From: an uncultured Gallionellaceae bacterium
GTDB lineage: Bacteria; Pseudomonadota; Gammaproteobacteria; Burkholderiales; Gallionellaceae
Direction: 5' to 3'
Assembly: GCA_903847155.1 (NCBI GenBank)
Contig: CAINCU010000021.1
Location: 1 to 57,545, forward strand
Length of the DNA stretch: 57,545 bases
Position 1 is the first letter of the stretch. Each line of letters starts with the position of its first letter. Below the pieces are notes generated by a model. That model did not search any database and was not told the DNA's origin. It saw only the letters and a program-made list of their open reading frames with translations. Shown piece after piece: positions 1-57,545 of this stretch. The position numbers and the translations under genes are program-made.

Positions 1-1
1 A

Positions 2-196
2 GCGACCAGCAGTCTGGATGCCAATACTGCCGAACACTTTGCTGCGACCATCAACCAGCTCAAGGGCAAGGTGTCGATGATCTTCATTACGCATGCCATG
101 CCGAAGAACCTGTTGGTGGATGAGGTGGTGAGGATTGGGCAGGGGGTGTTGTGTGCGGTGGGGGATGAACACGATCAGGCTAGGCAGGAAGTTTAG
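2..196 (+). CDS. ABC transporter ATP-binding protein, 3' end only
   Basis: Only the last 64 codons are in the window; the frame is open from the first bases and stops at TAG 194-196. The protein reads from ATSSLD, the end of Walker B plus the D-loop, through the H-loop MIFITHAMP to a short C-terminal tail, so it is the end of a nucleotide-binding domain. The form of the D-loop and the sequence ITHAMPKNLLVDEVV resemble the peptidase/type I secretion class (HlyB or PrtD style) rather than an importer, but this rests on few residues. It couples ATP hydrolysis to export at the inner membrane. The next genes, a secreted LprI-domain protein and a gene stub, fit a decayed secretion locus. Confidence 0.8.
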   Translation, partial: ATSSLDANTAEHFAATINQLKGKVSMIFITHAMPKNLLVDEVVRIGQGVLCAVGDEHDQARQEV

Positions 197-318
197 GGGG
201 TGGGCATGGGTGACTTTGGGGAAAGAAAAAGCAGAAGTTCGGAGAAGGATTTTGAATAGGGGATGAAGGCATGAACACACTAACGTTAGAGCGGAATTGT
301 TCTGGAGGGCTTGATGGC

Positions 319-380
319 GAGGCATTGGATACGGACATCTTCAAAGTGTCGTTATGCAGATCGCTTATTGACGGCCTTCG
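319..380 (-). repeat. R1 dispersed palindromic repeat, copy h (reverse orientation)
   Basis: Read on the minus strand this matches the R1 element seen at seven other places. The clearest part is ATGCAGATCGCTTATTGACG at about 354-373, the complement of the R1 left arm, and the ATTGGATACGGACATCTTC stretch matches the right arm. It lies inside the open frame that could extend the LprI-domain gene to ATG 271, which argues that this extension is not ancestral coding sequence. Confidence 0.65.
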
Positions 381-381
381 C

Positions 382-403
382 GGGGTGGGTGGGGTGGGTG
401 GGG
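382..403 (+). other. G-quadruplex-forming motif
   Basis: Five runs of three or four G are separated by single T residues over 22 bases, directly after R1 copy h. Four G3 tracts with one-base loops is the classic pattern for a very stable parallel quadruplex. It would lie on the non-template (mRNA-like) strand just before the proposed GTG start of the LprI-domain gene, where it could affect transcription or translation. Folding is inferred from pattern only. Confidence 0.6.
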
Positions 404-465
404 TTAGGAATGTGGCCTCTTCATCCCATGAACAATCTGAGTGGAGCGGATATATCAAACGTGGT

Positions 466-1455
466 GTGTTGAATGTGGTGGCGCTGTTTGGTTGTTTAGT
501 GGTGGTATCACAAGCGCAGGGGGCGAGTTTTGATTGTGGGAAGGCGCAGACGAAGGTGGAGCATTTGATTTGCGATGACGCTGAAATCTCTAAACTGGAT
601 GATGAGTTGAGTGCGGCCTACAAAGTTGCGCTACGGGACGAGAAGCAGGCCGTCTCCACAAAGCAGGCGCAGAAGCAGTGGATGAAGGGGCGAAATGCAT
701 GTGCCGATGCCGCTTGCGTGAAAAGCGCCTGCGAGACGCGGCTGAAGGACCTGAAAGATCAAAATACAAAAGCACACCAAGCGGGAACGGGAAGCGGCCG
801 ACCTGCCCGTTACATCATTGACAAGGTAGGCAAGGGCGAACCATTTTGCGAGGCGATAGTTGCTGCGCTGAACAAAACCAAACCAACCGCAGAGCAACGG
901 CCATGCATGTCGGAAGAAGTGCTCAAGATGCCCGGCGTGAGTGACCCAGCATGGGAAAAACTTGATTTGTCGCAACATGAGGAGTTGGCGAAGAAGCTGA
1001 TGACCCTTAGTACAGTTGGTTCTGCAGAATATTTTAGGGAAAAGAAAATTATGCCCCAAATATATCCCACACCAGAGCAGCAACAACGTGGGTTAGATAA
1101 TGCTAAGCGGGGGGGCGCGGAATTGTTCGCATTACGTTTACCTTCAGAATTTTTTGGTAACCGAATTCTAGTAACACTGCGCTACAAACGTATGGGCTGT
1201 GGTTTGCCATATCAATTGCAAGGTGAGGTATCTAGTGATGCTTGGGTCGCTGCTGACCTAAAGGAAATAGCGACAGGCCCGGGAATTTTTGATTCCTATG
1301 CTGGGCGACCATTGTTGTATCGCGGGCAGCTAAATTTGATGAGGCCATATGCCAGCGGGGAAATTGAAATTTATGTGCCTCGCCACGAATACATCAGCAG
1401 AACCTGCAATATTTCTCTCACCACTAGCACCGCCAGCAAGGGAGCAACAAAATGA
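466..1455 (+). CDS. exported LprI-domain protein (lysozyme inhibitor LprI-like N-terminal domain)
   Basis: Starting at GTG 466 the protein is 329 aa. It begins with a hydrophobic signal-like segment (LNVVALFGCLVVVSQAQG) followed by an LprI/DUF1311-type domain. The domain has the typical paired cysteines (FDCGKAQTKVEHLICDD), the helix LDDELSAAYK, and KQWMKGRNAC...CVKSACETRLKDL. Members are exported and some inhibit lysozyme; the remaining 200 aa are not recognised. The same frame is open back to ATG 271, which has a possible Shine-Dalgarno sequence, but that extension would translate an R1 repeat and a G-rich tract and bury the signal peptide, so the downstream start is preferred. The start is uncertain; TTG 469 is also possible. 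The stop overlaps the ATG of a 23-codon stub. Confidence 0.7.
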   Translation: MLNVVALFGCLVVVSQAQGASFDCGKAQTKVEHLICDDAEISKLDDELSAAYKVALRDEKQAVSTKQAQKQWMKGRNACADAACVKSACETRLKDLKDQNTKAHQAGTGSGRPARYIIDKVGKGEPFCEAIVAALNKTKPTAEQRPCMSEEVLKMPGVSDPAWEKLDLSQHEELAKKLMTLSTVGSAEYFREKKIMPQIYPTPEQQQRGLDNAKRGGAELFALRLPSEFFGNRILVTLRYKRMGCGLPYQLQGEVSSDAWVAADLKEIATGPGIFDSYAGRPLLYRGQLNLMRPYASGEIEIYVPRHEYISRTCNISLTTSTASKGATK

Positions 1456-1523
1456 GCATGAACTACACCAAATTGGGTAACTACCTAGACGCAGCCTACC
1501 AATTTATCGCTTCGAGTAAATAG
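1452..1523 (+). pseudogene. 23-codon gene stub overlapping the LprI-domain gene
   Basis: ATG 1452 overlaps the upstream stop as ATGA, the normal arrangement for translational coupling. The frame reads MSMNYTKLGNYLDAAYQFIA followed by SSK and a TAG at 1521-1523. The composition looks like the ordered N-terminus of a real protein, not random sequence. It may be the surviving start of a longer gene whose body was lost, with the RAYT gene now about 80 bp downstream. It could instead be a genuine micropeptide. No family is recognised. Confidence 0.35.
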
Positions 1524-1604
1524 CAAAAGGAGCAAAAGGGGCCAGGGTCGGATTGTTTTCGGCGCGGCTGCAGCGATAGCGGCCAATATACTTTTTGCAG
1601 CGCG

Positions 1605-2336
1605 CTATAGCTCCAGTTCGCCTTGGTCTTCCATGCCGTTATCACTTTCTGAAATCACGCGCGGTCTTCCTCGCGGTTTGCTCTCGCGCCGTTGTCCGGT
1701 CATCTGTTCGATATGTTGATAGAAGCGTTCGTTGCCCAGCGGTTGGCTTTGGTTGAGGGCGAGGCGGATGTCGTTTATCGCTTCGCCATCGAGTTGGGCG
1801 CGGAACAGTGCGCGGTAAGCGCTCTGGCGTTCCAGGTCGGTTGTGCCGAGTGTTTGATATAGCTCGTGCGGGGTGAGGATGGCGCTAGTCTGTCCGAGTG
1901 CGTTGCTGCGGTAGCTGGTCCAGCGGTAGTGGGCGGGGTCGTCCACCATGTTGGCGCGCACGGGGTTGAGTTCGATGTAGCGCTGGCAGGCGAGCAGGTA
2001 GGTTTCGGCCTGGATGAGCGAGGATTTGTAGCGGCTGTCCCACAGTGTGCCGGTGCGGCGGTAGCTGACGTTGATGTATTGCACGTAGCGTCTGCCAAGG
2101 GCGATGATGAGTTTGGGTACTGATTCTGCATCTTTGGGGGTGAGCAGCAGATGGACGTGGTTGGTCATCAGGGCGTAGGCATGCAGGGTGCAGTGTTCTT
2201 TGTGCAGTGCTTCGTTTAGCCAGTGCAGGTAGGTGTGGTAGTCCTCTTCGGCGAAGAAGCAGGGTTGGCGGTTGTGGCCGCGTTGCACGATGTGCAGCGG
2301 GACGTGGTCGATGTGGACGCGGGGGCGGCGTGGCAT
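1605..2336 (-). CDS. REP-associated tyrosine transposase (RAYT, Y1/IS200-like)
   Basis: This 243-aa single-gene transposase belongs to the Y1 HUH family (transposase_17 / TnpA_REP). The N-terminus PRRPRVHIDHVPLHIVQRGH is the usual beta strand that opens these proteins. The metal-binding HUH motif is TNHVHLLLTP, and the candidate nucleophilic tyrosine lies in RRYVQYINVSYRRTGTLW, followed by the conserved YIELNPVRANMV. RAYTs cut single-stranded DNA at REP hairpins and are normally stable single-copy genes without flanking insertion-sequence ends. None are visible here. It is divergent from the antiporter gene with a 138-bp gap. The window holds two palindromic repeat families (R1, R2) that could be its substrates, but no R1 or R2 copy flanks the gene directly. 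Confidence 0.85.
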   Translation of the reverse strand: MPRRPRVHIDHVPLHIVQRGHNRQPCFFAEEDYHTYLHWLNEALHKEHCTLHAYALMTNHVHLLLTPKDAESVPKLIIALGRRYVQYINVSYRRTGTLWDSRYKSSLIQAETYLLACQRYIELNPVRANMVDDPAHYRWTSYRSNALGQTSAILTPHELYQTLGTTDLERQSAYRALFRAQLDGEAINDIRLALNQSQPLGNERFYQHIEQMTGQRRESKPRGRPRVISESDNGMEDQGELEL

Positions 2337-2474
2337 GGGCGGACTTTACTGCAAAACTGATATTGCTTGAAGCGGCAGGCACATCTCGTTGGGTGGACGC
2401 AATATAAAACGGCGCCCCGAGCTATTACCCCGCAACAATTTTGCATCCCGCAAAAGTTAGGGCATCATCGGGGC

Positions 2475-4445
2475 ATGACGAATTCTTTGCATCTGCTGCT
2501 CATTTTGTTGGCTGCCGCCGTGGGTGTGGTGGTGTTGTGCCGTATTTTGAAATTGCCTGCGATGCTGGGTTATCTGATTGTGGGCGTTCTGATCGGGCCG
2601 CATGCGCTGGGCTGGATTCCCGATGCGCCGGAGACGCGCCATCTGGCGGAATTCGGCGTGGTGTTCCTGATGTTCAGCATCGGGCTGGAGTTCAGTCTGG
2701 CGCGCTTGCGTGCCATGCAGAAGCTGGTGTTCGGGCTGGGCACGGCGCAGGTGGTGGCCACCATGATCCTGGTGATGTTTTCTTGTCTGGCCTTCGCCAT
2801 GGATTGGCGCGCGGGTTTGGCGCTGGGCGGCATCCTTGCCATGTCGTCCACCGCCATCGTGAGCAAGATGCTGGTGGAGCGCGCCGAGCTGAATGCGCCG
2901 CACGGGCAGAAGATCATGGGCGTGTTGCTGTTTCAGGATCTGGCGGTGGTGCCGCTGATCATCGTGATTCCCGCGCTGGCGGAAAGCGGGGCGGGGCTGG
3001 GTAGTATCATTGCGCTGGCCATGTTCAAGGCCGTGTTTGTGCTGGCGGCGTTGCTGATCTTCGGTCAGCGCCTGTTGCGCCCGTGGTTCCATGTGGTGGC
3101 GCAGCAAAAATCTTCCGAGCTGTTCATGCTCAACGTGTTGCTGTTCACGCTCGGCATGGCCTGGCTCACCGAATTGAGCGGGCTGTCGCTGGCGTTGGGC
3201 GCGTTCGTGGCGGGCATGCTGATTTCGGAAACGGAATACCGCTATCAGGTGGAAGAAGACATCAAGCCGTTCCGCGACGTGCTGCTCGGCCTGTTCTTCG
3301 TCACCATCGGCATGATGCTGGACATGCACGCCATCGTCGTCGGTTGGGGCTGGATCATTTTGCTGTTGCTGATTCTGCTGCCGTTCAAGGCGCTGGTGGT
3401 GGCGGTGCTGGTGCGCTCCTTCGCCGGCAGTTGGGGCTCGGCCATCCGCACCGGCATCGGTCTGGCGCAAGCGGGCGAGTTCGGCTTTGTATTGCTGACG
3501 CTGGCGGGCGATGTGAATTTGCTGCCTGCCGCCGTAATGCAAAACGTACTGGCTGCCATGCTCATCTCCATGCTTATTGCGCCTTTCCTGTTGCAGCATA
3601 TCGAAGCCATCGTGCGCAGACTGTCGCCGGAAGAATGGATGAGCCGCGCCATGCAGATGCACCAGATCGCCGTGCATAGCATGGCCACCAACCAACACGT
3701 CATCGTGTGCGGCTTCGGGCGCAGCGGACAAGCTTTGACCCAATTTCTGCGCAAGGAAAACATCACCTTCATCGCGCTCGACCTTGATTCGCGCCGCGTG
3801 CAGGAAGCCAGCGCCGTGGGCGGGCGCGTGGTGTATGGCGATGCGGCGAAAAGCGAAGTGCTGCAAGCCGCCGGTCTGATGCGTGCGAAGGCGCTGGTCA
3901 TCACCTACGACGACAAACATTCCGCGCTGAAAATTTTGCACAACGTGCAAAGAGAGCGTCCCGACCTGCCTGTCATTGTGCGTACCGCCGACGACAGCAA
4001 CGTCGAAGCGCTGAAAAAAGCCGGCGCCACCGAAGTGGTGGCCGAAGTGCTGGAAGGCAGCGTCATGCTCGCCTCGCAGGCGCTGCTGATGGCCGGCATT
4101 CCACTGAGCCGCGTGGTGCGCCGCGTGCAGGAAGCGCGCGCCAAACGCTACAGTATGTTTAGCGGCTACCTGCGCGACGCCCAGCCGGAAATAAGCGAAG
4201 ACACGGAAAACCAGCAACCGCGTTTCCAGCACGTCATGCTGGGCGCACACGATGCCGCGGTAGGTAAACGCCTGGGCGAAATGAAGCTGGATGAACTGAA
4301 TATCGAAGTCAACGGCGTACGCCGCCATAACGTGCTGGGCACCCAGCCTGCCGAAGACATGCTGCTGCGCGCCGGGGACGTGCTGATGCTGCTGGGGCAG
4401 CCGGTCACGCTGGAAGCGGCGGAGAAGAGACTGCGCGAGGGTTGA
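2475..4445 (+). CDS. CPA2-family monovalent cation:proton antiporter (KefB/KefC-like)
   Basis: This 656-aa inner-membrane protein exchanges K+ or Na+ for protons. Residues 1-370 hold about a dozen hydrophobic helices of the Na+/H+ exchanger fold. Residues about 395-515 form a TrkA-N/RCK domain with the dinucleotide-binding motif VIVCGFGRSGQ, and residues about 560-650 form a TrkA-C domain. The architecture and length match KefB/KefC/YbaL. ATG 2475 is chosen because the membrane domain begins there (TNSLHLLLILLAA); the frame is open further upstream from TTG 2367 but that extension is hydrophilic and non-conserved in style. An R1 repeat follows the stop. No kefF/kefG-type ancillary quinone reductase gene is adjacent, so glutathione gating cannot be inferred. 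Confidence 0.9.
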   Translation: MTNSLHLLLILLAAAVGVVVLCRILKLPAMLGYLIVGVLIGPHALGWIPDAPETRHLAEFGVVFLMFSIGLEFSLARLRAMQKLVFGLGTAQVVATMILVMFSCLAFAMDWRAGLALGGILAMSSTAIVSKMLVERAELNAPHGQKIMGVLLFQDLAVVPLIIVIPALAESGAGLGSIIALAMFKAVFVLAALLIFGQRLLRPWFHVVAQQKSSELFMLNVLLFTLGMAWLTELSGLSLALGAFVAGMLISETEYRYQVEEDIKPFRDVLLGLFFVTIGMMLDMHAIVVGWGWIILLLLILLPFKALVVAVLVRSFAGSWGSAIRTGIGLAQAGEFGFVLLTLAGDVNLLPAAVMQNVLAAMLISMLIAPFLLQHIEAIVRRLSPEEWMSRAMQMHQIAVHSMATNQHVIVCGFGRSGQALTQFLRKENITFIALDLDSRRVQEASAVGGRVVYGDAAKSEVLQAAGLMRAKALVITYDDKHSALKILHNVQRERPDLPVIVRTADDSNVEALKKAGATEVVAEVLEGSVMLASQALLMAGIPLSRVVRRVQEARAKRYSMFSGYLRDAQPEISEDTENQQPRFQHVMLGAHDAAVGKRLGEMKLDELNIEVNGVRRHNVLGTQPAEDMLLRAGDVLMLLGQPVTLEAAEKRLREG

Positions 4446-4470
4446 ATAGGAAATAAAGCATGTCGCCTTA

Positions 4471-4541
4471 TGAAGATGCCCGTCAATAGGCGATCCGCAT
4501 GATGAGCATAGTGTAGATCGCCTATTGACGGGCATCTCCAC
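4471..4541. repeat. R1 dispersed palindromic repeat, copy a (perfect 21-bp arms)
   Basis: This is the most symmetric R1 copy. Bases 4475-4495 (GATGCCCGTCAATAGGCGAT + C) are the exact reverse complement of 4516-4536, with a 20-base loop. It lies 25 bp after the antiporter stop and 70 bp before the next gene. A 21-bp hairpin in RNA could stop or stabilise a transcript, but there is no T-tract, so it is not a standard terminator. Confidence 0.85.
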
Positions 4542-4611
4542 AATGTGGTGTAAAAAATAATGCGGCAGGGCGCATCAACGCGATCCGGGCGGCAATTATC
4601 AGGAGAAGACC

Positions 4612-5052
4612 ATGAACAATTTGCAGAGTGCCGAATCTCAGACTTTCAATGCGCGCCTGAAGGGCACCTTCTTCGGCATCCTGCAATGGCAGCAGCTGGA
4701 TGAGTTCTGGGCGCGCGTCAAATGCGGACAGTGGTTTTTTTATCAGGTGGGCGAGGCGTTGCCAGTGCAAGCGCTGAGCGGCGACGAACTCGCGCTGCGT
4801 GTCGATGCACTGAACACGCTGTTGCGCAACGACCACGATTGCAAAGTGTGCGGCATCGTCTATGCCGACCATGTGGCAGAGCCGACTCTGATCAAAGTCT
4901 ATGATCCCAACACGCTGGGTTCTTCCTGCAGCCACAACGCCACACCCACGCCGCCGCGCTGGATATTGAGCACGGCGCAGCCGGACCAAATCGAGAACCC
5001 GATTCCCGCGCCCAACAACCGCAAGCGCTGGTGGCAGATGTTCTCGCAATAA
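4612..5052 (+). CDS. conserved-looking hypothetical protein (146 aa)
   Basis: The gene starts at ATG 4612 behind a good ribosome site (AGGAGAAGACC). The protein has no signal peptide or membrane helix, so it is probably cytoplasmic. The N-terminal half has a regular amphipathic pattern (FFGILQWQQLDEFWARVK, GQWFFYQVGEALP). The middle carries CKVCGIVYADH, and the C-terminal quarter is rich in proline and asparagine (NATPTPPRW, PIPAPNNRKRWWQMF), as in an extended tail. I do not recognise the family and assign no function. It reads in the same direction as hrpA, with 88 bp between its stop and the hrpA start; coupling is possible but not shown. Confidence 0.8.
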   Translation: MNNLQSAESQTFNARLKGTFFGILQWQQLDEFWARVKCGQWFFYQVGEALPVQALSGDELALRVDALNTLLRNDHDCKVCGIVYADHVAEPTLIKVYDPNTLGSSCSHNATPTPPRWILSTAQPDQIENPIPAPNNRKRWWQMFSQ

Positions 5053-5140
5053 CCCTGTCGTCGATGCTGTACAAAATAGACGGTAGAACTTGGGTCGGTT
5101 TTCGTGCGCGAGCAAGCGGCGGCAGGTAAAATCCCGCCCC

Positions 5141-8100
5141 ATGAATCCAGCATTATCTCCAATCGCCCAGCGCCGTCTGGCGCGCATCCAGCAACTCTCC
5201 GCCATCGAATACCCTGCCGACCTGCCCGTGGTGGCGCGGCGCGAAGAGTTGGCGCAGGCCATCGAAAAACACCAGGTCATCATCGTGTGCGGCGAGACCG
5301 GCTCGGGCAAGACCACGCAACTGCCGAAGATATGTTTGAGCCTTGGGCGCGGCGTGCTGGGCGTGATCGGCCACACCCAGCCGCGCCGCGTGGCGGCACG
5401 TTCGGTGGCGGCGCGCATCGCGCATGAACTGAAATCCGAACTCGGCGGCCTGGTCGGTTACAAGGTGCGCTTCAACGACAAAGTGTCGTCCGACACCTGC
5501 GTCAAACTGATGACCGACGGCATTCTGCTGGCCGAGATCCATCGCGATCCGCTGCTGAAAAACTACGACACTATCATCATCGACGAAGCGCACGAGCGCT
5601 CGCTCAACATCGACTTTCTGCTCGGCTATCTGCGCCGAATGCTGCCGCGTCGGCCTGATCTGAAATTGATCATCACCTCGGCCACGCTGGATGCGGAGCG
5701 TTTCTCCAAACATTTCTCGGGCGCGCCCATCCTGCAAGTCTCCGGCCGTACCTATCCGGTGGAAGTGCGTTACCGCCCGCCGCAACAGGACGAAGAAGGC
5801 GAATGGCAAGACGTGCCGCAGGCGATATGCAGCGCGCTGGATGAGCTGAGCATCGGCGGCTTGAAAGGCGACGTGCTGGTGTTCCTGCCCGGCGAGCGCG
5901 AGATACGCGACACCGCCGAAGCGCTGCGCAAGCACCAGCACAAAGGTCTCGAAATCCTGCCGCTGTTCTCGCGCCTGTCCATCGCCGAACAGGATCGCGT
6001 GTTCAAGCCAGCGTCCGGCGTGCGCCGCGTGGTGTTGGCGACCAACGTAGCGGAGACTTCGCTGACTGTGCCCAACATCGGTTATGTGATCGACAGCGGA
6101 CTGGCGCGCATCAACCGTTACAGCGTGCGGCAGAAGGTGGAGCAGTTGCGCATCGAGAACATCGCGCGCGCCTCGGCTAACCAGCGCGCCGGACGTTGCG
6201 GGCGGGTGATGAGCGGCGTGTGCATACGCCTGTACGACGAGGCGGATTTTTTGCAGCGCCCCGAGTTCGCCGATGCCGAAATTTTTCGCGTGTCACTGGC
6301 GACGGTCATCCTGCGCATGAGTGCGCTTGGGCTGGGCGAGGTAGAGGAATTCCCATTCATCGAACCGCCCGGTTCGCGCGCGATTGCCGACGGTTACCAG
6401 TTGCTGCAAGAGCTTAACGCCATCGACGACCAGCGCCAGCTCACGCCGCTCGGCCACGAACTGGCCAAGCTGCCGCTCGATCCCAAGGTGGCGCGCCTGT
6501 TGTTGGCGGGGCGGCAGTTCCAATGCCTAGACGAGATTCTCATCATCGCCAGTGCGCTGGCCTTGCAAGACCCGCGCGATCGACCATCGGAGCGGCGCGA
6601 GGCGGCGGATGCCGCGCACCAGCGTTTCAACGACGAGCGTTCAGACTTTCTCGCCTACCTCAAACTGTGGGCGTGGTTCCAGGATGCGATCAAGCACAAG
6701 AAGACCAACAAGCTGTGGGCGAACGAGTGCCGCGAAAAATTCCTGTCGCCGCTGCGCTTGCGCGAATGGCACGAGCTGCACCAGCAGTTGCATGCGCAGG
6801 TGTCGGAGATGGGCATACGCTTCAACGAGCAACCCGCGAGTTACGAACAGATCCACAAAGCGCTGCTCACCGGACTGCTCGGCAACATCGGTTGCAAAGG
6901 CGTGGACCGCGAACCGTATTACCTCGGCGCGCGCGAGATCAAATTCTTCATCGCGTCGAATTCGGTGCTGGCGAAGAAGGGCGCGAAGTGGGTGGTGGCG
7001 GCGGAGATCGTGGAGACGACCAAACTGTTTGCGCGTTGCGTGGCGCGCATCGAGCCGGAGTGGCTGGAGGAGGTCGGCGCGCATCTGATCAAGCGCAGTT
7101 ACTTCGATGCGCACTGGGAGAAAAAAGCGGCGCAGGTGGCGGCGTGGGAGCGCAGCACGTTGTACGGTCTCATCATCAACCCCAAGAAGCGCGTGCATTA
7201 TGGGCCGATGAATGTGACGGAATCGCGCGAAGTATTTATCCGCGAGGCGCTGGTGAATGGTGAGTTCAACACGCAAGCGCCGTTCTTTGCGCACAACCAG
7301 AAGCTGATCGCCGACATCGAAGCGCTGGAACACAAGGCGCGCCGTCCCGATGTGCTGGTGGACGACGAACTGATCTTCGCGTTCTACGACGAGCGCATTC
7401 CGGCGGGCATCCACAACGGCGCGGCGTTCGAGCATTGGCGCAAGGAAGCGGAGCGCGAGCAGCCCAAATTGCTGTACCTGAAAAAAGATGACCTGATGCG
7501 CCACGAGGCGGCGGGCATCACCACCGAACAATTCCCGCCGCAAATGTTGATGAACAACGTGAGCTACGCGCTGGCCTACAACTTCGCGCCGGGCAAGAGC
7601 GACGACGGCGTGACGCTCACCGTGCCGCAAGCCTTGCTCAATCAGGTGTCGGCGGCGCGTTGCGAATATCTGGTGCCGGGCATATTGGCGGAGAAGATCG
7701 CGCAGCTGGTGAAATCGCTGCCGCAAAAAATCAGGCGCAACTGCGTGCCGGTGCCGGAATTCGCGGCGGAGTTTTGCGCGGCGGTGAAGCCTTCCGACAC
7801 GCCGCTGCTGCAAGCGCTGGCGCGCTACATCCGCGAACAGAAACAACTCGACGTGCCGCTGGATGCGTTTCGTTTGGAGCAATTGCCCGCGCATCTGTTG
7901 ATGAACTTTCGCGTGATGGATGAGCATGGGCGGCAGTTGGGGATGTCGCGCAATTTTGCGGCTTTGCGCAGCGAGTGGGCACCGAAGCAAACTATCCCGC
8001 CAATACAAAGCATGAAGACTGCTGCGCCGCAAGCCAAGAGCAGCGGCGAGCGCTACACCGAATGGCGCTTCGGCGATTTCAAACCCACGCGTGAAGAGCC

Positions 8101-8890
8101 GCGCGCCGGACAGACCGTCACCGTATTCAATGCGCTGGTGGACGAAGGCGATGCAGTGTCGCTGCAGAGTTTTGATACGCGCGATGAAGCGCAAGCCGCG
8201 CATCGTCTGGGTTTGCGCCGCATGTTCATGCTGGCGCTGAAAGAGCAGGTGAAATTTCTGGAGAAAAATCTGCCCGGCCTGCAAGCGATGTCGATGCAGT
8301 TTTTGCCGTTCGGTTCGCAGCAGGATCTGCAGCGGCAGATCCTCGCGGTGACGTTTGACCGCTGCTGTTTGAACGAGCCATTGCCCGAAAGCGAAAAGGA
8401 ATTCGCCGCGCGCAGCAAGGACGCGAAAGCGCGTTTGAATCTGGTGGCGCAGGAGATCGCGCGCCTGGTCGGCGCGGTGCTCGCCGAGCATCAAGTATTG
8501 CAAAAAGCCTTGCCCGCGTTCAAGGCGCAGGCACAGGTGCAGCAGGACATCCGCAACCAGTGCGAATGGCTGTTGGGCAAGGAGTGGGTGGCGCGCACGC
8601 CGTTCGAACGCATGCAGCACATGCCGCGTTACTTGAATGCGATCAACGTGCGCCTGGAAAAACTGCGCAGCAATCCGGCGCGCGATGCACAGAATATGGT
8701 GCAGCTAAATCCCTTGCAGCAACAATGGCAACGCAGGCTTGTCGCGCAGCATGGCGAGGCCGATGCGCGGTTGGAAGACTTCGGTTGGATGATGCAGGAA
8801 TTGCGCGTATCGTTGTTTGCGCAGGAGCTGAAGACGCCGGTGATTGTCTCGGTGAAGCGGCTGGAGAAAATATTGGCAGGGTTGAAGTAA
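5141..8890 (+). CDS. hrpA: ATP-dependent RNA helicase HrpA
   Basis: At 1249 aa this is close to the usual length for HrpA (about 1280-1300 aa). In order it has Walker A GETGSGKTTQ (about residues 52-61), the DEAH box IIIDEAHERS (about 146-155), SAT motif LIITSATLD, motif V ATNVAETSLT and motif VI QRAGRCGR. Helicase-associated and OB-fold regions follow, then the long DUF3418 C-terminus. DEAH helicases of this type remodel RNA and have been linked to mRNA processing and stalled ribosomes. ATG 5141 matches the family start; an upstream in-frame TTG 5090 would add 17 aa of unconvincing sequence. An R2 REP doublet begins 8 bp after the stop. Confidence 0.95.
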   Translation: MNPALSPIAQRRLARIQQLSAIEYPADLPVVARREELAQAIEKHQVIIVCGETGSGKTTQLPKICLSLGRGVLGVIGHTQPRRVAARSVAARIAHELKSELGGLVGYKVRFNDKVSSDTCVKLMTDGILLAEIHRDPLLKNYDTIIIDEAHERSLNIDFLLGYLRRMLPRRPDLKLIITSATLDAERFSKHFSGAPILQVSGRTYPVEVRYRPPQQDEEGEWQDVPQAICSALDELSIGGLKGDVLVFLPGEREIRDTAEALRKHQHKGLEILPLFSRLSIAEQDRVFKPASGVRRVVLATNVAETSLTVPNIGYVIDSGLARINRYSVRQKVEQLRIENIARASANQRAGRCGRVMSGVCIRLYDEADFLQRPEFADAEIFRVSLATVILRMSALGLGEVEEFPFIEPPGSRAIADGYQLLQELNAIDDQRQLTPLGHELAKLPLDPKVARLLLAGRQFQCLDEILIIASALALQDPRDRPSERREAADAAHQRFNDERSDFLAYLKLWAWFQDAIKHKKTNKLWANECREKFLSPLRLREWHELHQQLHAQVSEMGIRFNEQPASYEQIHKALLTGLLGNIGCKGVDREPYYLGAREIKFFIASNSVLAKKGAKWVVAAEIVETTKLFARCVARIEPEWLEEVGAHLIKRSYFDAHWEKKAAQVAAWERSTLYGLIINPKKRVHYGPMNVTESREVFIREALVNGEFNTQAPFFAHNQKLIADIEALEHKARRPDVLVDDELIFAFYDERIPAGIHNGAAFEHWRKEAEREQPKLLYLKKDDLMRHEAAGITTEQFPPQMLMNNVSYALAYNFAPGKSDDGVTLTVPQALLNQVSAARCEYLVPGILAEKIAQLVKSLPQKIRRNCVPVPEFAAEFCAAVKPSDTPLLQALARYIREQKQLDVPLDAFRLEQLPAHLLMNFRVMDEHGRQLGMSRNFAALRSEWAPKQTIPPIQSMKTAAPQAKSSGERYTEWRFGDFKPTREEPRAGQTVTVFNALVDEGDAVSLQSFDTRDEAQAAHRLGLRRMFMLALKEQVKFLEKNLPGLQAMSMQFLPFGSQQDLQRQILAVTFDRCCLNEPLPESEKEFAARSKDAKARLNLVAQEIARLVGAVLAEHQVLQKALPAFKAQAQVQQDIRNQCEWLLGKEWVARTPFERMQHMPRYLNAINVRLEKLRSNPARDAQNMVQLNPLQQQWQRRLVAQHGEADARLEDFGWMMQELRVSLFAQELKTPVIVSVKRLEKILAGLK

Positions 8891-8897
8891 TTAAACT

Positions 8898-9009
8898 CCC
8901 TTCTCCCGCAGGCGGGAGAAGGGCTGGGGATGAGGGTCTGTGCGTTGCAGCAAAAGTATTTGTTACTCAACGCCCCTCACCCTAACCCTCTCCCGCCTGC
9001 GGGAGAGGG
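8898..9009. repeat. R2 REP doublet, copy 1
   Basis: Two GC-rich palindromes face each other: 8898-8923 (12-bp arms, 2-base centre, arm CCCTTCTCCCGC) and 8986-9009 (11-bp arms, CCCTCTCCCGC). They are joined by about 62 bp that includes GGGATGAGGGTCT and CCCTCACCCTAACC. The unit recurs nearly unchanged after htpG and is cut by the right edge of the window. It fills the hrpA-mqo gap and ends 20 bp before mqo. The pattern is that of a BIME-like pair of REP elements; it could also act as a 3' mRNA stabiliser for hrpA. Confidence 0.9.
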
Positions 9010-9029
9010 AACTTGAAATGGAATAAATC

Positions 9030-10547
9030 ATGGCGCAAAGAAAAGTCGATGTGTTGCTGGTCGGTGCGGGTGTGATGAGCGCCACGCTGGGCAAGCTGTT
9101 GTCCGAGCTTGATCCTGAATTGAAAATGGTGATGGTGGAGCGCCTGTCGCGCGTGGCGGGCGAAAGCTCGCATGTGTTGAACAACGCGGGTACCGGACAT
9201 GCCGGGAATTGCGAGTTGAATTACACGCCGCAAGAGCCCAACGGCAGTATCAAGATCGACAAGGCGTTGGAGATCGGCGCGGATTTTGAAGTGTCGTTGC
9301 AGTTCTGGTCGTACCTGGTCGATCAGGGGTGCTTCCCCGATCCGGCGAAGTTCATCAATCCGGTGTTCCACCAGAGTTTCGTGTGGGGCGAGGAGAACGT
9401 GGCTTTCCTGCGCCAGCGTTTTCAGGCCATGCGCCAGCATCATTTATTCAAGCAGATGGAATTCAGCGACGACCCCGCCACGCTTAGGGAATGGATGCCG
9501 CTGGTGATGCACCAGCGCGACCCGAAACAGAAAGTCGCCGCCACGCGGGTGAAGCAAGGCTGTGATGTCGATTTCGGTTACCTCACGCGCAGGCTGGTGC
9601 GCGCGCTGCAAAAGTCGCCCAACTTTGAATTGAAAATGAGCCATACCATCGAAAGCCTGCGCCAGCGCGATGACGGGCGCTGGCATGTGCGCATGATGGA
9701 AAACGCCACCAAGAAATCGCACACCATCAACGCCGCGTTCGTGTTCATCGGCGCGGGCGGCGGCGCGCTGCCGCTGCTGCAAAAATCCGGCGCGCCGGAG
9801 GGCGAAGGCTACGGCGGCTTCCCGGTCAGCGGCCAATGGCTGATCTGTCGCAAGCCGGAGATCGTGCGCCAGCACGCGACAAAGGTGTACGGCAAAGCGC
9901 CGGTGGGTGCGCCGCCGATGTCGGTGCCGCACCTCGACGTGCGCATGATAGACGGTGAGCGCGCCTTGCTGTTCGGGCCGTTCGCTAGCGTCACTACCAA
10001 ATTCCTCAAACAGGGGTCGGTATTCGACCTGTTCACCTCGCTTAAAACCAACAACCTCAAACCCATGCTGGCCGTGGCCAGAGACAACCTTGACCTGATG
10101 CGCTATCTGGTGGGCGAAGCGCTTAAATCGCACAAGGACCGGGTGGAAGCGTTACGCGCTTTCTATCCCTTGGCGCGCGAAGAAGATTGGCAACTCGCCT
10201 CCGCCGGGCAGCGCGTACAGATCATCAAAAGCTGCGGTGCATACTGCGGCCAACTGGCCTTCGGCACCGAGATCGTCACCACCAAAGACGGCACGCTGGC
10301 CACCCTGCTCGGCGCCTCGCCCGGCGCCTCCACCGCAGTGCAGGCCATGATCGGCGTGATCGAACGCTGCTTCAAACCTCACATGAAAACCGCCGCGTGG
10401 AAACACAAAATGCAGGAAATGATCCCGTCTTACGGCGAGTCGCTGATTGAGAATGCGGCGTTGGCGGAGCAGGTGCGGCAGCGCACGATGAGTACGCTGC
10501 GGCTGGATGGTAAGAGTCGTGGTGAGGCTGCCGATGAACGCAGTTAA
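9030..10547 (+). CDS. mqo: malate:quinone oxidoreductase
   Basis: The 505-aa product has the length and motifs of the membrane-associated FAD enzyme that oxidises malate to oxaloacetate and reduces quinone, feeding the respiratory chain as an alternative to NAD-dependent malate dehydrogenase. The N-terminal FAD site is VLLVGAGVMSATLGKLL (residues 6-22), followed by ERLSRVAGESSHVLNNAGTGHAGNCELNYTP, here split by its two motifs: the ESS region and the NAGTGHAG region typical of Mqo. The C-terminus has GASPGASTAV. There is no signal peptide or helix. A decayed piece of its own 3' region, near codons 430-452, recurs at 11221-11290. An R1 repeat lies 16 bp after the stop. Confidence 0.95.
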   Translation: MAQRKVDVLLVGAGVMSATLGKLLSELDPELKMVMVERLSRVAGESSHVLNNAGTGHAGNCELNYTPQEPNGSIKIDKALEIGADFEVSLQFWSYLVDQGCFPDPAKFINPVFHQSFVWGEENVAFLRQRFQAMRQHHLFKQMEFSDDPATLREWMPLVMHQRDPKQKVAATRVKQGCDVDFGYLTRRLVRALQKSPNFELKMSHTIESLRQRDDGRWHVRMMENATKKSHTINAAFVFIGAGGGALPLLQKSGAPEGEGYGGFPVSGQWLICRKPEIVRQHATKVYGKAPVGAPPMSVPHLDVRMIDGERALLFGPFASVTTKFLKQGSVFDLFTSLKTNNLKPMLAVARDNLDLMRYLVGEALKSHKDRVEALRAFYPLAREEDWQLASAGQRVQIIKSCGAYCGQLAFGTEIVTTKDGTLATLLGASPGASTAVQAMIGVIERCFKPHMKTAAWKHKMQEMIPSYGESLIENAALAEQVRQRTMSTLRLDGKSRGEAADERS

Positions 10548-10563
10548 TCCAACAGCGCACCCC

Positions 10564-10650
10564 ATGAAGATGCCCGTCAATAGGCGTTCTACATCATGCT
10601 ATTGATGGAGATTGGCGTGGATATTGGCTTGCGGGCAAGGTCAATATTGG
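10564..10650 (+). repeat. R1 dispersed repeat, copy b
   Basis: The left arm GAAGATGCCCGTCAATAGGC is followed by an ACATCAT centre, GGAGATTGGCGTGGATATTG and the right end GCTTGCGGGCAAGG. It begins 16 bp after the mqo stop. A second, altered copy of the same stretch together with mqo 3' sequence lies at 11293-11393, so b and c are paralogous by local duplication rather than by independent insertion. Confidence 0.8.
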
Positions 10651-10754
10651 TCGCGAGTCTGACGCGGAATACGGATCTGCTGTGGGAGTTCAACGAAAAA
10701 TTTGGCATTGACCGGAGTGCGGCGGTCATGAATACTTTAATCCATGCGCTTTAA
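10596..10754 (+). pseudogene. 52-codon open frame, possible C-terminal gene remnant fused to R1
   Basis: An ATG inside R1 copy b opens a frame that leaves the repeat at about codon 18 and reads LVASLTRNTDLLWEFNEKFG followed by IDRSAAVMNTLIHAL and TAA at 10752-10754. The part beyond the repeat has the composition of a natural helical C-terminus. It may be the tail of a lost gene now joined to the repeat, or chance. No family is recognised and no good ribosome site precedes the ATG. Confidence 0.25.
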
Positions 10755-10766
10755 TTGCCTATCCTT

Positions 10767-11213
10767 ATGACGAACTTCTGGACGTGGGCCTCTATCGTCG
10801 GGTTGTCGATGACTCCCAACCTGATACTGGGGCCATCGGCGGCGGTCGGCGTGGGCATCGCGGCGCACTTCAACCCGTGGGTCCTGCTGCCTGTGGTCGC
10901 GCTGGCGGGCTATGTCGAGGGGCTAGTCCTCGCTTGGCTCGCCGGCGAGAGCACGCAGATCGGTTTCATCAGTCGCTGGGTCGCGCGCATGCGCACGCCG
11001 CGGAGCGTGGCGCTCGCCAACAAGTGGGGAGTCTGGGGCGGCCTCACCCTCGGCTGCGCCGTAGTCGGACAGGAGCCGATCCTGGTGGCGTTGCGCTGGC
11101 TGGGCGTCGACATGCGCCGGATCTGGTTGCCGCTGGCGGTCAGCAACGCAGCCTTCGCGGTCATCTACTACGCGGTCATATGGTTCGGCCTCGACCAGAT
11201 CTCGAATCTCTGA
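10767..11213 (+). CDS. small multi-spanning membrane protein, possibly of the small multidrug-export/DedA-like type
   Basis: The 148-aa product has about four hydrophobic segments: WTWASIVGLSM...LILGPSAAVGVGIA near the start, VLLPVVALAGYVEGLVLAWLA, GGLTLGCAVVGQEPILVALRWLG and LPLAVSNAAFAVIYYAVIWFG. Between helices two and three lies a basic loop (RWVARMRTPRSVALANKWG) of the kind seen in DedA and PF06695 proteins. It would sit in the inner membrane; the substrate is unknown. ATG 10767 is preferred to TTG 10755. The gene is sandwiched between two partial copies of a segment made of mqo 3' sequence plus R1, so it may have arrived with, or been trapped by, that rearrangement. Confidence 0.65.
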   Translation: MTNFWTWASIVGLSMTPNLILGPSAAVGVGIAAHFNPWVLLPVVALAGYVEGLVLAWLAGESTQIGFISRWVARMRTPRSVALANKWGVWGGLTLGCAVVGQEPILVALRWLGVDMRRIWLPLAVSNAAFAVIYYAVIWFGLDQISNL

Positions 11214-11220
11214 ACCTACC

Positions 11221-11290
11221 CTGCCCGGTGCCTCCACCTGCGGTGCAGGCCATGCTAGGCGTGATCGACGCAGCTTCAAACCCCAATGAG
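11221..11290 (+). pseudogene. decayed duplicate of an internal mqo 3' fragment
   Basis: Bases 11223-11290 align with 10319-10385 inside mqo. Shared blocks include GCCTCCACC, GTGCAGGCCATG, GGCGTGATCGA and GCTTCAAACC, interrupted by small indels that break the frame. An R1 copy follows within a few bases, as R1 follows mqo itself, though 170 bp of the true mqo end is missing here. This is a non-functional remnant of a local duplication. Confidence 0.75.
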
Positions 11291-11292
11291 TG

Positions 11293-11393
11293 TAGATGAT
11301 GTCAATAGGCGTTCTGCATCATGCGCTTGATGGAGATGCCTGTACTGAGCCTGTCGAAGTGGCCGTGGATATTGGTTTGCGGGCAAGTTCAAC
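11293..11393 (+). repeat. R1 dispersed repeat, copy c, carrying a second short repeat
   Basis: GTCAATAGGCGTTCTGCATC and the end GATATTGGTTTGCGGGCAAG match copy b. Between them, after GGAGATG, about 24 bp (11339-11362) containing TACTGAGCCTGTCGAAG are present that no other R1 copy has. That short sequence is a familiar dispersed motif near inverted repeats in many bacteria. Similarity to the region after copy b continues weakly to about 11425. Confidence 0.7.
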
Positions 11394-11600
11394 ATAGATT
11401 GCAAGGCTGAATTTGGTGCGCCAGAAGAGAGGTTATTGCACTACTTTGAGTGTCTGCCACACCCAAAAGGAGACGTTCAAAATCTAAGTTTCAATGATAA
11501 TTGAACGTCGCTTCCTAACCCAAACGCGACGGTCAGCAATGTATTTTCATTCCCCTGAAGCGGCCAATCAATTTTGCAAGAATTGATGAGCAGGATAAAT
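11394..11600. other. non-coding stretch at the left edge of the stress-gene block
   Basis: There is no convincing gene here. The sequence becomes visibly richer in A and T than the mqo side. It contains GACGTTCAAAATCTAAG and, further on, TAATTGAACGTC, a loose inverted repeat (GACGTTCAA / TTGAACGTC, about 11472-11510) that could form a hairpin downstream of the leftward hemerythrin gene. Otherwise I see nothing. Confidence 0.4.
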
Positions 11601-11701
11601 CTATTCGGCCTCGCTTTTGAATTCTATCTTTAATGGAAAATCGGAAATTGCATAATGCACAAATTGCCCTCCCAGTTCTGTCAACTCGTAAACACCAACT
11701 T
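11601..11701 (-). pseudogene. C-terminal remnant of an unrecognised gene
   Basis: On the minus strand, directly after the hemerythrin stop and in another frame, the sequence reads VGVYELTELGGQFVHYAISD then FPLKIEFKSEAE and a stop at 11601-11603. This has the look of a conserved winged-helix-like C-terminus (YELTELG). It has no start of its own. It may be the tail of a gene replaced or cut when the hemerythrin gene came to lie here. Confidence 0.35.
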
Positions 11702-11702
11702 G

Positions 11703-12131
11703 TCATCTACTCCCGGTACCGGCTTGACGAAATTCAGCATACTTTACATCTTCATTTTTGAAGTGTTCTACCAGAATATTTTTTATTGTTATTCCAACCC
11801 TCATCCAAGATGAGTCAGAGCCGTATGGTATAAATCCATCCTTGATTTCTTGCATTGCTTTCAAAATATGTACATGTAGCCTAGCATGACTTGTTGTTTC
11901 GGAATATTGCCATTCCTTAAACAACTTTTCTTCTTTGCTAAAATGCCGTATTGCTTCGTCGATAATAAGTTGTAAATGCCGCTTGATTTCAGTCGGATCC
12001 TTTCCTTCTGTGATGGACCGATTAAATTCATTAATTGAAAAAATGATCGGCTTGTGATCCTCGTCAATTTCTGGAATACCTACATTCATCTCATCGTTCC
12101 AAGTAAATGTCAAAGTAGGTTTTTTAGGCAT
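11703..12131 (-). CDS. bacteriohemerythrin
   Basis: This 142-aa cytoplasmic protein binds O2 at a non-heme di-iron site in a four-helix bundle. The family motifs are all present: WNDEMNVGIPEIDEDHKPI at the start (first His), an HFSKEEKL segment, HARLHVHIL and EHFKNEDVKYAEF near the end (His and Asp ligands). A Shine-Dalgarno AAGGAGA lies 8-9 bp before ATG 12131. It is the last gene of a leftward set (catalase, OmpA-like lipoprotein, H+-ATPase, hemerythrin), 114 bp from the ATPase stop. Possible roles are O2 delivery, storage or sensing in a microaerobe. Its short C-terminal tail (RQAGTGSR) may have been altered at a junction with the adjacent remnant. Confidence 0.9.
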   Translation of the reverse strand: MPKKPTLTFTWNDEMNVGIPEIDEDHKPIIFSINEFNRSITEGKDPTEIKRHLQLIIDEAIRHFSKEEKLFKEWQYSETTSHARLHVHILKAMQEIKDGFIPYGSDSSWMRVGITIKNILVEHFKNEDVKYAEFRQAGTGSR

Positions 12132-12245
12132 AATTCTTGTCTCCTTACCAATATGATCAAATCACATAGGGGTCTCAATCGGGATCATGTTCACTGTATG
12201 CCGTTATTTTTTCATCTGCATAAATGGCAAATCAGACAGGTGTTT

Positions 12246-14693
12246 TTAAGCCAACGCCGAAGGAACACGCCACTTGATCATCGCAACCTTCACCGAGTCA
12301 TTCACGACCAGGCACGCCACCATCGCATATACAAAAATCACCAGCGTCTGCCAGCCGGGTATTGGCATAAGTCCCGGGATCCCCACGAACGTCAGCACGG
12401 TACCAATAAGTGCAACCGAAGTGATGGACAGCACCAGAGTCCTGCTCGGCATCGTCGCCCAGAAGCGGCGGCGCTCACGCGCGGACACAATGGAAAACAC
12501 TGCCATGTAAAGCAGCGTCAGAAAGCTGAAAGTGTAGAGAGCATTATCGTTGGTTGCCAAACCAAAACGCGACCAGCCTATCCACAACAGCAGCAGAGCT
12601 TCAACGACCATCGCAATGCCCATCACTACGGATACCGTGATGAAGCCGCCGATGTTCCAGGTCTCCGGTTTGCTGGAGGGTCGAACGTGGTCGGAGGCAA
12701 GCGCGATCTTCGCGAAGTCCGTCATGAACACCAGCAGCAGCATGGCAAAAGCGGAAACGACAAATTTTCCGGTTAACACAAACGCGACAGCGACAAAGCC
12801 CGCTTTCAGAATCGTGCGGCTGATCTTGTTGATGACCCACGTCAGAATGCGCTGGTAGATCGTCCGTCCCTGCTCGACCAGTGCCACGATGTTGGTCAGT
12901 CCCGGTTCGGTCAAGACAACGCTCGCCGCACCCTTGGCGACATCGGTCGCGCTGCTGACCGCAATGCCTACTTCGGCTTGGCGCAGCGCGGGCGCATCGT
13001 TTACGCCATCGCCCGTCATGCCGGTCACATGTCCCGCAGCTTGCAGGTGCTGCACCACAATGTATTTATCTTCGGGATACACCTCGGCAAAACCGTCGGC
13101 ATCCGCCAGCAAGTCAACCGCTTTATTACCAGCCTGTGCGTTCGCCGCCTTCAAATCCGACACGCGCTGAATGTTGGACAGTCCCACTCCTTGCGCGATT
13201 TCTCTGGCAATCGCCAGCGCATCGCCAGTGAGCATCTTTACCGAAACGCCGAGGTCGTGAAGTGTGGCGATAAGTTGCTTGGCATCAGGTCGTGGCGGGT
13301 CAAACAAGGTTACCAACCCAAGCAGTACGGGGGTGCCCGTTTCCGAACCGCGCGCCACCGCCAGTGTGCGGTATCCCTTCAATGCCGACTCGCTGACCCG
13401 TGTTTCCAGCGCTTCGATCGCCACAGGCTGGAGTCCGCAAGCTTCGGCGACGGTTCGCACTGCACCTTTCATCACGCGCAGGCGCTGGCCATTCTGTTCA
13501 ACAACAGCTTCAGTCCGTCGGTTGGTTGCATCAAACGGCGTAAAGGATATGGGCGTGACAGCACCCGTGTTATCCTGGACGTGGCGCTCTTTTGCGGCGG
13601 CAAGAAAGGCCAGGTCTATCGGGTCCTGGTTGGATTCTTGCGAGGCGAGCGCGGCAGCCAGTAACACCTCGGATTCAGTGGCCTGCTCCAACGGGATCAC
13701 GCCGGTGACGGCCAACTGGTTCATGGTGATCGTGCCCGTTTTATCCACGCACAGCACGTCCATCGTCGCTGCATCTTCCGTGGCGCTGAGGCGCGTGACC
13801 AGCACGCCGCGCTTGGCCAGTTCTTTCGCGCCGACTGCCATACTGACCGTGAACATCACGGGCAGAGCGACCGGCACCGCACTCATCAACAGCACCAGCA
13901 TGAGCGGAACCATTTCGAGTAGCGGCACGTGCCTCATCAGCGACAAAACGACTACCACGCCGAGCAACGCGCCGACAATGGCGAACAACCAACGCACCAC
14001 ATTAGCCACCACCGCTTCAATATGGAGCTTCGGACGCGCTTCCTGCACGAGTTGTGTGGTGCGACCAAAGAAGGTGTTCGCCCCGGTCAGTATGACCACA
14101 CCGTTGCCTTCTCCGCGACGCACGACTGAACCAGCAGAGACCACATCGGAGGTCTCCTTGTTTGCGTTCTTCGATTCGCCGGTAAGGGCGGATTGGTCAA
14201 TACTTAATGTACCGCTGAGAAGTTTAATATCAGCCGGAATGATGTCGCCCGAGCGCACGCGGATGATGTCGCCGGGAACCAGTTCTCGTGCGGTAATGAC
14301 TTGCCATGCTGCCACGCGCAGCACGCGCGCGCTGACCTGTAAGCGTTGACGCAAAGTTTCCACGACACCGGCGGCTCTGCGTTCCTGCATGAAGCTCAAC
14401 ACGGCATTGACAATCAACAGCGCGCTGACCACCGCGAGATCGGCATACTTTCCGAGGAATGCCGACAGCACCATAATCATTTCGAGCATCCAGGCAGAAA
14501 TGCCCCAGAACTTGCCGAGAAACAATAGAACCGGATGTTCTTTTTTTTCGGCCACTTCGTTGTAGCCGTGCTCTTTGCGGCGTGATTCAACTTCCGTGTG
14601 CGTGAGTCCGGTTTCAGGGCTCGTGCTAAGCATTGCAAGCGTAGTCGGGATGGATGCAGAGGCGAAATCAAATGTCTTGTTTGTCGACTGCAT
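12246..14693 (-). CDS. plasma-membrane proton-efflux P-type ATPase (type IIIA)
   Basis: From ATG 14693 the protein is 815 aa, a typical length for bacterial relatives of the plant and fungal plasma-membrane H+-ATPase. It has the actuator motif LTGES (about residues 170-174), the phosphorylation site VDKTGTITMN (Asp 317) and the hinge MTGDGVNDAPAL, with about ten membrane helices (two pairs at the N-terminal third, six at the end). It pumps protons outward at ATP cost and would help against acid or build proton-motive force. The N-terminal cation ATPase domain begins LTHTEVESRRKEHGYNEV. An in-frame TTG 14786 would add 31 aa; neither start has a convincing ribosome site. Confidence 0.9.
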   Translation of the reverse strand: MQSTNKTFDFASASIPTTLAMLSTSPETGLTHTEVESRRKEHGYNEVAEKKEHPVLLFLGKFWGISAWMLEMIMVLSAFLGKYADLAVVSALLIVNAVLSFMQERRAAGVVETLRQRLQVSARVLRVAAWQVITARELVPGDIIRVRSGDIIPADIKLLSGTLSIDQSALTGESKNANKETSDVVSAGSVVRRGEGNGVVILTGANTFFGRTTQLVQEARPKLHIEAVVANVVRWLFAIVGALLGVVVVLSLMRHVPLLEMVPLMLVLLMSAVPVALPVMFTVSMAVGAKELAKRGVLVTRLSATEDAATMDVLCVDKTGTITMNQLAVTGVIPLEQATESEVLLAAALASQESNQDPIDLAFLAAAKERHVQDNTGAVTPISFTPFDATNRRTEAVVEQNGQRLRVMKGAVRTVAEACGLQPVAIEALETRVSESALKGYRTLAVARGSETGTPVLLGLVTLFDPPRPDAKQLIATLHDLGVSVKMLTGDALAIAREIAQGVGLSNIQRVSDLKAANAQAGNKAVDLLADADGFAEVYPEDKYIVVQHLQAAGHVTGMTGDGVNDAPALRQAEVGIAVSSATDVAKGAASVVLTEPGLTNIVALVEQGRTIYQRILTWVINKISRTILKAGFVAVAFVLTGKFVVSAFAMLLLVFMTDFAKIALASDHVRPSSKPETWNIGGFITVSVVMGIAMVVEALLLLWIGWSRFGLATNDNALYTFSFLTLLYMAVFSIVSARERRRFWATMPSRTLVLSITSVALIGTVLTFVGIPGLMPIPGWQTLVIFVYAMVACLVVNDSVKVAMIKWRVPSALA

Positions 14694-14810
14694 AATTTTC
14701 AGAAATGGTGTTCCGAATTCCTTCGAGGTCAGTTGTTTTGCGAAGACTACCGCTGAATTCAAATTTACAGTGATAATCCTTTGCAAATCCCAATTGATGG
14801 CACCAATGAC

Positions 14811-15338
14811 TCAACCAAGTTTATAAACAAAATCGACCCGACGATTTTCTTTCCAGCATTTTTCCGTATGGCACAACAGCCTAGGTTTTTCTTTTCCATA
14901 ACTAATCATCAAGATTTGATCACTTGGCACACCTAAATTAACGAGGCTCATCCGAACTGCATTTGCCCGTCTATCTCCGAGTTCATAGTTATATTCGATA
15001 GTCCCTCGCTCGTCAGCATTTCCTTCCAAAGTTACATGATCATTTTTATGGCCTATAAGGAATTCAGCCTCTTTCTTGATCACTTCCTGGTATTCAGGCT
15101 TGATTGCGTACATGTCAAAGTCGAAGTAGTCACTGTGTTTTTCAAGTTGTTGAACTTCAGACGTCAAGCTGCTCACATCAATACTCTGAGTAGGAACAAA
15201 AGATGCGGTTGCAGCCGGTACAGATGACGATGTGGGAGCGGCTTCTTCAGACACCGAGATTTGTGAGACATTCGTTTTAGGTGTTGAAGAGCAAGCAGCA
15301 ACGACTAGAATAATTAAAATGGCAATTATTGTTCTCAT
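14811..15338 (-). CDS. OmpA/Pal-like peptidoglycan-binding lipoprotein
   Basis: This 175-aa protein starts at ATG 15338, fixed by a strong GAGGAGGTGTG ribosome site; an upstream in-frame start would place that site inside the gene. The N-terminus RTIIAILIILVVAACSS is a lipoprotein signal with lipobox VAAC. After a Ser/Thr/Pro-rich linker comes the OmpA C-terminal domain: FDFDMYAIKPEYQ, VTLEGNADERGTIEYNYELG, DRRANAVRMSLVNLGV and CWKENRRVDFVY. It would anchor the outer membrane to peptidoglycan. The C-terminal loop has two cysteines (LLCHTEKCW) as in Pal homologues. A perfect AT-rich palindrome AATTGATCAATT at 15362-15373 lies just upstream and could be an operator. No tol genes are nearby, so it is probably an accessory Pal-like protein. 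Confidence 0.9.
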   Translation of the reverse strand: MRTIIAILIILVVAACSSTPKTNVSQISVSEEAAPTSSSVPAATASFVPTQSIDVSSLTSEVQQLEKHSDYFDFDMYAIKPEYQEVIKKEAEFLIGHKNDHVTLEGNADERGTIEYNYELGDRRANAVRMSLVNLGVPSDQILMISYGKEKPRLLCHTEKCWKENRRVDFVYKLG

Positions 15339-15444
15339 GACACACCTCCTCAATCAATATTAATTGATCAATTACTTGAAACGTGTGGCGATGTGACAAG
15401 GCATTAGCTTATTAGTTGCATCAGATTTGAAGATGCTAATACGT

Positions 15445-16458
15445 TTAAATTCCGCCGAGACGTTTGGCAAACGAGAAAGCATAAGCCGGGGAACGGAACA
15501 GCAGGATCGGATCATTTGTGGGCGCTATTCCGTCACTCATTACCAATGGATCAAAGTTGATCGGCTCGCACACGGCACCTTTCTGTGGCATTGCCGAGGA
15601 GATGGTTAGGGTTCCCGCTTTGAACTCCTTCCTATTCGTGGGCCACATAATTGTTGGATTGTTCTCGGTATCACCCGGCTCTCCAATCGAGACTATCATG
15701 TCCCAGCGTACCGGCCCTTTCCGGGTTCGTTCGATTAATGTCTGTTCAAGAAAATTCGCAGGGAAAGACTTCAACTCGTCATCTGTGAGACGCTTCTCTC
15801 CATCCTGAGGAACAAAGCGCCAGCGCACGAAAGTGACTTTGTTCTTATGATTGATAAATTTGAAGGTGTGTATGCCGAAGTAGGAACTGGTTGCGTAACT
15901 TCTTGGAGGGTTGTTCTTATCCAGAAACCCGGCTTGCGCAAGGTTGTCGGGGTGAGTAGCCTTGAAAGCTCTGATCTTTTCTGGATCTGGTTTGCCAGTC
16001 GTAGGGTCTGGCTTGGTCGCAATCAACATATCCAAGAATGTTCGAGGCTGTATGGCTCCGAAAACCGGTGTGTTCAGCATCGTTATGTGCTGCAAGTTTC
16101 CGCCGGGTAGCGCGAATTCGAGAGCCATCCCACGTGCATTTTTTGTAGTATCTGGTACCTTGGGATTTCCACCGGCGAGAGAGAAGCGTGCTATGACCGA
16201 AACAGGTTTTCCAGAAAACAGGGCTGAACGTGAATAAACCGCTGCCTTTGATGTACCTGTGAATTCACCTTTTGCACATGTGCCCTTGGTGTGATTCCGA
16301 CGTTCACCTGGGTTAATACCGAATGTCCCCTCCAGAGCTGTAACCACCTGATCAGCGGTTACTTCTTCTTCCGCCGCCCCGGCCAACTGAGACTCAAAAG
16401 TTAGAGTCCAAGCAAGTATAAACAGGCCTACTTTGAATGCGTTGTTGATGACAACCAT
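15445..16458 (-). CDS. periplasmic catalase-family peroxidase (SrpA-like)
   Basis: The 337-aa product has a signal peptide (hydrophobic residues about 9-20, likely cleaved after QLAGA near residue 28) and the minimal heme catalase fold of SrpA-type proteins. The distal His is in RRNHTKGTCAKG (His 56), followed by ARFSLAGGNPKVPDT, NARGMALEF and LLFRSPAYAFSFAKR near the end. These are shorter than true catalases and lack their C-terminal domains. They remove peroxide, often in the periplasm, and some use organic hydroperoxides. A ribosome site CAGGAGG lies before ATG 16458, and a TTGACA-17-GATGAT promoter lies at 16510-16538. It is the first gene of the leftward stress set. Confidence 0.88.
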   Translation of the reverse strand: MVVINNAFKVGLFILAWTLTFESQLAGAAEEEVTADQVVTALEGTFGINPGERRNHTKGTCAKGEFTGTSKAAVYSRSALFSGKPVSVIARFSLAGGNPKVPDTTKNARGMALEFALPGGNLQHITMLNTPVFGAIQPRTFLDMLIATKPDPTTGKPDPEKIRAFKATHPDNLAQAGFLDKNNPPRSYATSSYFGIHTFKFINHKNKVTFVRWRFVPQDGEKRLTDDELKSFPANFLEQTLIERTRKGPVRWDMIVSIGEPGDTENNPTIMWPTNRKEFKAGTLTISSAMPQKGAVCEPINFDPLVMSDGIAPTNDPILLFRSPAYAFSFAKRLGGI

Positions 16459-16509
16459 GATGAACCTCCTGCTGACGTTAACTTGAGGCTGATTTCACAG
16501 AATTAATGA

Positions 16510-16538
16510 ATCATCTGACTGCTGACTAATTTTGTCAA
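16510..16538 (-). promoter_or_regulatory. predicted sigma-70 promoter of the catalase gene
   Basis: On the minus strand a perfect TTGACA (16533-16538) is followed after 17 bp by GATGAT (16510-16515, four of six consensus bases). The spacer and -10 edge contain a direct repeat, AGTCAGC AGTCAGA, which could be a regulator site. The ATG is about 52 bp downstream. This is pattern-based only. Confidence 0.45.
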
Positions 16539-16549
16539 GTATAAGTGTT

Positions 16550-16952
16550 TGCTTGAAACTGAGTGGGTCGAAAATCATGGGAAGAATTGGAGGGCATCTG
16601 CGAGTGTCACTCTTTGGCACGTTACAAAAGAAAATGAGTGGCGGCTTTATGGCGGCGAATTCTCGATCTCGACTGACTCAAAGTGGCCGGATTTTGTCTG
16701 TTTAGAACCGCAAATAAGAATGACTGCTGTTCTCCCGTTGAAAGACGTTCGGCGGTCTGCGATAGCCCCCCGTTCAAGTAACACGCGGGACTCTAAATAC
16801 ATCAACCCGAAATCTATCAGCTAAATCCCCCAACAGCCAGCAGGAAAAATATATAGACATCATGTATTGACCTACCGCACCTCAAACGACGCGGATTAAG
16901 TTTGAGGTTCTGTAAAACCAAAGGCGCAGAGCCGAAATTGAGGGGATAGGTC
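16550..16952. other. intergenic stretch with no firm gene
   Basis: A rightward frame from TTG 16549 to 16824 is open for 91 codons but has no ribosome site and ends in low-quality sequence, so I do not call it. From about 16831 on, TTGAGGTTCTGTAAAACC and AAATTGAGGGGATAGGTC resemble the leader that precedes IS110-type transposase genes. Confidence 0.4.
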
Positions 16953-17132
16953 ATGAACGAGTTTGGCAAATACGTTGGACTGGATGTCCGCAAAGAAACG
17001 ATAGCGGTATCGACGGGCATCTTCACGCAGTTGGCTTATTTTGTGCTGCTTGGGGTTGGTCATCTGAACAAGGTGGGTAGGCTTACAAGTATTTTTTCCA
17101 AGTGGAGTATCGGGACAGATTTGGCACATTGA
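16953..17132 (+). pseudogene. truncated IS110-family transposase N-terminus
   Basis: ATG 16953 opens with NEFGKYVGLDVRKETIAVST, the standard first strand and catalytic Asp region (GLDVxKE) of IS110/IS1111 DEDD transposases. After about 20 codons homology ends, and the frame runs through unrelated sequence to TGA 17132 (59 codons in total, against 340-400 for a working enzyme). At the break the sequence TCGACGGGCATCTTCA resembles the R1 arm TTGACGGGCATCTCCA. It is therefore a dead fragment marking an old insertion and deletion at the right border of the stress-gene block, just before flhB. Confidence 0.75.
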
Positions 17133-17211
17133 TAAGCCCTATTTCTCCCGCTGTTCGGCGGATTGAATTTTTAGACAGTATTGATAATAGCCATGTGTAA
17201 AGGACTCCGCC

Positions 17212-18366
17212 ATGGCCGAACAAGACAGTGATCTAGAAAAAACAGAATCGCCCTCGCAACGACGTTTGGATAAAGCGCGCGAAGATGGTCAAGTCGCGCG
17301 CTCGCGTGAGTTGTCCACCTTTGCTGTGATGATGGCGGGCGGAGCCGGGTTGTGGGTGATGGGTGCCGGATTTGTGCAGCAACTGATCCTTGTGCTGCGC
17401 CAGGGTTTGACGCTGGATACCGGCTTGGCTTTTCATGCCGAGCAACTGTTGCCGCATTTGAGAGATTTGAGCGTGGCTACGCTGATGGTCTTTCTTCCCT
17501 TTCTGGTGTTACTGCTGGCGGTGGCGATGTTTTCGCCGTTGCTGATGAATGGCTGGTTGTTTTCCATGAAACCGCTGCAACCTGATTTTTCCAAACTCGA
17601 TCCAATCGCCGGTTTTGTCCGCATGTTTTCCAGTCACGGCTTAATGGAACTGGCAAAAGCCATCGGCAAATCTATTATTGTCGGTGGCATCGGTTCATGG
17701 GTGGTGTGGCACAACAGGGCAGACGTGCTGCTACTGGTGGGCGAACCATTGGCGCGCGCCATACCGCATTTGGGTAGCCTGCTGTGGGGGAGTTTTACTG
17801 CCATCATGATGGGTATGCTGTTGATCGTCGCCATCGATGTGCCATTCCAATTGTGGGAACACAACAAGAAACTGAAGATGACCAAGCAGGAAGTGCGTCA
17901 GGAATCGAAAGAGACCGAGGGCGATCCGCAAGTCAAGAGCCGTATCCGCGCCATGCAGCGCGAGATCGCCCGCCGTCGCATGATGTCCGAAATTCCAAGC
18001 GCCGACGTGGTGGTGACCAACCCGACGCATTTCTCGGTCGCGCTGAAATACAGCGAGAACAAAATGGGTGCGCCGGTCGTGGTAGCCAAAGGCTCACATT
18101 TATTGGCAGCACGCATCAAAGAGATCGCCAAAGAGAACAATGTGCCGATCCTGGAGGCACCGCCGTTGGCGCGTGCGTTGCATAAACACTGCGATCTCGG
18201 CCAGGCCATCCCGGAAGCGCTCTACACCGCCGTCGCCGAAGTGCTGGCGTACGTCTATCAACTGCGCCGTTATGAAACACAGGGTGGTGCGATGCCTAAT
18301 TTACCGGGTGAATTACCGGTGCCGAAAGAACTTGATCCGGCAACGCAAAGCGAGATACGGCATTAG
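17212..18366 (+). CDS. flhB: flagellar type III export switch protein FlhB
   Basis: The 384-aa product has the FlhB layout: a basic N-terminus (EKTESPSQRRLDKAREDGQV), four membrane helices (about residues 30-210) and a cytoplasmic tail with the self-cleaving motif NPTH at residues 270-273. Cleavage there switches export from rod/hook to filament substrates. The start ATG 17212 has AAGGACTCC before it. The remainder of the export gate (flhA) lies 7.5 kb further on, separated by two unknown genes and a signalling cassette; in most relatives flhB and flhA adjoin. About 265 bp of non-coding sequence follows. Confidence 0.97.
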   Translation: MAEQDSDLEKTESPSQRRLDKAREDGQVARSRELSTFAVMMAGGAGLWVMGAGFVQQLILVLRQGLTLDTGLAFHAEQLLPHLRDLSVATLMVFLPFLVLLLAVAMFSPLLMNGWLFSMKPLQPDFSKLDPIAGFVRMFSSHGLMELAKAIGKSIIVGGIGSWVVWHNRADVLLLVGEPLARAIPHLGSLLWGSFTAIMMGMLLIVAIDVPFQLWEHNKKLKMTKQEVRQESKETEGDPQVKSRIRAMQREIARRRMMSEIPSADVVVTNPTHFSVALKYSENKMGAPVVVAKGSHLLAARIKEIAKENNVPILEAPPLARALHKHCDLGQAIPEALYTAVAEVLAYVYQLRRYETQGGAMPNLPGELPVPKELDPATQSEIRH

Positions 18367-18631
18367 TCGATAGGAAACTAAGACGTTTGGCTATGTGAAT
18401 TCGTTAGTACATAGGCCAGAATAAACAGTACCATAGAAAACCATGATGGCCGTATGATGGGAAATTACGGGTTGGCGAATTAAGACTTTGGCCCATTAAT
18501 TGTTCTATAAGTAGCATATGTGATAACTTACACTTTGGTATCAAGCGTTGTTGGTAATAATTTGTCAAGAATTTGGATGCAGGTAATTTCGCTCACACGC
18601 AAGTTTTTTAAAATCTCAGAGAGGAAAAAAC

Positions 18632-18931
18632 ATGAATTTTAATATTGTCATTTTTTTAAATATTGCCGCGATTCTTATCATGTTTTATTGCTTATTTTTG
18701 GTGCTGTCGCTTAAAACCAGCATTCCGGGTGGGATGGTGGGCAAGCATTGGAATTTCCTGACAGCGTTGGTGGCGTTATTCAGTATCGGTTATCTGACTA
18801 CGCCATTCTTTGACCAGTTGTCGTATGAGGTGCTGCGTTTAGTGGTTGCGTGCATCTTCGTGTTTGGTGCGATTTATGTAGTCGTTACAGTGCGACTTAT
18901 TTACAATATTATCAAGGAATTATCCGAATAG
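18632..18931 (+). CDS. small membrane protein of unknown function (99 aa)
   Basis: ATG 18632 follows a clear GAGAGGAAAAAAC ribosome site. The protein has three probable membrane helices: IVIFLNIAAILIMFYCLFLVL (two parts), FLTALVALFSIGYLTTPFF, and LVVACIFVFGAIYVVVTVRLIY, with a short charged tail NIIKELSE. No family is recognised. It is followed after 12 bp by a soluble unknown protein, suggesting a two-gene unit between flhB and the HD-GYP/FIST/kinase cassette. A supporting role in membrane sensing is possible but not shown. Confidence 0.75.
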   Translation: MNFNIVIFLNIAAILIMFYCLFLVLSLKTSIPGGMVGKHWNFLTALVALFSIGYLTTPFFDQLSYEVLRLVVACIFVFGAIYVVVTVRLIYNIIKELSE

Positions 18932-18943
18932 GGCGAGGCAATC

Positions 18944-19408
18944 ATGCATCCAGATCTGGTCTTGTTTCGTACCCCGAAGGGTGAGGAAATTATCCATGGC
19001 ACCGGGCATGAAATATCCACCGTTCAACGCCGTGCCTTGCTGGTTGTTGACGGCAAGACATCAGTTGCCAAGTTGGTGGAAAAGGCCATCTGGGTAACTG
19101 ATTTGGCAACTGTGCTGCAAGAGTTAAATGCGCTGGGTCTTGTACATGATGCGGTATCGACCGGTCATGGAGAGGGAGGTCAATCCCGCGATGTGGTGCA
19201 GTTGTTAAAAATTCAGCTCGTGGCCACAGCCAGGGACTTGTTAGGCAAAAACGCCGAGCGCACAGTTAAAAAAATTGAAGATGCCGATAACACACCTGAG
19301 GCTTTGCAAGAGGCGTTGCTGGCCTGCAAAAAAATTATCAAATTAACGATCAATGAAGAACTTGCAGATACTTTTCTGCGGCGCGGACTCGAAGTAATCG
19401 GCAAATAG
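18944..19408 (+). CDS. unknown soluble protein with winged-helix-like N-terminal segment (154 aa)
   Basis: The N-terminal half contains VQRRALLVVDGKTSVAKLVE...LATVLQELNALGLVHD. This is the VDG-T-V-L ... L-ALGLV pattern of a small winged-helix-like module often found unannotated in betaproteobacterial regulators. The second half is helical and charged (RDLLGKNAERTVKKIEDADN, TPEALQEALLACKKIIKLTI). There is no signal peptide or membrane segment. It is probably co-transcribed with the 99-aa membrane protein, and its stop is followed at once by two hairpins (19413-19463). I do not assign a function. Confidence 0.75.
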   Translation: MHPDLVLFRTPKGEEIIHGTGHEISTVQRRALLVVDGKTSVAKLVEKAIWVTDLATVLQELNALGLVHDAVSTGHGEGGQSRDVVQLLKIQLVATARDLLGKNAERTVKKIEDADNTPEALQEALLACKKIIKLTINEELADTFLRRGLEVIGK

Positions 19409-19412
19409 AGTG

Positions 19413-19463
19413 CGCGCGGACATTCTTGTTCGCGCGAATTCGATCTTGCGCGGAGAGCGCAAG
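19413..19463 (+). terminator. two tandem hairpins after the 154-aa gene
   Basis: Hairpin 1 (19413-19436): ten pairs around the loop TTCT, including one G-T pair. Hairpin 2 (19445-19463): CTTGCGC / GCGCAAG with loop GGAGA. No T-tract follows, so this may be a Rho-type or attenuating structure or an mRNA-end stabiliser rather than an intrinsic terminator. The rest of the gap up to 19655 shows nothing else certain. Confidence 0.4.
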
Positions 19464-19655
19464 GTCAAAGGTTTCAGCCCATGGTTCTCAGCTAGAGCAA
19501 ACTTTCTATTGCTGTGACTCGCATCTGGCTTGCTGCGTTTCTTTTGCAAATTCATTGCATATCTACAGCAACAAGCCGCTTTGTAATATATGCAGCGATT
19601 CGGATAATATCCATAAAATGGTGGGAGTCCGGTTAGAGCGGGCAATGGAGGATTG

Positions 19656-20714
19656 ATGAAAGTCGTGATAATCGACGATGCGCAGATCAATGTGACGTTA
19701 TTGCAGCATCTGGTCCGTAAGTTGCCTGATTGCGAGTCAGTTTGTTTTACCGATCCGGTCGTGGCGTTGGCTTGGTGTTCGCTCAACGAGCCTGATCTGG
19801 TGGTGGTGGATTACATGATGCCGCAATTGAGCGGCACGGAATTGACGGAAAAATTCCGTGCGCGTTATCCGGATATTCCGGTGCTGATGGTCACAGCCAA
19901 CCATGAAATCGAATTGCGCCATCAAGCATTGCAGCTCGGTGTGACCGACTTTCTGAATAAACCTCTGGACACCACTGAATTTCTCGCACGTTCCAAAAAC
20001 ATGCTGGCTTTGCGCCAGAGCCACAAAAATCTTGCCGATCATGCCGCTTTGCTGGCGGGAGAGGTGCGCAAGGCGACTCAACAAATCGTGGCGCAAGAAC
20101 GCGAAACCATATTCTGTCTGGCCAAGGCGGCGGAATATCGCGATCCCGAGACCGGCTTGCATATTGTGCGCATGGCGCATTACTCAAGACATATCGCCCG
20201 TGTGCTGGGCTTGCCGGCGGAGCAGCAAGACTTGTTGCTGGAAGCCGCACCCATGCACGATATCGGCAAGGTCGGCACTCCCGATATGATTCTGCTCAAA
20301 CCAGGCAAACTGACGGATGCGGAGTTTTCTATCATGAAGCAGCACGCGGTGATCGGGTTTGAAGTGCTGAACGCCAGTAGCTCGCCACTGCTCAAAGTGG
20401 CGGCGGAGATTGCTTTTACACATCACGAGAAATTCGATGGCAGCGGCTATCCGAGCGGATTGAAGGGTAATGATATTCCATTGTTCGGGCGCATTGTGGC
20501 AGTGGCCGATGTGTTCGATGCCTTGACCTCGGAGCGTCCGTACAAAAAAGCGTGGAGCATCGAACAGGCAACACAGATGATTCGTGATGCATCGGGCACA
20601 CACTTCGACCCGGCGTGTGTTAATGCGTTTTTCAAGGAATTTACTGAAGTGCTGGCGATCAGAAATAAATTTGTGGACGAAGCAATCGAGCTGAGAGACC
20701 GTGCGTTGGATTGA
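19656..20714 (+). CDS. response regulator with HD-GYP c-di-GMP phosphodiesterase output
   Basis: This 352-aa RpfG-type protein has an N-terminal receiver domain (residues 1-120: acidic IDDAQ, phosphorylation site VVVDYMMP with Asp 52, conserved T in MVTAN and K in LNKPLD). It is joined by a coiled linker to an HD-GYP domain with MHDIGKVGTPD (His 201, Asp 202), HHEKFDGSGYP and VADVFDALTSERPYKK. The metal and GYP residues look intact, so it should hydrolyse c-di-GMP, a change that generally favours motility. ATG 19656 has GGAGG before it. The FIST and hybrid-kinase genes follow in the same direction with gaps of 46 and 9 bp, suggesting one operon in which the kinase or its Hpt domain phosphorylates this regulator. 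Confidence 0.93.
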   Translation: MKVVIIDDAQINVTLLQHLVRKLPDCESVCFTDPVVALAWCSLNEPDLVVVDYMMPQLSGTELTEKFRARYPDIPVLMVTANHEIELRHQALQLGVTDFLNKPLDTTEFLARSKNMLALRQSHKNLADHAALLAGEVRKATQQIVAQERETIFCLAKAAEYRDPETGLHIVRMAHYSRHIARVLGLPAEQQDLLLEAAPMHDIGKVGTPDMILLKPGKLTDAEFSIMKQHAVIGFEVLNASSSPLLKVAAEIAFTHHEKFDGSGYPSGLKGNDIPLFGRIVAVADVFDALTSERPYKKAWSIEQATQMIRDASGTHFDPACVNAFFKEFTEVLAIRNKFVDEAIELRDRALD

Positions 20715-20760
20715 GCGCAAGCGGTTGCGGTGACGGTCAATTAACAAAGGGAGATGCATC

Positions 20761-21876
20761 ATGCAAATCAGTCAAATACGTTGGACAGTCAAATCGGGGT
20801 GGCAATCGCCGCCTGAATTTTCCGCACAGGCCGATCTGGTGCTGGTGTTCGCGGAAGATAATTTCTTTCAGACGGAAAATTGTTACGCACAGTTGCGCGC
20901 TGTTTTCCCACTGGCGCATATTGTCGGCTGTTCTTCCTCCGGTAGCGTACTCGGTGTGGAGATCAGCGATGGTGATGTGGTGGCGACGGCAGTCAAGCTG
21001 GCGCATTCCCGCATTCGCCTTGCCTCGGTTGATGTGCAAGCCGGCATGAGTGCGCGTGATGCCGGAATGCGTTTGATGCAGGAGCTGGCTGGCGCTGACT
21101 TGCGCCATGTATTTGTGCTATCCGACGGGTTACTGGTGAACGGCAGTGATCTGGCGCAAGGGCTGAATCAGGCGGGTGTTGCGGTGACCGGTGGATTAGC
21201 GGGCGACGGTACGCGCTTTGGTAAAACATGGGTGATGGCGGATGCTCCCTCCAAAGACGGACGCATCGCTGCTTTGGGATTTTACGGTGAGGTTACAGTC
21301 AAAAGCGGTTGCTTCGCCGGATGGGAAGAATTCGGCGCCGAGCGTCTTGTCACCAAGTCGGTGGGCAATGTGGTATATGAAATTGATAACGAGCCGGCGC
21401 TGGAGCTGTATAAAAAATATCTGGGAGATCGTGCGGCAGAGTTGCCGGCTAGCGGACTGCGTTTCCCCTTGAGCATTCAGGCGACCAAATCGGACAAGCC
21501 GCTGATACGCACTCTGTTGGCAGTGGACGAGGCGGCGCACAGTTTGACTTTCGCGGGTGATGTGCCGCAGGGTTACATCTGCAAGTTAATGCGAACCAAT
21601 CTGGATAACTTGATCGACAGCGCAGGCCTGGCGGCGGAATCGGCGAAACCGGCCAAGCAGGGCGTGGTCGGTTTGTGTCTGGTGGTGAGTTGTGTTGGCA
21701 GACGCCTGGTGATGGGACAGTTGACGGAAGAAGAACTGGATATCGTGAAAGAAAAATTGGGCGACAGCACGTCCATCACCGGGTTTTATTCATACGGGGA
21801 ACTGGCGCCGTTCAGCGATGTGATGCTATGCCAGTTGCACAATCAAACCATGACGCTGACTACCATTTACGAATAG
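20761..21876 (+). CDS. FIST-domain sensory protein
   Basis: The 371-aa product is a full FIST protein. The N-terminal domain (about residues 25-215) contains AHIVGCSSSGSVLGVEISDG and VAVTGGLAGDGTRF, the usual glycine-rich signatures. The FIST_C domain (about 220-350) contains EPALELYKKYLG and ends with GFYSYGELAPF, the typical closing motif. FIST proteins are thought to bind small ligands such as amino acids and pass the signal to kinases or cyclases. A ribosome site AAAGGGAGATG precedes ATG 20761. The gene lies between the HD-GYP regulator and the hybrid kinase (9 bp upstream of the latter), so it is most simply the ligand-binding accessory of that kinase. Confidence 0.93.
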   Translation: MQISQIRWTVKSGWQSPPEFSAQADLVLVFAEDNFFQTENCYAQLRAVFPLAHIVGCSSSGSVLGVEISDGDVVATAVKLAHSRIRLASVDVQAGMSARDAGMRLMQELAGADLRHVFVLSDGLLVNGSDLAQGLNQAGVAVTGGLAGDGTRFGKTWVMADAPSKDGRIAALGFYGEVTVKSGCFAGWEEFGAERLVTKSVGNVVYEIDNEPALELYKKYLGDRAAELPASGLRFPLSIQATKSDKPLIRTLLAVDEAAHSLTFAGDVPQGYICKLMRTNLDNLIDSAGLAAESAKPAKQGVVGLCLVVSCVGRRLVMGQLTEEELDIVKEKLGDSTSITGFYSYGELAPFSDVMLCQLHNQTMTLTTIYE

Positions 21877-21885
21877 GCAACACTC

Positions 21886-24800
21886 ATGCATCGTTTGCTC
21901 GAACGCCAACTGCGACGCCATCTTGGCAAGGATTTTCAGCCTGATGCGGCATTGCAGTCGTTCCTCGACATCGTCGATAGTTACTATCACGAGGTAGATA
22001 AAGAGCAGAGTCTGCTACAGAACGTACTGCAGTTGAGTGCCGCAGAACTGAATGCGGTGAATGAGCGGATGCGCGTGCAGAACGCCGAGATGACGCGCAC
22101 GCTGCTCAATACACTGAGCGACGGTGTGTACGCCACCGACCTGCAGGGCAATCTGACCTTCATGAACGTGGCAGCCGAGAAGATACTGGGCTGGCAGGAG
22201 CACGAGATGATCGGGCGTTCGGTGCAGGAGACGGTGCAACACCATCTCCCCGACGGCTCTGCGAATGTCGCAGACAATGCGCCGCAACTGCGGGTGATAC
22301 GCAGCGGCGAAGCATTTGAGTGCTTTTGCCACTATATTGCCAAAGACGGTCGCTTCATTCCGGTCGAATGCCGCTCGCGTCCTATCCTGCTGGAGGGCAA
22401 AATTTCCGGTGCGCTCGTTTCGTTTCAGGACATCAGCTTGCGTCAGGAAACGGAAAATAACTTACGCATCGCCTATGATCGCTTGAAAGAAACCCTGAGC
22501 GAATTGGAGTTTCAAAAGTTCGCGCTGGATCAGCATTCGATTATCAGCATCTCCGACCGCAGCGGCAAGATCATTTATGCCAACAGCAAATTCAGCGAGA
22601 TCAGTCAGTACCGCAACGATGAACTAATCGGACAGGATCATCGGTTACTCAACTCGGGATTTCACTCGCGCGAGTATTTCAAAGAGATGTGGCAGACCAT
22701 AGCGCGCGGCGAGGTATGGCACGGCGAAGTGAAAAATCGGCGCAAGGACGGCACGTATTATTGGGTGGAATCTACCATCGTGCCGTTCATGGACGAACAC
22801 GGCAAACCGTTGCGCTACGTTTCCATCCGCACCGACATCACCGCGCGCAAAGCCATGGACGAACAGATGTTTCAGCAGCGCGCATTTTACGAGCGCATCA
22901 GCGAAACACTGGGTGAAGGTTTGTATGTGCAGGACGCGCGAGGACGCTGCATCTACATGAATTCGGAAGCGGAAAAACTGTTGGGGTTGAAACGCGAAGA
23001 ATTCATCGGCATGACGGTGCATGACACCATCCATAAACAAACCGCAACTGGCGTGCCTTTGCCTGCGCGCGATTGCCCGATCTATAACTTGGTACATGAG
23101 CATGGCGAAGCGCGCATGGACGACCAGGTGTTCACCCGCAAGGATGGCTCGGTATTCCCCGTTGCGATTTCGTCCAAAGCTGCGTATGCAGCGAACGGCG
23201 AACTGGAAACGGTTGTGGTCGCTTTTCAGGATATTTCAGATCGCAAGCAGAACGAACAGAACATGCGTCACACTAAAGAGCGGCTCAACCTGGCTTTGGA
23301 TGGTTCCAATCTTGCGCTGTGGGATTGGGACATCGCTAGTAGCCGTATTTATCTAAGCAGCAAGTGGTCGGAGATCATGGGTGGAGCGCCGCAAGAGACG
23401 CAGACAACGGTAGAGCTGTTGTTTAAAAGTATCCATCCCGATGATTCCATTTTGATGCAAAGCCGTTTGGCGACGGTGTTGAAAGGGCAGGCGGATTTCT
23501 TCTCGGCGGAATATCGGGTCAAGCGTAACGATGGTCAATGGATTTGGATACACACCCACGGCAAAGTGGTCGAGCGCGATGCCAGCGGGCGCGCACTGCG
23601 CATGGCCGGAACCAACGCCGATGTCTCCGTGCGCAAAGATGCTGAAAACGCCATCCTGAAAGCCAAGGAAGCAGCGGAGCAGGCGAACAAAGTGAAAGGC
23701 GATTTTCTCGCCAACATGAGCCACGAAATTCGCACGCCGATGAACGGCATCATCGGCATGACCGAGCTGGCACTGGATACCGAGTTGACGCACGAGCAGC
23801 GCGAATATCTGGAACTGGTCAAGTCGTCAGCCAATTCGTTGTTGCACATCGTCAATGACATCCTCGATTTCTCCAAGATGGAATCGGGCAAGATGGATAT
23901 CGAGAACATCGAATTCTCGCTGGAACAAATGTTGCGTGTCACCATGAAGACGCTGGCCGTGCGCGCGCACCAAAAAAATCTGGAACTGTTGCTGCATGTT
24001 GCATCTGATGTGCCGGACCATTTGCTGGGCGACCCCGGACGCCTGCGTCAGGTCATAGTTAATCTGGTGGGCAACGCGATCAAATTCACCGAGCGCGGCG
24101 AGATCGAAGTGGCGGTAATGTGTGAAGCCAACTCGCGCGAAGGACAAGCCAGATTGCGCTTCAGCGTGCGCGACACCGGCATCGGCATACCGCGCGAAAA
24201 ATTCCAGACCATTTTCGAATCATTCTCGCAAGCCGACACCTCGACCACGCGCAACTATGGCGGTACAGGTCTAGGGCTGACCATCTCGGCGCAACTGATC
24301 GAACTCATGGGCGGCAAGATTGGTCTGGACAGCGAGGTGGGCAAAGGCACCACGTTTTATTTTGCGCTCGACATGCACATTCTTTCCGGCAACCCGCTGG
24401 CGGATTACCAGCACACCGGACGCATCAGCGGTATGCCGGTGCTGCTGGTCGATGACAACGCCACCAACCGCAAGCTGCTGCACGAAATGCTGCGCAACTG
24501 GAAGATGTTGCCCACCTCGGTGTCCAGCGGGCCGGAGGCATTGGCCGAACTGGAACGGGCAGCGGCAGAGGGACATCCGTTTGTCCTGGCGATACTGGAT
24601 GTGCAGATGCCGGGCATGGATGGTTTTGAAGTGGCCGAGCGCATCCGCCAGCACCCGGAGCATGTGGGCGCAACGGTGATGATGCTGACCTCGGAGGGAC
24701 AGCGCGGCCACGCCGCGCGCTGTCGCGATCTGGGTGTGTCCGGCTATCTGATGAAGCCGGTTTCGCAATCCGAATTGCTGGATACCATCATGACCGTGCT

Positions 24801-25602
24801 GGGCGAACCGCAGCAACAGAATGCCCCGCTCATCACGCGACATTCGCTGCGCGAGATGCGGCAAAAACTCAAGCTGCTACTGGCCGAAGACAATGCGGTG
24901 AATCAGACGCTGGCCGTACGTCTGCTGGAAAAAATGGGGCACAGCGTGACCGTGGCCAATAACGGTGCCGAAGCGGTGCAGTACTGGCAGAACAGTCAGT
25001 TCGACGCGATCCTGATGGATGTGGATATGCCGGTGATGAACGGTTATGAGGCGACGGAGCGCATCCGCATCGAAGAATTGTCGCGTGGCACCCACATCCC
25101 TATCGTGGCGATGACCGCGCATGCCATGCAGGGTGCGCGCGAGGAATGTCTGCGTCACGGCATGGACGGCTACCTGACCAAGCCCATAGATACCGAAGCG
25201 CTGTGGAACGAACTGGAAAGCTTGGGGAATGGCCTGCACGCTGCAGTGAAAACAGGCGCGGCGCAACTGGCCAAGCTGGCTGTCGTTGATTTTGGCAAGG
25301 CACGGCAGACCATGGACGACAACCGCGAACTGTTCGACGAGATCGTGCGCCTGTTCTTTGAAAGCGTGCCGCCGCAGATGCAGCGCATCAAGGATGGACT
25401 GGCACAGAGCGACGCGGAAATGGTGCGCCACGCGGCGCACACGCTGAAAGGCGTGGTCAGCATCTTCGCCGCCGAGCGCGCCATGCAGGCCGCTGTCAAC
25501 GTCGAACAAAAATCCGATCAGCCGGGGCTGGATATGGCGGTGGATGAACTGGACGAAGCGCTGGCGGAACTGCAGGAAGCCATTCGCGCCTATCAGTGGT
25601 GA
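21886..25602 (+). CDS. multi-PAS hybrid sensor histidine kinase with two receivers and Hpt
   Basis: At 1238 aa this soluble-looking kinase has no obvious membrane segment. Its order is: N-terminal helical region (1-65), PAS 1 (about 70-185), PAS 2 (205-325), PAS 3 (335-455), PAS 4 (465-590, with IHPDD), HisKA with [11 protein letters not shown] (His 613), HATPase (GTGLGLTIS), receiver 1 (ILDVQMPG, Asp 905), receiver 2 (LMDVDMPVM, Asp 1045) and a C-terminal Hpt (AAHTLKG, His 1185). PAS-PAC joins read FQDIS or RTDIT. This supports a four-step phosphorelay, with the adjacent HD-GYP receiver (Asp 52) as a likely last acceptor. PAS ligands are not evident from sequence. It is the last gene of the cassette; an R1 repeat and flhA follow. 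Confidence 0.95.
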
Positions 25603-25644
25603 TGCTCTGCAATTAACTGGTTTCGGATTTAGCAATCACACTTG

Positions 25645-25721
25645 GCCGCAAGCCGCGTCAATAGGTGATCTGCGCTATGCAGTGCGTGGAGATCGCCGTG
25701 TTTGCTGGCTTGGCATAAAGG
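25645..25721 (+). repeat. R1 dispersed repeat, copy d
   Basis: GCCGCAAGCC-GCGTCAATAGGTGATCTG forms the left half, and GTGCGTGGAGATCGCCGTG with TTGCTGGCTTGGC the right half. It lies 43 bp after the kinase stop. The rest of the gap to flhA (25722-25896) holds no other feature I can support. Confidence 0.75.
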
Positions 25722-25896
25722 CATCCCGCCAAAATTGGTTTTGCGCGTAAGTAGAATCTTCGTATGCGTTTCGCTAATAGCCGCGCAATTCCCCCTCTTA
25801 TTCCCTCTTTGGATTTAACCCCCGTTCCTGATAATACGCATGAGCCAGAGTGCCTATATATGGCGTTCAGTAACAAGCGGATTGTCGAGGAATGAA

Positions 25897-27984
25897 ATGA
25901 ATGCAGTATTCAAAACCCTGAAGGAAGTGCTGATGCGCGGCGGCGTGCGCGGTTTGGCAGGCCCGATCTTGATCGTGATGATCTTGTCGATGATGGTGCT
26001 GCCGCTGCCGCCGTTCCTGCTCGATATTCTGTTCACGTTCAATATCGCGCTGGCGATCATGGTGTTGATGGTGGCGATGAATACCACCAGGCCGCTGGAT
26101 TTTGCGGTGTTCCCTTCGGTGCTGCTGATCTCGACCTTGTTGCGCTTGTCGCTTAACGTCGCTTCCACGCGCGTGGTGCTGCTGCAAGGCCACACCGGGC
26201 CGGGCGCGGCGGGCAAAGTGATTGAGTCGTTCGGTCAATTTCTGGTGGGTGGCAATTACGCGGTGGGTATCGTGGTGTTCGTCATTCTAGTGGTCATCAA
26301 TTTTGTGGTGATCACCAAAGGCGCGGGGCGTATCGCGGAAGTGGGCGCGCGCTTCACCTTGGACGCGATGCCGGGCAAGCAGATGGCGATCGATGCCGAT
26401 CTGAATGCGGGGCTGATCGGTGAAGATGTGGCGCGCAAACGCCGCGCCGAGGTGTCGCAGGAGGCGGACTTCTACGGCGCGATGGACGGTGCTTCCAAGT
26501 TCGTGCGCGGCGATGCCGTGGCCGGCATCATCATCATGCTCATCAACGTGGTGGGTGGTCTGGTGGTCGGCGTGTTGCAACATAATCTCGATCTGGCCAC
26601 TGCCGCCAGAAACTACACTTTGCTGACTGTTGGCGACGGGCTGGTGGCGCAGATTCCCGCGCTGGTGATTTCCACGGCAGCCGGCATGGTGGTCAGTCGC
26701 GTGTCCAGCGAAGATAACATCGGCCAGCAGTTGGTCAAGCAGTTGATCAACAGCCCGCAGGTGATTCTGATGACGGCGGTCATCATCGGCATGCTCGGCG
26801 TCATCCCCGGCATGCCGCATTTTGTGTTCCTGCTACTGGCGGGCGCGCTGGGCTGGTTTGCCTTCGTCTTGTTGCAGGTAGCCAAGAAGGAAGAAGAGGC
26901 AAAGAACAAGCCTGCCGCAACCACGGTTGCCCCGATTCAGGAAGCGGCGGAAGCCAGTTGGGAAGACGTGGCACAAGTGGACGTACTGGGTCTGGAGGTC
27001 GGCTATCGTTTGATCGCCTTGGTGGACAAGGCACAAGACGGCGATCTGTTGCGCCGCATCAAAGGCATCCGCAAAAAATTCACGCAGGACATGGGTTTCC
27101 TGCCGCCCGCCGTGCATATTCGCGACAATCTCGATTTGCATCCGACTGCATACCGCATCACGCTCAAGGGTGCGGAGATCGGCAGCGGTGAAGCTTTCGC
27201 GCACATGTTCCTGGCGATCAATCCCGGCAGCGTGAGCGGAACCTTGCCCGGTACGCCGACCAAAGACCCCGCGTTCGGTCTGCCCGCCGTGTGGGTGGAC
27301 GCGAATATGCGCGATCAGGCGCAGGCCATGGGCTACACCGTGGTGGATGCGGGCACCGTGGTGGCCACGCATATCAGCCATCTGATTCATCTGCATGCGG
27401 CGGAGTTGCTGGGGCGGCAGGAGCTGCAACAGTTGCTCGATCATCTGGCCAAGATCGCCCCGAAACTTGCCGACGATTTAATTCCAAAATTGTTGCCGCT
27501 GGCGACCGTGCAGAAGGTGCTGCAAAACCTGCTGGACGAAGGGATGCACATCCGCGACATGCGTACGATTCTGGAAACACTGGTCGAACATGCGCCGCAA
27601 GTACAAGATGCCAACGTGCTCACCGCGATTGTGCGCGTGGCGCTGGGTCCGGCCATCGTGCAGCAGTTCTATCCGTCGGCGCAGGAGTTGCAAGTCATCG
27701 GCATGGACAAGGAGCTGGAATATGTTCTGGGGCAGGCGTTGCAGGCAGGCGGCTCGGCCATCGAGCCGGGCTTGGCCAACACGCTGTTGCGCGAAGCACG
27801 CGCCGCCGCCGAGGCGCAGGAGAAATTAGGTCTGCCCACCGTGTTATTAGTGCCAGGCGGCATCCGCGATTTATTGGCACGTTTCCTCAAGCGCGCATTG
27901 CCGCAACTCAAAGTGATTTCACATGAAGAAGTGCCCGGCTTCAAGACCATCCGGGTGACATCAATGGTGGGAGGTAGAGCATGA
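25897..27984 (+). CDS. flhA: flagellar export gate protein FlhA
   Basis: The 695-aa product has the size and pattern of FlhA: eight membrane helices in the first 340 residues and a large cytoplasmic domain that docks export chaperone-substrate complexes. The FHIPEP-family signature RIAEVGARFTLDAMPGKQMA is at about residues 146-165, followed by DADLNAGLIGEDVARKRR. ATG 25897 is preceded by GTCGAGG; a longer frame from 25840 would add 19 aa but lacks family support. FlhA uses proton-motive force with FliHIJ to drive export. It overlaps flhF by four bases (ATGA), opening a tightly packed flhA-flhF-flhG-fliA-motC-motD unit. Confidence 0.97.
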   Translation: MNAVFKTLKEVLMRGGVRGLAGPILIVMILSMMVLPLPPFLLDILFTFNIALAIMVLMVAMNTTRPLDFAVFPSVLLISTLLRLSLNVASTRVVLLQGHTGPGAAGKVIESFGQFLVGGNYAVGIVVFVILVVINFVVITKGAGRIAEVGARFTLDAMPGKQMAIDADLNAGLIGEDVARKRRAEVSQEADFYGAMDGASKFVRGDAVAGIIIMLINVVGGLVVGVLQHNLDLATAARNYTLLTVGDGLVAQIPALVISTAAGMVVSRVSSEDNIGQQLVKQLINSPQVILMTAVIIGMLGVIPGMPHFVFLLLAGALGWFAFVLLQVAKKEEEAKNKPAATTVAPIQEAAEASWEDVAQVDVLGLEVGYRLIALVDKAQDGDLLRRIKGIRKKFTQDMGFLPPAVHIRDNLDLHPTAYRITLKGAEIGSGEAFAHMFLAINPGSVSGTLPGTPTKDPAFGLPAVWVDANMRDQAQAMGYTVVDAGTVVATHISHLIHLHAAELLGRQELQQLLDHLAKIAPKLADDLIPKLLPLATVQKVLQNLLDEGMHIRDMRTILETLVEHAPQVQDANVLTAIVRVALGPAIVQQFYPSAQELQVIGMDKELEYVLGQALQAGGSAIEPGLANTLLREARAAAEAQEKLGLPTVLLVPGGIRDLLARFLKRALPQLKVISHEEVPGFKTIRVTSMVGGRA

Positions 27985-29240
27985 ACGCAAGAAAATTCAT
28001 CGCCGTCAATTCGCGCGAAGCACTGAAATTGGTACGCATCGAATTGGGCGCAGATGCTGTGATCCTGTCCAACCGCAAAGTGGCGGAAGGAGTGGAGATT
28101 GTAGCCTTGGCCGGATCCGAATTGGCGCACCTGAGCGAAACGCGCGTGCCTGCATCGAAGTCGAAAATGGAGCGTGGCGAACCCAAGCCGAGGCTGTCTG
28201 CTCAAGCGTTGAATCAGGCGGCAACATTGGGTGCAAAGGTGCTGGATGCAAATGCCAGACGCGGTGAGGCAACCCCCGAAAATATAAATCCCGACAACGA
28301 ACAGCAGAAACTGCTGAGCGAATTGAAGTCCATGCAACAGCAGATGCAGGAACAGATGGCGAGTATGGCGTGGACCAGTATGCAGCAGCAAGACCCCAAG
28401 CGCAGCGGATTGCTACGCGATCTGATCAATGTCGGTTTCAGCCCGGTGTTGTCGCGCTTGTTGCTGGAAAAGATGCCGGGCGATGCGGATATCAATTGGG
28501 TGAGCCGCATTCTTGCGCACAATCTGCGCGTGGCTACGGCGCAGGAGGATGTGGTGGTACGCGGCGGCATGTATGCATTGGTGGGGCCCACCGGCGTCGG
28601 CAAGACCACGACCACCGCCAAGTTGGCGGCGCGCGCCGTGGTGCGCTACGGCGCGGACAAGGTGGCACTGGTCACCACGGATAGTTACCGCGTCGGCGCC
28701 TATGAACAATTGCGTATCTACGGCCAGATTCTAGGCGTATCGGTACATGCGGTGCGCGATACCAATGATCTGAAACTTACCTTGTCCGGCCTGAAGCACA
28801 AGCATCTGGTGCTGATCGACACCATGGGTGTCGGCCAGCGCGATAGTCGCGTGGCGGAGCAGGCGCAGATGTTTGACACTGTGGGTGTGCGGCGACTGCT
28901 GCTGTTGAACGCCACCAGCGCGGGCGGTACGCTGGACGATGTGGTGAAGATGTATGGCGGTGCGGGCATTATCGGTTGCATCCCGACCAAGCTGGACGAG
29001 GCGGTTACGCTGGGTACCGTGCTGGATGTGGTGGCGCGTCACAAGTTGACGATGCACTACATCACCAGCGGACAGCGTGTACCGGAAGATTTGCACGAAG
29101 TGAATCTGGAATATATTTTGCACCGCACATTCAAAGAGATCGGCAAACAGGCAGTTTTTGCGCTACAGGAAATGGAATTCCCGGCGTTCATGTCCGGGGT
29201 ATCGGGGGCGGCAAATGCAAGGGGGCAATATGCGCTCTGA
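27981..29240 (+). CDS. flhF: flagellar SRP-like GTPase FlhF
   Basis: The 419-aa protein has a basic N-terminal part (MNARKFIAVNSREALKLVR), a variable linker and a C-terminal NG GTPase domain. The P-loop GPTGVGKTTTTAKLAAR starts near residue 202, followed by TTDSYRVGAYEQL, the G3 motif LIDTMGVGQRD and TKLDEAVTLGT. FlhF marks where a polar flagellum is built, recruiting the basal body with FlhG controlling number. Its presence suggests polar flagellation rather than peritrichous. The start overlaps the flhA stop by four bases and its 3' end overlaps the flhG start. Confidence 0.95.
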   Translation: MNARKFIAVNSREALKLVRIELGADAVILSNRKVAEGVEIVALAGSELAHLSETRVPASKSKMERGEPKPRLSAQALNQAATLGAKVLDANARRGEATPENINPDNEQQKLLSELKSMQQQMQEQMASMAWTSMQQQDPKRSGLLRDLINVGFSPVLSRLLLEKMPGDADINWVSRILAHNLRVATAQEDVVVRGGMYALVGPTGVGKTTTTAKLAARAVVRYGADKVALVTTDSYRVGAYEQLRIYGQILGVSVHAVRDTNDLKLTLSGLKHKHLVLIDTMGVGQRDSRVAEQAQMFDTVGVRRLLLLNATSAGGTLDDVVKMYGGAGIIGCIPTKLDEAVTLGTVLDVVARHKLTMHYITSGQRVPEDLHEVNLEYILHRTFKEIGKQAVFALQEMEFPAFMSGVSGAANARGQYAL

Positions 29241-30165
29241 AATGATGAACGATCAGGCGGCCGGGCTGCGCAAGTTGCTGGCGCGTTCCGCTTCGCAGGT
29301 GATCACGGTGATCGGTGCGCGCGACGGTTTGGGGGCGACCAGTATCGTGACCAATCTGGCGTCGGTGTTCGCACGTGCCGGAAAGAACGTGCTGGTGCTG
29401 GATGAAAATATCAGTCACGACAATGTGGCCAATACGCTGGCAATGCGTCCGCGTTACGATTTGCTGCAAGCGGTGCGCGGCGATAAAACGTGGCAGGAAG
29501 TTTTGTTGCAAGGTTTGGGCGGCCCCAGCGTGTTGCCGTTGGCGCGCGCGATGCAAGCGCTGCCCACACTGGATAATAGAGAACGCGAGCGCTTGCTGGA
29601 ATTATTGCTGGCCGCCGCGAACGATAAGGATGTGGTGCTGGTGGATGCGGCACGCGACGGGCATTCGATGTGTGCCAGCCTGTCCGGCGAAGAGCCGCTG
29701 CTGCTGGTGCTGCATGCAACACCAGCCAGCATTACCGAGAGCTATGCATTGCTGAAGCAGATGGCGACCTACAACGGCAGGCAGGCATTCGATATTGTGG
29801 TGAATAAAGTGGGCAACGAGCAGGAAGCGCTGACCGTATTCGACAATATCGCGCAAGTGGCCAGTCGCCATTTGCAAGTGCGGTTGGAATATATGGGATA
29901 TATTCCGGTTGATGAAAAGCAGCAACGTGCGACACAATTGTGTCGTCCCGTGGTGGATGCCTTTCCTTCGGCAGCCTCGGCCTTGTCCATGCGCGAGATT
30001 GCACAGGGTCTGTTGCGCACACCGGATGCGAGTGAGCAAGTGCAGGATAAACTGAGCGGAGTGATGCAACGCCTGATACGCTTGCCGCAATCCCGCAGTG
30101 TGGGAGTGCGTCTGCATGCAGCGAGGCAGCTTGGCCCGAATAGCGGGCTAGCCGTTCTGACATGA
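29230..30165 (+). CDS. flhG: FlhG/FleN-like MinD-family protein with altered Walker A
   Basis: From ATG 29230, behind CAAGGGGGC, the protein is 311 aa; ATG 29242 or 29245 are other choices. It aligns in layout with FlhG, the MinD-type ATPase that limits flagellar number and activates FlhF. The first strand and P-loop read VITVIGARDGLGATSIVTNL, where a working deviant Walker A would be KGGxGKT. Both lysines are missing (Arg-Asp-Gly...Gly-Ala-Thr), as in CpaE-type pseudo-ATPases. The rest is orderly: VLVLDENISHDN, VVLVDAARDG, FDIVVNKVGNEQEA and GYIPVDEKQQRA. Gene order, not the ATP site, is the main ground for the name. It overlaps flhF by 11 bp and its stop lies in ATGA with a possible upstream fliA start. 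Confidence 0.85.
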   Translation: MRSEMMNDQAAGLRKLLARSASQVITVIGARDGLGATSIVTNLASVFARAGKNVLVLDENISHDNVANTLAMRPRYDLLQAVRGDKTWQEVLLQGLGGPSVLPLARAMQALPTLDNRERERLLELLLAAANDKDVVLVDAARDGHSMCASLSGEEPLLLVLHATPASITESYALLKQMATYNGRQAFDIVVNKVGNEQEALTVFDNIAQVASRHLQVRLEYMGYIPVDEKQQRATQLCRPVVDAFPSAASALSMREIAQGLLRTPDASEQVQDKLSGVMQRLIRLPQSRSVGVRLHAARQLGPNSGLAVLT

Positions 30166-30248
30166 GAGCGCAGCAAAGCCTCGCGGATATTTGCGTGATG
30201 CCGGGAGTGCTGCGTCCGACCGGCGCTGTTATTAAAAAAATTAATATG

Positions 30249-30959
30249 ATGTATACGCCCAATGGATTGAACGACAAGGAACAATGCTTGCAAGAGTACG
30301 CACCGCTGGTGAAGCGTATCGCTCACTACATGATGCTGAAACTGCCGGGCAGTGTCGAGGTGGACGATCTGATCCAGGCGGGTATGATCGGTCTGCTGGA
30401 TGCGGCGAGCCGCTATGACGAGTTGCGCGGTGCACAGTTCGAGACCTATGCTGCACAACGTATTCGCGGCTCGATGCTGGACGAATTGCGCGGCGCGGAC
30501 TGGTTGCCGCGCACGATGCGCCGCGACATGCGCCGTATTGAAGCGGCCATCAGCCGTCTGCAACAGAAATTCGGCAGGGCGCCGAGCGAATCCGAGATCG
30601 CCAAAGAGTTGGATGTTCCGCTGTCCGAGTATCAGCAGATGTTGCAGGAAGCGCGCGGTGCGCAACTCATGTATTACGAAGATTTTCACAACGAAGAAGG
30701 TGAGGATTTTTTTGACCGCAATGATTACAGCAATGAAGCCAATCCGCTCGAGCTATTGCAGGACGAGCGTTTTCGCGCGGCACTCATGCTGGCCATTGAT
30801 CGTTTGCCGGAACGCGAACGGCAATTAATGGGTATGCATTACGAACAGGAAATGAATTTGCGCGAAATCGGCGAAGTGATGGGTGTTTCCGAATCTCGTG
30901 TATGTCAACTGCATACTCAGGCAGTGGCGCGGTTGCGTACTACACTCAAGGGATACTGA
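30249..30959 (+). CDS. fliA: flagellar sigma factor FliA (sigma-28)
   Basis: The 236-aa product is a group 3 sigma factor. Region 2 is EVDDLIQAGMIGLLDAASRY then QFETYAAQRIRGSMLDELR, region 3 is IEAAISRLQQKFGRAPSESE, and region 4 is LREIGEVMGVSESRVCQLHT. It directs RNA polymerase to late flagellar promoters of the form TAAAGTTT-N11-GCCGATAA, two of which are seen here before flgM and flgK. The start MYTPNGLNDKEQ matches the family. An alternative ATG at 30162 overlaps the flhG stop as ATGA and would add 29 aa, which could reflect coupled translation. The stop overlaps motC (TGATG). FlgM, its anti-sigma factor, is encoded 2.2 kb downstream. Confidence 0.95.
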   Translation: MYTPNGLNDKEQCLQEYAPLVKRIAHYMMLKLPGSVEVDDLIQAGMIGLLDAASRYDELRGAQFETYAAQRIRGSMLDELRGADWLPRTMRRDMRRIEAAISRLQQKFGRAPSESEIAKELDVPLSEYQQMLQEARGAQLMYYEDFHNEEGEDFFDRNDYSNEANPLELLQDERFRAALMLAIDRLPERERQLMGMHYEQEMNLREIGEVMGVSESRVCQLHTQAVARLRTTLKGY

Positions 30960-31699
30960 TGGATAAACTCAGCATACTGGGTCTTGTTATCGCTTTTGGC
31001 GGCATCATCGGCGGACAGTTGCTGGAGGGCGGCTCGGTCTTCGTTTTGCTGCAAGCGGCAGCATTTCTTATCGTGTTCGGCGGGACGCTGGGTGCGGTGA
31101 TGTTGCAGCATCCGCCCAGGGTATTTGTGGCCGGCATCAAGATGGCGCGCTGGGTTTTTGTCACGCCGCAAATAGACAAACCGCAACTGATTGCCCGTCT
31201 CACCGCCTGGGGAGCCGCCGCGCGCAAAGAAGGGATTTTGTCGCTGGAAGGAAGAATAAAGTCGGAGAGCGATCCATTCCTGCAAAAAGGTCTGCAATTA
31301 TTAGTGGACGGCAATAGCGGCGAGAAGATTCGCGAAGTGCTGGAAATTGATCTGGATAGCTATGAAACACTGCACTGGCAATCCGCGCGCGTGTGGGAGT
31401 CTGCTGCCGGTTATTCGCCCACCATCGGCATTCTGGGTGCGGTGCTGGGCTTGGTGCATGTGATGCAAAGTCTGGGCGAACCGGCCAAGTTGGGGGCGGG
31501 TATCGCCGTGGCTTTTATCGCGACCATCTACGGTGTGGGCTTCGCCAATCTGGTGTTTCTACCCATTGCGGGCAAGCTTAAAATTATCGTCGCGCAGCAA
31601 ATGAGTTTTCGCGAGATGGCGATCGACGGTCTGGTGATGATCGCCAATGCCGACAATCCGCACTTCATCGAAAACAAACTCAAAGGCTATCTTTCCTGA
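30959..31699 (+). CDS. motC: flagellar stator protein MotC (MotA-type)
   Basis: This 246-aa MotA-family protein has four membrane helices: LSILGLVIAFGGIIGGQLL near the N-terminus, VLLQAAAFLIVFGGTLGAVM, then after the cytoplasmic loop a pair including YSPTIGILGAVLGLVHVM and GAGIAVAFIATIYGVGFANL. The conserved prolines (TIGILGAVLG context) and the loop sequence needed for torque are present. The name MotC, rather than MotA, follows the arrangement with fliA and motD known from Pseudomonas. The ATG overlaps the fliA stop (TGATG) and its own stop overlaps motD in the same way, so the three are translationally coupled. Confidence 0.92.
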   Translation: MDKLSILGLVIAFGGIIGGQLLEGGSVFVLLQAAAFLIVFGGTLGAVMLQHPPRVFVAGIKMARWVFVTPQIDKPQLIARLTAWGAAARKEGILSLEGRIKSESDPFLQKGLQLLVDGNSGEKIREVLEIDLDSYETLHWQSARVWESAAGYSPTIGILGAVLGLVHVMQSLGEPAKLGAGIAVAFIATIYGVGFANLVFLPIAGKLKIIVAQQMSFREMAIDGLVMIANADNPHFIENKLKGYLS

Positions 31700-32478
31700 T
31701 GGCGCGCCGCCCGAAAAGAGAAGAGCACGACAACAACGAGCGCTGGATGGTTTCTTACGCCGACTTCATCACCTTGCTGTTTGCATTCTTTGTGGTGATG
31801 TACGGCATCTCATCGGTCAACGAAGGCAAATACCGGGTATTCAGCGTGTCGATGAACAGAGCGTTCGGCTCAGATGGCGAAGCCAATACCGAAAGCGGTA
31901 CGGTACGTTTGACCCAAGATGAGATGTATTTCAAATCACTGGTCGACAGGCGTAACGCGCGGCTAGCCGAAAAGCAGCGCAAGCTTGATGAGCGTATGCA
32001 GAAATTGCTGGAGACGCTCAATGTGAAATTGGCTGGTTTTGTGAAGAACGGCCAGATGACCATTTCGCAGACGACACGCGGCGTGGTGCTGGAGATCAAT
32101 GCCAGCATGCTGTTCAAGGGTGGAGACGCGAATTTGCAACCACAGGCGTTGGGCACGCTGGCGGATGTCGCCAAAGAATTGGCGACCGAAGATATGGCCA
32201 TCGAAGTGCAGGGTCACACTGACAACTTGCCGATCAGCACCCCGCAATTTCCTTCCAACTGGGAACTGTCGGCAACACGCGCCAGCAGCGTGGTGCGGCT
32301 GTTCATCGATCACGGAGTCGCCGCCAAACGCCTCACCGCCTCCGGCGCGGCAGACAACATCCCGCTCGCCTCCAACGACACCCCCGAAGGCCGCGCACGC
32401 AATCGCCGCGTGACAGTGACCGCGCTGACACCGGAACCGCAAGCTGAAACTGAGGCTGAGAAAGCGGCGAACCAGTAA
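31699..32478 (+). CDS. motD: flagellar stator protein MotD (MotB-type)
   Basis: The 259-aa protein has one membrane helix near the N-terminus, SYADFITLLFAFFVVMYGIS, with the proton-carrying Asp at residue 22. A plug and linker follow, then a C-terminal OmpA-like peptidoglycan-binding domain (about 130-245: ASMLFKGGDANLQPQALGTL, IEVQGHTDNLPIST, NWELSATRASSVVRLFIDHG, RARNRRVTV). It anchors the stator to the cell wall while MotC surrounds it. It is the last gene of the flhA-motD unit. An R1 repeat lies 42 bp after the stop, between this gene and the oppositely directed flgN. Confidence 0.93.
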   Translation: MARRPKREEHDNNERWMVSYADFITLLFAFFVVMYGISSVNEGKYRVFSVSMNRAFGSDGEANTESGTVRLTQDEMYFKSLVDRRNARLAEKQRKLDERMQKLLETLNVKLAGFVKNGQMTISQTTRGVVLEINASMLFKGGDANLQPQALGTLADVAKELATEDMAIEVQGHTDNLPISTPQFPSNWELSATRASSVVRLFIDHGVAAKRLTASGAADNIPLASNDTPEGRARNRRVTVTALTPEPQAETEAEKAANQ

Positions 32479-32520
32479 CTGCTTGCGCTCCCGCGCAATA
32501 ATTTCAAACACCAATTTCAT

Positions 32521-32595
32521 GGGAATGCCCGTCAATCGGCAATCTGCATCATGTGCATTGCGGAGATGGCCGTGCCTATTGCCTTGCGGCCAAGT
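32521..32595 (+). repeat. R1 dispersed repeat, copy e
   Basis: AATGCCCGTCAATCGGCAATCTGCATCAT (read as left arm plus centre) is followed by GCGGAGATGGCCGTGCCTATTGCCTTGCGGCC. It sits between the convergent motD and flgN genes, where a hairpin could separate opposing transcripts. Confidence 0.8.
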
Positions 32596-32658
32596 GGTGC
32601 TTTTGGAATTTGCTATACAAGCAGAAGATGTCCATGCGCTTGTGCGCGCAGATAAATC

Positions 32659-33129
32659 TTAGCCGCTGCCGAGTGCACGCCCTGATTTGGGAAGGTTGGG
32701 TTGGCCGTTTTGTCCGTACAGACCTGCGGCATTTTGTGTGGCTCCGACTAATACGCCCAGCGCTTGCTGGTTGTAACGCATTTTGATCTGGATCAACTCG
32801 CCATTGGTGTGATTCAACTGGCGCGATTGTTCTGCCAACTGGCGGATTTCTTTCCACACGGGCAATTTGTCCGGCGCATTATTTTGCAGCCAAACTTCAG
32901 TATTAGTGGCATCTGGAAGTGCTTGCCGACGCACTTTGGACATGACGAACAATACTTCCGAAATACGTGTCTTGCGTTCTGCAAGCTGTAGTAAAGGGTC
33001 GGTATCTGATCCCAGCAAGATCTGCTGTTCCTGTTCCAGCAGAGCGACGAAATCACGCAAAGTGTCGCGTTCGCTGTTTAATTTTGTCAGCCAGTCTGCG
33101 CTGGCAGGGTGAGGTGAGCTGATGTTCAA
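32659..33129 (-). CDS. flgN: flagellar export chaperone FlgN
   Basis: This 156-aa, largely helical, acidic cytoplasmic protein has the FlgN fold: LTKLNSERDTLRDFVALLEQ and EQQILLGSDTDPLLQLAERK at the start, then LPVWKEIRQLAEQSRQLNHTNGELI. It escorts the hook-filament junction proteins FlgK and FlgL to the export gate. The start is TTG 33129, overlapping the flgM stop (TTGA), so the two are coupled. It is controlled by the FliA promoter before flgM. The low-complexity C-terminus (GLYGQNGQPNLPKSGRALGSG, given in two parts: GLYGQNGQPNLPK and SGRALGSG) is probably disordered and may carry the substrate or FlhA contact. Confidence 0.88.
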   Translation of the reverse strand: MNISSPHPASADWLTKLNSERDTLRDFVALLEQEQQILLGSDTDPLLQLAERKTRISEVLFVMSKVRRQALPDATNTEVWLQNNAPDKLPVWKEIRQLAEQSRQLNHTNGELIQIKMRYNQQALGVLVGATQNAAGLYGQNGQPNLPKSGRALGSG

Positions 33130-33440
33130 TGTCCGCTCGCGCTGATCAGGTCGCGTACAGTGTTGATCAGCTTGTCGGCTACCACGCCTGAATTGACTTG
33201 AAAGCGACCTTCGCTGATTGCTTGCTTGATTTCGGCAACTTTCATCGTATCCACTATGGACGTGCTGGCAACACTGCTCCCCATGCTGAGCAATTGTGCC
33301 GAGGTCGAACCGAGATGCACACTGGTGCTTTCAGTTTGAGCCGGAGGCGCTTTAGCGCCGCTTGTTTTGGCAGGCGTGTTGCGCGAACTGCTCTCCCCAA
33401 CGGAAGTGGCGGGAGAGCTACTGGTTTTTTCGACTTTCAT
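33126..33440 (-). CDS. flgM: anti-sigma-28 factor FlgM
   Basis: From ATG 33440 the protein is 104 aa, a normal FlgM size. The N-terminal half is disordered and Ser/Thr/Ala/Pro-rich. The C-terminal half carries the sigma-binding helices: STSIVDTMKVAEIKQAISEG, FQVNSGVVADKLINTVRDLI. FlgM holds FliA inactive until it is exported through the finished hook. An in-frame start at 33494 would lie inside the FliA promoter and is rejected. A ribosome site AGAGGGAG precedes ATG 33440. The gene is transcribed with flgN and is itself FliA-dependent, giving the usual negative feedback. Confidence 0.92.
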   Translation of the reverse strand: MKVEKTSSSPATSVGESSSRNTPAKTSGAKAPPAQTESTSVHLGSTSAQLLSMGSSVASTSIVDTMKVAEIKQAISEGRFQVNSGVVADKLINTVRDLISASGH

Positions 33441-33475
33441 GGGAAACTCCCTCTTCATTGACTCGGTTATCACAT

Positions 33476-33502
33476 ACATCGGCAGCTTCTTCAAAAACTT
33501 TA
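33476..33502 (-). promoter_or_regulatory. sigma-28 (FliA) promoter of flgM-flgN
   Basis: On the minus strand TAAAGTTT (33495-33502), an 11-bp spacer and GCCGATGT (33476-33483) match the FliA consensus TAAAGTTT-N11-GCCGATAA at 14 of 16 positions. The flgM ATG is 36 bp further on. Confidence 0.9.
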
Positions 33503-33558
33503 GGGCTAGTGCAGTTTATTATTATTGTGGCGCGTATTCTATAACCAACTTACTGTAT

Positions 33559-34245
33559 TTATTGCTGAATTTCAGCGTGTCCGTCCGTTGTGGTCAGCGC
33601 TGAAATGAGTTGACCCGAAGCAACCTTGATGCGCACCGTTTGCCCTTCGGCTGCGTCATTCATTGCCTGACCTTCGCCGTTGATCAGGAAATTATTGCTA
33701 CGCACCTGCAATTTGACAGTCTGCCCCTGACGAATGACGTAGGGCGCACGCAACATATCTTGCCGTAACACCTGCCCGGCGCCAATAGCGAACTTGAGCA
33801 TCTTGCCGATGGCTTGTTGCGGTTCGATAAGTAAACCGGGTTGGTTCAGTTCGCCGCGTTGCAGGCTGAAATCGTCGGCGCTCAGCACTGTACCTTGCGC
33901 CAGCGGTTTGTTGGCGACCAGCAAGTCGAGACTGACCCGGATACTGGCCTGCACAAAAACAGACCACTCCGGTTTTGTGTTGCAACGCACGCCGATAGTG
34001 GTATTGCCCAGCAGTTGTGAGCCGTTCGGCATGAAAGCCTCCAGTGCCGGGCAGGCCGACAATCTGGTGCGGTGGTCGATGTCTTCTACTTTGATGCTGA
34101 CTTTTCCCGGTAGCGTCCTCGTCTGTTCACGGGCAAAGGACAGTGCCGTTTCGCGTATGGCAGCATGGCTTTGTGATGCGGCGCAAGCGCCTACGCTCCA
34201 AATGCAGCACAGCAATAACGCCAACGATGTGCAAGTATTTTTCAT
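33559..34245 (-). CDS. flgA: flagellar P-ring assembly chaperone FlgA
   Basis: The 228-aa product has a signal peptide (KNTCTSLALLLCCIWSVGA) and the SAF-like domain of FlgA: PLAQGTVLSADDFSLQRGEL, IGKMLKFAIGAGQVLRQDML and RQGQTVKLQVRSNNFLINGE, ending with VRIKVASGQLISA. FlgA works in the periplasm and helps FlgI form the P-ring. It is transcribed leftward, divergent from flgB across 174 bp, and lies upstream of flgM, so flgA-flgM-flgN may be read together from an early promoter as well as from the internal FliA promoter for flgMN. Confidence 0.92.
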   Translation of the reverse strand: MKNTCTSLALLLCCIWSVGACAASQSHAAIRETALSFAREQTRTLPGKVSIKVEDIDHRTRLSACPALEAFMPNGSQLLGNTTIGVRCNTKPEWSVFVQASIRVSLDLLVANKPLAQGTVLSADDFSLQRGELNQPGLLIEPQQAIGKMLKFAIGAGQVLRQDMLRAPYVIRQGQTVKLQVRSNNFLINGEGQAMNDAAEGQTVRIKVASGQLISALTTTDGHAEIQQ

Positions 34246-34285
34246 GCTGGCATTGTCTGCCTGCCTTTAATTTTCTATGGTTGGA

Positions 34286-34301
34286 AATAACACGGGTTAT
34301 T
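34286..34301. promoter_or_regulatory. inverted repeat in the flgA/flgB divergent region
   Basis: AATAAC-ACGG-GTTATT is a perfect 6-bp inverted repeat with a 4-bp centre, placed between the two divergent starts. It could be a site for a flagellar regulator (FlhDC or FleQ type), but the match to any known site is not established. No clear sigma-70 or sigma-54 promoter was found in the region. Confidence 0.3.
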
Positions 34302-34419
34302 GCCTTTATTCCGAGGATGGGGTGGCACTCCGTCCATTTAGTATGCAATCCATCAAAGGAGTCGAATTTGTTGCGGGTTGGTCGATGCGGCAACCGAATC
34401 GAACTGGCAGGAGGACAAG

Positions 34420-34824
34420 ATGAGCAGCAGGATAGACGAGATGTTTCAATTTCACCAAGCGGCGCTGAATTTGCGTGCAGCCCGGCAAGAGCTGATTGCA
34501 TCGAATATCGCCAATGCGGATACGCCGAACTACAAGGCGAAGGACATTGATTTCACCAGCGCATTGCAAGGTGCACTGCAAGGAACCTCTGATCCGTTGC
34601 CATTGACAGTTTCTTCTGCTCAGCACATGAATGGTAATGCCGGGGAAACGGTGTTGGGGGCAAAGATTCAGTACCGTGTGCCATTGCAACCCAGTGCGGA
34701 CGGCAACACTGTGGATATGGATGTGGAGCGCGCGCAGTTCGCCGACAACTCATTGCGTTATGAGGCGAGTGTGCGATTTGTAAGCGATAAAGTGAAAGAC
34801 GTATTGGCAGCGTTGCAAGGTTAG
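34420..34824 (+). CDS. flgB: flagellar proximal rod protein FlgB
   Basis: The 134-aa product matches FlgB in size and ends. The N-terminal rod signature is [20 protein letters not shown] followed by [15 protein letters not shown]. The C-terminus [20 protein letters not shown] is the matching helix that pairs with it in the assembled rod. It is exported through the type III gate and joins the MS ring to the rod. ATG 34420 has a strong GGAGGACAAG site. It opens a ten-gene rightward set, flgB to flgJ, with gaps of 25 bp or less, followed by flgKL from their own promoter. Confidence 0.95.
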
Positions 34825-34835
34825 GAGGGGTCATC

Positions 34836-35240
34836 ATGTCGTTATTCAATATTTTCAACATCGCTGGTTCCGCCATGACGGCGCAGTCGCAGCGGCTTAA
34901 CGTGGTGGCGAGCAATCTTGCCAATGCCGACAGTGCAACTGGACCGGATGGCAAACCGTATCACGCAAAACAAGTGGTGTTCAGCACCATGCCCGTCGCC
35001 GGACAACCGGGTGAGGGCGTGAAAGTGTCGGCAGTGGTGGAAGATACCTCGCCGATGCGTATGGTGTATGACCCCAAACATCCGATGGCGAATGAGCAAG
35101 GCTATGTGACCATGCCCAACGTCAATCCGGTGGACGAGATGGTGAACATGATTTCCGCCTCCCGTTCGTATCAAAACAACGTGGATGTGATGAATACCTC
35201 CAAGACCTTGCTGCTTAAGACGCTCACTATCGGACAATAA
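34836..35240 (+). CDS. flgC: flagellar proximal rod protein FlgC
   Basis: The 134-aa protein has the rod signature [20 protein letters not shown] near the N-terminus and the conserved C-terminus [20 protein letters not shown]. It stacks on FlgB in the proximal rod. Ribosome site TTAGGAGGGG lies before ATG 34836, overlapping the flgB stop region (11 bp gap). The middle contains the FlgC-typical [20 protein letters not shown]. Confidence 0.96.
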
Positions 35241-35252
35241 AGGAGAAACAAC

Positions 35253-35909
35253 ATGGTTACCTCGGTACAAGGCAGCACGCCAACTTCAACTGCGCAGCCA
35301 ACGACTGCAGCATCGCAGTTGAGCGCCACGCAGGATCGTTTCCTGAAATTATTGGTTACCCAGATGCAGAATCAGGATCCGCTCAATCCGATGGACAACG
35401 CGGCAGTCACTTCGCAGATGGCGCAACTTTCCACGGTGAGCGGCATCGATAATTTGAATTCCACGGTACAGGCGCTAAGTTCCAGCATGTTGGCCTCGCA
35501 ATCATTGCAAGCCGTATCCATGATAGGCCATGCGGCGTTAGTGCCAGGTAATCAGATAGCTCTGTCGAATGGACAAGCCAATGCCGCAGTTGAGCTGACG
35601 CAGCCGGTGGATAAATTGACGGTGTCAATAAGCGATGCGAACGGCAACGTAGTGCGCACCTTGCAAATGGGTTCGCAGAATAGTGGACAAATCGGTGTGA
35701 CATGGGACGGTACTACCGACACTGGCTCAACAGCTCCAAACGGCAGCTACAGCTTCAGTGCAGTTTCACAACTGGCCGGCACAAACAGTGCTGCCACGAC
35801 GCTGTCTTATGGCATGGTGAACAGCGTGGCGCAATCGCAAAGCGGCGTCACGGTCAACATCGGGCAAATGGGCGATTTCAGCCTGAGTTCAATCAGACAA
35901 ATTTTGTAA
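35253..35909 (+). CDS. flgD: flagellar hook-capping protein FlgD
   Basis: The 218-aa product has the N-terminal FlgD motif QDRFLKLLVTQMQNQDPLNP followed by MDNAAVTSQMAQLSTV. A C-terminal FLG-type immunoglobulin-like domain follows, about residues 105-195 (VSISDANGNVVRTL, GVTWDGTTDTG, APNGSYSF). It forms the scaffold at the hook tip that guides FlgE assembly and is then lost. ATG 35253 is 12 bp after flgC with an AAAGGAG site. Confidence 0.95.
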   Translation: MVTSVQGSTPTSTAQPTTAASQLSATQDRFLKLLVTQMQNQDPLNPMDNAAVTSQMAQLSTVSGIDNLNSTVQALSSSMLASQSLQAVSMIGHAALVPGNQIALSNGQANAAVELTQPVDKLTVSISDANGNVVRTLQMGSQNSGQIGVTWDGTTDTGSTAPNGSYSFSAVSQLAGTNSAATTLSYGMVNSVAQSQSGVTVNIGQMGDFSLSSIRQIL

Positions 35910-35922
35910 CAAGGAGAATGTC

Positions 35923-37365
35923 ATGAGTTTCCAACAAGGTCTTTCAGGTCTGAATGCCGCAGCCAAAAATCTGGATGTGATCGGCAACAACGTGGCCAAT
36001 GCCAATACGGTCGGTTTCAAACAATCGCAGGCGCAGTTCGCCGATGTCTATGCCAATTCGCTGGCCGGTGCAGGCGGAAATCAGGTTGGGATCGGCGTCA
36101 GGGTGGCGACTGTGGCGCAACAATTTACCCAGGGTAACATTTCCACCACCAGTAATTCGCTGGACATGGCGGTGAGTGGCAGCGGTTTATTCCGATTGGA
36201 CAGCAATGGCGCTACCGTGTATTCGCGCAACGGGCAGTTTCAGATGGACAAGAACGGCTACATCGTTACTAGTCAGGGTGACAGGCTGACCGGGTTTTTG
36301 CCAAACGCAGCCGGTCAAATCGTTGCGACTACGCCAGGCGATCTGCAAATTTCCACAGCTGATCTGTTGCCCAAGCAAACTTCCACTATCTCTGCAGGAC
36401 TCAATCTGGATTCGCGTTCGGCCATTATTCCTGGCACGACTGTTTTCGATCCGAACGATTCAACGACCTACACTAACTCAACTCCGACGACGGTGTATGA
36501 CAGCTTGGGAGGCAGTCACGCTGCGTTGATGTATTTTTCCAAGACAGCAGCGAATACTTGGGATGTTCATCTGACGGTGGATGGCAATATGGTTCCTGCG
36601 GCAGGGACGGCGTTGACGACGATGACGTTCAACACCAACGGTACGTTGGCAACGCCTGTTAGCCCGGTGCCATCGGCTTTGTTCAGTCCGACATCTGCGG
36701 CGGCTTCTCTCACCAATTCATCGCTGGACGCTACGGGAATGATTGCTACTGTGACCAGCACCAACGGACTGGCGGTGGGGGCGACGGTAAGCGGTGGCGG
36801 CTTTCCTGCAGGCACCACCATTACTGCGATCACAGGAGCTAATACATTCACTACCTCGGTGGCAGGTACTTTAAACGCGGCAGGTGTGACCTTGTCGGTG
36901 ACCAATCCGGCCAGTGCCGCAGCGCAAACGCTGAGCTTCGACTTCAGTGCCACTTCGCAGTTCGGCGGTATTTTCGGTATCAACTCGCTGAGTCAGGACG
37001 GCTTCACATCAGGACGCATGACGGGATTCAGCACGGGATCCGACGGCATCATATCCGGGCGTTATTCCAACGGACAGACAAAAACACTGGGGCAGGTGGT
37101 ATTGGCGAATTTCACTAATCCGCAAGGTTTGCAACCCTTGGGTGGTAACAACTGGGCGGAGACTTCCGCTTCCGGTGCGCCGCTAACTGGCGTGCCAGGT
37201 TCGGCCAGTCTGGGTGTATTGCAAACTTCGGCGCTGGAAGATTCCAACGTGGATTTGACCGCCGAACTGGTGAATATGATCACCGCACAGCGCGTGTATC
37301 AGGCCAATGCGCAGACGATCAAGACTGAAGACCAGATCATGCAAACCATCGTGAATCTGCGCTGA
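35923..37365 (+). CDS. flgE: flagellar hook protein FlgE with an enlarged central region
   Basis: The 480-aa product forms the hook. The N-terminus SFQQGLSGLNAAAKNLDVIG then NNVANANTVGFKQSQ and the C-terminus ALEDSNVDLTAELVNMITAQ then RVYQANAQTIKTEDQIMQTI are standard. The variable D2 region is longer than in short hook proteins (about 400 aa). Between LATPVSP and AQTLSFDFSATSQFG, residues about 255-330 add a block with NGLAVGATVSGGGFPAGTTI and TAITGANTFTTSV. That pattern recurs in surface and phage tail proteins. The block would lie on the outside of the hook. It is encoded in frame without disruption. Confidence 0.96.
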   Translation: MSFQQGLSGLNAAAKNLDVIGNNVANANTVGFKQSQAQFADVYANSLAGAGGNQVGIGVRVATVAQQFTQGNISTTSNSLDMAVSGSGLFRLDSNGATVYSRNGQFQMDKNGYIVTSQGDRLTGFLPNAAGQIVATTPGDLQISTADLLPKQTSTISAGLNLDSRSAIIPGTTVFDPNDSTTYTNSTPTTVYDSLGGSHAALMYFSKTAANTWDVHLTVDGNMVPAAGTALTTMTFNTNGTLATPVSPVPSALFSPTSAAASLTNSSLDATGMIATVTSTNGLAVGATVSGGGFPAGTTITAITGANTFTTSVAGTLNAAGVTLSVTNPASAAAQTLSFDFSATSQFGGIFGINSLSQDGFTSGRMTGFSTGSDGIISGRYSNGQTKTLGQVVLANFTNPQGLQPLGGNNWAETSASGAPLTGVPGSASLGVLQTSALEDSNVDLTAELVNMITAQRVYQANAQTIKTEDQIMQTIVNLR

Positions 37366-37390
37366 TTGAATTGAAGCTGGGGAGGATGAC

Positions 37391-38134
37391 ATGGACAGAT
37401 TGATCTACACCGCGATGACAGGCGCATCGCACACCCTGCAACAGCAGGCAACGGTGTCGCAGAATCTGGCCAACGTCAACACGCCGGGCTTTCGTTCCAG
37501 CATAGACGTATTTCGCGCCGTGCCGATCGTGGGCGAAGGATTGCCAACGCGCGCATTTGTAGTCGACTCGACAGCAGGCACGGATTTCACGCCCGGCGTC
37601 ATACAAGCCACCGGACGCTCGCTCGATGTGGCAGTCGACAGCAAAGGCTGGATTGCCGTGCAGGATGCCGATGGTAATGAGGCTTATACCCGCAACGGCA
37701 GCTTGCAAGTATTGCCCAACGGCATCCTGCAAACCCGAAGCGGGATGAATGTGATGGGCGATGGCGGTCTGATCACCATCCCGCCGGACACGGAAATCAC
37801 CATCGCCAAGGACGGCACCATCTCGACCGTGCCCAGCGGTACACAAGCATCGCAAGTAGTGGTGGTCGGGCGCATCAAGCTGACCAATCCGCCGGAAAAT
37901 ACGTTGGTGCGCGGTGAAGATGCCTTGTTTCATACCAAAGACGGCAACCCCGCCGATGCCGATGCAAGCGTGACGGTGGCGTCTGGCAGTCTGGAAGGCA
38001 GCAACACGAACATGGTGGAGTCGATGGTCAGCATGATTACATTGGCGCGCCAATTCGATTTGCAGATGAAGATGTTGCAAACGGCGGACGATAACGCCAA
38101 ACAAGCCAGCAGCGTGCTTAGCATCAGCGGCTAA
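37391..38134 (+). CDS. flgF: flagellar proximal rod protein FlgF
   Basis: The 247-aa protein has the rod N-terminus DRLIYTAMTGASHTLQQQAT followed by VSQNLANVNTPGFRSS, and the C-terminus LEGSNTNMVESMVSMITLAR then QFDLQMKMLQTADDNAKQA. Middle motifs include LDVAVDSKGWIAVQDADG and YTRNGSLQVLPNG. It is shorter than FlgG and carries the FlgF-type VRGEDALF region. The ribosome site GGGGAGGATGAC lies 4-5 bp before ATG 37391. Confidence 0.95.
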   Translation: MDRLIYTAMTGASHTLQQQATVSQNLANVNTPGFRSSIDVFRAVPIVGEGLPTRAFVVDSTAGTDFTPGVIQATGRSLDVAVDSKGWIAVQDADGNEAYTRNGSLQVLPNGILQTRSGMNVMGDGGLITIPPDTEITIAKDGTISTVPSGTQASQVVVVGRIKLTNPPENTLVRGEDALFHTKDGNPADADASVTVASGSLEGSNTNMVESMVSMITLARQFDLQMKMLQTADDNAKQASSVLSISG

Positions 38135-38152
38135 CTATAAAGGATACTCATC

Positions 38153-38935
38153 ATGATTCGTTCCCTGTGGATTGCCAAAACCGGTCTGGAAGCGCAACAG
38201 ACGCAGATGGATGTGATATCCAACAATCTGGCCAATGTCAGCACCAACGGTTTCAAACGTTCGCGCGCGGTGTTCGAAGATCTGCTTTATCAGAACTTGC
38301 GCCAGCCCGGCGCGCAATCGTCGCAACAGACGCAGATACCCTCCGGCTTGCAGATCGGTACCGGCGTGCGTCCTATCGCGACTGAACGCATTCATACTCA
38401 AGGCAATCTGCAACAGACCAGCAACCCACTGGATGTGGCGGTTCAGGGAGCGGGATTTTTTCAAGTGTTGCTGCCTGACGGTACGACGGGTTATACCCGT
38501 GACGGTTCTTTCCAGACTGACAGTCAGGGGCAGATCGTTACTTCCAATGGTTTTGTGGTGCAACCCGCGCTCACCATTCCGGCCAATGCCACCAGCGTCA
38601 CTATCGGTCAGGATGGTGTGGTCAGTATCACGCAAGCTGGAGTGGCAGCGCCAATACAAGTAGGCCAGATTCAATTGGCGACTTTCATCAATGCCTCCGG
38701 CTTGGAAAGCATGGGACAGAATATGTATCAGGAGACAGCTTCCTCCGGCACACCCAGTACTAACGTACCGGGCACCAACGGTACCGGAACCATGAGTCAG
38801 GGTTATGTCGAAACCTCCAATGTGAACGTGGTGGAAGAGTTGGTGAATATGATCCAGACCCAGCGTGCATATGAGATCAATTCCAAGGCAATCACCGTTT
38901 CGGATCAGATGTTGCAGAAATTGACACAAATGTAA
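38153..38935 (+). CDS. flgG: flagellar distal rod protein FlgG
   Basis: The 260-aa length is exactly that of most FlgG proteins. The N-terminus [20 protein letters not shown] then [20 protein letters not shown], the [13 protein letters not shown] block, [20 protein letters not shown], and the C-terminus [20 protein letters not shown] then [10 protein letters not shown] all match. It builds the distal rod that passes through the P and L rings. Its TAA is followed at once by the flgH leader. Confidence 0.97.
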
Positions 38936-38947
38936 GTGAGGAAAATC

Positions 38948-39592
38948 ATGTGTAGAGTCAATAACTTGTTTGGCAGTGCAGCGATGATGGCGTCGTTGGC
39001 TGCCTGCGTACCGACCACGCACATTGTCGATCCATTGTCTGCGCGCCCCGCGCCCCAGCCTGTATATGTTGCATCGGCAAATGGCGCGATATATAAGGCG
39101 GGAGTAAATGATCATCCGATGTTCGAGGACAGGCGTGCACGCCATATCGGCGATGTACTGACCATCACCATTTCTGAAACCACGACAGCCGAAGGAAAGT
39201 CCGGTACTTCTTCTGCCAACACCGGCAGCCTGAATGTCACCACTCCGGCGATCAAGGGCGGATTGTCCGGCAGCAATAGTGTGAAATCTTCCAATGCGAC
39301 GGATGCAACCGGCACCAATACTTTCACTGGCACGCTGACGGCGACCGTGATCGAAGTGTTACCTAACGGAAATTTGCGCGTGGCGGGCGAGAAGCAAGTC
39401 ACGATCCGCTATTCCAACGAATATGTGCGCTTTTCCGGTGTGGTCAATCCGGTTGACATCAACGCCACCAACAGCGTGCCATCCACCAAAGTTGCTGATG
39501 TTCATCTGGAATATAAGGGCGCGACCAATCTGGACTCGGCGGACGTAACCAGCATGTTTGCGCGCATCTTCACCACGGTGCTGCCGTTCTAA
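38948..39592 (+). CDS. flgH: flagellar L-ring lipoprotein FlgH
   Basis: From ATG 38948 the protein is 214 aa, with a lipoprotein signal ending in lipobox LAAC (near residue 21). FlgH motifs follow: SANGAIYKAGVNDHPMFEDR, RARHIGDVLTITISETTTAE, VLPNGNLRVAGEKQVTI, EYVRFSGVVNPVDI and ADVHLEYKG. It forms the outer-membrane bushing for the rod. A GTG at 38936 directly after the flgG stop would add four residues, but the GTGAGG there serves better as the ribosome site for ATG 38948. Confidence 0.95.
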   Translation: MCRVNNLFGSAAMMASLAACVPTTHIVDPLSARPAPQPVYVASANGAIYKAGVNDHPMFEDRRARHIGDVLTITISETTTAEGKSGTSSANTGSLNVTTPAIKGGLSGSNSVKSSNATDATGTNTFTGTLTATVIEVLPNGNLRVAGEKQVTIRYSNEYVRFSGVVNPVDINATNSVPSTKVADVHLEYKGATNLDSADVTSMFARIFTTVLPF

Positions 39593-39603
39593 GGAGTACC
39601 CAT

Positions 39604-40710
39604 ATGAAAAATCTCATCAAATTACTTTCGATTTCGTTGCTGTTGCTGGTCTCGCTGAATGTGTCGGCAGAGCGCATCAAGGATCTGGCCAGCATTCAGG
39701 GTGTGCGCGAGAACCAGTTGCTAGGCTACGGTCTGGTGGTCGGTCTGGATGGCAGCGGCGACCAGACCACGCAAACTCCGTTCACGGTGCAGAGCACTAT
39801 CACTATGCTGGCGCAAATGGGCGTCACTTTGCCAGCAAGCACCAGCTTGCAATTGAAGAACGTGGCAGCGGTGACCGTGACGGCTTCGTTGCCGCCATTT
39901 GCCAGACCCGGACAGACTATCGACATTACCGTTTCTTCTATCGGCAATGCCAAAAGTCTGCGCGGCGGCACGCTGGTGATGACACCGCTGAAAGGCGCGG
40001 ATGGTCAAGTGTATGCGATGGCGCAAGGAAATATGCTGGTAAGTGGAGCGGGCGCATCGGCGGGCGGCTCCAAAACGCAAGTCAACCATCTCAGCGTCGG
40101 GCGCATTCCCGGCGGTGCGACGGTGGAGCGCTCGGTGCCTACCTCACTGGGCGAAGGCGGATATATTTATCTGCAATTGAACACACCAGATTTCACAACA
40201 GCCACCCGTCTGGCGGATGCCATTGACCATGATATTTCGCCGGATACCGTGGTTGCCAGCGCTTTGGACGCGGGAACCATACAAGTCAAAGCGCCGACAG
40301 GTAATGCGCGTGTGGTGTTCATTTCACGTATCGAGAACCTGTTGGTGGATGCGGCGGCAGGCAGTGCGAAAGTCATCGTCAATGCGCGCACCGGGTCGGT
40401 GGTGATGAATCAGAATGTTTCAATTGACGATTGCGCCGTGGCGCACGGCAGCCTTACGGTGGTCATCAGCGCGGACAATGCGGTAAGCCAGCCCGCACCT
40501 TTATCGCAAGGTGAAACGGCCACGGTGACCAACGCAAATATCGAGATCAAGGCTGCACCCGGTAATCTCCTGCAGTTGAAACACGGCGTGGAACTCAGTG
40601 ATGTCGTCAAGGCACTCAACTCGATCGGCGCAACACCGCAAGATTTGCTGGCGATTTTGCAAGCGATGAAGGCGGCAGGCGCGTTGCGCGCCGAGCTTGA
40701 AGTGATCTAG
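39604..40710 (+). CDS. flgI: flagellar P-ring protein FlgI
   Basis: The 368-aa product has a signal peptide (KNLIKLLSISLLLLVSLNVSA, cleaved before ERIKDL; the first and last parts are the basic start and the VSA site). The FlgI body follows: LASIQGVRENQLLGYGLVVG, LDGSGDQTTQTPFTVQS, GTLVMTPLKGADGQVYAMAQ, VGRIPGGATVERSVP, VIVNARTGSVVMNQNV and the C-terminal GATPQDLLAILQAMKAAGAL. It forms the periplasmic ring around the rod and needs FlgA for assembly. ATG 39604 has AAGGAGTACCC before it. Confidence 0.97.
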   Translation: MKNLIKLLSISLLLLVSLNVSAERIKDLASIQGVRENQLLGYGLVVGLDGSGDQTTQTPFTVQSTITMLAQMGVTLPASTSLQLKNVAAVTVTASLPPFARPGQTIDITVSSIGNAKSLRGGTLVMTPLKGADGQVYAMAQGNMLVSGAGASAGGSKTQVNHLSVGRIPGGATVERSVPTSLGEGGYIYLQLNTPDFTTATRLADAIDHDISPDTVVASALDAGTIQVKAPTGNARVVFISRIENLLVDAAAGSAKVIVNARTGSVVMNQNVSIDDCAVAHGSLTVVISADNAVSQPAPLSQGETATVTNANIEIKAAPGNLLQLKHGVELSDVVKALNSIGATPQDLLAILQAMKAAGALRAELEVI

Positions 40711-40719
40711 GTTGCTATC

Positions 40720-41547
40720 ATGGCGCTCAACCAAATTGATGTCGGTAGTCTCGCAGTTGATGCGCAGAGTCTCGACAAACTGCGCAATCAAGCCAAACAG
40801 TCGCCGCAGGATGCGCTGAAAGCGGCGGCGCAGCAGTTCGAAACGGTGTTTATCAACATGATGATGAAGAGCATGCGCGATGCGACACCGCAGGATGGCA
40901 TGTTCGATAATGAGCAAACCAAGATGTTCACCGGCATGCTCGATCAGCAGTTGGCACAGGATATGTCCAAGCGCGGCATGGGTTTGGCAGACATTATGGT
41001 GCGTCAACTCAGCCGTTCGCTTCCCGTGGCAACAACATCGCCAACGATAACGTCAAATTCTAATGCTATTCCTTCTGCGTACAAGGTAGATATGCAACAA
41101 ACCTTTGTGGATAAATTGAAAGCGCCTGCCGAGCAGGCCAGTCGCAACACCGGCATTCCGGCGCATCTGATTCTCGGACAAGCGGCTTTGGAAAGCGGTT
41201 GGGGCAAACGCGAAATCAAGATGGCGGACGGCAGTACCAGCTATAACCTGTTCGGCATCAAGGCGGGCAAAGACTGGAACGGTAAAGTGGCGGAAGTGGC
41301 CACCACCGAATACCAGAATGGCGTGGCAAGCAAGCAAGTGGCGCGCTTTCGCGCTTACGATAACTACAATCAGGCATTTCAGGATTACGCCAAATTATTG
41401 AGCGATAACCCGCGTTATGCCAATACCCTCGGACAGGGTGATGGTAAAGCGTTTGCACAGGCTTTGCAGCAATCCGGGTATGCCACAGACCCGCATTATG
41501 CGGACAAACTGGTGAATGTGATTGGCAGCATCAGCGCGCGAGCCTAA
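40720..41547 (+). CDS. flgJ: flagellar rod-capping protein/muramidase FlgJ
   Basis: The 275-aa protein is a two-domain FlgJ. The N-terminal rod-binding part contains AAQQFETVFINMMMKSMRDA and LDQQLAQDMSKRGMGLADIM. The C-terminal glucosaminidase part contains IPAHLILGQAALESGWGKRE (catalytic Glu in ALESGWG), NLFGIKAGKDWNGKV and FRAYDNYNQAFQDYAKLL. It caps the growing rod and opens the peptidoglycan for it. It starts 9 bp after flgI and ends just before the FliA promoter of flgK. Confidence 0.96.
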   Translation: MALNQIDVGSLAVDAQSLDKLRNQAKQSPQDALKAAAQQFETVFINMMMKSMRDATPQDGMFDNEQTKMFTGMLDQQLAQDMSKRGMGLADIMVRQLSRSLPVATTSPTITSNSNAIPSAYKVDMQQTFVDKLKAPAEQASRNTGIPAHLILGQAALESGWGKREIKMADGSTSYNLFGIKAGKDWNGKVAEVATTEYQNGVASKQVARFRAYDNYNQAFQDYAKLLSDNPRYANTLGQGDGKAFAQALQQSGYATDPHYADKLVNVIGSISARA

Positions 41548-41571
41548 AGTTTATTCATTCGATGCCGATAA
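41545..41571 (+). promoter_or_regulatory. sigma-28 (FliA) promoter of flgK-flgL
   Basis: TAAAGTTT (41545-41552), 11 bp, GCCGATAA (41564-41571) matches the enterobacterial FliA consensus at every position. The -35 box overlaps the flgJ stop codon. The flgK start is 40 bp downstream. Confidence 0.95.
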
Positions 41572-41611
41572 TAGTGCTACGTACAGCTGACTGTCAGCAA
41601 AAGGATTGAAT

Positions 41612-43540
41612 ATGAGTATCTTCGGCATCGGAGCGAGCGCACTTAACGCTGCACAGGCGGGGATCGCTACAACCTCAAACAATATCGCCAACGCGAACAC
41701 GCCGGGTTTTTCGCGAGAAGTGATCATCCAGTCTGCACAAGCTACTCAGAACAACGGTTCGGGCTACCTCGGTCAAGGTACCAGCGTGGTGAACGTGGTG
41801 AGGCAATACGACCAGTTTCTGGGGGTGCAAGTGCAGGAGGCGCAGACCCAGTCTTCCAGTCTGAACACCCAATTGGGATTGGCGCAGCAAGTGAGTAACC
41901 TGCTGGGTGATTCCAATGCTGGTCTTACCACGACTTTGCAGAGTTTCTTCAGTTCGGTGAATGCTGTTGCCAATGATCCCGGGTCTGTTGCGGCGCGGCA
42001 GACCATGGTAGGCAGCGCGCAATCGTTGGTGAATAATTTTCAATCATTGAATCAAAGCATGGGGCAGATACGCGATGGCCTCAACGGACAAATTTCAAAT
42101 AGCGTGACGCTCATCAATAGCTATGCGAAACAGATTGCTACATTGAACGACAATATTGTGCAGTTGCAGGCTACTACCCCGAATCAGGCTCCCAATGATT
42201 TATTGGATCAACGCGATCAGTTGATAGGTAAATTGAGCCAGGAGATTCGCGTGTCTACTTTAAAGCAGGGTGACGGCAGCATGGATGTGTACATCGGTAA
42301 CGGGCAATCGTTGGTGCTCGGCAGTCGAGCCAGCACTTTGAAAACGGTTACCTCAGCCACCGATCCGACAGCTTTGAATGTTGCCTATCAGAATAGCAAT
42401 GGCAGCGTTTCTTCTATCCAGCAAAGCGCCTTGCAGGGTGGCAATCTGGGAGGCTATCTGACATTCCGTCAGACAGTGCTTGATCCCGCAGTGAACGCAT
42501 TGGGACGCATCGCGATCGGTTTGGCAGATACGTTCAATCAGCAGCAGCAACAGGGCGTGGATTTAAAAGGCGCGTTGGGCGGCGACATGTTTACGGTGGC
42601 GACACCGCATGTTGTACCTTCCTCCAATAATGTCGGCAATAGCACATTGACGGCGACCATAAATAACAGTTCGGCGCTGGCCGGCAACGATTACAGCGTT
42701 AATTTTGACGGCACAAACTATAACGTTTTCAATACCAGCAACAATGCGATAGTGCAGTCGTTCACTGCCGCGCAATTGGCGACAGCGCAGACAGTCGTCG
42801 GTACCGGCATCACCTTGCAATTAACCCCGGGGTCGGTGGCGGACGTGCCCGGTGACAGCTTCCTTGTTCGTCCCACGGTAGATGGCGCAAATAGTCTGGC
42901 ACTCAATATTACCGACCCGTCCAAGATCGCGGCAGCGTCTCCAGTACGCTCGAATGCGCCGACCACCAATTTGGGCTCAGGCACTATGTCTGCTGCCAGT
43001 GTGGCGGGCGGATTGCCGCTGGATGCGAATTTGCAGCAGCCGATCAATATCACTTTTGACAATCCTCCCACCACCTATACCGTGACGGGCACGGGTGCAC
43101 CGGTGGGATCGCAGACCTACACTGCCGGTTCGACGATCACTATCAACGGTTGGAGCACGCAGATTAGCGGCACACCGGCAGCCGGGGATCAATTCACCGT
43201 CAGTCAAAATACCAACGCCACCGCCGATGGCAGCAACATCTTACTGATGGCGGCATTGCAGACCGCCAATACTCTGGCGAACGGCACTACCAGCTATCAG
43301 GGAGCATACGGGCAGTTAATCAGTCAGGTTGGAACCCAGACACAGGAATTGACTGTTACCGGCAAAGCACAAACCAGCATGCTGGATAACCTGACCAAAT
43401 CGCAACAATCGGTGTCCGGCGTCAACCTGGATGAAGAAGCGGCAAACCTGATGCGTTATCAGCAGGCATATCAGGCGGCGGCGAAAGCGATGTCGATCGC
43501 CAATACCTTGTTTAACACGCTGCTGACACTAGGACAGTAG
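41612..43540 (+). CDS. flgK: hook-filament junction protein FlgK (HAP1)
   Basis: From ATG 41612 the protein is 642 aa, longer than the 553 aa of Salmonella FlgK. The N-terminus SIFGIGASALNAAQAGIATT then SNNIANANTPGFSREV and the C-terminus VSGVNLDEEAANLMRYQQAY then QAAAKAMSIANTLFNTLLTL are diagnostic. The extra length lies in residues about 330-560, which hold two units of the form DYSVNFDGTNYNV ... DVPGDSFLV and INITFDNPPTTYTV ... GTPAAGDQFTV, a beta module seen also in FlgL. FlgK joins hook to filament and is exported late with FlgN. It has its own FliA promoter. Confidence 0.96.
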   Translation: MSIFGIGASALNAAQAGIATTSNNIANANTPGFSREVIIQSAQATQNNGSGYLGQGTSVVNVVRQYDQFLGVQVQEAQTQSSSLNTQLGLAQQVSNLLGDSNAGLTTTLQSFFSSVNAVANDPGSVAARQTMVGSAQSLVNNFQSLNQSMGQIRDGLNGQISNSVTLINSYAKQIATLNDNIVQLQATTPNQAPNDLLDQRDQLIGKLSQEIRVSTLKQGDGSMDVYIGNGQSLVLGSRASTLKTVTSATDPTALNVAYQNSNGSVSSIQQSALQGGNLGGYLTFRQTVLDPAVNALGRIAIGLADTFNQQQQQGVDLKGALGGDMFTVATPHVVPSSNNVGNSTLTATINNSSALAGNDYSVNFDGTNYNVFNTSNNAIVQSFTAAQLATAQTVVGTGITLQLTPGSVADVPGDSFLVRPTVDGANSLALNITDPSKIAAASPVRSNAPTTNLGSGTMSAASVAGGLPLDANLQQPINITFDNPPTTYTVTGTGAPVGSQTYTAGSTITINGWSTQISGTPAAGDQFTVSQNTNATADGSNILLMAALQTANTLANGTTSYQGAYGQLISQVGTQTQELTVTGKAQTSMLDNLTKSQQSVSGVNLDEEAANLMRYQQAYQAAAKAMSIANTLFNTLLTLGQ

Positions 43541-43549
43541 GAGTAAATC

Positions 43550-44776
43550 ATGCGTATCAGTACCAGCACCTTTTATAACGAAAACATAACTACCCTGAAT
43601 AACCTTCAGGCACAAGTCGCGCAGACGCAACAACAGATGTCGACCGGGCATCGAATTTTGACCCCTGCCGACGATCCTGCCGGTGCGGCGCGAGCGGTTG
43701 AACTCAACCAAGCCGACGCAACGAACACTCAATTTACGGCTAACCGCACCGCAGCGACGAATACCTTGTCGTTGTCCGAAAGTATCTTGCAAAGTGTCAC
43801 CTCTTTGCTGCAGGATGCTAAGACGGCTGCAGTGCAAGCTGGCAACGGGACGATGAATCAGTCGGATCGCCAATCAATGGCCTCCGACTTGCAGGGACGT
43901 TATCAGGAATTACTGGGATTGGCGAACAGCACCGATGGAACGGGAAATTACCTGTTCTCCGGTTCACAGGCTGGCACAACACCATTCGCCAATACTGCGA
44001 ACGGCGTGGTCTATCAAGGCGACGATGTGCAACGCAAAGTGCAGGCAGCCTCATCGCGGCAAATATCGACCACCGATTCCGGTGCCGACATCTTCATGCG
44101 CACACGCAACGGAAACGGGACGTTTCAGGCTGCTTCCGTCGTGACGAACACCGGCAGCGGTGTAATCAGTCAGGGTACGGTTCTTGATCCAACTTTGTAT
44201 AACGGCAATAGTTATCAGGTTAACTTCAGTGTTGCGGCGGGAGTCACCACTTACAGCATCAACGACATGACAAGTGGCGTACCAGTTGCCGTGGCGGGAC
44301 AATCGAACGTGTCTTACGTGAGCGGGCAAGCCGTCAGTTTTAATGGCATCCAGTTCAATGTGACTGGAGCGCCAGCCGACGGCGACACCTTTAACGTCAC
44401 GCCGAGCAGCAACCAAAGCGTGTTTGACACCCTCAACAACCTTATCAAGACCTTGACTACGCCTGTTCCGACAGGGAGCCTAGCGGCTTCGGCCGCATTC
44501 AGCCAAGGGATGAACAATGCCTTAGGTATGCTGGATCAGAATCTGAATTCAGTGCTCACTGTCCGCGCTACCATAGGCTCACGACTGAACGAACTGGTTG
44601 CCTTGCAATCCACCGGAGATCAACTGGGTCTGCAATACAAACAAACGCTGTCGAGTATTCAAGACACCGACTACAACAAAGCTATCAGCGACCTTACCCA
44701 ACAACAAATGACGCTCCAGGCTGCCCAGCTCTCTTTTGCAAAAGTCTCCAAGACATCGTTATTCGACTATATGTAA
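43550..44776 (+). CDS. flgL: hook-filament junction protein FlgL (HAP3)
   Basis: The 408-aa product has the flagellin-like N-terminus RISTSTFYNENITTLNNLQA then QVAQTQQQMSTGHRILTPAD and the C-terminus YNKAISDLTQQQMTLQAAQL then SFAKVSKTSLFDYM. It is about 90 aa longer than Salmonella FlgL. The extra part (about residues 205-290) is a beta module, YQVNFSVAAGVTTYSIND ... INGxx-like FNGIQFNVTGAPADGDTFNV, resembling those in FlgK. FlgL connects FlgK to the filament. It follows flgK by 9 bp and is closed by a strong terminator. Confidence 0.95.
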   Translation: MRISTSTFYNENITTLNNLQAQVAQTQQQMSTGHRILTPADDPAGAARAVELNQADATNTQFTANRTAATNTLSLSESILQSVTSLLQDAKTAAVQAGNGTMNQSDRQSMASDLQGRYQELLGLANSTDGTGNYLFSGSQAGTTPFANTANGVVYQGDDVQRKVQAASSRQISTTDSGADIFMRTRNGNGTFQAASVVTNTGSGVISQGTVLDPTLYNGNSYQVNFSVAAGVTTYSINDMTSGVPVAVAGQSNVSYVSGQAVSFNGIQFNVTGAPADGDTFNVTPSSNQSVFDTLNNLIKTLTTPVPTGSLAASAAFSQGMNNALGMLDQNLNSVLTVRATIGSRLNELVALQSTGDQLGLQYKQTLSSIQDTDYNKAISDLTQQQMTLQAAQLSFAKVSKTSLFDYM

Positions 44777-44790
44777 ATCGTTCATTTCGT

Positions 44791-44830
44791 AAGCGGCGCG
44801 CAAAGACCTGCGCGCCGCTTTTTTGTTTTT
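44791..44830 (+). terminator. intrinsic terminator after flgL
   Basis: A perfect 12-bp stem AAGCGGCGCGCA / TGCGCGCCGCTT with loop AAGACC (44803-44808) is followed by a run of T. It ends the flgKL transcript 14 bp after the stop codon. Confidence 0.95.
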
Positions 44831-45093
44831 GTGGTTGAACTACGTGCCAATGGCATACAAGCAAGCCATGTTGTAGTGATTCGGTAGCATTGTGTAATGA
44901 ATTTTTTGACACTTTTGCCAAGAACATTTCTTTTCCCTATAACTTATGTGAGAATTTCCACTTCGCCAAGTAAATCAAACCAAATTAAGGCGACTGTGAG
45001 GGGCAACTATCGGGGGCAGCAATTTCGTCTGCCAAGTAACACCTTTTATTCCACATGGATTATTCAGGTGTCGATTACACAAGGGAAAATAAA
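44831..45093. other. AT-rich leader region before the 318-aa lipoprotein gene
   Basis: No gene is seen. The stretch probably holds the promoter of the next gene: TTGACA occurs at 44906-44911 and TATAAC at 44938-44943, but 26 bp apart, so they are not a standard pair. GTGAGGGGCAACTATCGGGG near 44996-45016 looks structured but matches no riboswitch I know. Confidence 0.35.
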
Positions 45094-46050
45094 ATGAAAT
45101 TTAGGGAATCTTCTTTCAGCGCTTTTTGTATTCGTGCATTTACTTTCACATTCTTGGCAGCTGGTTTTGCCGGTTGTGGCGGGGGCGGCGTTAGCACTAC
45201 TCCCACTGTCGTAATAACCACGGCCAATTCCCCGGCTGTGGCAGGCGCAGCAGTAGAGGCGGCAATTGGAGCAACCACGCTTCCGATCGCTGCAGCAACC
45301 TCCACTTCAAGTACCTCTGCGTCAGCTTCAGCAGCAATGCAAACCATTGGCAAAACGGTTGTTGCTGCAGCAAAGAAATTCAACAATCAAAGTCAAACAC
45401 CAGTAATCGTAACCGGAGTCACTAACTCCTATCCTTGCACGGTGAGCGGAACATATACATATGACGCTTCCGGCAATTCCGGCAGTTTGACATTCAACAG
45501 TTGCGTTGATGTAACAGGTGAAACGCTGTCGGGCTCGGTAACTTTCAGCAATATGGTAGTCAATAACACAACAGGAGCCGTATCCGGGAAAGAGGTGCTA
45601 AGTCTCACCATGGCCATGACTTCTCCGGCAGAAATCGTCACCATCGCTGGTGACATTAATTTTTCCTATACCACAGCCTCGATGCACATGTATGGAAGCA
45701 GCCTGACATACACAAGTAACGTTTATGGATCTAAATCGATGGTTAACTACGACATCGTTATGGATTTGACTACCGGTGCGGTTACCGAGTCATTCTCGTT
45801 TAATAGCGCTGCTCTTGGTGGTGTGGCTACAGTTACGGTCACTACGCCATTCAATGGTGTAAATTTGTATCCAAATACAGGCGTAGCAACGGTGACCGGA
45901 GCCAGTAATACCGTGCTGAAGATAACCATATTGGGCGATGAAACTGCTGCCAGCAACAGCCAAGTGAAGCTTGAAGTGAGTACGGATGGTGGAGCCACTT
46001 GGGGCACACCCAGCTACGTGACTTGGGCATCTTTGAATATGCATTTATAA
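45094..46050 (+). CDS. predicted lipoprotein of unknown function (318 aa)
   Basis: From ATG 45094 (site AAGGGA) the protein has a signal with lipobox, AAGFAGC, followed by four glycines. A low-complexity Ala/Ser/Thr region follows to about residue 110. The rest is a beta-rich domain (SGTYTYDASGNSGSLTFNSC, VSGKEVLSLTMAMTSPAEIV, TGAVTESFSFNSAALGGVAT, VKLEVSTDGGATWGTPSYV). Two cysteines (YPCTVSG and NSCVDVT) could form a disulphide. It would sit in the outer membrane or at the surface. I do not recognise the family. A good intrinsic terminator follows, separating it from the next gene. Confidence 0.8.
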   Translation: MKFRESSFSAFCIRAFTFTFLAAGFAGCGGGGVSTTPTVVITTANSPAVAGAAVEAAIGATTLPIAAATSTSSTSASASAAMQTIGKTVVAAAKKFNNQSQTPVIVTGVTNSYPCTVSGTYTYDASGNSGSLTFNSCVDVTGETLSGSVTFSNMVVNNTTGAVSGKEVLSLTMAMTSPAEIVTIAGDINFSYTTASMHMYGSSLTYTSNVYGSKSMVNYDIVMDLTTGAVTESFSFNSAALGGVATVTVTTPFNGVNLYPNTGVATVTGASNTVLKITILGDETAASNSQVKLEVSTDGGATWGTPSYVTWASLNMHL

Positions 46051-46069
46051 CAAGCATTATCGTTCCGCT

Positions 46070-46105
46070 AAATGGCACAGGCGAAATCGTCTGTGCCATT
46101 TTTTA
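46070..46105 (+). terminator. intrinsic terminator after the lipoprotein gene
   Basis: AAATGGCACAG (46070-46080) pairs with CTGTGCCATTT (46091-46101) around a 10-base loop, with a T-run to 46104. It lies 20 bp after the stop. Confidence 0.9.
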
Positions 46106-46131
46106 TTCGATCAATTACTGGCCCAATATCT

Positions 46132-46965
46132 ATGCTTTATTTGCGTCATTTTATTCTGTTAACGCTGCTGTCCATTCCTTGCGCCAACGTCATTGCAAGC
46201 CCGGAAGCATGGTGGATAAACGCACAAGGCAGTTTGCTGGATTTCAATTACCGGGAATACAGCGATCAAGGTAACTTGCTTGATAAAGAGAGCGGCATCC
46301 TGCCCGGCCTGATTTTCGGGATGGGGAAAAATCAGGGGCAATGGCGGTTTGCCGGAAAATTATCCTGCCATGCAGGCGATGCGACCTATTCCGGGCAAAC
46401 CAATGGCGGCGTGCCGATTTCCACGGTGACGAAACAACTGATAACAGACATGGAGTTGCGGGTAGAGTACTCGTTCAGCAACGATGCCAGTATTTTCAAA
46501 GAACTTTATTTAGGTGTGGCACAGCATTACTGGAAGCGCGACATTCAACCCACGCACACTGCCAATGGTGCACCGGTATTGGGTTTGCTTGAAAGGTACC
46601 AGTGGCGGCAATTGAATATTGGTGCCAATACGATGTTATTGAGCACCGAACGCAGTCGCTGGCTCTTGGATGTTCGCCTCATGCGCGTTGTTAATCCGCA
46701 GGTCACCGTATTTTATTCCGGCTTGTATGATGATGCGCGCTTAGCCTTGGGGGCACACTGGGGTACCAGGGTGTCGCTACCGTGGTCGTATTCGCTCGGA
46801 CAGTCAACCACCTTGCGAGTTGAACCTTATGTGGAAAGTTACAAGCTTGGACGCAGTGCAACAGTCACGCTGACCAATCAGGGTGTCCCGGTTGGGAACG
46901 TCTTCGAGCCAAACAGCGTTAGTAATAACTTTGGCCTGTTGGTGGGCGTACACAAAGCTTTATGA
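46132..46965 (+). CDS. probable outer-membrane beta-barrel protein (277 aa)
   Basis: ATG 46132 gives a signal peptide (LYLRHFILLTLLSIPCANVIA, cleaved at VIA-S). An earlier in-frame ATG 46072 lies in the terminator hairpin and is rejected. The mature part has alternating strands with aromatic girdles (WRFAGKLSCHAGDATYSGQT, MELRVEYSFS, ELYLGVAQHYWKRD, YQWRQLNIGANTMLLSTERS, RWLLDVRLMRVVNPQ, TTLRVEPYVESYKLG), ending in GLLVGVHKAL. This fits a porin-like or OmpW/DUF-type barrel of about 12 strands. The function is unknown. No clear ribosome site is seen before the start. Confidence 0.75.
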   Translation: MLYLRHFILLTLLSIPCANVIASPEAWWINAQGSLLDFNYREYSDQGNLLDKESGILPGLIFGMGKNQGQWRFAGKLSCHAGDATYSGQTNGGVPISTVTKQLITDMELRVEYSFSNDASIFKELYLGVAQHYWKRDIQPTHTANGAPVLGLLERYQWRQLNIGANTMLLSTERSRWLLDVRLMRVVNPQVTVFYSGLYDDARLALGAHWGTRVSLPWSYSLGQSTTLRVEPYVESYKLGRSATVTLTNQGVPVGNVFEPNSVSNNFGLLVGVHKAL

Positions 46966-46973
46966 ACGCTGAA

Positions 46974-47321
46974 CTATCCTTGCACCCAATCCTGCGCTTC
47001 CTTGTAATCGCTGAACGCCCGAATATCCGCATCCACAAACAAGCGCGATAACCATGCCTGCCAAGTGAGCCATTGGTCGTCGGTAACGACGGCGATTTTA
47101 TTGAAATCGTGGTTGTGTTGGCGGCTGAAGAATTTGATTTCCTCCCATGCCACATCCGGGGTGTAACCGAGCATACCGCGCAGGTCGAACAGCAGGTTCA
47201 CTGCGCCGGGCGCTGTGAGTTTGTACAGCGCGTGTTCTTCAAACTGTTTGAAATCGGCGATGGTGAATTCGCTCATGACAGCGATGTTGACGAGGTTGTT
47301 GCTTTCTTCGATGGTAATCAT
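46974..47321 (-). CDS. SpoIIAA/STAS-like protein (115 aa)
   Basis: From ATG 47321 the product is 115 aa and resembles the SpoIIAA-like family (PF11964 type). The start MITIEESNNLVNIAVMSEFT is followed by FKQFEEHALYKLTAPGAVNL, LFDLRGMLGYTPDVAWEEIK, FNKIAVVTDDQWLTWQAWLS and a helix ending FSDYKEAQDWV. Such proteins have a STAS fold without a known catalytic role and are found near transporters or stress genes. The gene overlaps the end of the EamA gene by four bases, so the two are coupled. Confidence 0.85.
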   Translation of the reverse strand: MITIEESNNLVNIAVMSEFTIADFKQFEEHALYKLTAPGAVNLLFDLRGMLGYTPDVAWEEIKFFSRQHNHDFNKIAVVTDDQWLTWQAWLSRLFVDADIRAFSDYKEAQDWVQG

Positions 47322-48202
47322 TTGCTGGCCTGTGTGTGAGTGGGAGCTAGGTGCAAGCTTAACATGCCGCTGGCGATGATGAGCGCGATGCCAAGCCATG
47401 AACTGGCGGCAAGCAGTTCTTGCCAGAATAGCAATCCGAATAGCGCGGAGAACACGATGGTGCTATATGACAGTGCGCTGACCACTTGTGTCTGCCCGAC
47501 GCGATAAGCGCGAGTCATGGCGAGTTGGGCGAAGGTGGCGGATGCACCAAGGATGAGCAATAGCGGCAGATCACTCAGCGCAAGCGCATGCACTTTGCTG
47601 CTCATCATCCAGATACCGCTGAACAGCGTGGCAACCAGATTGAAGTAGAACACTACACGCACTGCCGGTTCACCAAGCTGTCCGAGTTGGCGCACGTTGA
47701 GAATGGCGAAGCCGGCGAGGAAGCCGGAAAGCAAGCCCAGCAGGCCGCTGCCGAATTGCTCGCGCGCAAAGGTGGGGTGCAGCAACAGCACCACGCCGAC
47801 GAAACCCAGCGCCAGACTGGCGGTGAGCGGCAAGTGGAACTTATCCTTATAGACCACGATGGTGAGTACGGTGAGGAACAGCGAAGAGGTGTAGTTGAGC
47901 GTGATCGCGGTGGCCAGCGGCAGCGTGGCGATGCAATAGAAGAACAGCATCATGGCGATGGTGCCGGTTAGTCCGCGCCATAGATGGCCGCGCAAGTGCG
48001 GCGTGGCGAGCGATGCTTTTGCGCGCAGCAACATCGCATACACGATGAACAGGCCGAAGCAGGAGCGGTAGAACACCAGTTCGCTGGTGGAGAAATGCGT
48101 CGAGCCGAGTTTGACGCACACGCCCATGCAGGAGAACAACAGACTGGCGACCAACATCCACAGCGCGCCTTTGCTTGGTTTTCTTAAAGTAAGGTCAGCC
48201 AC
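47318..48202 (-). CDS. EamA/DMT-family membrane transporter
   Basis: The 294-aa protein has ten predicted helices in two EamA repeats (about residues 12-140 and 152-285), the standard drug/metabolite transporter layout. Typical pieces are ALWMLVASLLFSCMGVCVKL, YRSCFGLFIVYAMLL, ATAITLNYTSSLFLTVLTIV then YKDKF, and SYSTIVFSALFGLLFWQELL. RhaT/YdcZ-like relatives export amino acids or other metabolites; the substrate cannot be told from sequence. It is followed by the SpoIIAA-like gene in the same direction. Confidence 0.9.
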   Translation of the reverse strand: MADLTLRKPSKGALWMLVASLLFSCMGVCVKLGSTHFSTSELVFYRSCFGLFIVYAMLLRAKASLATPHLRGHLWRGLTGTIAMMLFFYCIATLPLATAITLNYTSSLFLTVLTIVVYKDKFHLPLTASLALGFVGVVLLLHPTFAREQFGSGLLGLLSGFLAGFAILNVRQLGQLGEPAVRVVFYFNLVATLFSGIWMMSSKVHALALSDLPLLLILGASATFAQLAMTRAYRVGQTQVVSALSYSTIVFSALFGLLFWQELLAASSWLGIALIIASGMLSLHLAPTHTQASK

Positions 48203-48269
48203 GGGTTGACACGGTTGCGCACTGGTAGGGAAGGCGGGTGCGATGGGAAAGGTGCATTATTTTAATGCC

Positions 48270-48351
48270 ACCTTCGTCGCAAGCCCTGTCAATAGGTGAT
48301 CTACAATATATTATCATGAAGAGTGGCGTATTTGCTGGCTTGCGGAGATGG
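48270..48351 (+). repeat. R1 dispersed repeat, copy f
   Basis: It starts CACCTTCGTCGCAAGCCCTG and continues TCAATAGGTGATCT, then a diverged AT-rich centre, GAGTGGCGTATTTGCTGGCT and TGCGGAGATGG. The first 18 bases are shared with copy g, so the element may be longer at its left end than the other copies show. Confidence 0.8.
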
Positions 48352-48425
48352 CATGGTTTGGAATAATGAGCTTTGCGATGAGTGGGCAATCCGGGTTTAT
48401 CTGCAGCAGGTTGCCGTTGCCATGA

Positions 48426-49529
48426 TTACAAATGCGGTTCCAGATTACGCCGCAAAAACTCGTGGAAATGCAGCATGCCGTCTTCGGTCGGCGATTGGTA
48501 GGGGCCGACTTCTTCCACGCCCTGTTTGTACAAGGCGCGACGTCCCTGATGCATGCGCAGGCAGATGATGTCGTCTTCCACCGCCGTCTCGCGGTATGCC
48601 TTCTTTTCGGCTTCGACGTACTCGCGCTCGAACAGCACGATACCCTCGGGATAATAGAACTCCACGATGTTGGTGCAGGCATCGGTGCCGCGCGGCACGA
48701 CGGTGCTCACCACCAGCGTGTTCGGATACCACTCGACTGTAATGTTGGGGTAGTAAGTCAGCCAGATCGCGCCGTACTTCGGCAGCTCGCCCTTATGATA
48801 TTTCATCAGCTGGTCGGCCCATTGCTGATAAACCGGGCTGCCTGCCTTGCGCTTCGGGTCGTTGAGTCCCACGGTCTGTACGCTGAATTGCTCGCCGAAT
48901 GTCCACTTCAGTTCGTCGCAATTGACCATTTGTCCCAAGCCGGGATGGAACGGCACGACATGGTAATCTTCCTGATACACCTCGATGAATGTCTTCCAGT
49001 TGAAATTGTATTCGTCCACTTCCACGCGATCCAGCATGTAACCAGAGAAATCAATCTCGTTGAACGCGGGCATGGTCGCCAGATCCTTGGCGACATCGCG
49101 CTGCCCGGCAAATTGCAGGCCATTCCAGTTTTGCAGCGGCGTTTTGTTCAAATGCAGGCAGGGATTTTCGGGGAAGTGCGGCGCGCCGATCAATTCGCCG
49201 TCGTTCTTGTACGTCCAGCGGTGCAGCGGGCACACGATGCTTTTCGCGTTGCCGCGTCCTTCCAGCATGGTGGCTTGGCGATGGCGGCAGATGTTGGACA
49301 GCAACTCCACGCCGCCTTCGTTGCGCACCAGCATCTTGGCTTTGTCCATCCATTCGATCACGTGGTAGTCGCCGAGATTGGGCACCATCAACTCATGTCC
49401 AACGTACTTCGGTCCGGCATCCAGCAACACGCGCTGCTCGATTTCCAACACTTTCGGATCGAAATACCAGCGCAACGGCGGCTGCGCGGAAACGGGATTG
49501 AATTGCTTTGCTTTGGGGATTTCGGACAT
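48426..49529 (-). CDS. Rieske [2Fe-2S] aromatic-ring-hydroxylating oxygenase, alpha subunit-like
   Basis: From ATG 49529 the protein is 367 aa. The Rieske cluster motif is CRHRQ ... CPLHRW (Cys-X-His, 16 residues, Cys-X2-His) in the N-terminal third. The mononuclear iron site is in NWKTFIEVYQEDYHVVPFHP (His, His), with an Asp further on. It would be a soluble oxygenase needing electrons from a reductase not encoded nearby. The frame is open upstream to 49757 but that part overlaps xseB on the other strand and is spurious. The gene is divergent from xseB, a neighbour seen repeatedly in betaproteobacteria. The substrate is unknown. Confidence 0.9.
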   Translation of the reverse strand: MSEIPKAKQFNPVSAQPPLRWYFDPKVLEIEQRVLLDAGPKYVGHELMVPNLGDYHVIEWMDKAKMLVRNEGGVELLSNICRHRQATMLEGRGNAKSIVCPLHRWTYKNDGELIGAPHFPENPCLHLNKTPLQNWNGLQFAGQRDVAKDLATMPAFNEIDFSGYMLDRVEVDEYNFNWKTFIEVYQEDYHVVPFHPGLGQMVNCDELKWTFGEQFSVQTVGLNDPKRKAGSPVYQQWADQLMKYHKGELPKYGAIWLTYYPNITVEWYPNTLVVSTVVPRGTDACTNIVEFYYPEGIVLFEREYVEAEKKAYRETAVEDDIICLRMHQGRRALYKQGVEEVGPYQSPTEDGMLHFHEFLRRNLEPHL

Positions 49530-49562
49530 ACCCGCTCTCTCTGTGAATACGGTTTGCAGGGG

Positions 49563-49577
49563 CGGGGATTGTCCCCG
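49563..49577. promoter_or_regulatory. short GC hairpin in the divergent Rieske/xseB region
   Basis: CGGGGA-TTG-TCCCCG is a perfect 6-bp inverted repeat about 34 bp upstream of the Rieske gene start. It could be an operator or a leader hairpin for that gene. No T-tract follows on either strand. Confidence 0.3.
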
Positions 49578-49671
49578 AAATCGAAACGAGGGGCAATAAT
49601 AATTGGCTCTGCGCGGAGTGCATGGGTAAAATGCCGCTCTTACGCAGTTATTGATGCACACGGGAATCGAG

Positions 49672-49908
49672 ATGGCGGCAAAAACCGGCAAAACACAGAG
49701 TTTCGAAGCAGCGACGACAGAATTGGAGCAAGTGGTGGCGGACATGGAGTCCGGCAAGCTGACGCTGGAAGATTCGTTGGCGGCCTACAAACGCGGCGCC
49801 GAATTGTTGGCTTTCTGCCGTTCCCGTTTGGAAGATGCGCAACAGCAAGTGCGTGTGCTGGAAGATGGCACGTTGAAGGATTTTACTGCATCGACTGATG
49901 CCAACTGA
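49672..49908 (+). CDS. xseB: exodeoxyribonuclease VII small subunit
   Basis: From ATG 49672 the product is 78 aa, the normal length. The family sequence is complete: FEAATTELEQVVADMESGKL then TLEDSLAAYKRGAELLAFCR, and SRLEDAQQQVRVLEDGTL. XseB forms the helical stalk of the ExoVII complex with XseA, which degrades single-stranded DNA. ATG 49654 (MHTGIE) is an alternative start. The stop is 2 bp before ispA, the usual xseB-ispA-dxs operon. Confidence 0.95.
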   Translation: MAAKTGKTQSFEAATTELEQVVADMESGKLTLEDSLAAYKRGAELLAFCRSRLEDAQQQVRVLEDGTLKDFTASTDAN

Positions 49909-49910
49909 TA

Positions 49911-50798
49911 ATGGCTGACTTCTCCTCCTGGGTATCCGCCCACCAAACTAATCTTGAAAGCACCCTGAAGCGGCTGCTGCCGCAGGCCGACATTATGCCG
50001 CAGCGCTTGCATGCCGCGATGCGCTACAGCGTGCTGGATGGCGGTAAGCGCGTGCGGCCCTTGCTGGCTTTCGCCGCCGGCGAACTGGCGGGGGCGCTAG
50101 TTGAGCGCGTGGAGATTGCCGCCGCTGCGGTGGAAATCATCCATGCCTATTCGCTGGTGCATGACGACATGCCGTGCATGGATGATGACGTGCTGCGGCG
50201 CGGCAAGCCGACCTGCCATGTCGAATACGATGAGGCCACCGCGCTGCTGGTGGGCGATGCGCTGCAAAGTCTGGCGTTCCAATTGTTGTCCGAACATCAA
50301 CTGAGCGACGATGCTTCCAAACAATTGCAGATGGTTAAATTGCTGGCGGTGGCCAGCGGTTCGCGCGGCATGGGCGGTGGACAAGCCATTGACCTCGATA
50401 GCGTAGGCAAGCAACTTACGCTGCCCGAGTTGGAACAGATGCACATTCACAAGACCGGCGCACTGATCCGCGCGGCCATCATGCTCGGTGCGCATTGCGG
50501 CAATCTGAATCAAACACAACTCGATCGGCTCGACCGTTACGGTAAATGCATCGGGCTGGCGTTCCAGGTGGTGGACGACATCCTCGACAGCGAAGCCGAC
50601 ACCGCCACGCTGGGCAAGACCGCCGGCAAGGATGCCGATAACGACAAGCCGACTTATGTCACGCTGCTCGGCGTGCCAGCCGCCAAGAAGATGGCGGCGG
50701 AACTGCACCAGCAGGCGATAGAAGCATTAGCTGATTTGGGCGCACCGGCGCAACGCCTGCGCGAACTGGCCGACTTCATCGTGATGAGAAAGTTCTGA
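49911..50798 (+). CDS. ispA: (2E,6E)-farnesyl diphosphate synthase
   Basis: The 295-aa polyprenyl synthase has the first Asp-rich motif DDMPCMDDD, preceded by HAYSLVH, and the second motif VVDDILD, with GGKRVRPLL and GGQAIDL. It condenses isopentenyl with dimethylallyl/geranyl diphosphate to farnesyl diphosphate, the precursor of quinone side chains, undecaprenyl phosphate and hopanoids. It is sandwiched between xseB and dxs; its stop overlaps the dxs ATG (TGATG). Confidence 0.96.
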
Positions 50799-52639
50799 TG
50801 TACTCCTTGCTGAATACCATCAACTCCCCCGACGACCTACGTAAACTGGAACGCGCCCAATTGCCGCAACTGGCGAACGAGTTGCGCGCATTTCTGGTCG
50901 AGTCGGTAAGCAAGACCGGCGGTCATCTTTCTTCCAATCTCGGCACGGTGGAGCTGACAGTTGCCTTGCATTACGTGTTCGACACGCCGCAGGACAAGCT
51001 GGTGTGGGATGTCGGCCATCAGACTTATTCGCACAAGATTTTGACCGGACGCCGCGCGGCGATGAGCGGCTTGCGCATGGCGCACGGCATTTCCGGGTTT
51101 CCCAAACGCAGCGAAAGCCCATATGACGCCTTCGGCACGGGACATTCCAGCACCTCCATCTCCGCTGCGCTGGGTATGGCGGTGGCGGCGCAACTGGCTG
51201 GCAAGGACAACCGTGCGGTGGCCATCATCGGCGACGGTGCGATGACCGGCGGCATGGCATTCGAGGCACTGAACAATGCGGGAGCAATGGATGCGAATCT
51301 ATTGGTCATCCTCAACGATAACGATATGTCCATCTCGCACCCGGTCGGCGCGCTCAACAATTATTTGGCGAAGCTGATGTCGGGTCGTTTCTATGCGGCG
51401 ATGCGGCGCGGCAGCGAAAAAGTGTTGAAGGGTATGCCGCCGGTGCTGGAATTTGCCAAGCGCGCCGAAGAGCATGTCAAAGGCATGGTCACCCCCAGCA
51501 CCATGTTCGAGGAATTCGGCTTCAACTATATCGGCCCGATCGACGGTCACGATCTGAATGTATTGGTTGATACCCTGCGTAATATCCGTAAGCTGAAAGG
51601 CCCGCAGTTTCTGCACATCGTCACGCAAAAGGGCAAAGGCTATGCCCAAGCTGAGGACGACTGCGTGCTGTACCACGGCGTCGGCAAGTTCGATCCCAAC
51701 CAGGGCATCACGCCGACAGCCAGTTGCAAAATGAGTTACACGCAAGTGTTCGGCAACTGGCTGTGCGATATGGCGGCGGCAGACAAGCGCTTGGTCGGCA
51801 TCACGCCCGCCATGTGCGAAGGCTCCGGCATGGCCAAGTTTGCCGAGAAATTTCCCGAACGTTATTTCGATGTAGGTATCGCCGAACAGCACGCACTCAC
51901 TTTTGCCGCGGGCTTGGCTTGCGACGGCTACAAGCCGGTGGTGGCGATTTACTCCACCTTCCTGCAGCGCGCCTACGATCAGCTGATCCACGACATCGCC
52001 ATCCAGAAGCTGCCGGTAGTGCTGGCCATTGATCGCGGCGGACTGGTCGGTGCGGACGGCGCGACTCACGCGGGTAGTTTCGATCTTTCCTATCTGCGCA
52101 GCATCCCCAACATGACGGTGATGGCACCTGCTGACGAGAACGAATGCAGGCAGATGTTGAGCACCGCGTTCAGCCTCGACACGCCGAGCGCGGTGCGTTA
52201 CCCGCGCGGCTGCGGTCCCTGCGTGACTGTACAAAAGAATCTGGACACCTTGCCGGTCGGCAAAGGCGAGTTGCAACGTGAAGGCAAGCATGTCGCCATC
52301 CTTGCCTTCGGCTCCATGCTGGAACCCGCGTTGCAAGCCGCCGCACTACTGGATGCCACGGTTGCCAATATGCGCTTCGTCAAGCCGCTGGATGAAGAAC
52401 TGATATTGCAGCTGGCACGCGAGCATGTGCTGCTGGTCACCGTGGAAGAGAACACCATACAAGGCGGTGCGGGCAGTGCAGTGGCGGAATGTCTGGCGCG
52501 GCACGGTGTCAGCGTGAGCATGTTGCATCTGGGCTTGCCGGACGCATTCCTGGAACAGGGCGATCCCGCGCGGATGCTGGCCGACTGCGGTCTGGATGCG
52601 GCGGGAATCGAACGTGCCATCCGCAAAAAAATAACATAA
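50798..52639 (+). CDS. dxs: 1-deoxy-D-xylulose-5-phosphate synthase
   Basis: The 613-aa enzyme makes DXP from pyruvate and glyceraldehyde 3-phosphate with thiamine diphosphate, the first step of the MEP isoprenoid pathway. Motifs: [38 protein letters not shown], the ThDP site [18 protein letters not shown], the catalytic Glu in [18 protein letters not shown], and the C-terminal transketolase domain. The start overlaps the ispA stop, coupling the first enzyme of the pathway with a later one. Confidence 0.97.
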
Positions 52640-52644
52640 TAATA

Positions 52645-52679
52645 TTATCCGACAATAATAGTCGGGTAATAGGTATAAT
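52645..52679 (+). promoter_or_regulatory. hairpin and -10-like box before folE2
   Basis: TTATCCGAC (52645-52653) pairs with GTCGGGTAA (52661-52669), nine pairs with one G-T, across a 7-base loop. A consensus TATAAT follows at 52674-52679, 32 bp before the folE2 ATG. The -35 would fall in the hairpin (best CCGACA, 19 bp away). This may be a dxs 3' hairpin that doubles as an operator over the folE2 promoter. Confidence 0.35.
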
Positions 52680-52711
52680 TTCACTACAGACTTTACATTA
52701 GAGATATCAAT

Positions 52712-53509
52712 ATGAAACCAGCCACTCCCATCGCCGACGTACAAAGTAGTGCCGATACCCGCCATCTGGCGATCAACAAGGTCGGTATCAAGAGCATTCG
52801 TCATCCCGTCATGGTCAAAGACCAGAGCGTGGGTGTGCAGCACACCATTGCCACTTTCAATATGTATGTGCATCTGCCGCACAACTTCAAAGGCACGCAC
52901 ATGTCGCGCTTTGTGCAGATACTCAACCAGCGCGGACGCGAAATCTCGGTCGAATCGTTCGAGAGCATCCTGCGCGAAATGGTGGAAAAGCTGGAAGCGC
53001 AGTCCGGCTATATCGAAATGTCCTTCCCCTATTTCGTCAACAAGACTGCGCCTATTTCCGGCGTGCAAAGCCTGTTGGATTACGATGTCACCTTCATTGG
53101 CGAGATCGTCGAGGGTGCCTACCGTTTCACTATGCGCGTATTGGTTCCGGTGACCAGCTTGTGTCCTTGCTCCAAGGAAATCTCGGATCGCGGCGCACAT
53201 AACCAGCGTTCACACGTCACGCTCACCGTGCGCACGCGCAGTCCGGTGTGGATCGAAGAAGTGGTGCGCTTCGCTGAAGAGCAGGCTTCCAGCGAACTGT
53301 ACGGTTTGCTTAAACGCCCGGACGAAAAGTTCGTCACCGAACATGCCTACGACAACCCCAAGTTTGTCGAAGATATGGTGCGCGACGTAGCCGCAGTGTT
53401 GAATGCCGATGAACGCATCGAAGCCTACATCATTGAATCCGAGAACTTCGAATCCATCCATAATCATTCAGCTTATGCGCTGATCGAGCGCGACAAGACC
53501 AAAGCGTAA
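52712..53509 (+). CDS. folE2: GTP cyclohydrolase FolE2 (type IB)
   Basis: The 265-aa product is the FolE2 form of GTP cyclohydrolase I, which opens the GTP ring to start folate synthesis. Family motifs: [39 protein letters not shown], the metal/active-site region [20 protein letters not shown], and [20 protein letters not shown], ending [15 protein letters not shown]. FolE2 uses various metals and is often the zinc-independent backup for FolE; no Zur-like site was recognised here. A terminator follows. Confidence 0.96.
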
Positions 53510-53518
53510 AGGGGCAAG

Positions 53519-53551
53519 AGAGAAGGGAGCACACCCTTCTCTTTTCTTTTT
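53519..53551 (+). terminator. intrinsic terminator after folE2
   Basis: AGAGAAGGG (53519-53527) and CCCTTCTCT (53534-53542) form a perfect 9-bp stem with loop AGCACA, followed by TTTCTTTTT. It lies 9 bp after the stop. Confidence 0.9.
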
Positions 53552-53614
53552 GCTCTTGAAAAATCGCCAGCCATCCTCAAATAGCCTGCACACTTTTTCC
53601 AAGGAGCATACCGT

Positions 53615-55516
53615 ATGACCGCAAGTGCCACTGCCAGCCGCGAAACGCTGGGATTCCAGACCGAAGTCAAACAACTGCTGCAACTAATGATTCACTCGCT
53701 GTATTCCAACCGCGAGATTTTCCTGCGCGAACTGGTTTCCAATGCTTCCGATGCTTGCGACAAACTGCGCTTTGAAGCGCTGCACAATGACAGCCTGTAC
53801 GAGAACGCCTCCGAGCTGAACATCCGCGTCAGCTACGACAAGGCTGCGCGCACGCTGACCATCGCCGACAGCGGCATCGGCATGAGCCGCGACGAAGTGA
53901 TCGCCAACCTCGGCACCATCGCCAAATCCGGCACGCGCGATTTCTTCAGCAAACTTTCCGGCGACCAGCAGAAAGATGCGCACCTGATCGGCCAGTTCGG
54001 CGTGGGCTTCTATTCCGCGTTCATCGTGGCCGACAAGGTGTCGGTGCTGACGCGCCGTGCGGGCGAGAAAAGCGATCAGGGTGTGTACTGGGAATCCGAC
54101 GGCGGCGGCGAGTTTTCCATCGAGATGGTAGAACGGGCTGCGCGCGGCACCGAGATCACTTTGCATCTGCGCGAGGATCAGGACGACCTGCTGGCCGGCC
54201 ACAAACTGCGCGAGATCATCCGAAAATATTCCAACCACATCATGCAGCCTATCCTGATGCAGAAGGAAGAATGGAAGGACGGCAAGCAGGAATTGCTGAA
54301 TGAAGACGAGACCGTCAATCAGGCCTCGGCGTTGTGGACGCGCAGCAAGAACGACATCACCGAAGAGCAATACCAGGAATTTTACAAACACGTCGGTCAC
54401 GACTTCGACGATCCGCTGGCATGGACCCATGCGCGCGTCGAAGGCCGTCAGGATTACACGCAACTGCTATACATCCCCGGTCGTGCGCCGTTCGATCTGT
54501 ACGACCGCAACACGCGTCACGGCATCAAGCTCTATGTGCGCCGCGTGTTCATCATGGACGATGCTGAACAACTGATGCCGCAATACATGCGCTTCGTGCG
54601 CGGCGTGGTGGATTCCAGCGACTTGCCGCTCAATGTCTCGCGCGAGATTCTGCAGGAATCGAAAGACATCGAAGCCATCCGCAAAGGTTGCACCGGCAAG
54701 GTGCTGGGTTTGCTGTTCGATCTGGCCGAGAACGACAAGGAGAAGTACGCCAAGTTCTGGGGCGAGTTCGGCAAAGTGTTGAAGGAAGGCATCGGCGAAG
54801 ACTTCGCCAACAAGGACAAGATCGCCGCACTGCTGCGCTTCGCCTCGACCCTGGCCGACACCACGGATGAAACCGTGTCGTTGAAGGATTACATCGCGCG
54901 CATGAAAGACGGCCAGGAAAAAATCTACTACGTCACCGCCGACAGTTTCAACGCCGCGAAGAACAGCCCGCATCTGGAAGTGTTCCGCAAGAAAGGCATT
55001 GAAGTGCTGCTGCTGTCCGACCGCGTGGATGAATGGCTGGTGAGCAACATGTTCGAGTTCGAGGGCAAGTCGCTAGTGTCCGTGGCCAAGGGTGGTCTTG
55101 ACCTGGGCAAGCTGGAAGATGCAGCCGAGAAGCAGGAACAGGAAAAGCAAGCGGATGAACTGAAAGGGCTGACCGACAAGATCAAGACCAGCCTTGCCGA
55201 GCGCGTCAAGGAAGTGCGCGTCACGCACCGCCTTACCGATTCGCCCGCCTGTCTGGTGGCGGATGAGCACGACATGAGCGGCAACCTCGCGCGCCTGATG
55301 AAGGCCGCCGGGCAGAAATCTCCCAACTCGCAGCCGATACTCGAAATCAACCCAAAACATCCGGTGGTGCTGCGTCTGCAAAATGAAGACGCACGTTTCG
55401 ACGACTGGGCGGCAGTGCTGTTCGACCAAGCTTTATTGGCCGAAGGCGGACATCTCGACGACCCGGCGGGTTTTGTCAAACGCATCAACCAACTGATGCT
55501 GGACATGGGGAAATAA
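53615..55516 (+). CDS. htpG: molecular chaperone HtpG (Hsp90)
   Basis: The 633-aa protein is a full bacterial Hsp90. The N-terminal GHKL ATPase domain has [20 protein letters not shown], then [24 protein letters not shown] and [15 protein letters not shown]. The middle domain has [20 protein letters not shown] and [20 protein letters not shown], and the C-terminal dimer domain ends [14 protein letters not shown]. It folds and remodels client proteins in the cytoplasm under stress. The start has CCAAGGAGC before it. No heat-shock promoter with good spacing was recognised in the 63-bp upstream gap after the folE2 terminator. An R2 repeat follows the stop by 4 bp. Confidence 0.97.
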
Positions 55517-55519
55517 ACT

Positions 55520-55631
55520 TCCTTCTCCCGCAGGCGGGAGAAGGGCTGGGGATGAGGGTCTATGCTTTGCAACAATTTTTGTTGTTACTCAACAACCCTC
55601 ACCCTAACCCTCTCCCGCCTGCGGGAGAGGG
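55520..55631. repeat. R2 REP doublet, copy 2
   Basis: The same two palindromes as copy 1 lie at about 55521-55545 and 55608-55631. The joining segment differs only in the middle (TATGCTTTGC against TGTGCGTTGC, then a diverged A/T run). It fills the gap between htpG and the glutamine amidotransferase, 20 bp before the latter's ATG, exactly as copy 1 stands before mqo. Confidence 0.9.
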
Positions 55632-55650
55632 AATATGAGCGGGGAATTTT

Positions 55651-56364
55651 ATGACTATGAAACCTGTCGCCATCTTTCGCCACTCGCCCGGCGAAGGCGC
55701 GGGCTACTTCATCACCTTTCTTGATGCGCACGCCATCCCGTGGCAACTGATTTGCATTGACGCGGGCGATGCCGTGCCGCATAGCGCGCAGGATTATTCC
55801 GGCCTGGTATTCATGGGCGGCCCGATGAGCGTGAATGACGAGCTGCCGTGGATACCGCCAATGCTGGCGCTGATCCGCGCTGCTTATGCACAGGATATTC
55901 CGCTGCTTGGACACTGCCTCGGCGGACAGCTCATCTCCAAAGCGTTGGGCGGCGTAGTGACGAAAAATCCGATCAAGGAATTGGGTTGGGGTGAAGTCGA
56001 GGTGGTCGACAACGCCACGGCACGCACGTGGTTCGGCGACATCAAACAATTCGACTCATTCCACTGGCACGGTGAAACGTTCAGCCTGCCGCAAGGCGCG
56101 GTGCATCTGCTGGCAAGTAGCTACTGCACCAATCAGGCATACGCCATCGGCAAACATCTGGCGTTGCAGTGCCATGTGGAAATGACCGAACCAATGATTC
56201 GCGATTGGTGCGAACATGGTGCAGACGAGATCGCCGCGAACATTAACAGCCCCGGCGTACAAACTGCAGCGAGCATGCAGGCGCAGATGCACGATAAAAT
56301 GCCGCAACTGCATCGCGCGGCGGAGCAACTGTATAGTCATTGGTTGCAGGGCTTGGCGCGCTAG
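55651..56364 (+). CDS. class I glutamine amidotransferase-like protein
   Basis: The 237-aa protein has the GATase fold. The nucleophile elbow is PLLGHCLGGQLISKALGG (catalytic Cys), and the His-Glu pair is in ALQCHVEMTEPM (HVE). Other pieces are GLVFMGGPMSVND and SFHWHGETFSLPQGA. It is a stand-alone type related to the GuaA-like YfeJ/GMP-synthase-like group; the acceptor is unknown. ATG 55651 or 55657 are both possible. It follows an R2 repeat and precedes an R1 repeat by 2 bp, so it is boxed in by both families. Confidence 0.9.
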   Translation: MTMKPVAIFRHSPGEGAGYFITFLDAHAIPWQLICIDAGDAVPHSAQDYSGLVFMGGPMSVNDELPWIPPMLALIRAAYAQDIPLLGHCLGGQLISKALGGVVTKNPIKELGWGEVEVVDNATARTWFGDIKQFDSFHWHGETFSLPQGAVHLLASSYCTNQAYAIGKHLALQCHVEMTEPMIRDWCEHGADEIAANINSPGVQTAASMQAQMHDKMPQLHRAAEQLYSHWLQGLAR

Positions 56365-56365
56365 C

Positions 56366-56457
56366 ACCTTCGTCGCAAGCCCAGTCAATCGGCGATCTGC
56401 ATCATAGAGTGCGTGGAGATGGCCGTGCCTATTGGCTTGCAAGCAAGGCGCATTATT
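56366..56457 (+). repeat. R1 dispersed repeat, copy g
   Basis: GCACCTTCGTCGCAAGCCCA then GTCAATCGGCGATCTGCATC form the left half; GTGCGTGGAGATGGCCGTGC then CTATTGGCTTGCAAGCAAGG form the right half, followed by CGCATTATTC. This is the copy closest to a full-length consensus. It begins 2 bp after the amidotransferase stop. Confidence 0.85.
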
Positions 56458-56480
56458 CAAAACGGGTGAATTGAAAAATC

Positions 56481-56804
56481 ATGACCTACGTTGTCGGCGA
56501 AAACTGTATCCGCTGCAAATTTACCGACTGCGTGGACGTGTGTCCAGTGGATTGCTTCCGTGAGGGCGAGAACTTTCTGGTGATCGATCCGGACGAGTGC
56601 ATCGACTGCTCGCTGTGCGTGGCAGAATGTCCGGCGGGCGCGATCTATGCGGAGGATGATCTGCCGGAGAGTCAGCGCCAGTTCATCGCGCTGAATGCCG
56701 AACTGGCCAAAGTGTGGAAGCCCATCGTTGAAAAGAAAAATGCGCCTGCGGATGCCGACGATTGGCTCAATGTAAAAGACAAACTTCATCTGCTAAAACG
56801 GTGA
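56481..56804 (+). CDS. fdxA: 7Fe ferredoxin FdxA
   Basis: The 107-aa protein has the FdxA pattern: a [3Fe-4S] set [20 protein letters not shown] and a [4Fe-4S] set [20 protein letters not shown], followed by the typical C-terminal extension ([20 protein letters not shown] then EKK...[12 protein letters not shown]). It carries electrons in the cytoplasm. The start has GGTGAATTG before it; only a weak ribosome site is visible. Its stop overlaps the GTG start of the nuclease gene (GTGA). Confidence 0.95.
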
Positions 56805-57545
56805 ACGCATCCCACGTATTCTTTGATCGCATCGCGCAACGCATCCTGGCTGCGCATCCCGCGCCAGACCTGCGCGGCATCACCATCCTGCTTCCCAACT
56901 TTCATGCTTCCCAACCGCTGGCGCAAGCACTGATGCGCGTGGCGCGGCGGCCTGCGTTGCTGCTGCCGCAGATGGTGACGCTGAACGATTGGGCGCAAAG
57001 CATCGCGCTGGCAGCGCCCATGATTTCGGACAGTCAGCGCAGCGCTTTGCTGTACCAGCAGTTGCGCAAACAGCAATGGTTCGAGCAAGCCGATCTGTGG
57101 AGCATGACGCAGGAATTGCTGGTGCTATTCGATGAACTGACCCATTCGCTCAGCGCGTTGCCAAGTGATGCGGAGACTTTCGCCGCTGCCGTGCAGCAAG
57201 CCTATCAAGCGCGGCAGAACAGCACGCTGCAATTGGAAGCGCGGCTGGTGTTCGAGCTGTGGCATGTCATGCAAAGTGGTGCAGAGCTGGATGCGGCGCG
57301 TGCTTATCAGCAGCGCTTGGCGACATTGGCGGCGCAGGCAACGCAGCCGTTGTTTGTGTTGCGCACTTCGGATTGGACGGCGCTGGAGCAGCGTTTTCTG
57401 GAGCAATATGCGGAACATGCTGAGGTGGTGGTGTTTGATTTGAGGGAGATGGGGAATGAGTGTCCCAGCTTCGTAACTCAAGCCCTCACCCCAACCCTCT
57501 CCCGCCTGCGGGAGAGGGGGCTGTCCAACTCCCCTCTCCCGCAGG
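56801..57545 (+). CDS. RecB/AddB-like DNA repair nuclease-helicase subunit, 5' part
   Basis: GTG 56801 overlaps the fdxA stop (GTGA), and the frame stays open for 248 codons to the window edge. The N-terminus [20 protein letters not shown] then [20 protein letters not shown] and [17 protein letters not shown] resembles the helicase-like start of the betaproteobacterial 'probable DNA repair protein' family of AddB/PD-(D/E)XK enzymes. There the strand ITILLPN is followed by a loop and a TL-x-x-W region. Codons about 227-248 are an R2 repeat read in frame ([13 protein letters not shown]...). The C-terminal nuclease domain lies outside. This gene is easy to miss because it has no stop inside the window. 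Confidence 0.75.
57481..57545. repeat. R2 REP doublet, copy 3, cut by the window edge and inside a gene
   Basis: AGCCCTCACCCCAACCCTCT then CCCGCCTGCGGGAGAGGG matches the right half of copies 1 and 2, and a second palindrome begins CCCCTCTCCCGCAGG at the edge. The two palindromes are closer together than in the other copies. It lies within the open frame of the nuclease gene. Confidence 0.85.

Follow-up and report, generated by a model that had tools for sequence, protein, structure and literature searches.

The closest described counterpart of the locus studied here is the nosRPK operon of Burkholderia, in which the genes for NosR (a REC-HD-GYP protein), NosP (a FIST protein) and the kinase NosK follow each other in that order (PMC12570481). 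According to the available part of this report, NosP binds and inhibits NosK, the hemin-bound form of NosP answers to NO, and NosR receives phosphate from NosK; both heme/NO-controlled phosphotransfer and altered swimming are reported. In the NosP/NahK systems of Pseudomonas, Legionella, Shewanella and Vibrio, a FIST gene lies beside the gene of a kinase feeding c-di-GMP or quorum-sensing output, as the accessible portions of PMC8846402 and PMC8738867 indicate. The former, a review on c-di-GMP, mentions in its accessible text evidence suggestive of NO and/or heme binding by FIST and adds that little is known of its mechanism. NosK is a 44 kDa protein with an HEINN motif, and the available part of its report recognises no sensory domain within the ~130 residues at its start (PMC12570481).

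Gene organization between flhB and flhA

The window, i.e., the whole stretch of DNA analysed (57,545 nucleotides, from an uncultured Gallionellaceae bacterium), contains three adjacent plus-strand genes encoding an RpfG/NosR-like REC-HD-GYP response regulator (19656–20714; Pfam Response_reg and HD_5), a FIST protein (20761–21876; Pfam FIST N and FIST_C) and a hybrid histidine kinase of 1238 aa (21886–25602; Pfam and residue check). They are bordered on the same strand by flhB on the 5' side (17212–18366; Pfam Bac_export_2, E = 1.3e-131) and flhA on the 3' side (25840–27984), both encoding flagellar export gate proteins, and flhA is followed by flhF, flhG, fliA, motA and motB. Coordinates and Pfam thus confirm that three adjacent genes of one strand split flhB and flhA, as the sequence-only reading had it. 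That reading omitted two small plus-strand genes of the same interval, one for a 99-aa predicted membrane protein (18632–18931; membrane nature judged by eye) and one for a 154-aa protein (18944–19408). Neither product has a Pfam family above cut-off or a match in 109 other loci (many too short to include the interval) or in a set of 16 loci.

Since the gaps inside the trio are 46 nt (HD-GYP/FIST) and 9 nt (FIST/kinase), as against 247 nt upstream and 237 nt downstream of it, co-transcription of the three genes is likely. Their arrangement is not due to chance, because the order recurs in relatives. Promoters and terminators were searched for with patterns based on consensus sequences. The sigma-28 pattern had a single match in the window, at 41545, far from the trio, and the sigma-54 pattern had 54 matches against a chance mean of 49.06; between 16400 and 26100 there were 10 sigma-70-like sites (against 8.0) and 14 terminator-like sites (against 11.0). 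We therefore claim no promoter for the trio; no flagellar sigma promoter was found upstream of it by these patterns.

The kinase begins with an unannotated helix module (residues 1–66; 21886–22083). It is followed by four PAS domains at residues 69–183 (22090–22434), 220–320 (22543–22845), 331–459 (22876–23262) and 488–577 (23347–23616), the third recognised by the best stretch of TIGR00229 and the others by Pfam. The remaining domains were found by Pfam: HisKA (residues 604–668; 23695–23889) with H613 within HEIRT, HATPase (715–830; 24028–24375; HATPase_c), a first receiver with D905 (about 850–970; 24433–24795; borders approximate, set by eye), a second receiver with D1045 (998–1109; 24877–25212) and Hpt with H1185 (1152–1231; 25339–25578). 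The four PAS domains, two receivers and Hpt that had been read from the letters are therefore present, and residue checks verified H613, D905, D1045 and H1185 as intact, so that the protein qualifies as a hybrid phosphorelay kinase. D52 of the regulator, also listed in that reading, proved intact. As judged by its motif residues (HDIGK from residue 201, HHE, and GYP at 264), the c-di-GMP phosphodiesterase domain of the regulator is intact too.

Both FIST domains score above the Pfam gathering score (PF08495, 153.9 bits; PF10442, 117.1 bits), and the AlphaFold model of the protein has a pLDDT of 90.8. A search of solved structures with the FIST sequence gave no match (best E 0.31). With the model, Foldseek placed human FBXO22 first, then chorismatases (best 3.9e-6) and a cyclic amide hydrolase (4.0e-4). 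The protein belongs to a FIST class whose genes precede kinases with the N-terminal module; C311, R314, C357 and H360 are invariant in 41 aligned members.

Comparison with nosRPK and other described systems

The window trio is a variant of a nosRPK-like operon with a far larger kinase, an intact HD-GYP domain and scores below the Nos cut-offs. As far as the available description of nosRPK goes (PMC12570481), the two share the three kinds of protein, the adjacency of the genes, the R-P-K order and the strand. The window kinase, however, has four PAS domains, two receivers and Hpt in 1238 aa, unlike the 44 kDa NosK; its regulator has an intact HD-GYP, whereas NosR has HG-GTP; and the window trio lies between flhB and flhA. 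All three proteins are below the NCBIfam cut-offs: FIST reached 66.4 bits with the NosP equivalog NF041558 (cut-off 450), the regulator 160.9 bits with NosR NF053512 (cut-off 400) and the kinase 182.1 bits with the NahK/ErcS C-terminal model NF041832 (cut-off 400).

A probable link between the window and nosRPK is provided by three operons in which NosR exceeds its NCBIfam cut-off: L218 and L237, from the window's genus, and L231, from a different family of its order. The FIST proteins of L218, L237 and L231 belong to the window's FIST class and have similarly low scores with the NosP model (66.2, 57.1 and 51.3 bits). Their kinase frames of 359–366 codons consist of the module and a kinase core, and the L218 kinase has the HEINN described for NosK. 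Thus the FIST class and the kinase module of NosR-containing operons are both found in the window. It should be mentioned that most NosR genes have no FIST: two of the 17 loci above the NosR cut-off have one adjoining.

The NosP/NahK systems share with the window a FIST gene adjoining a kinase gene. In L195, from the window's taxonomic class, the pair was identified by NCBIfam as NosP (589.2 bits, cut-off 450; the positive control for this model) and NahK (1678.1 bits, cut-off 1500); its kinase scored 561.2 bits with NF041832. The L195 FIST is distant from that of the window, and the L195 kinase starts with another segment in place of the module. L195 is the one NosP/NahK pair confirmed by score; L196, L197 and L206 resemble it by appearance.

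RpfG pairs with RpfC. The window regulator has the domain order and HD-GYP residues of RpfG-type phosphodiesterases but is paired with the FIST-kinase instead of RpfC. Similarly, the window kinase follows the HisKA-HATPase-REC-Hpt logic of BarA/TorS-type hybrid kinases (515.6 bits with the NCBIfam BarA model, cut-off 890) but adds four PAS domains, two receivers and the FIST-partner module. An Azospirillum oryzae plasmid (NZ_CP054620.1; L238) carries, like the window, FIST, a PAS-HisKA-HATPase-REC-REC-Hpt kinase beginning with the module (by eye) and a REC-HD-GYP protein in one run; it differs in the P-K-R order, in annotated neighbours that are not flagellar and in an insertion in the module. 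The union of HD-GYP, FIST and kinase in one operon, taken as new in the sequence-only reading, is therefore already known from this plasmid and from nosRPK, and the view of the ligand as wholly unknown gives way to the NO response of hemin-bound NosP (available part of PMC12570481). What that reading keeps is a phosphorelay linked to FIST whose HD-GYP output is intact and which several related species retain next to their flagellar genes.

On balance we slightly favour the hypothesis that this is a nosRPK-like operon of the Gallionellaceae flagellar export cluster, in which FIST, sensing heme/NO, docks on the kinase N-terminus and the relay sets the HD-GYP phosphodiesterase and, through it, swimming. 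FIST would be the input; its ligand would most likely be heme, under regulation by the gas NO, and its docking site would be the kinase N-terminus up to about residue 75, where a short helix and a long coiled coil run continuously into the PAS chain. Docking would shift the kinase/phosphatase balance at H613, and phosphate would pass from H613 to D905/D1045, then H1185 and finally D52 of the regulator, whose phosphodiesterase would lower c-di-GMP and favour swimming. The order of nosRPK and the NosP-NosK-NosR chemistry support this proposal, as far as they are described in the available part of PMC12570481.

The same wiring with a FIST ligand other than heme/NO, namely a small molecule held in a pocket like that of related Toblerone-type folds, is possible but distinctly less probable. 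The chorismatases and cyclic amide hydrolase found by Foldseek point this way, as do the 66 bits of the window FIST with the NosP model against 589 for the true NosP of L195; the four invariant residues could serve non-heme ligands, and the little that is reported of FIST mechanism (accessible text of PMC8846402) leaves room for them. Against it, the FIST class occurs in NosR operons, the arrangement in which hemin-bound NosP answers NO (available part of PMC12570481), although we infer the link to the published protein, and the genome carries a cytochrome cd1 gene (nitrite reductase or a relative), a possible source of NO.

Placement of the trio in Gallionellaceae

Among 150 sampled Gallionellaceae genomes, the survey entered 31 with FIST of at least 64% identity and 31 with HD-GYP of at least 59%. 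Weaker matches, second FIST copies (G047, G008) and extra flhB or flhA pieces (G124, G084) were excluded, as was G002, where the HD-GYP match (81%) is cut at a contig edge and flhB is on another contig. In 10 of 31 FIST-bearing genomes, FIST follows flhB at a distance of no more than 6.3 kb. HD-GYP is found behind flhB in 11 of the 31 genomes entered. Flagellar placement is inherited and represents a real lineage trait in a minority of the sampled family. That the whole trio entered the flagellar cluster in one insertion was also considered; this is unsupported for the FIST part, whose tree requires eight location changes. In that tree, a FIST on a contig other than that of flhB was labelled 'other', even where a contig break hides its place (e.g., G081, with HD-GYP behind flhB).

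Could the trio be a mobile regulatory unit that sits in the flagellar cluster by chance, without any effect on motility? Where g8 (Nitrotoga-type) genomes have related HD-GYP-FIST-kinase units, these are located outside flhB-flhA, as they are in some other genomes, and a Mariprofundus FIST groups as sister with one of the Sideroxydans type. The eight location changes, at least five of them forced by starred branches, compare with a shuffled mean of 9.8 (45 of 500 shuffles as low). The HD-GYP genes, however, stay behind flhB at a distance of 69–228 nt in 10 of the 11 genomes, and those linked to flhB fall in one clade with three changes of location, a number as low as which was reached in 0 of 500 label shuffles. 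We regard such a mobile unit without a role in motility as rather improbable.

The N-terminal kinase module and its FIST partner

The new point of this locus is the N-terminal module, the first ~66 residues of the kinase, which goes together with a single class of FIST. A survey of 200 genomes taken phylum-wide found 52 modules, of which 47 were located directly behind a FIST of this class when its profile was used (45 of 52 using the FISTs among the matches listed), and five had no adjoining FIST. Conversely, 46 of 48 FISTs of this class were followed by the module; of the two exceptions, G226:C104 is cut at a contig edge and G185:C31 is an incomplete match (profile 3–301 of 377). Thirteen weaker FIST matches scored 110–198 bits. 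Two of them belong to a single fragmented gene in G246, behind which the module is found; behind the other 11 the module is absent. Among the named loci, several of which come from metagenome bins so that single phylum labels may be wrong, the profile detected the module in 78 of 80 (72 in a first motif count). Fifty of these loci served to build the profile; in the 30 independent ones the module was present in 28.

The structure model of the kinase N-terminus shows a helix at residues 3–13 and another at 21–75 leading into PAS1. Scanning 51 members gave no convincing family in Pfam (the most matched, DivIVA, with at most five members, best E 0.0029) or in NCBIfam (none matching more than two members), and a search of solved structures with the module sequence gave no match (best E 0.068). 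The near-constant place of the module beside FIST suggests how sensor and kinase connect. That the segment is an ordinary signalling coiled coil, joined to FIST by operon inheritance without contact, is unlikely: the model is mostly one long helix and five of 52 modules lack FIST, but conservation resides in the sequence and not in heptads alone (over 51 rows, Q8 is invariant and L4, L5, R7, Y34 and E54 reach at least 90%), the module persists while the downstream part varies (PAS hybrids, a kinase core alone and, judged by eye, what resembles the beginning of a GGDEF domain in L079), and FISTs of other classes have partners with a different N-terminus.

Returning to the docking and relay proposal, it is further supported by the domains and intact residues, the three NosR operons with a FIST of this class, the FIST-module partnership, the modelled helices leading into PAS1, the single clade of flhB-side HD-GYPs, the cytochrome cd1 gene as a possible NO source and the L193 fusion mentioned below. 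Counting against it are the scores far below the NosP, NosR and NahK cut-offs, the four PAS domains of the kinase itself, unlike NosK, the 15 of 17 NosR loci without adjoining FIST, the chorismatase-type folds resembled by the FIST model, the frequent location of FIST-kinase elsewhere in relatives, the modules without FIST and the lack of a flagellar sigma promoter in our searches. A broader hypothesis, for which we see even chances, is that one FIST class signals across phyla via a dedicated helix adaptor of ~66 residues, by which one gas/heme sensor would be joined to PAS hybrids, to kinases that are bare and probably to cyclases, and that the Gallionellaceae HD-GYP behind flhB is a fixed hub exchanging heme-type inputs (FIST-kinase, or a DAHL kinase together with a protein resembling di-haem peroxidases).

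A module travelling with one FIST class offers a concrete candidate docking site for mutation and, being conserved, a signature by which partners of FIST can be recognised in sequences. Iron-oxidising bacteria inhabit opposing oxygen and iron gradients, and the flagellar setting may link NO/heme or redox state to their swimming. A natural fusion, FIST-PAS-PAS-HD-GYP, was observed in L193.

Gene content and relation to nosRPK

Five plus-strand genes lie between flhB (17212-18366, +) and flhA (25840-27984), the latter being followed by flhF, flhG, fliA, motA and motB. Two small genes without family (18632-18931 and 18944-19408), which have no counterpart in the compared loci of relatives, precede genes encoding a REC-HD-GYP regulator (19656-20714), the only FIST match of the window's genome (20761-21876) and a 1238 aa kinase (21886-25602) comprising PAS folds, HisKA, HATPase, two receivers and Hpt. 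Pfam domains and coordinates confirm the sequence-only reading, which had placed these last three genes on one strand between flhB and flhA with an intact phosphorelay: D52 of the regulator and H613, D905, D1045 and H1185 of the kinase are all present, as are the HD-GYP motif residues of the regulator. Upstream of flhB, a short frame (16954-17200) resembles, by eye, a transposase N-terminus. Judged by its relatives, the source organism is probably a member of Gallionellaceae.

The same reading regarded the union of HD-GYP, FIST and kinase in one operon as new, but it is already known from Burkholderia. According to the nosRPK study, B. pseudomallei encodes REC-HD-GYP (NosR), FIST (NosP) and kinase (NosK) in the window's order; hemin-bound NosP inhibits NosK, more strongly with an NO donor, NosK phosphorylates NosR, nosP and nosK deletion mutants are altered in swimming and biofilm, and the effect of NO in B. 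thailandensis is opposite to that in B. pseudomallei (PMC12570481). Similarly, an Azospirillum oryzae plasmid carries consecutive genes for FIST, a PAS-HisKA-HATPase-REC-REC-Hpt kinase and REC-HD-GYP. Since the window's proteins fall far short of the respective NCBIfam cut-offs (NosR, 160.9 vs. 400 bits; NosP, 66.4 vs. 450; NahK/ErcS, 182.1 vs. 400), the trio is, as judged by sequence, a nosRPK-like variant outside the named NosR/NosP/NahK families rather than a member of them.

Flagellar placement and inheritance in Gallionellaceae

In total, 150 Gallionellaceae genomes (G numbers; L numbers are fetched loci, with positions in locus coordinates) were searched for FIST, flhA, flhB and HD-GYP, and the match positions were combined. 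flhB and flhA were each matched in 109 of 150 genomes and together in 107; they share a contig and strand in 90, with a gap of at most 400 nt in 81 (two overlapping). The neighbourhood check proposed in the sequence-only reading revealed that the trio recurs in relatives: five flhB-flhA gaps exceed 6 kb (G091, G109, G084, G000, G028), and every one of them contains it. G109, G091 and G084 show the order flhB-HD-GYP-FIST-kinase-flhA and lack the two small genes; in G091, flhB is read in two pieces. At identity thresholds of ≥64% for FIST and ≥59% for HD-GYP, 10 of the 31 FIST-containing genomes have a same-strand FIST no more than 6.3 kb downstream of flhB, and 11 of the 31 entered for HD-GYP have this gene at most 1.3 kb behind flhB (G002, a 32nd, was left out). 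A lone FIST, without HD-GYP or kinase, lies between flhB and flhA in G095 (L125:3809-4921). In the Nitrotoga-type genomes (group g8) with an intact trio, three of them Candidatus Nitrotoga, the trio is located elsewhere and flhB adjoins flhA. It should also be noted that G051 has a broken FIST between HD-GYP and kinase (L248:1438-1721), and that the flhB-flhA gap of G045 (L119:3457-4355, minus strand) holds two opposite-strand genes resembling, by eye, a PIN-domain toxin and an antitoxin.

In the midpoint-rooted HD-GYP tree, the 12 flagellar HD-GYPs fall within one clade of 15 (support 100/99) and location changes three times (0 of 500 shuffles as low). On the FIST tree it changes eight times vs. 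a shuffled mean of 9.8, a fit hardly better than that of shuffled labels (45 of 500 shuffles needed no more changes), and eight may be too high because contig breaks conceal some FIST positions. We read these data as pointing to HD-GYP as the settled flagellar member, with a FIST-kinase input that may have been swapped over time.

An extra gene pair was observed behind the flagellar HD-GYP of relatives (L117:6227-8049; L123:5927-10962; L121:4651-8960 and L124:2049-6283, both in reverse-complement coordinates). The first gene of the L117 pair encodes a di-haem cytochrome c peroxidase-like protein (CCP_MauG), the kind that comes next after HD-GYP in G081; the second gene of L123 encodes a DAHL-PAS hybrid kinase with Hpt, and a DAHL-domain kinase gene lies between HD-GYP and FIST in G115. 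A pair of similar size occupies the same place in G042 and G028, with the other pair members recognised just by their size and kinase domains. Mariprofundus erugo has a FIST-kinase pair (L055:8476-13316) whose FIST (70% identity) is sister to that of G069 (100/99), a placement that makes FIST-kinase exchange between iron oxidisers possible.

The N-terminal kinase module and its FIST class

A segment of about 66 residues (MHRLLxRQLxR...Y...E..LL.N.L...ELN..N), here called the module, starts the protein directly behind FIST in the named loci. Among 80 such loci, selected through FIST similarity alone, it was found in 72 by motif and in 78 by profile, including 28 of the 30 held out of profile building. 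By record labels, which may be wrong for metagenome bins, these loci belong to Pseudomonadota, Campylobacterota, Bacteroidota, Planctomycetes and others.

We searched 200 genomes of the phylum separately with the module and with a profile of the window's FIST class (FIST ≥200 bits). Directly behind a window-class FIST lay 47 of 52 modules, and 46 of 48 such FISTs were followed by the module, the two exceptions being incomplete matches. Two of 13 weaker FIST matches are pieces of one broken gene with the module, and the other 11 all lack it. For the whole Pfam FIST family, the module stands behind 45 of 150 among the places listed in the phylum genomes; therefore, most FIST genes there are of other classes. 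The five modules without adjoining FIST (L200, L202, L203, L204, L205) all belong to kinases; L205, the weakest, may have been matched by chance. In another set of 30 genomes, a window-class FIST stood in front of 33 of 34 modules, 30 of these being expected in advance because the genomes were chosen for the FIST-module pair. The module has no convincing Pfam or NCBIfam family, and no description of it was found in the open-access literature searched; the flagellar trio itself is a variant of the known nosRPK kind.

Another known FIST/kinase pair, NosP/NahK, is represented by L195, from a genome of the window's taxonomic class (NCBIfam NosP 589.2 bits, cut-off 450; NahK 1678.1 bits, cut-off 1500); its FIST is distant from that of the window and its kinase has a different N-terminal start. 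Of 150 genomes from the order, 29 contain a NosR above the NCBIfam cut-off. A FIST adjoins it in two of 17 fetched above-cut-off loci (L218, L231), and two fetched loci below the cut-off have no FIST alongside; in L237, chosen for FIST, the HD-GYP is also NosR (578.9 bits). FISTs of L218, L231 and L237 are of the window's class and score as low as the window's with the NosP model (66.2, 51.3 and 57.1 bits), while the kinase frames (359-366 codons) carry the module. The L218 kinase contains HEINN, a motif reported for NosK (PMC12570481). Thus, NosR's FIST partner, where present, is of the window's class in those three loci, and we infer that the published Burkholderia NosP/NosK is also of this class. 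L218:1314-4340 and L237:3058-6612, NosR-FIST-NosK-like operons with the module from other genomes of the window's genus, are a second system alongside the flagellar variant. The other 15 above-cut-off NosR loci (L219-L230, L232-L234) have no adjoining FIST; several have other kinases next door.

Predicted structures and proposed signalling

For the FIST model (ma1ef8976b1d5; 41 sequences, pLDDT 90.8) the closest structure is the FIST portion of human FBXO22 (E 3.6e-11), followed by chorismatases (3.9e-6); it also resembles, after FBXO22, cyclic amide hydrolase (Toblerone) folds. The kinase N-terminus (residues 1-190; 34 sequences, pLDDT 87.4, pTM 0.65) was modelled as a helix at 3-13 and a single helix, 21-75, running into PAS1, which suggests that FIST may act at the top of the kinase signalling helix.

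At the sequence level, the components of the trio, their order, the intact residues and the partnership of FIST with the module are established. In nosRPK, as described, FIST binds and controls the kinase, which phosphorylates the HD-GYP regulator (PMC12570481). In the flagellar trio, heme/NO would be the FIST ligand, FIST would dock on the kinase module, phosphate would follow the route H613-D-H1185-D52, and motility would be the putative output, with a sign of effect that is likewise presumptive. A FIST to HD-GYP link is supported by a natural single FIST-PAS-PAS-HD-GYP protein of 882 aa (L193:1727-4372, minus strand). A cytochrome cd1 gene in the window's genome is a possible NO source, and NO reductases are present in the genomes of Sideroxydans ES-1 and Gallionella ES-2, according to their published description (PMC3770913).
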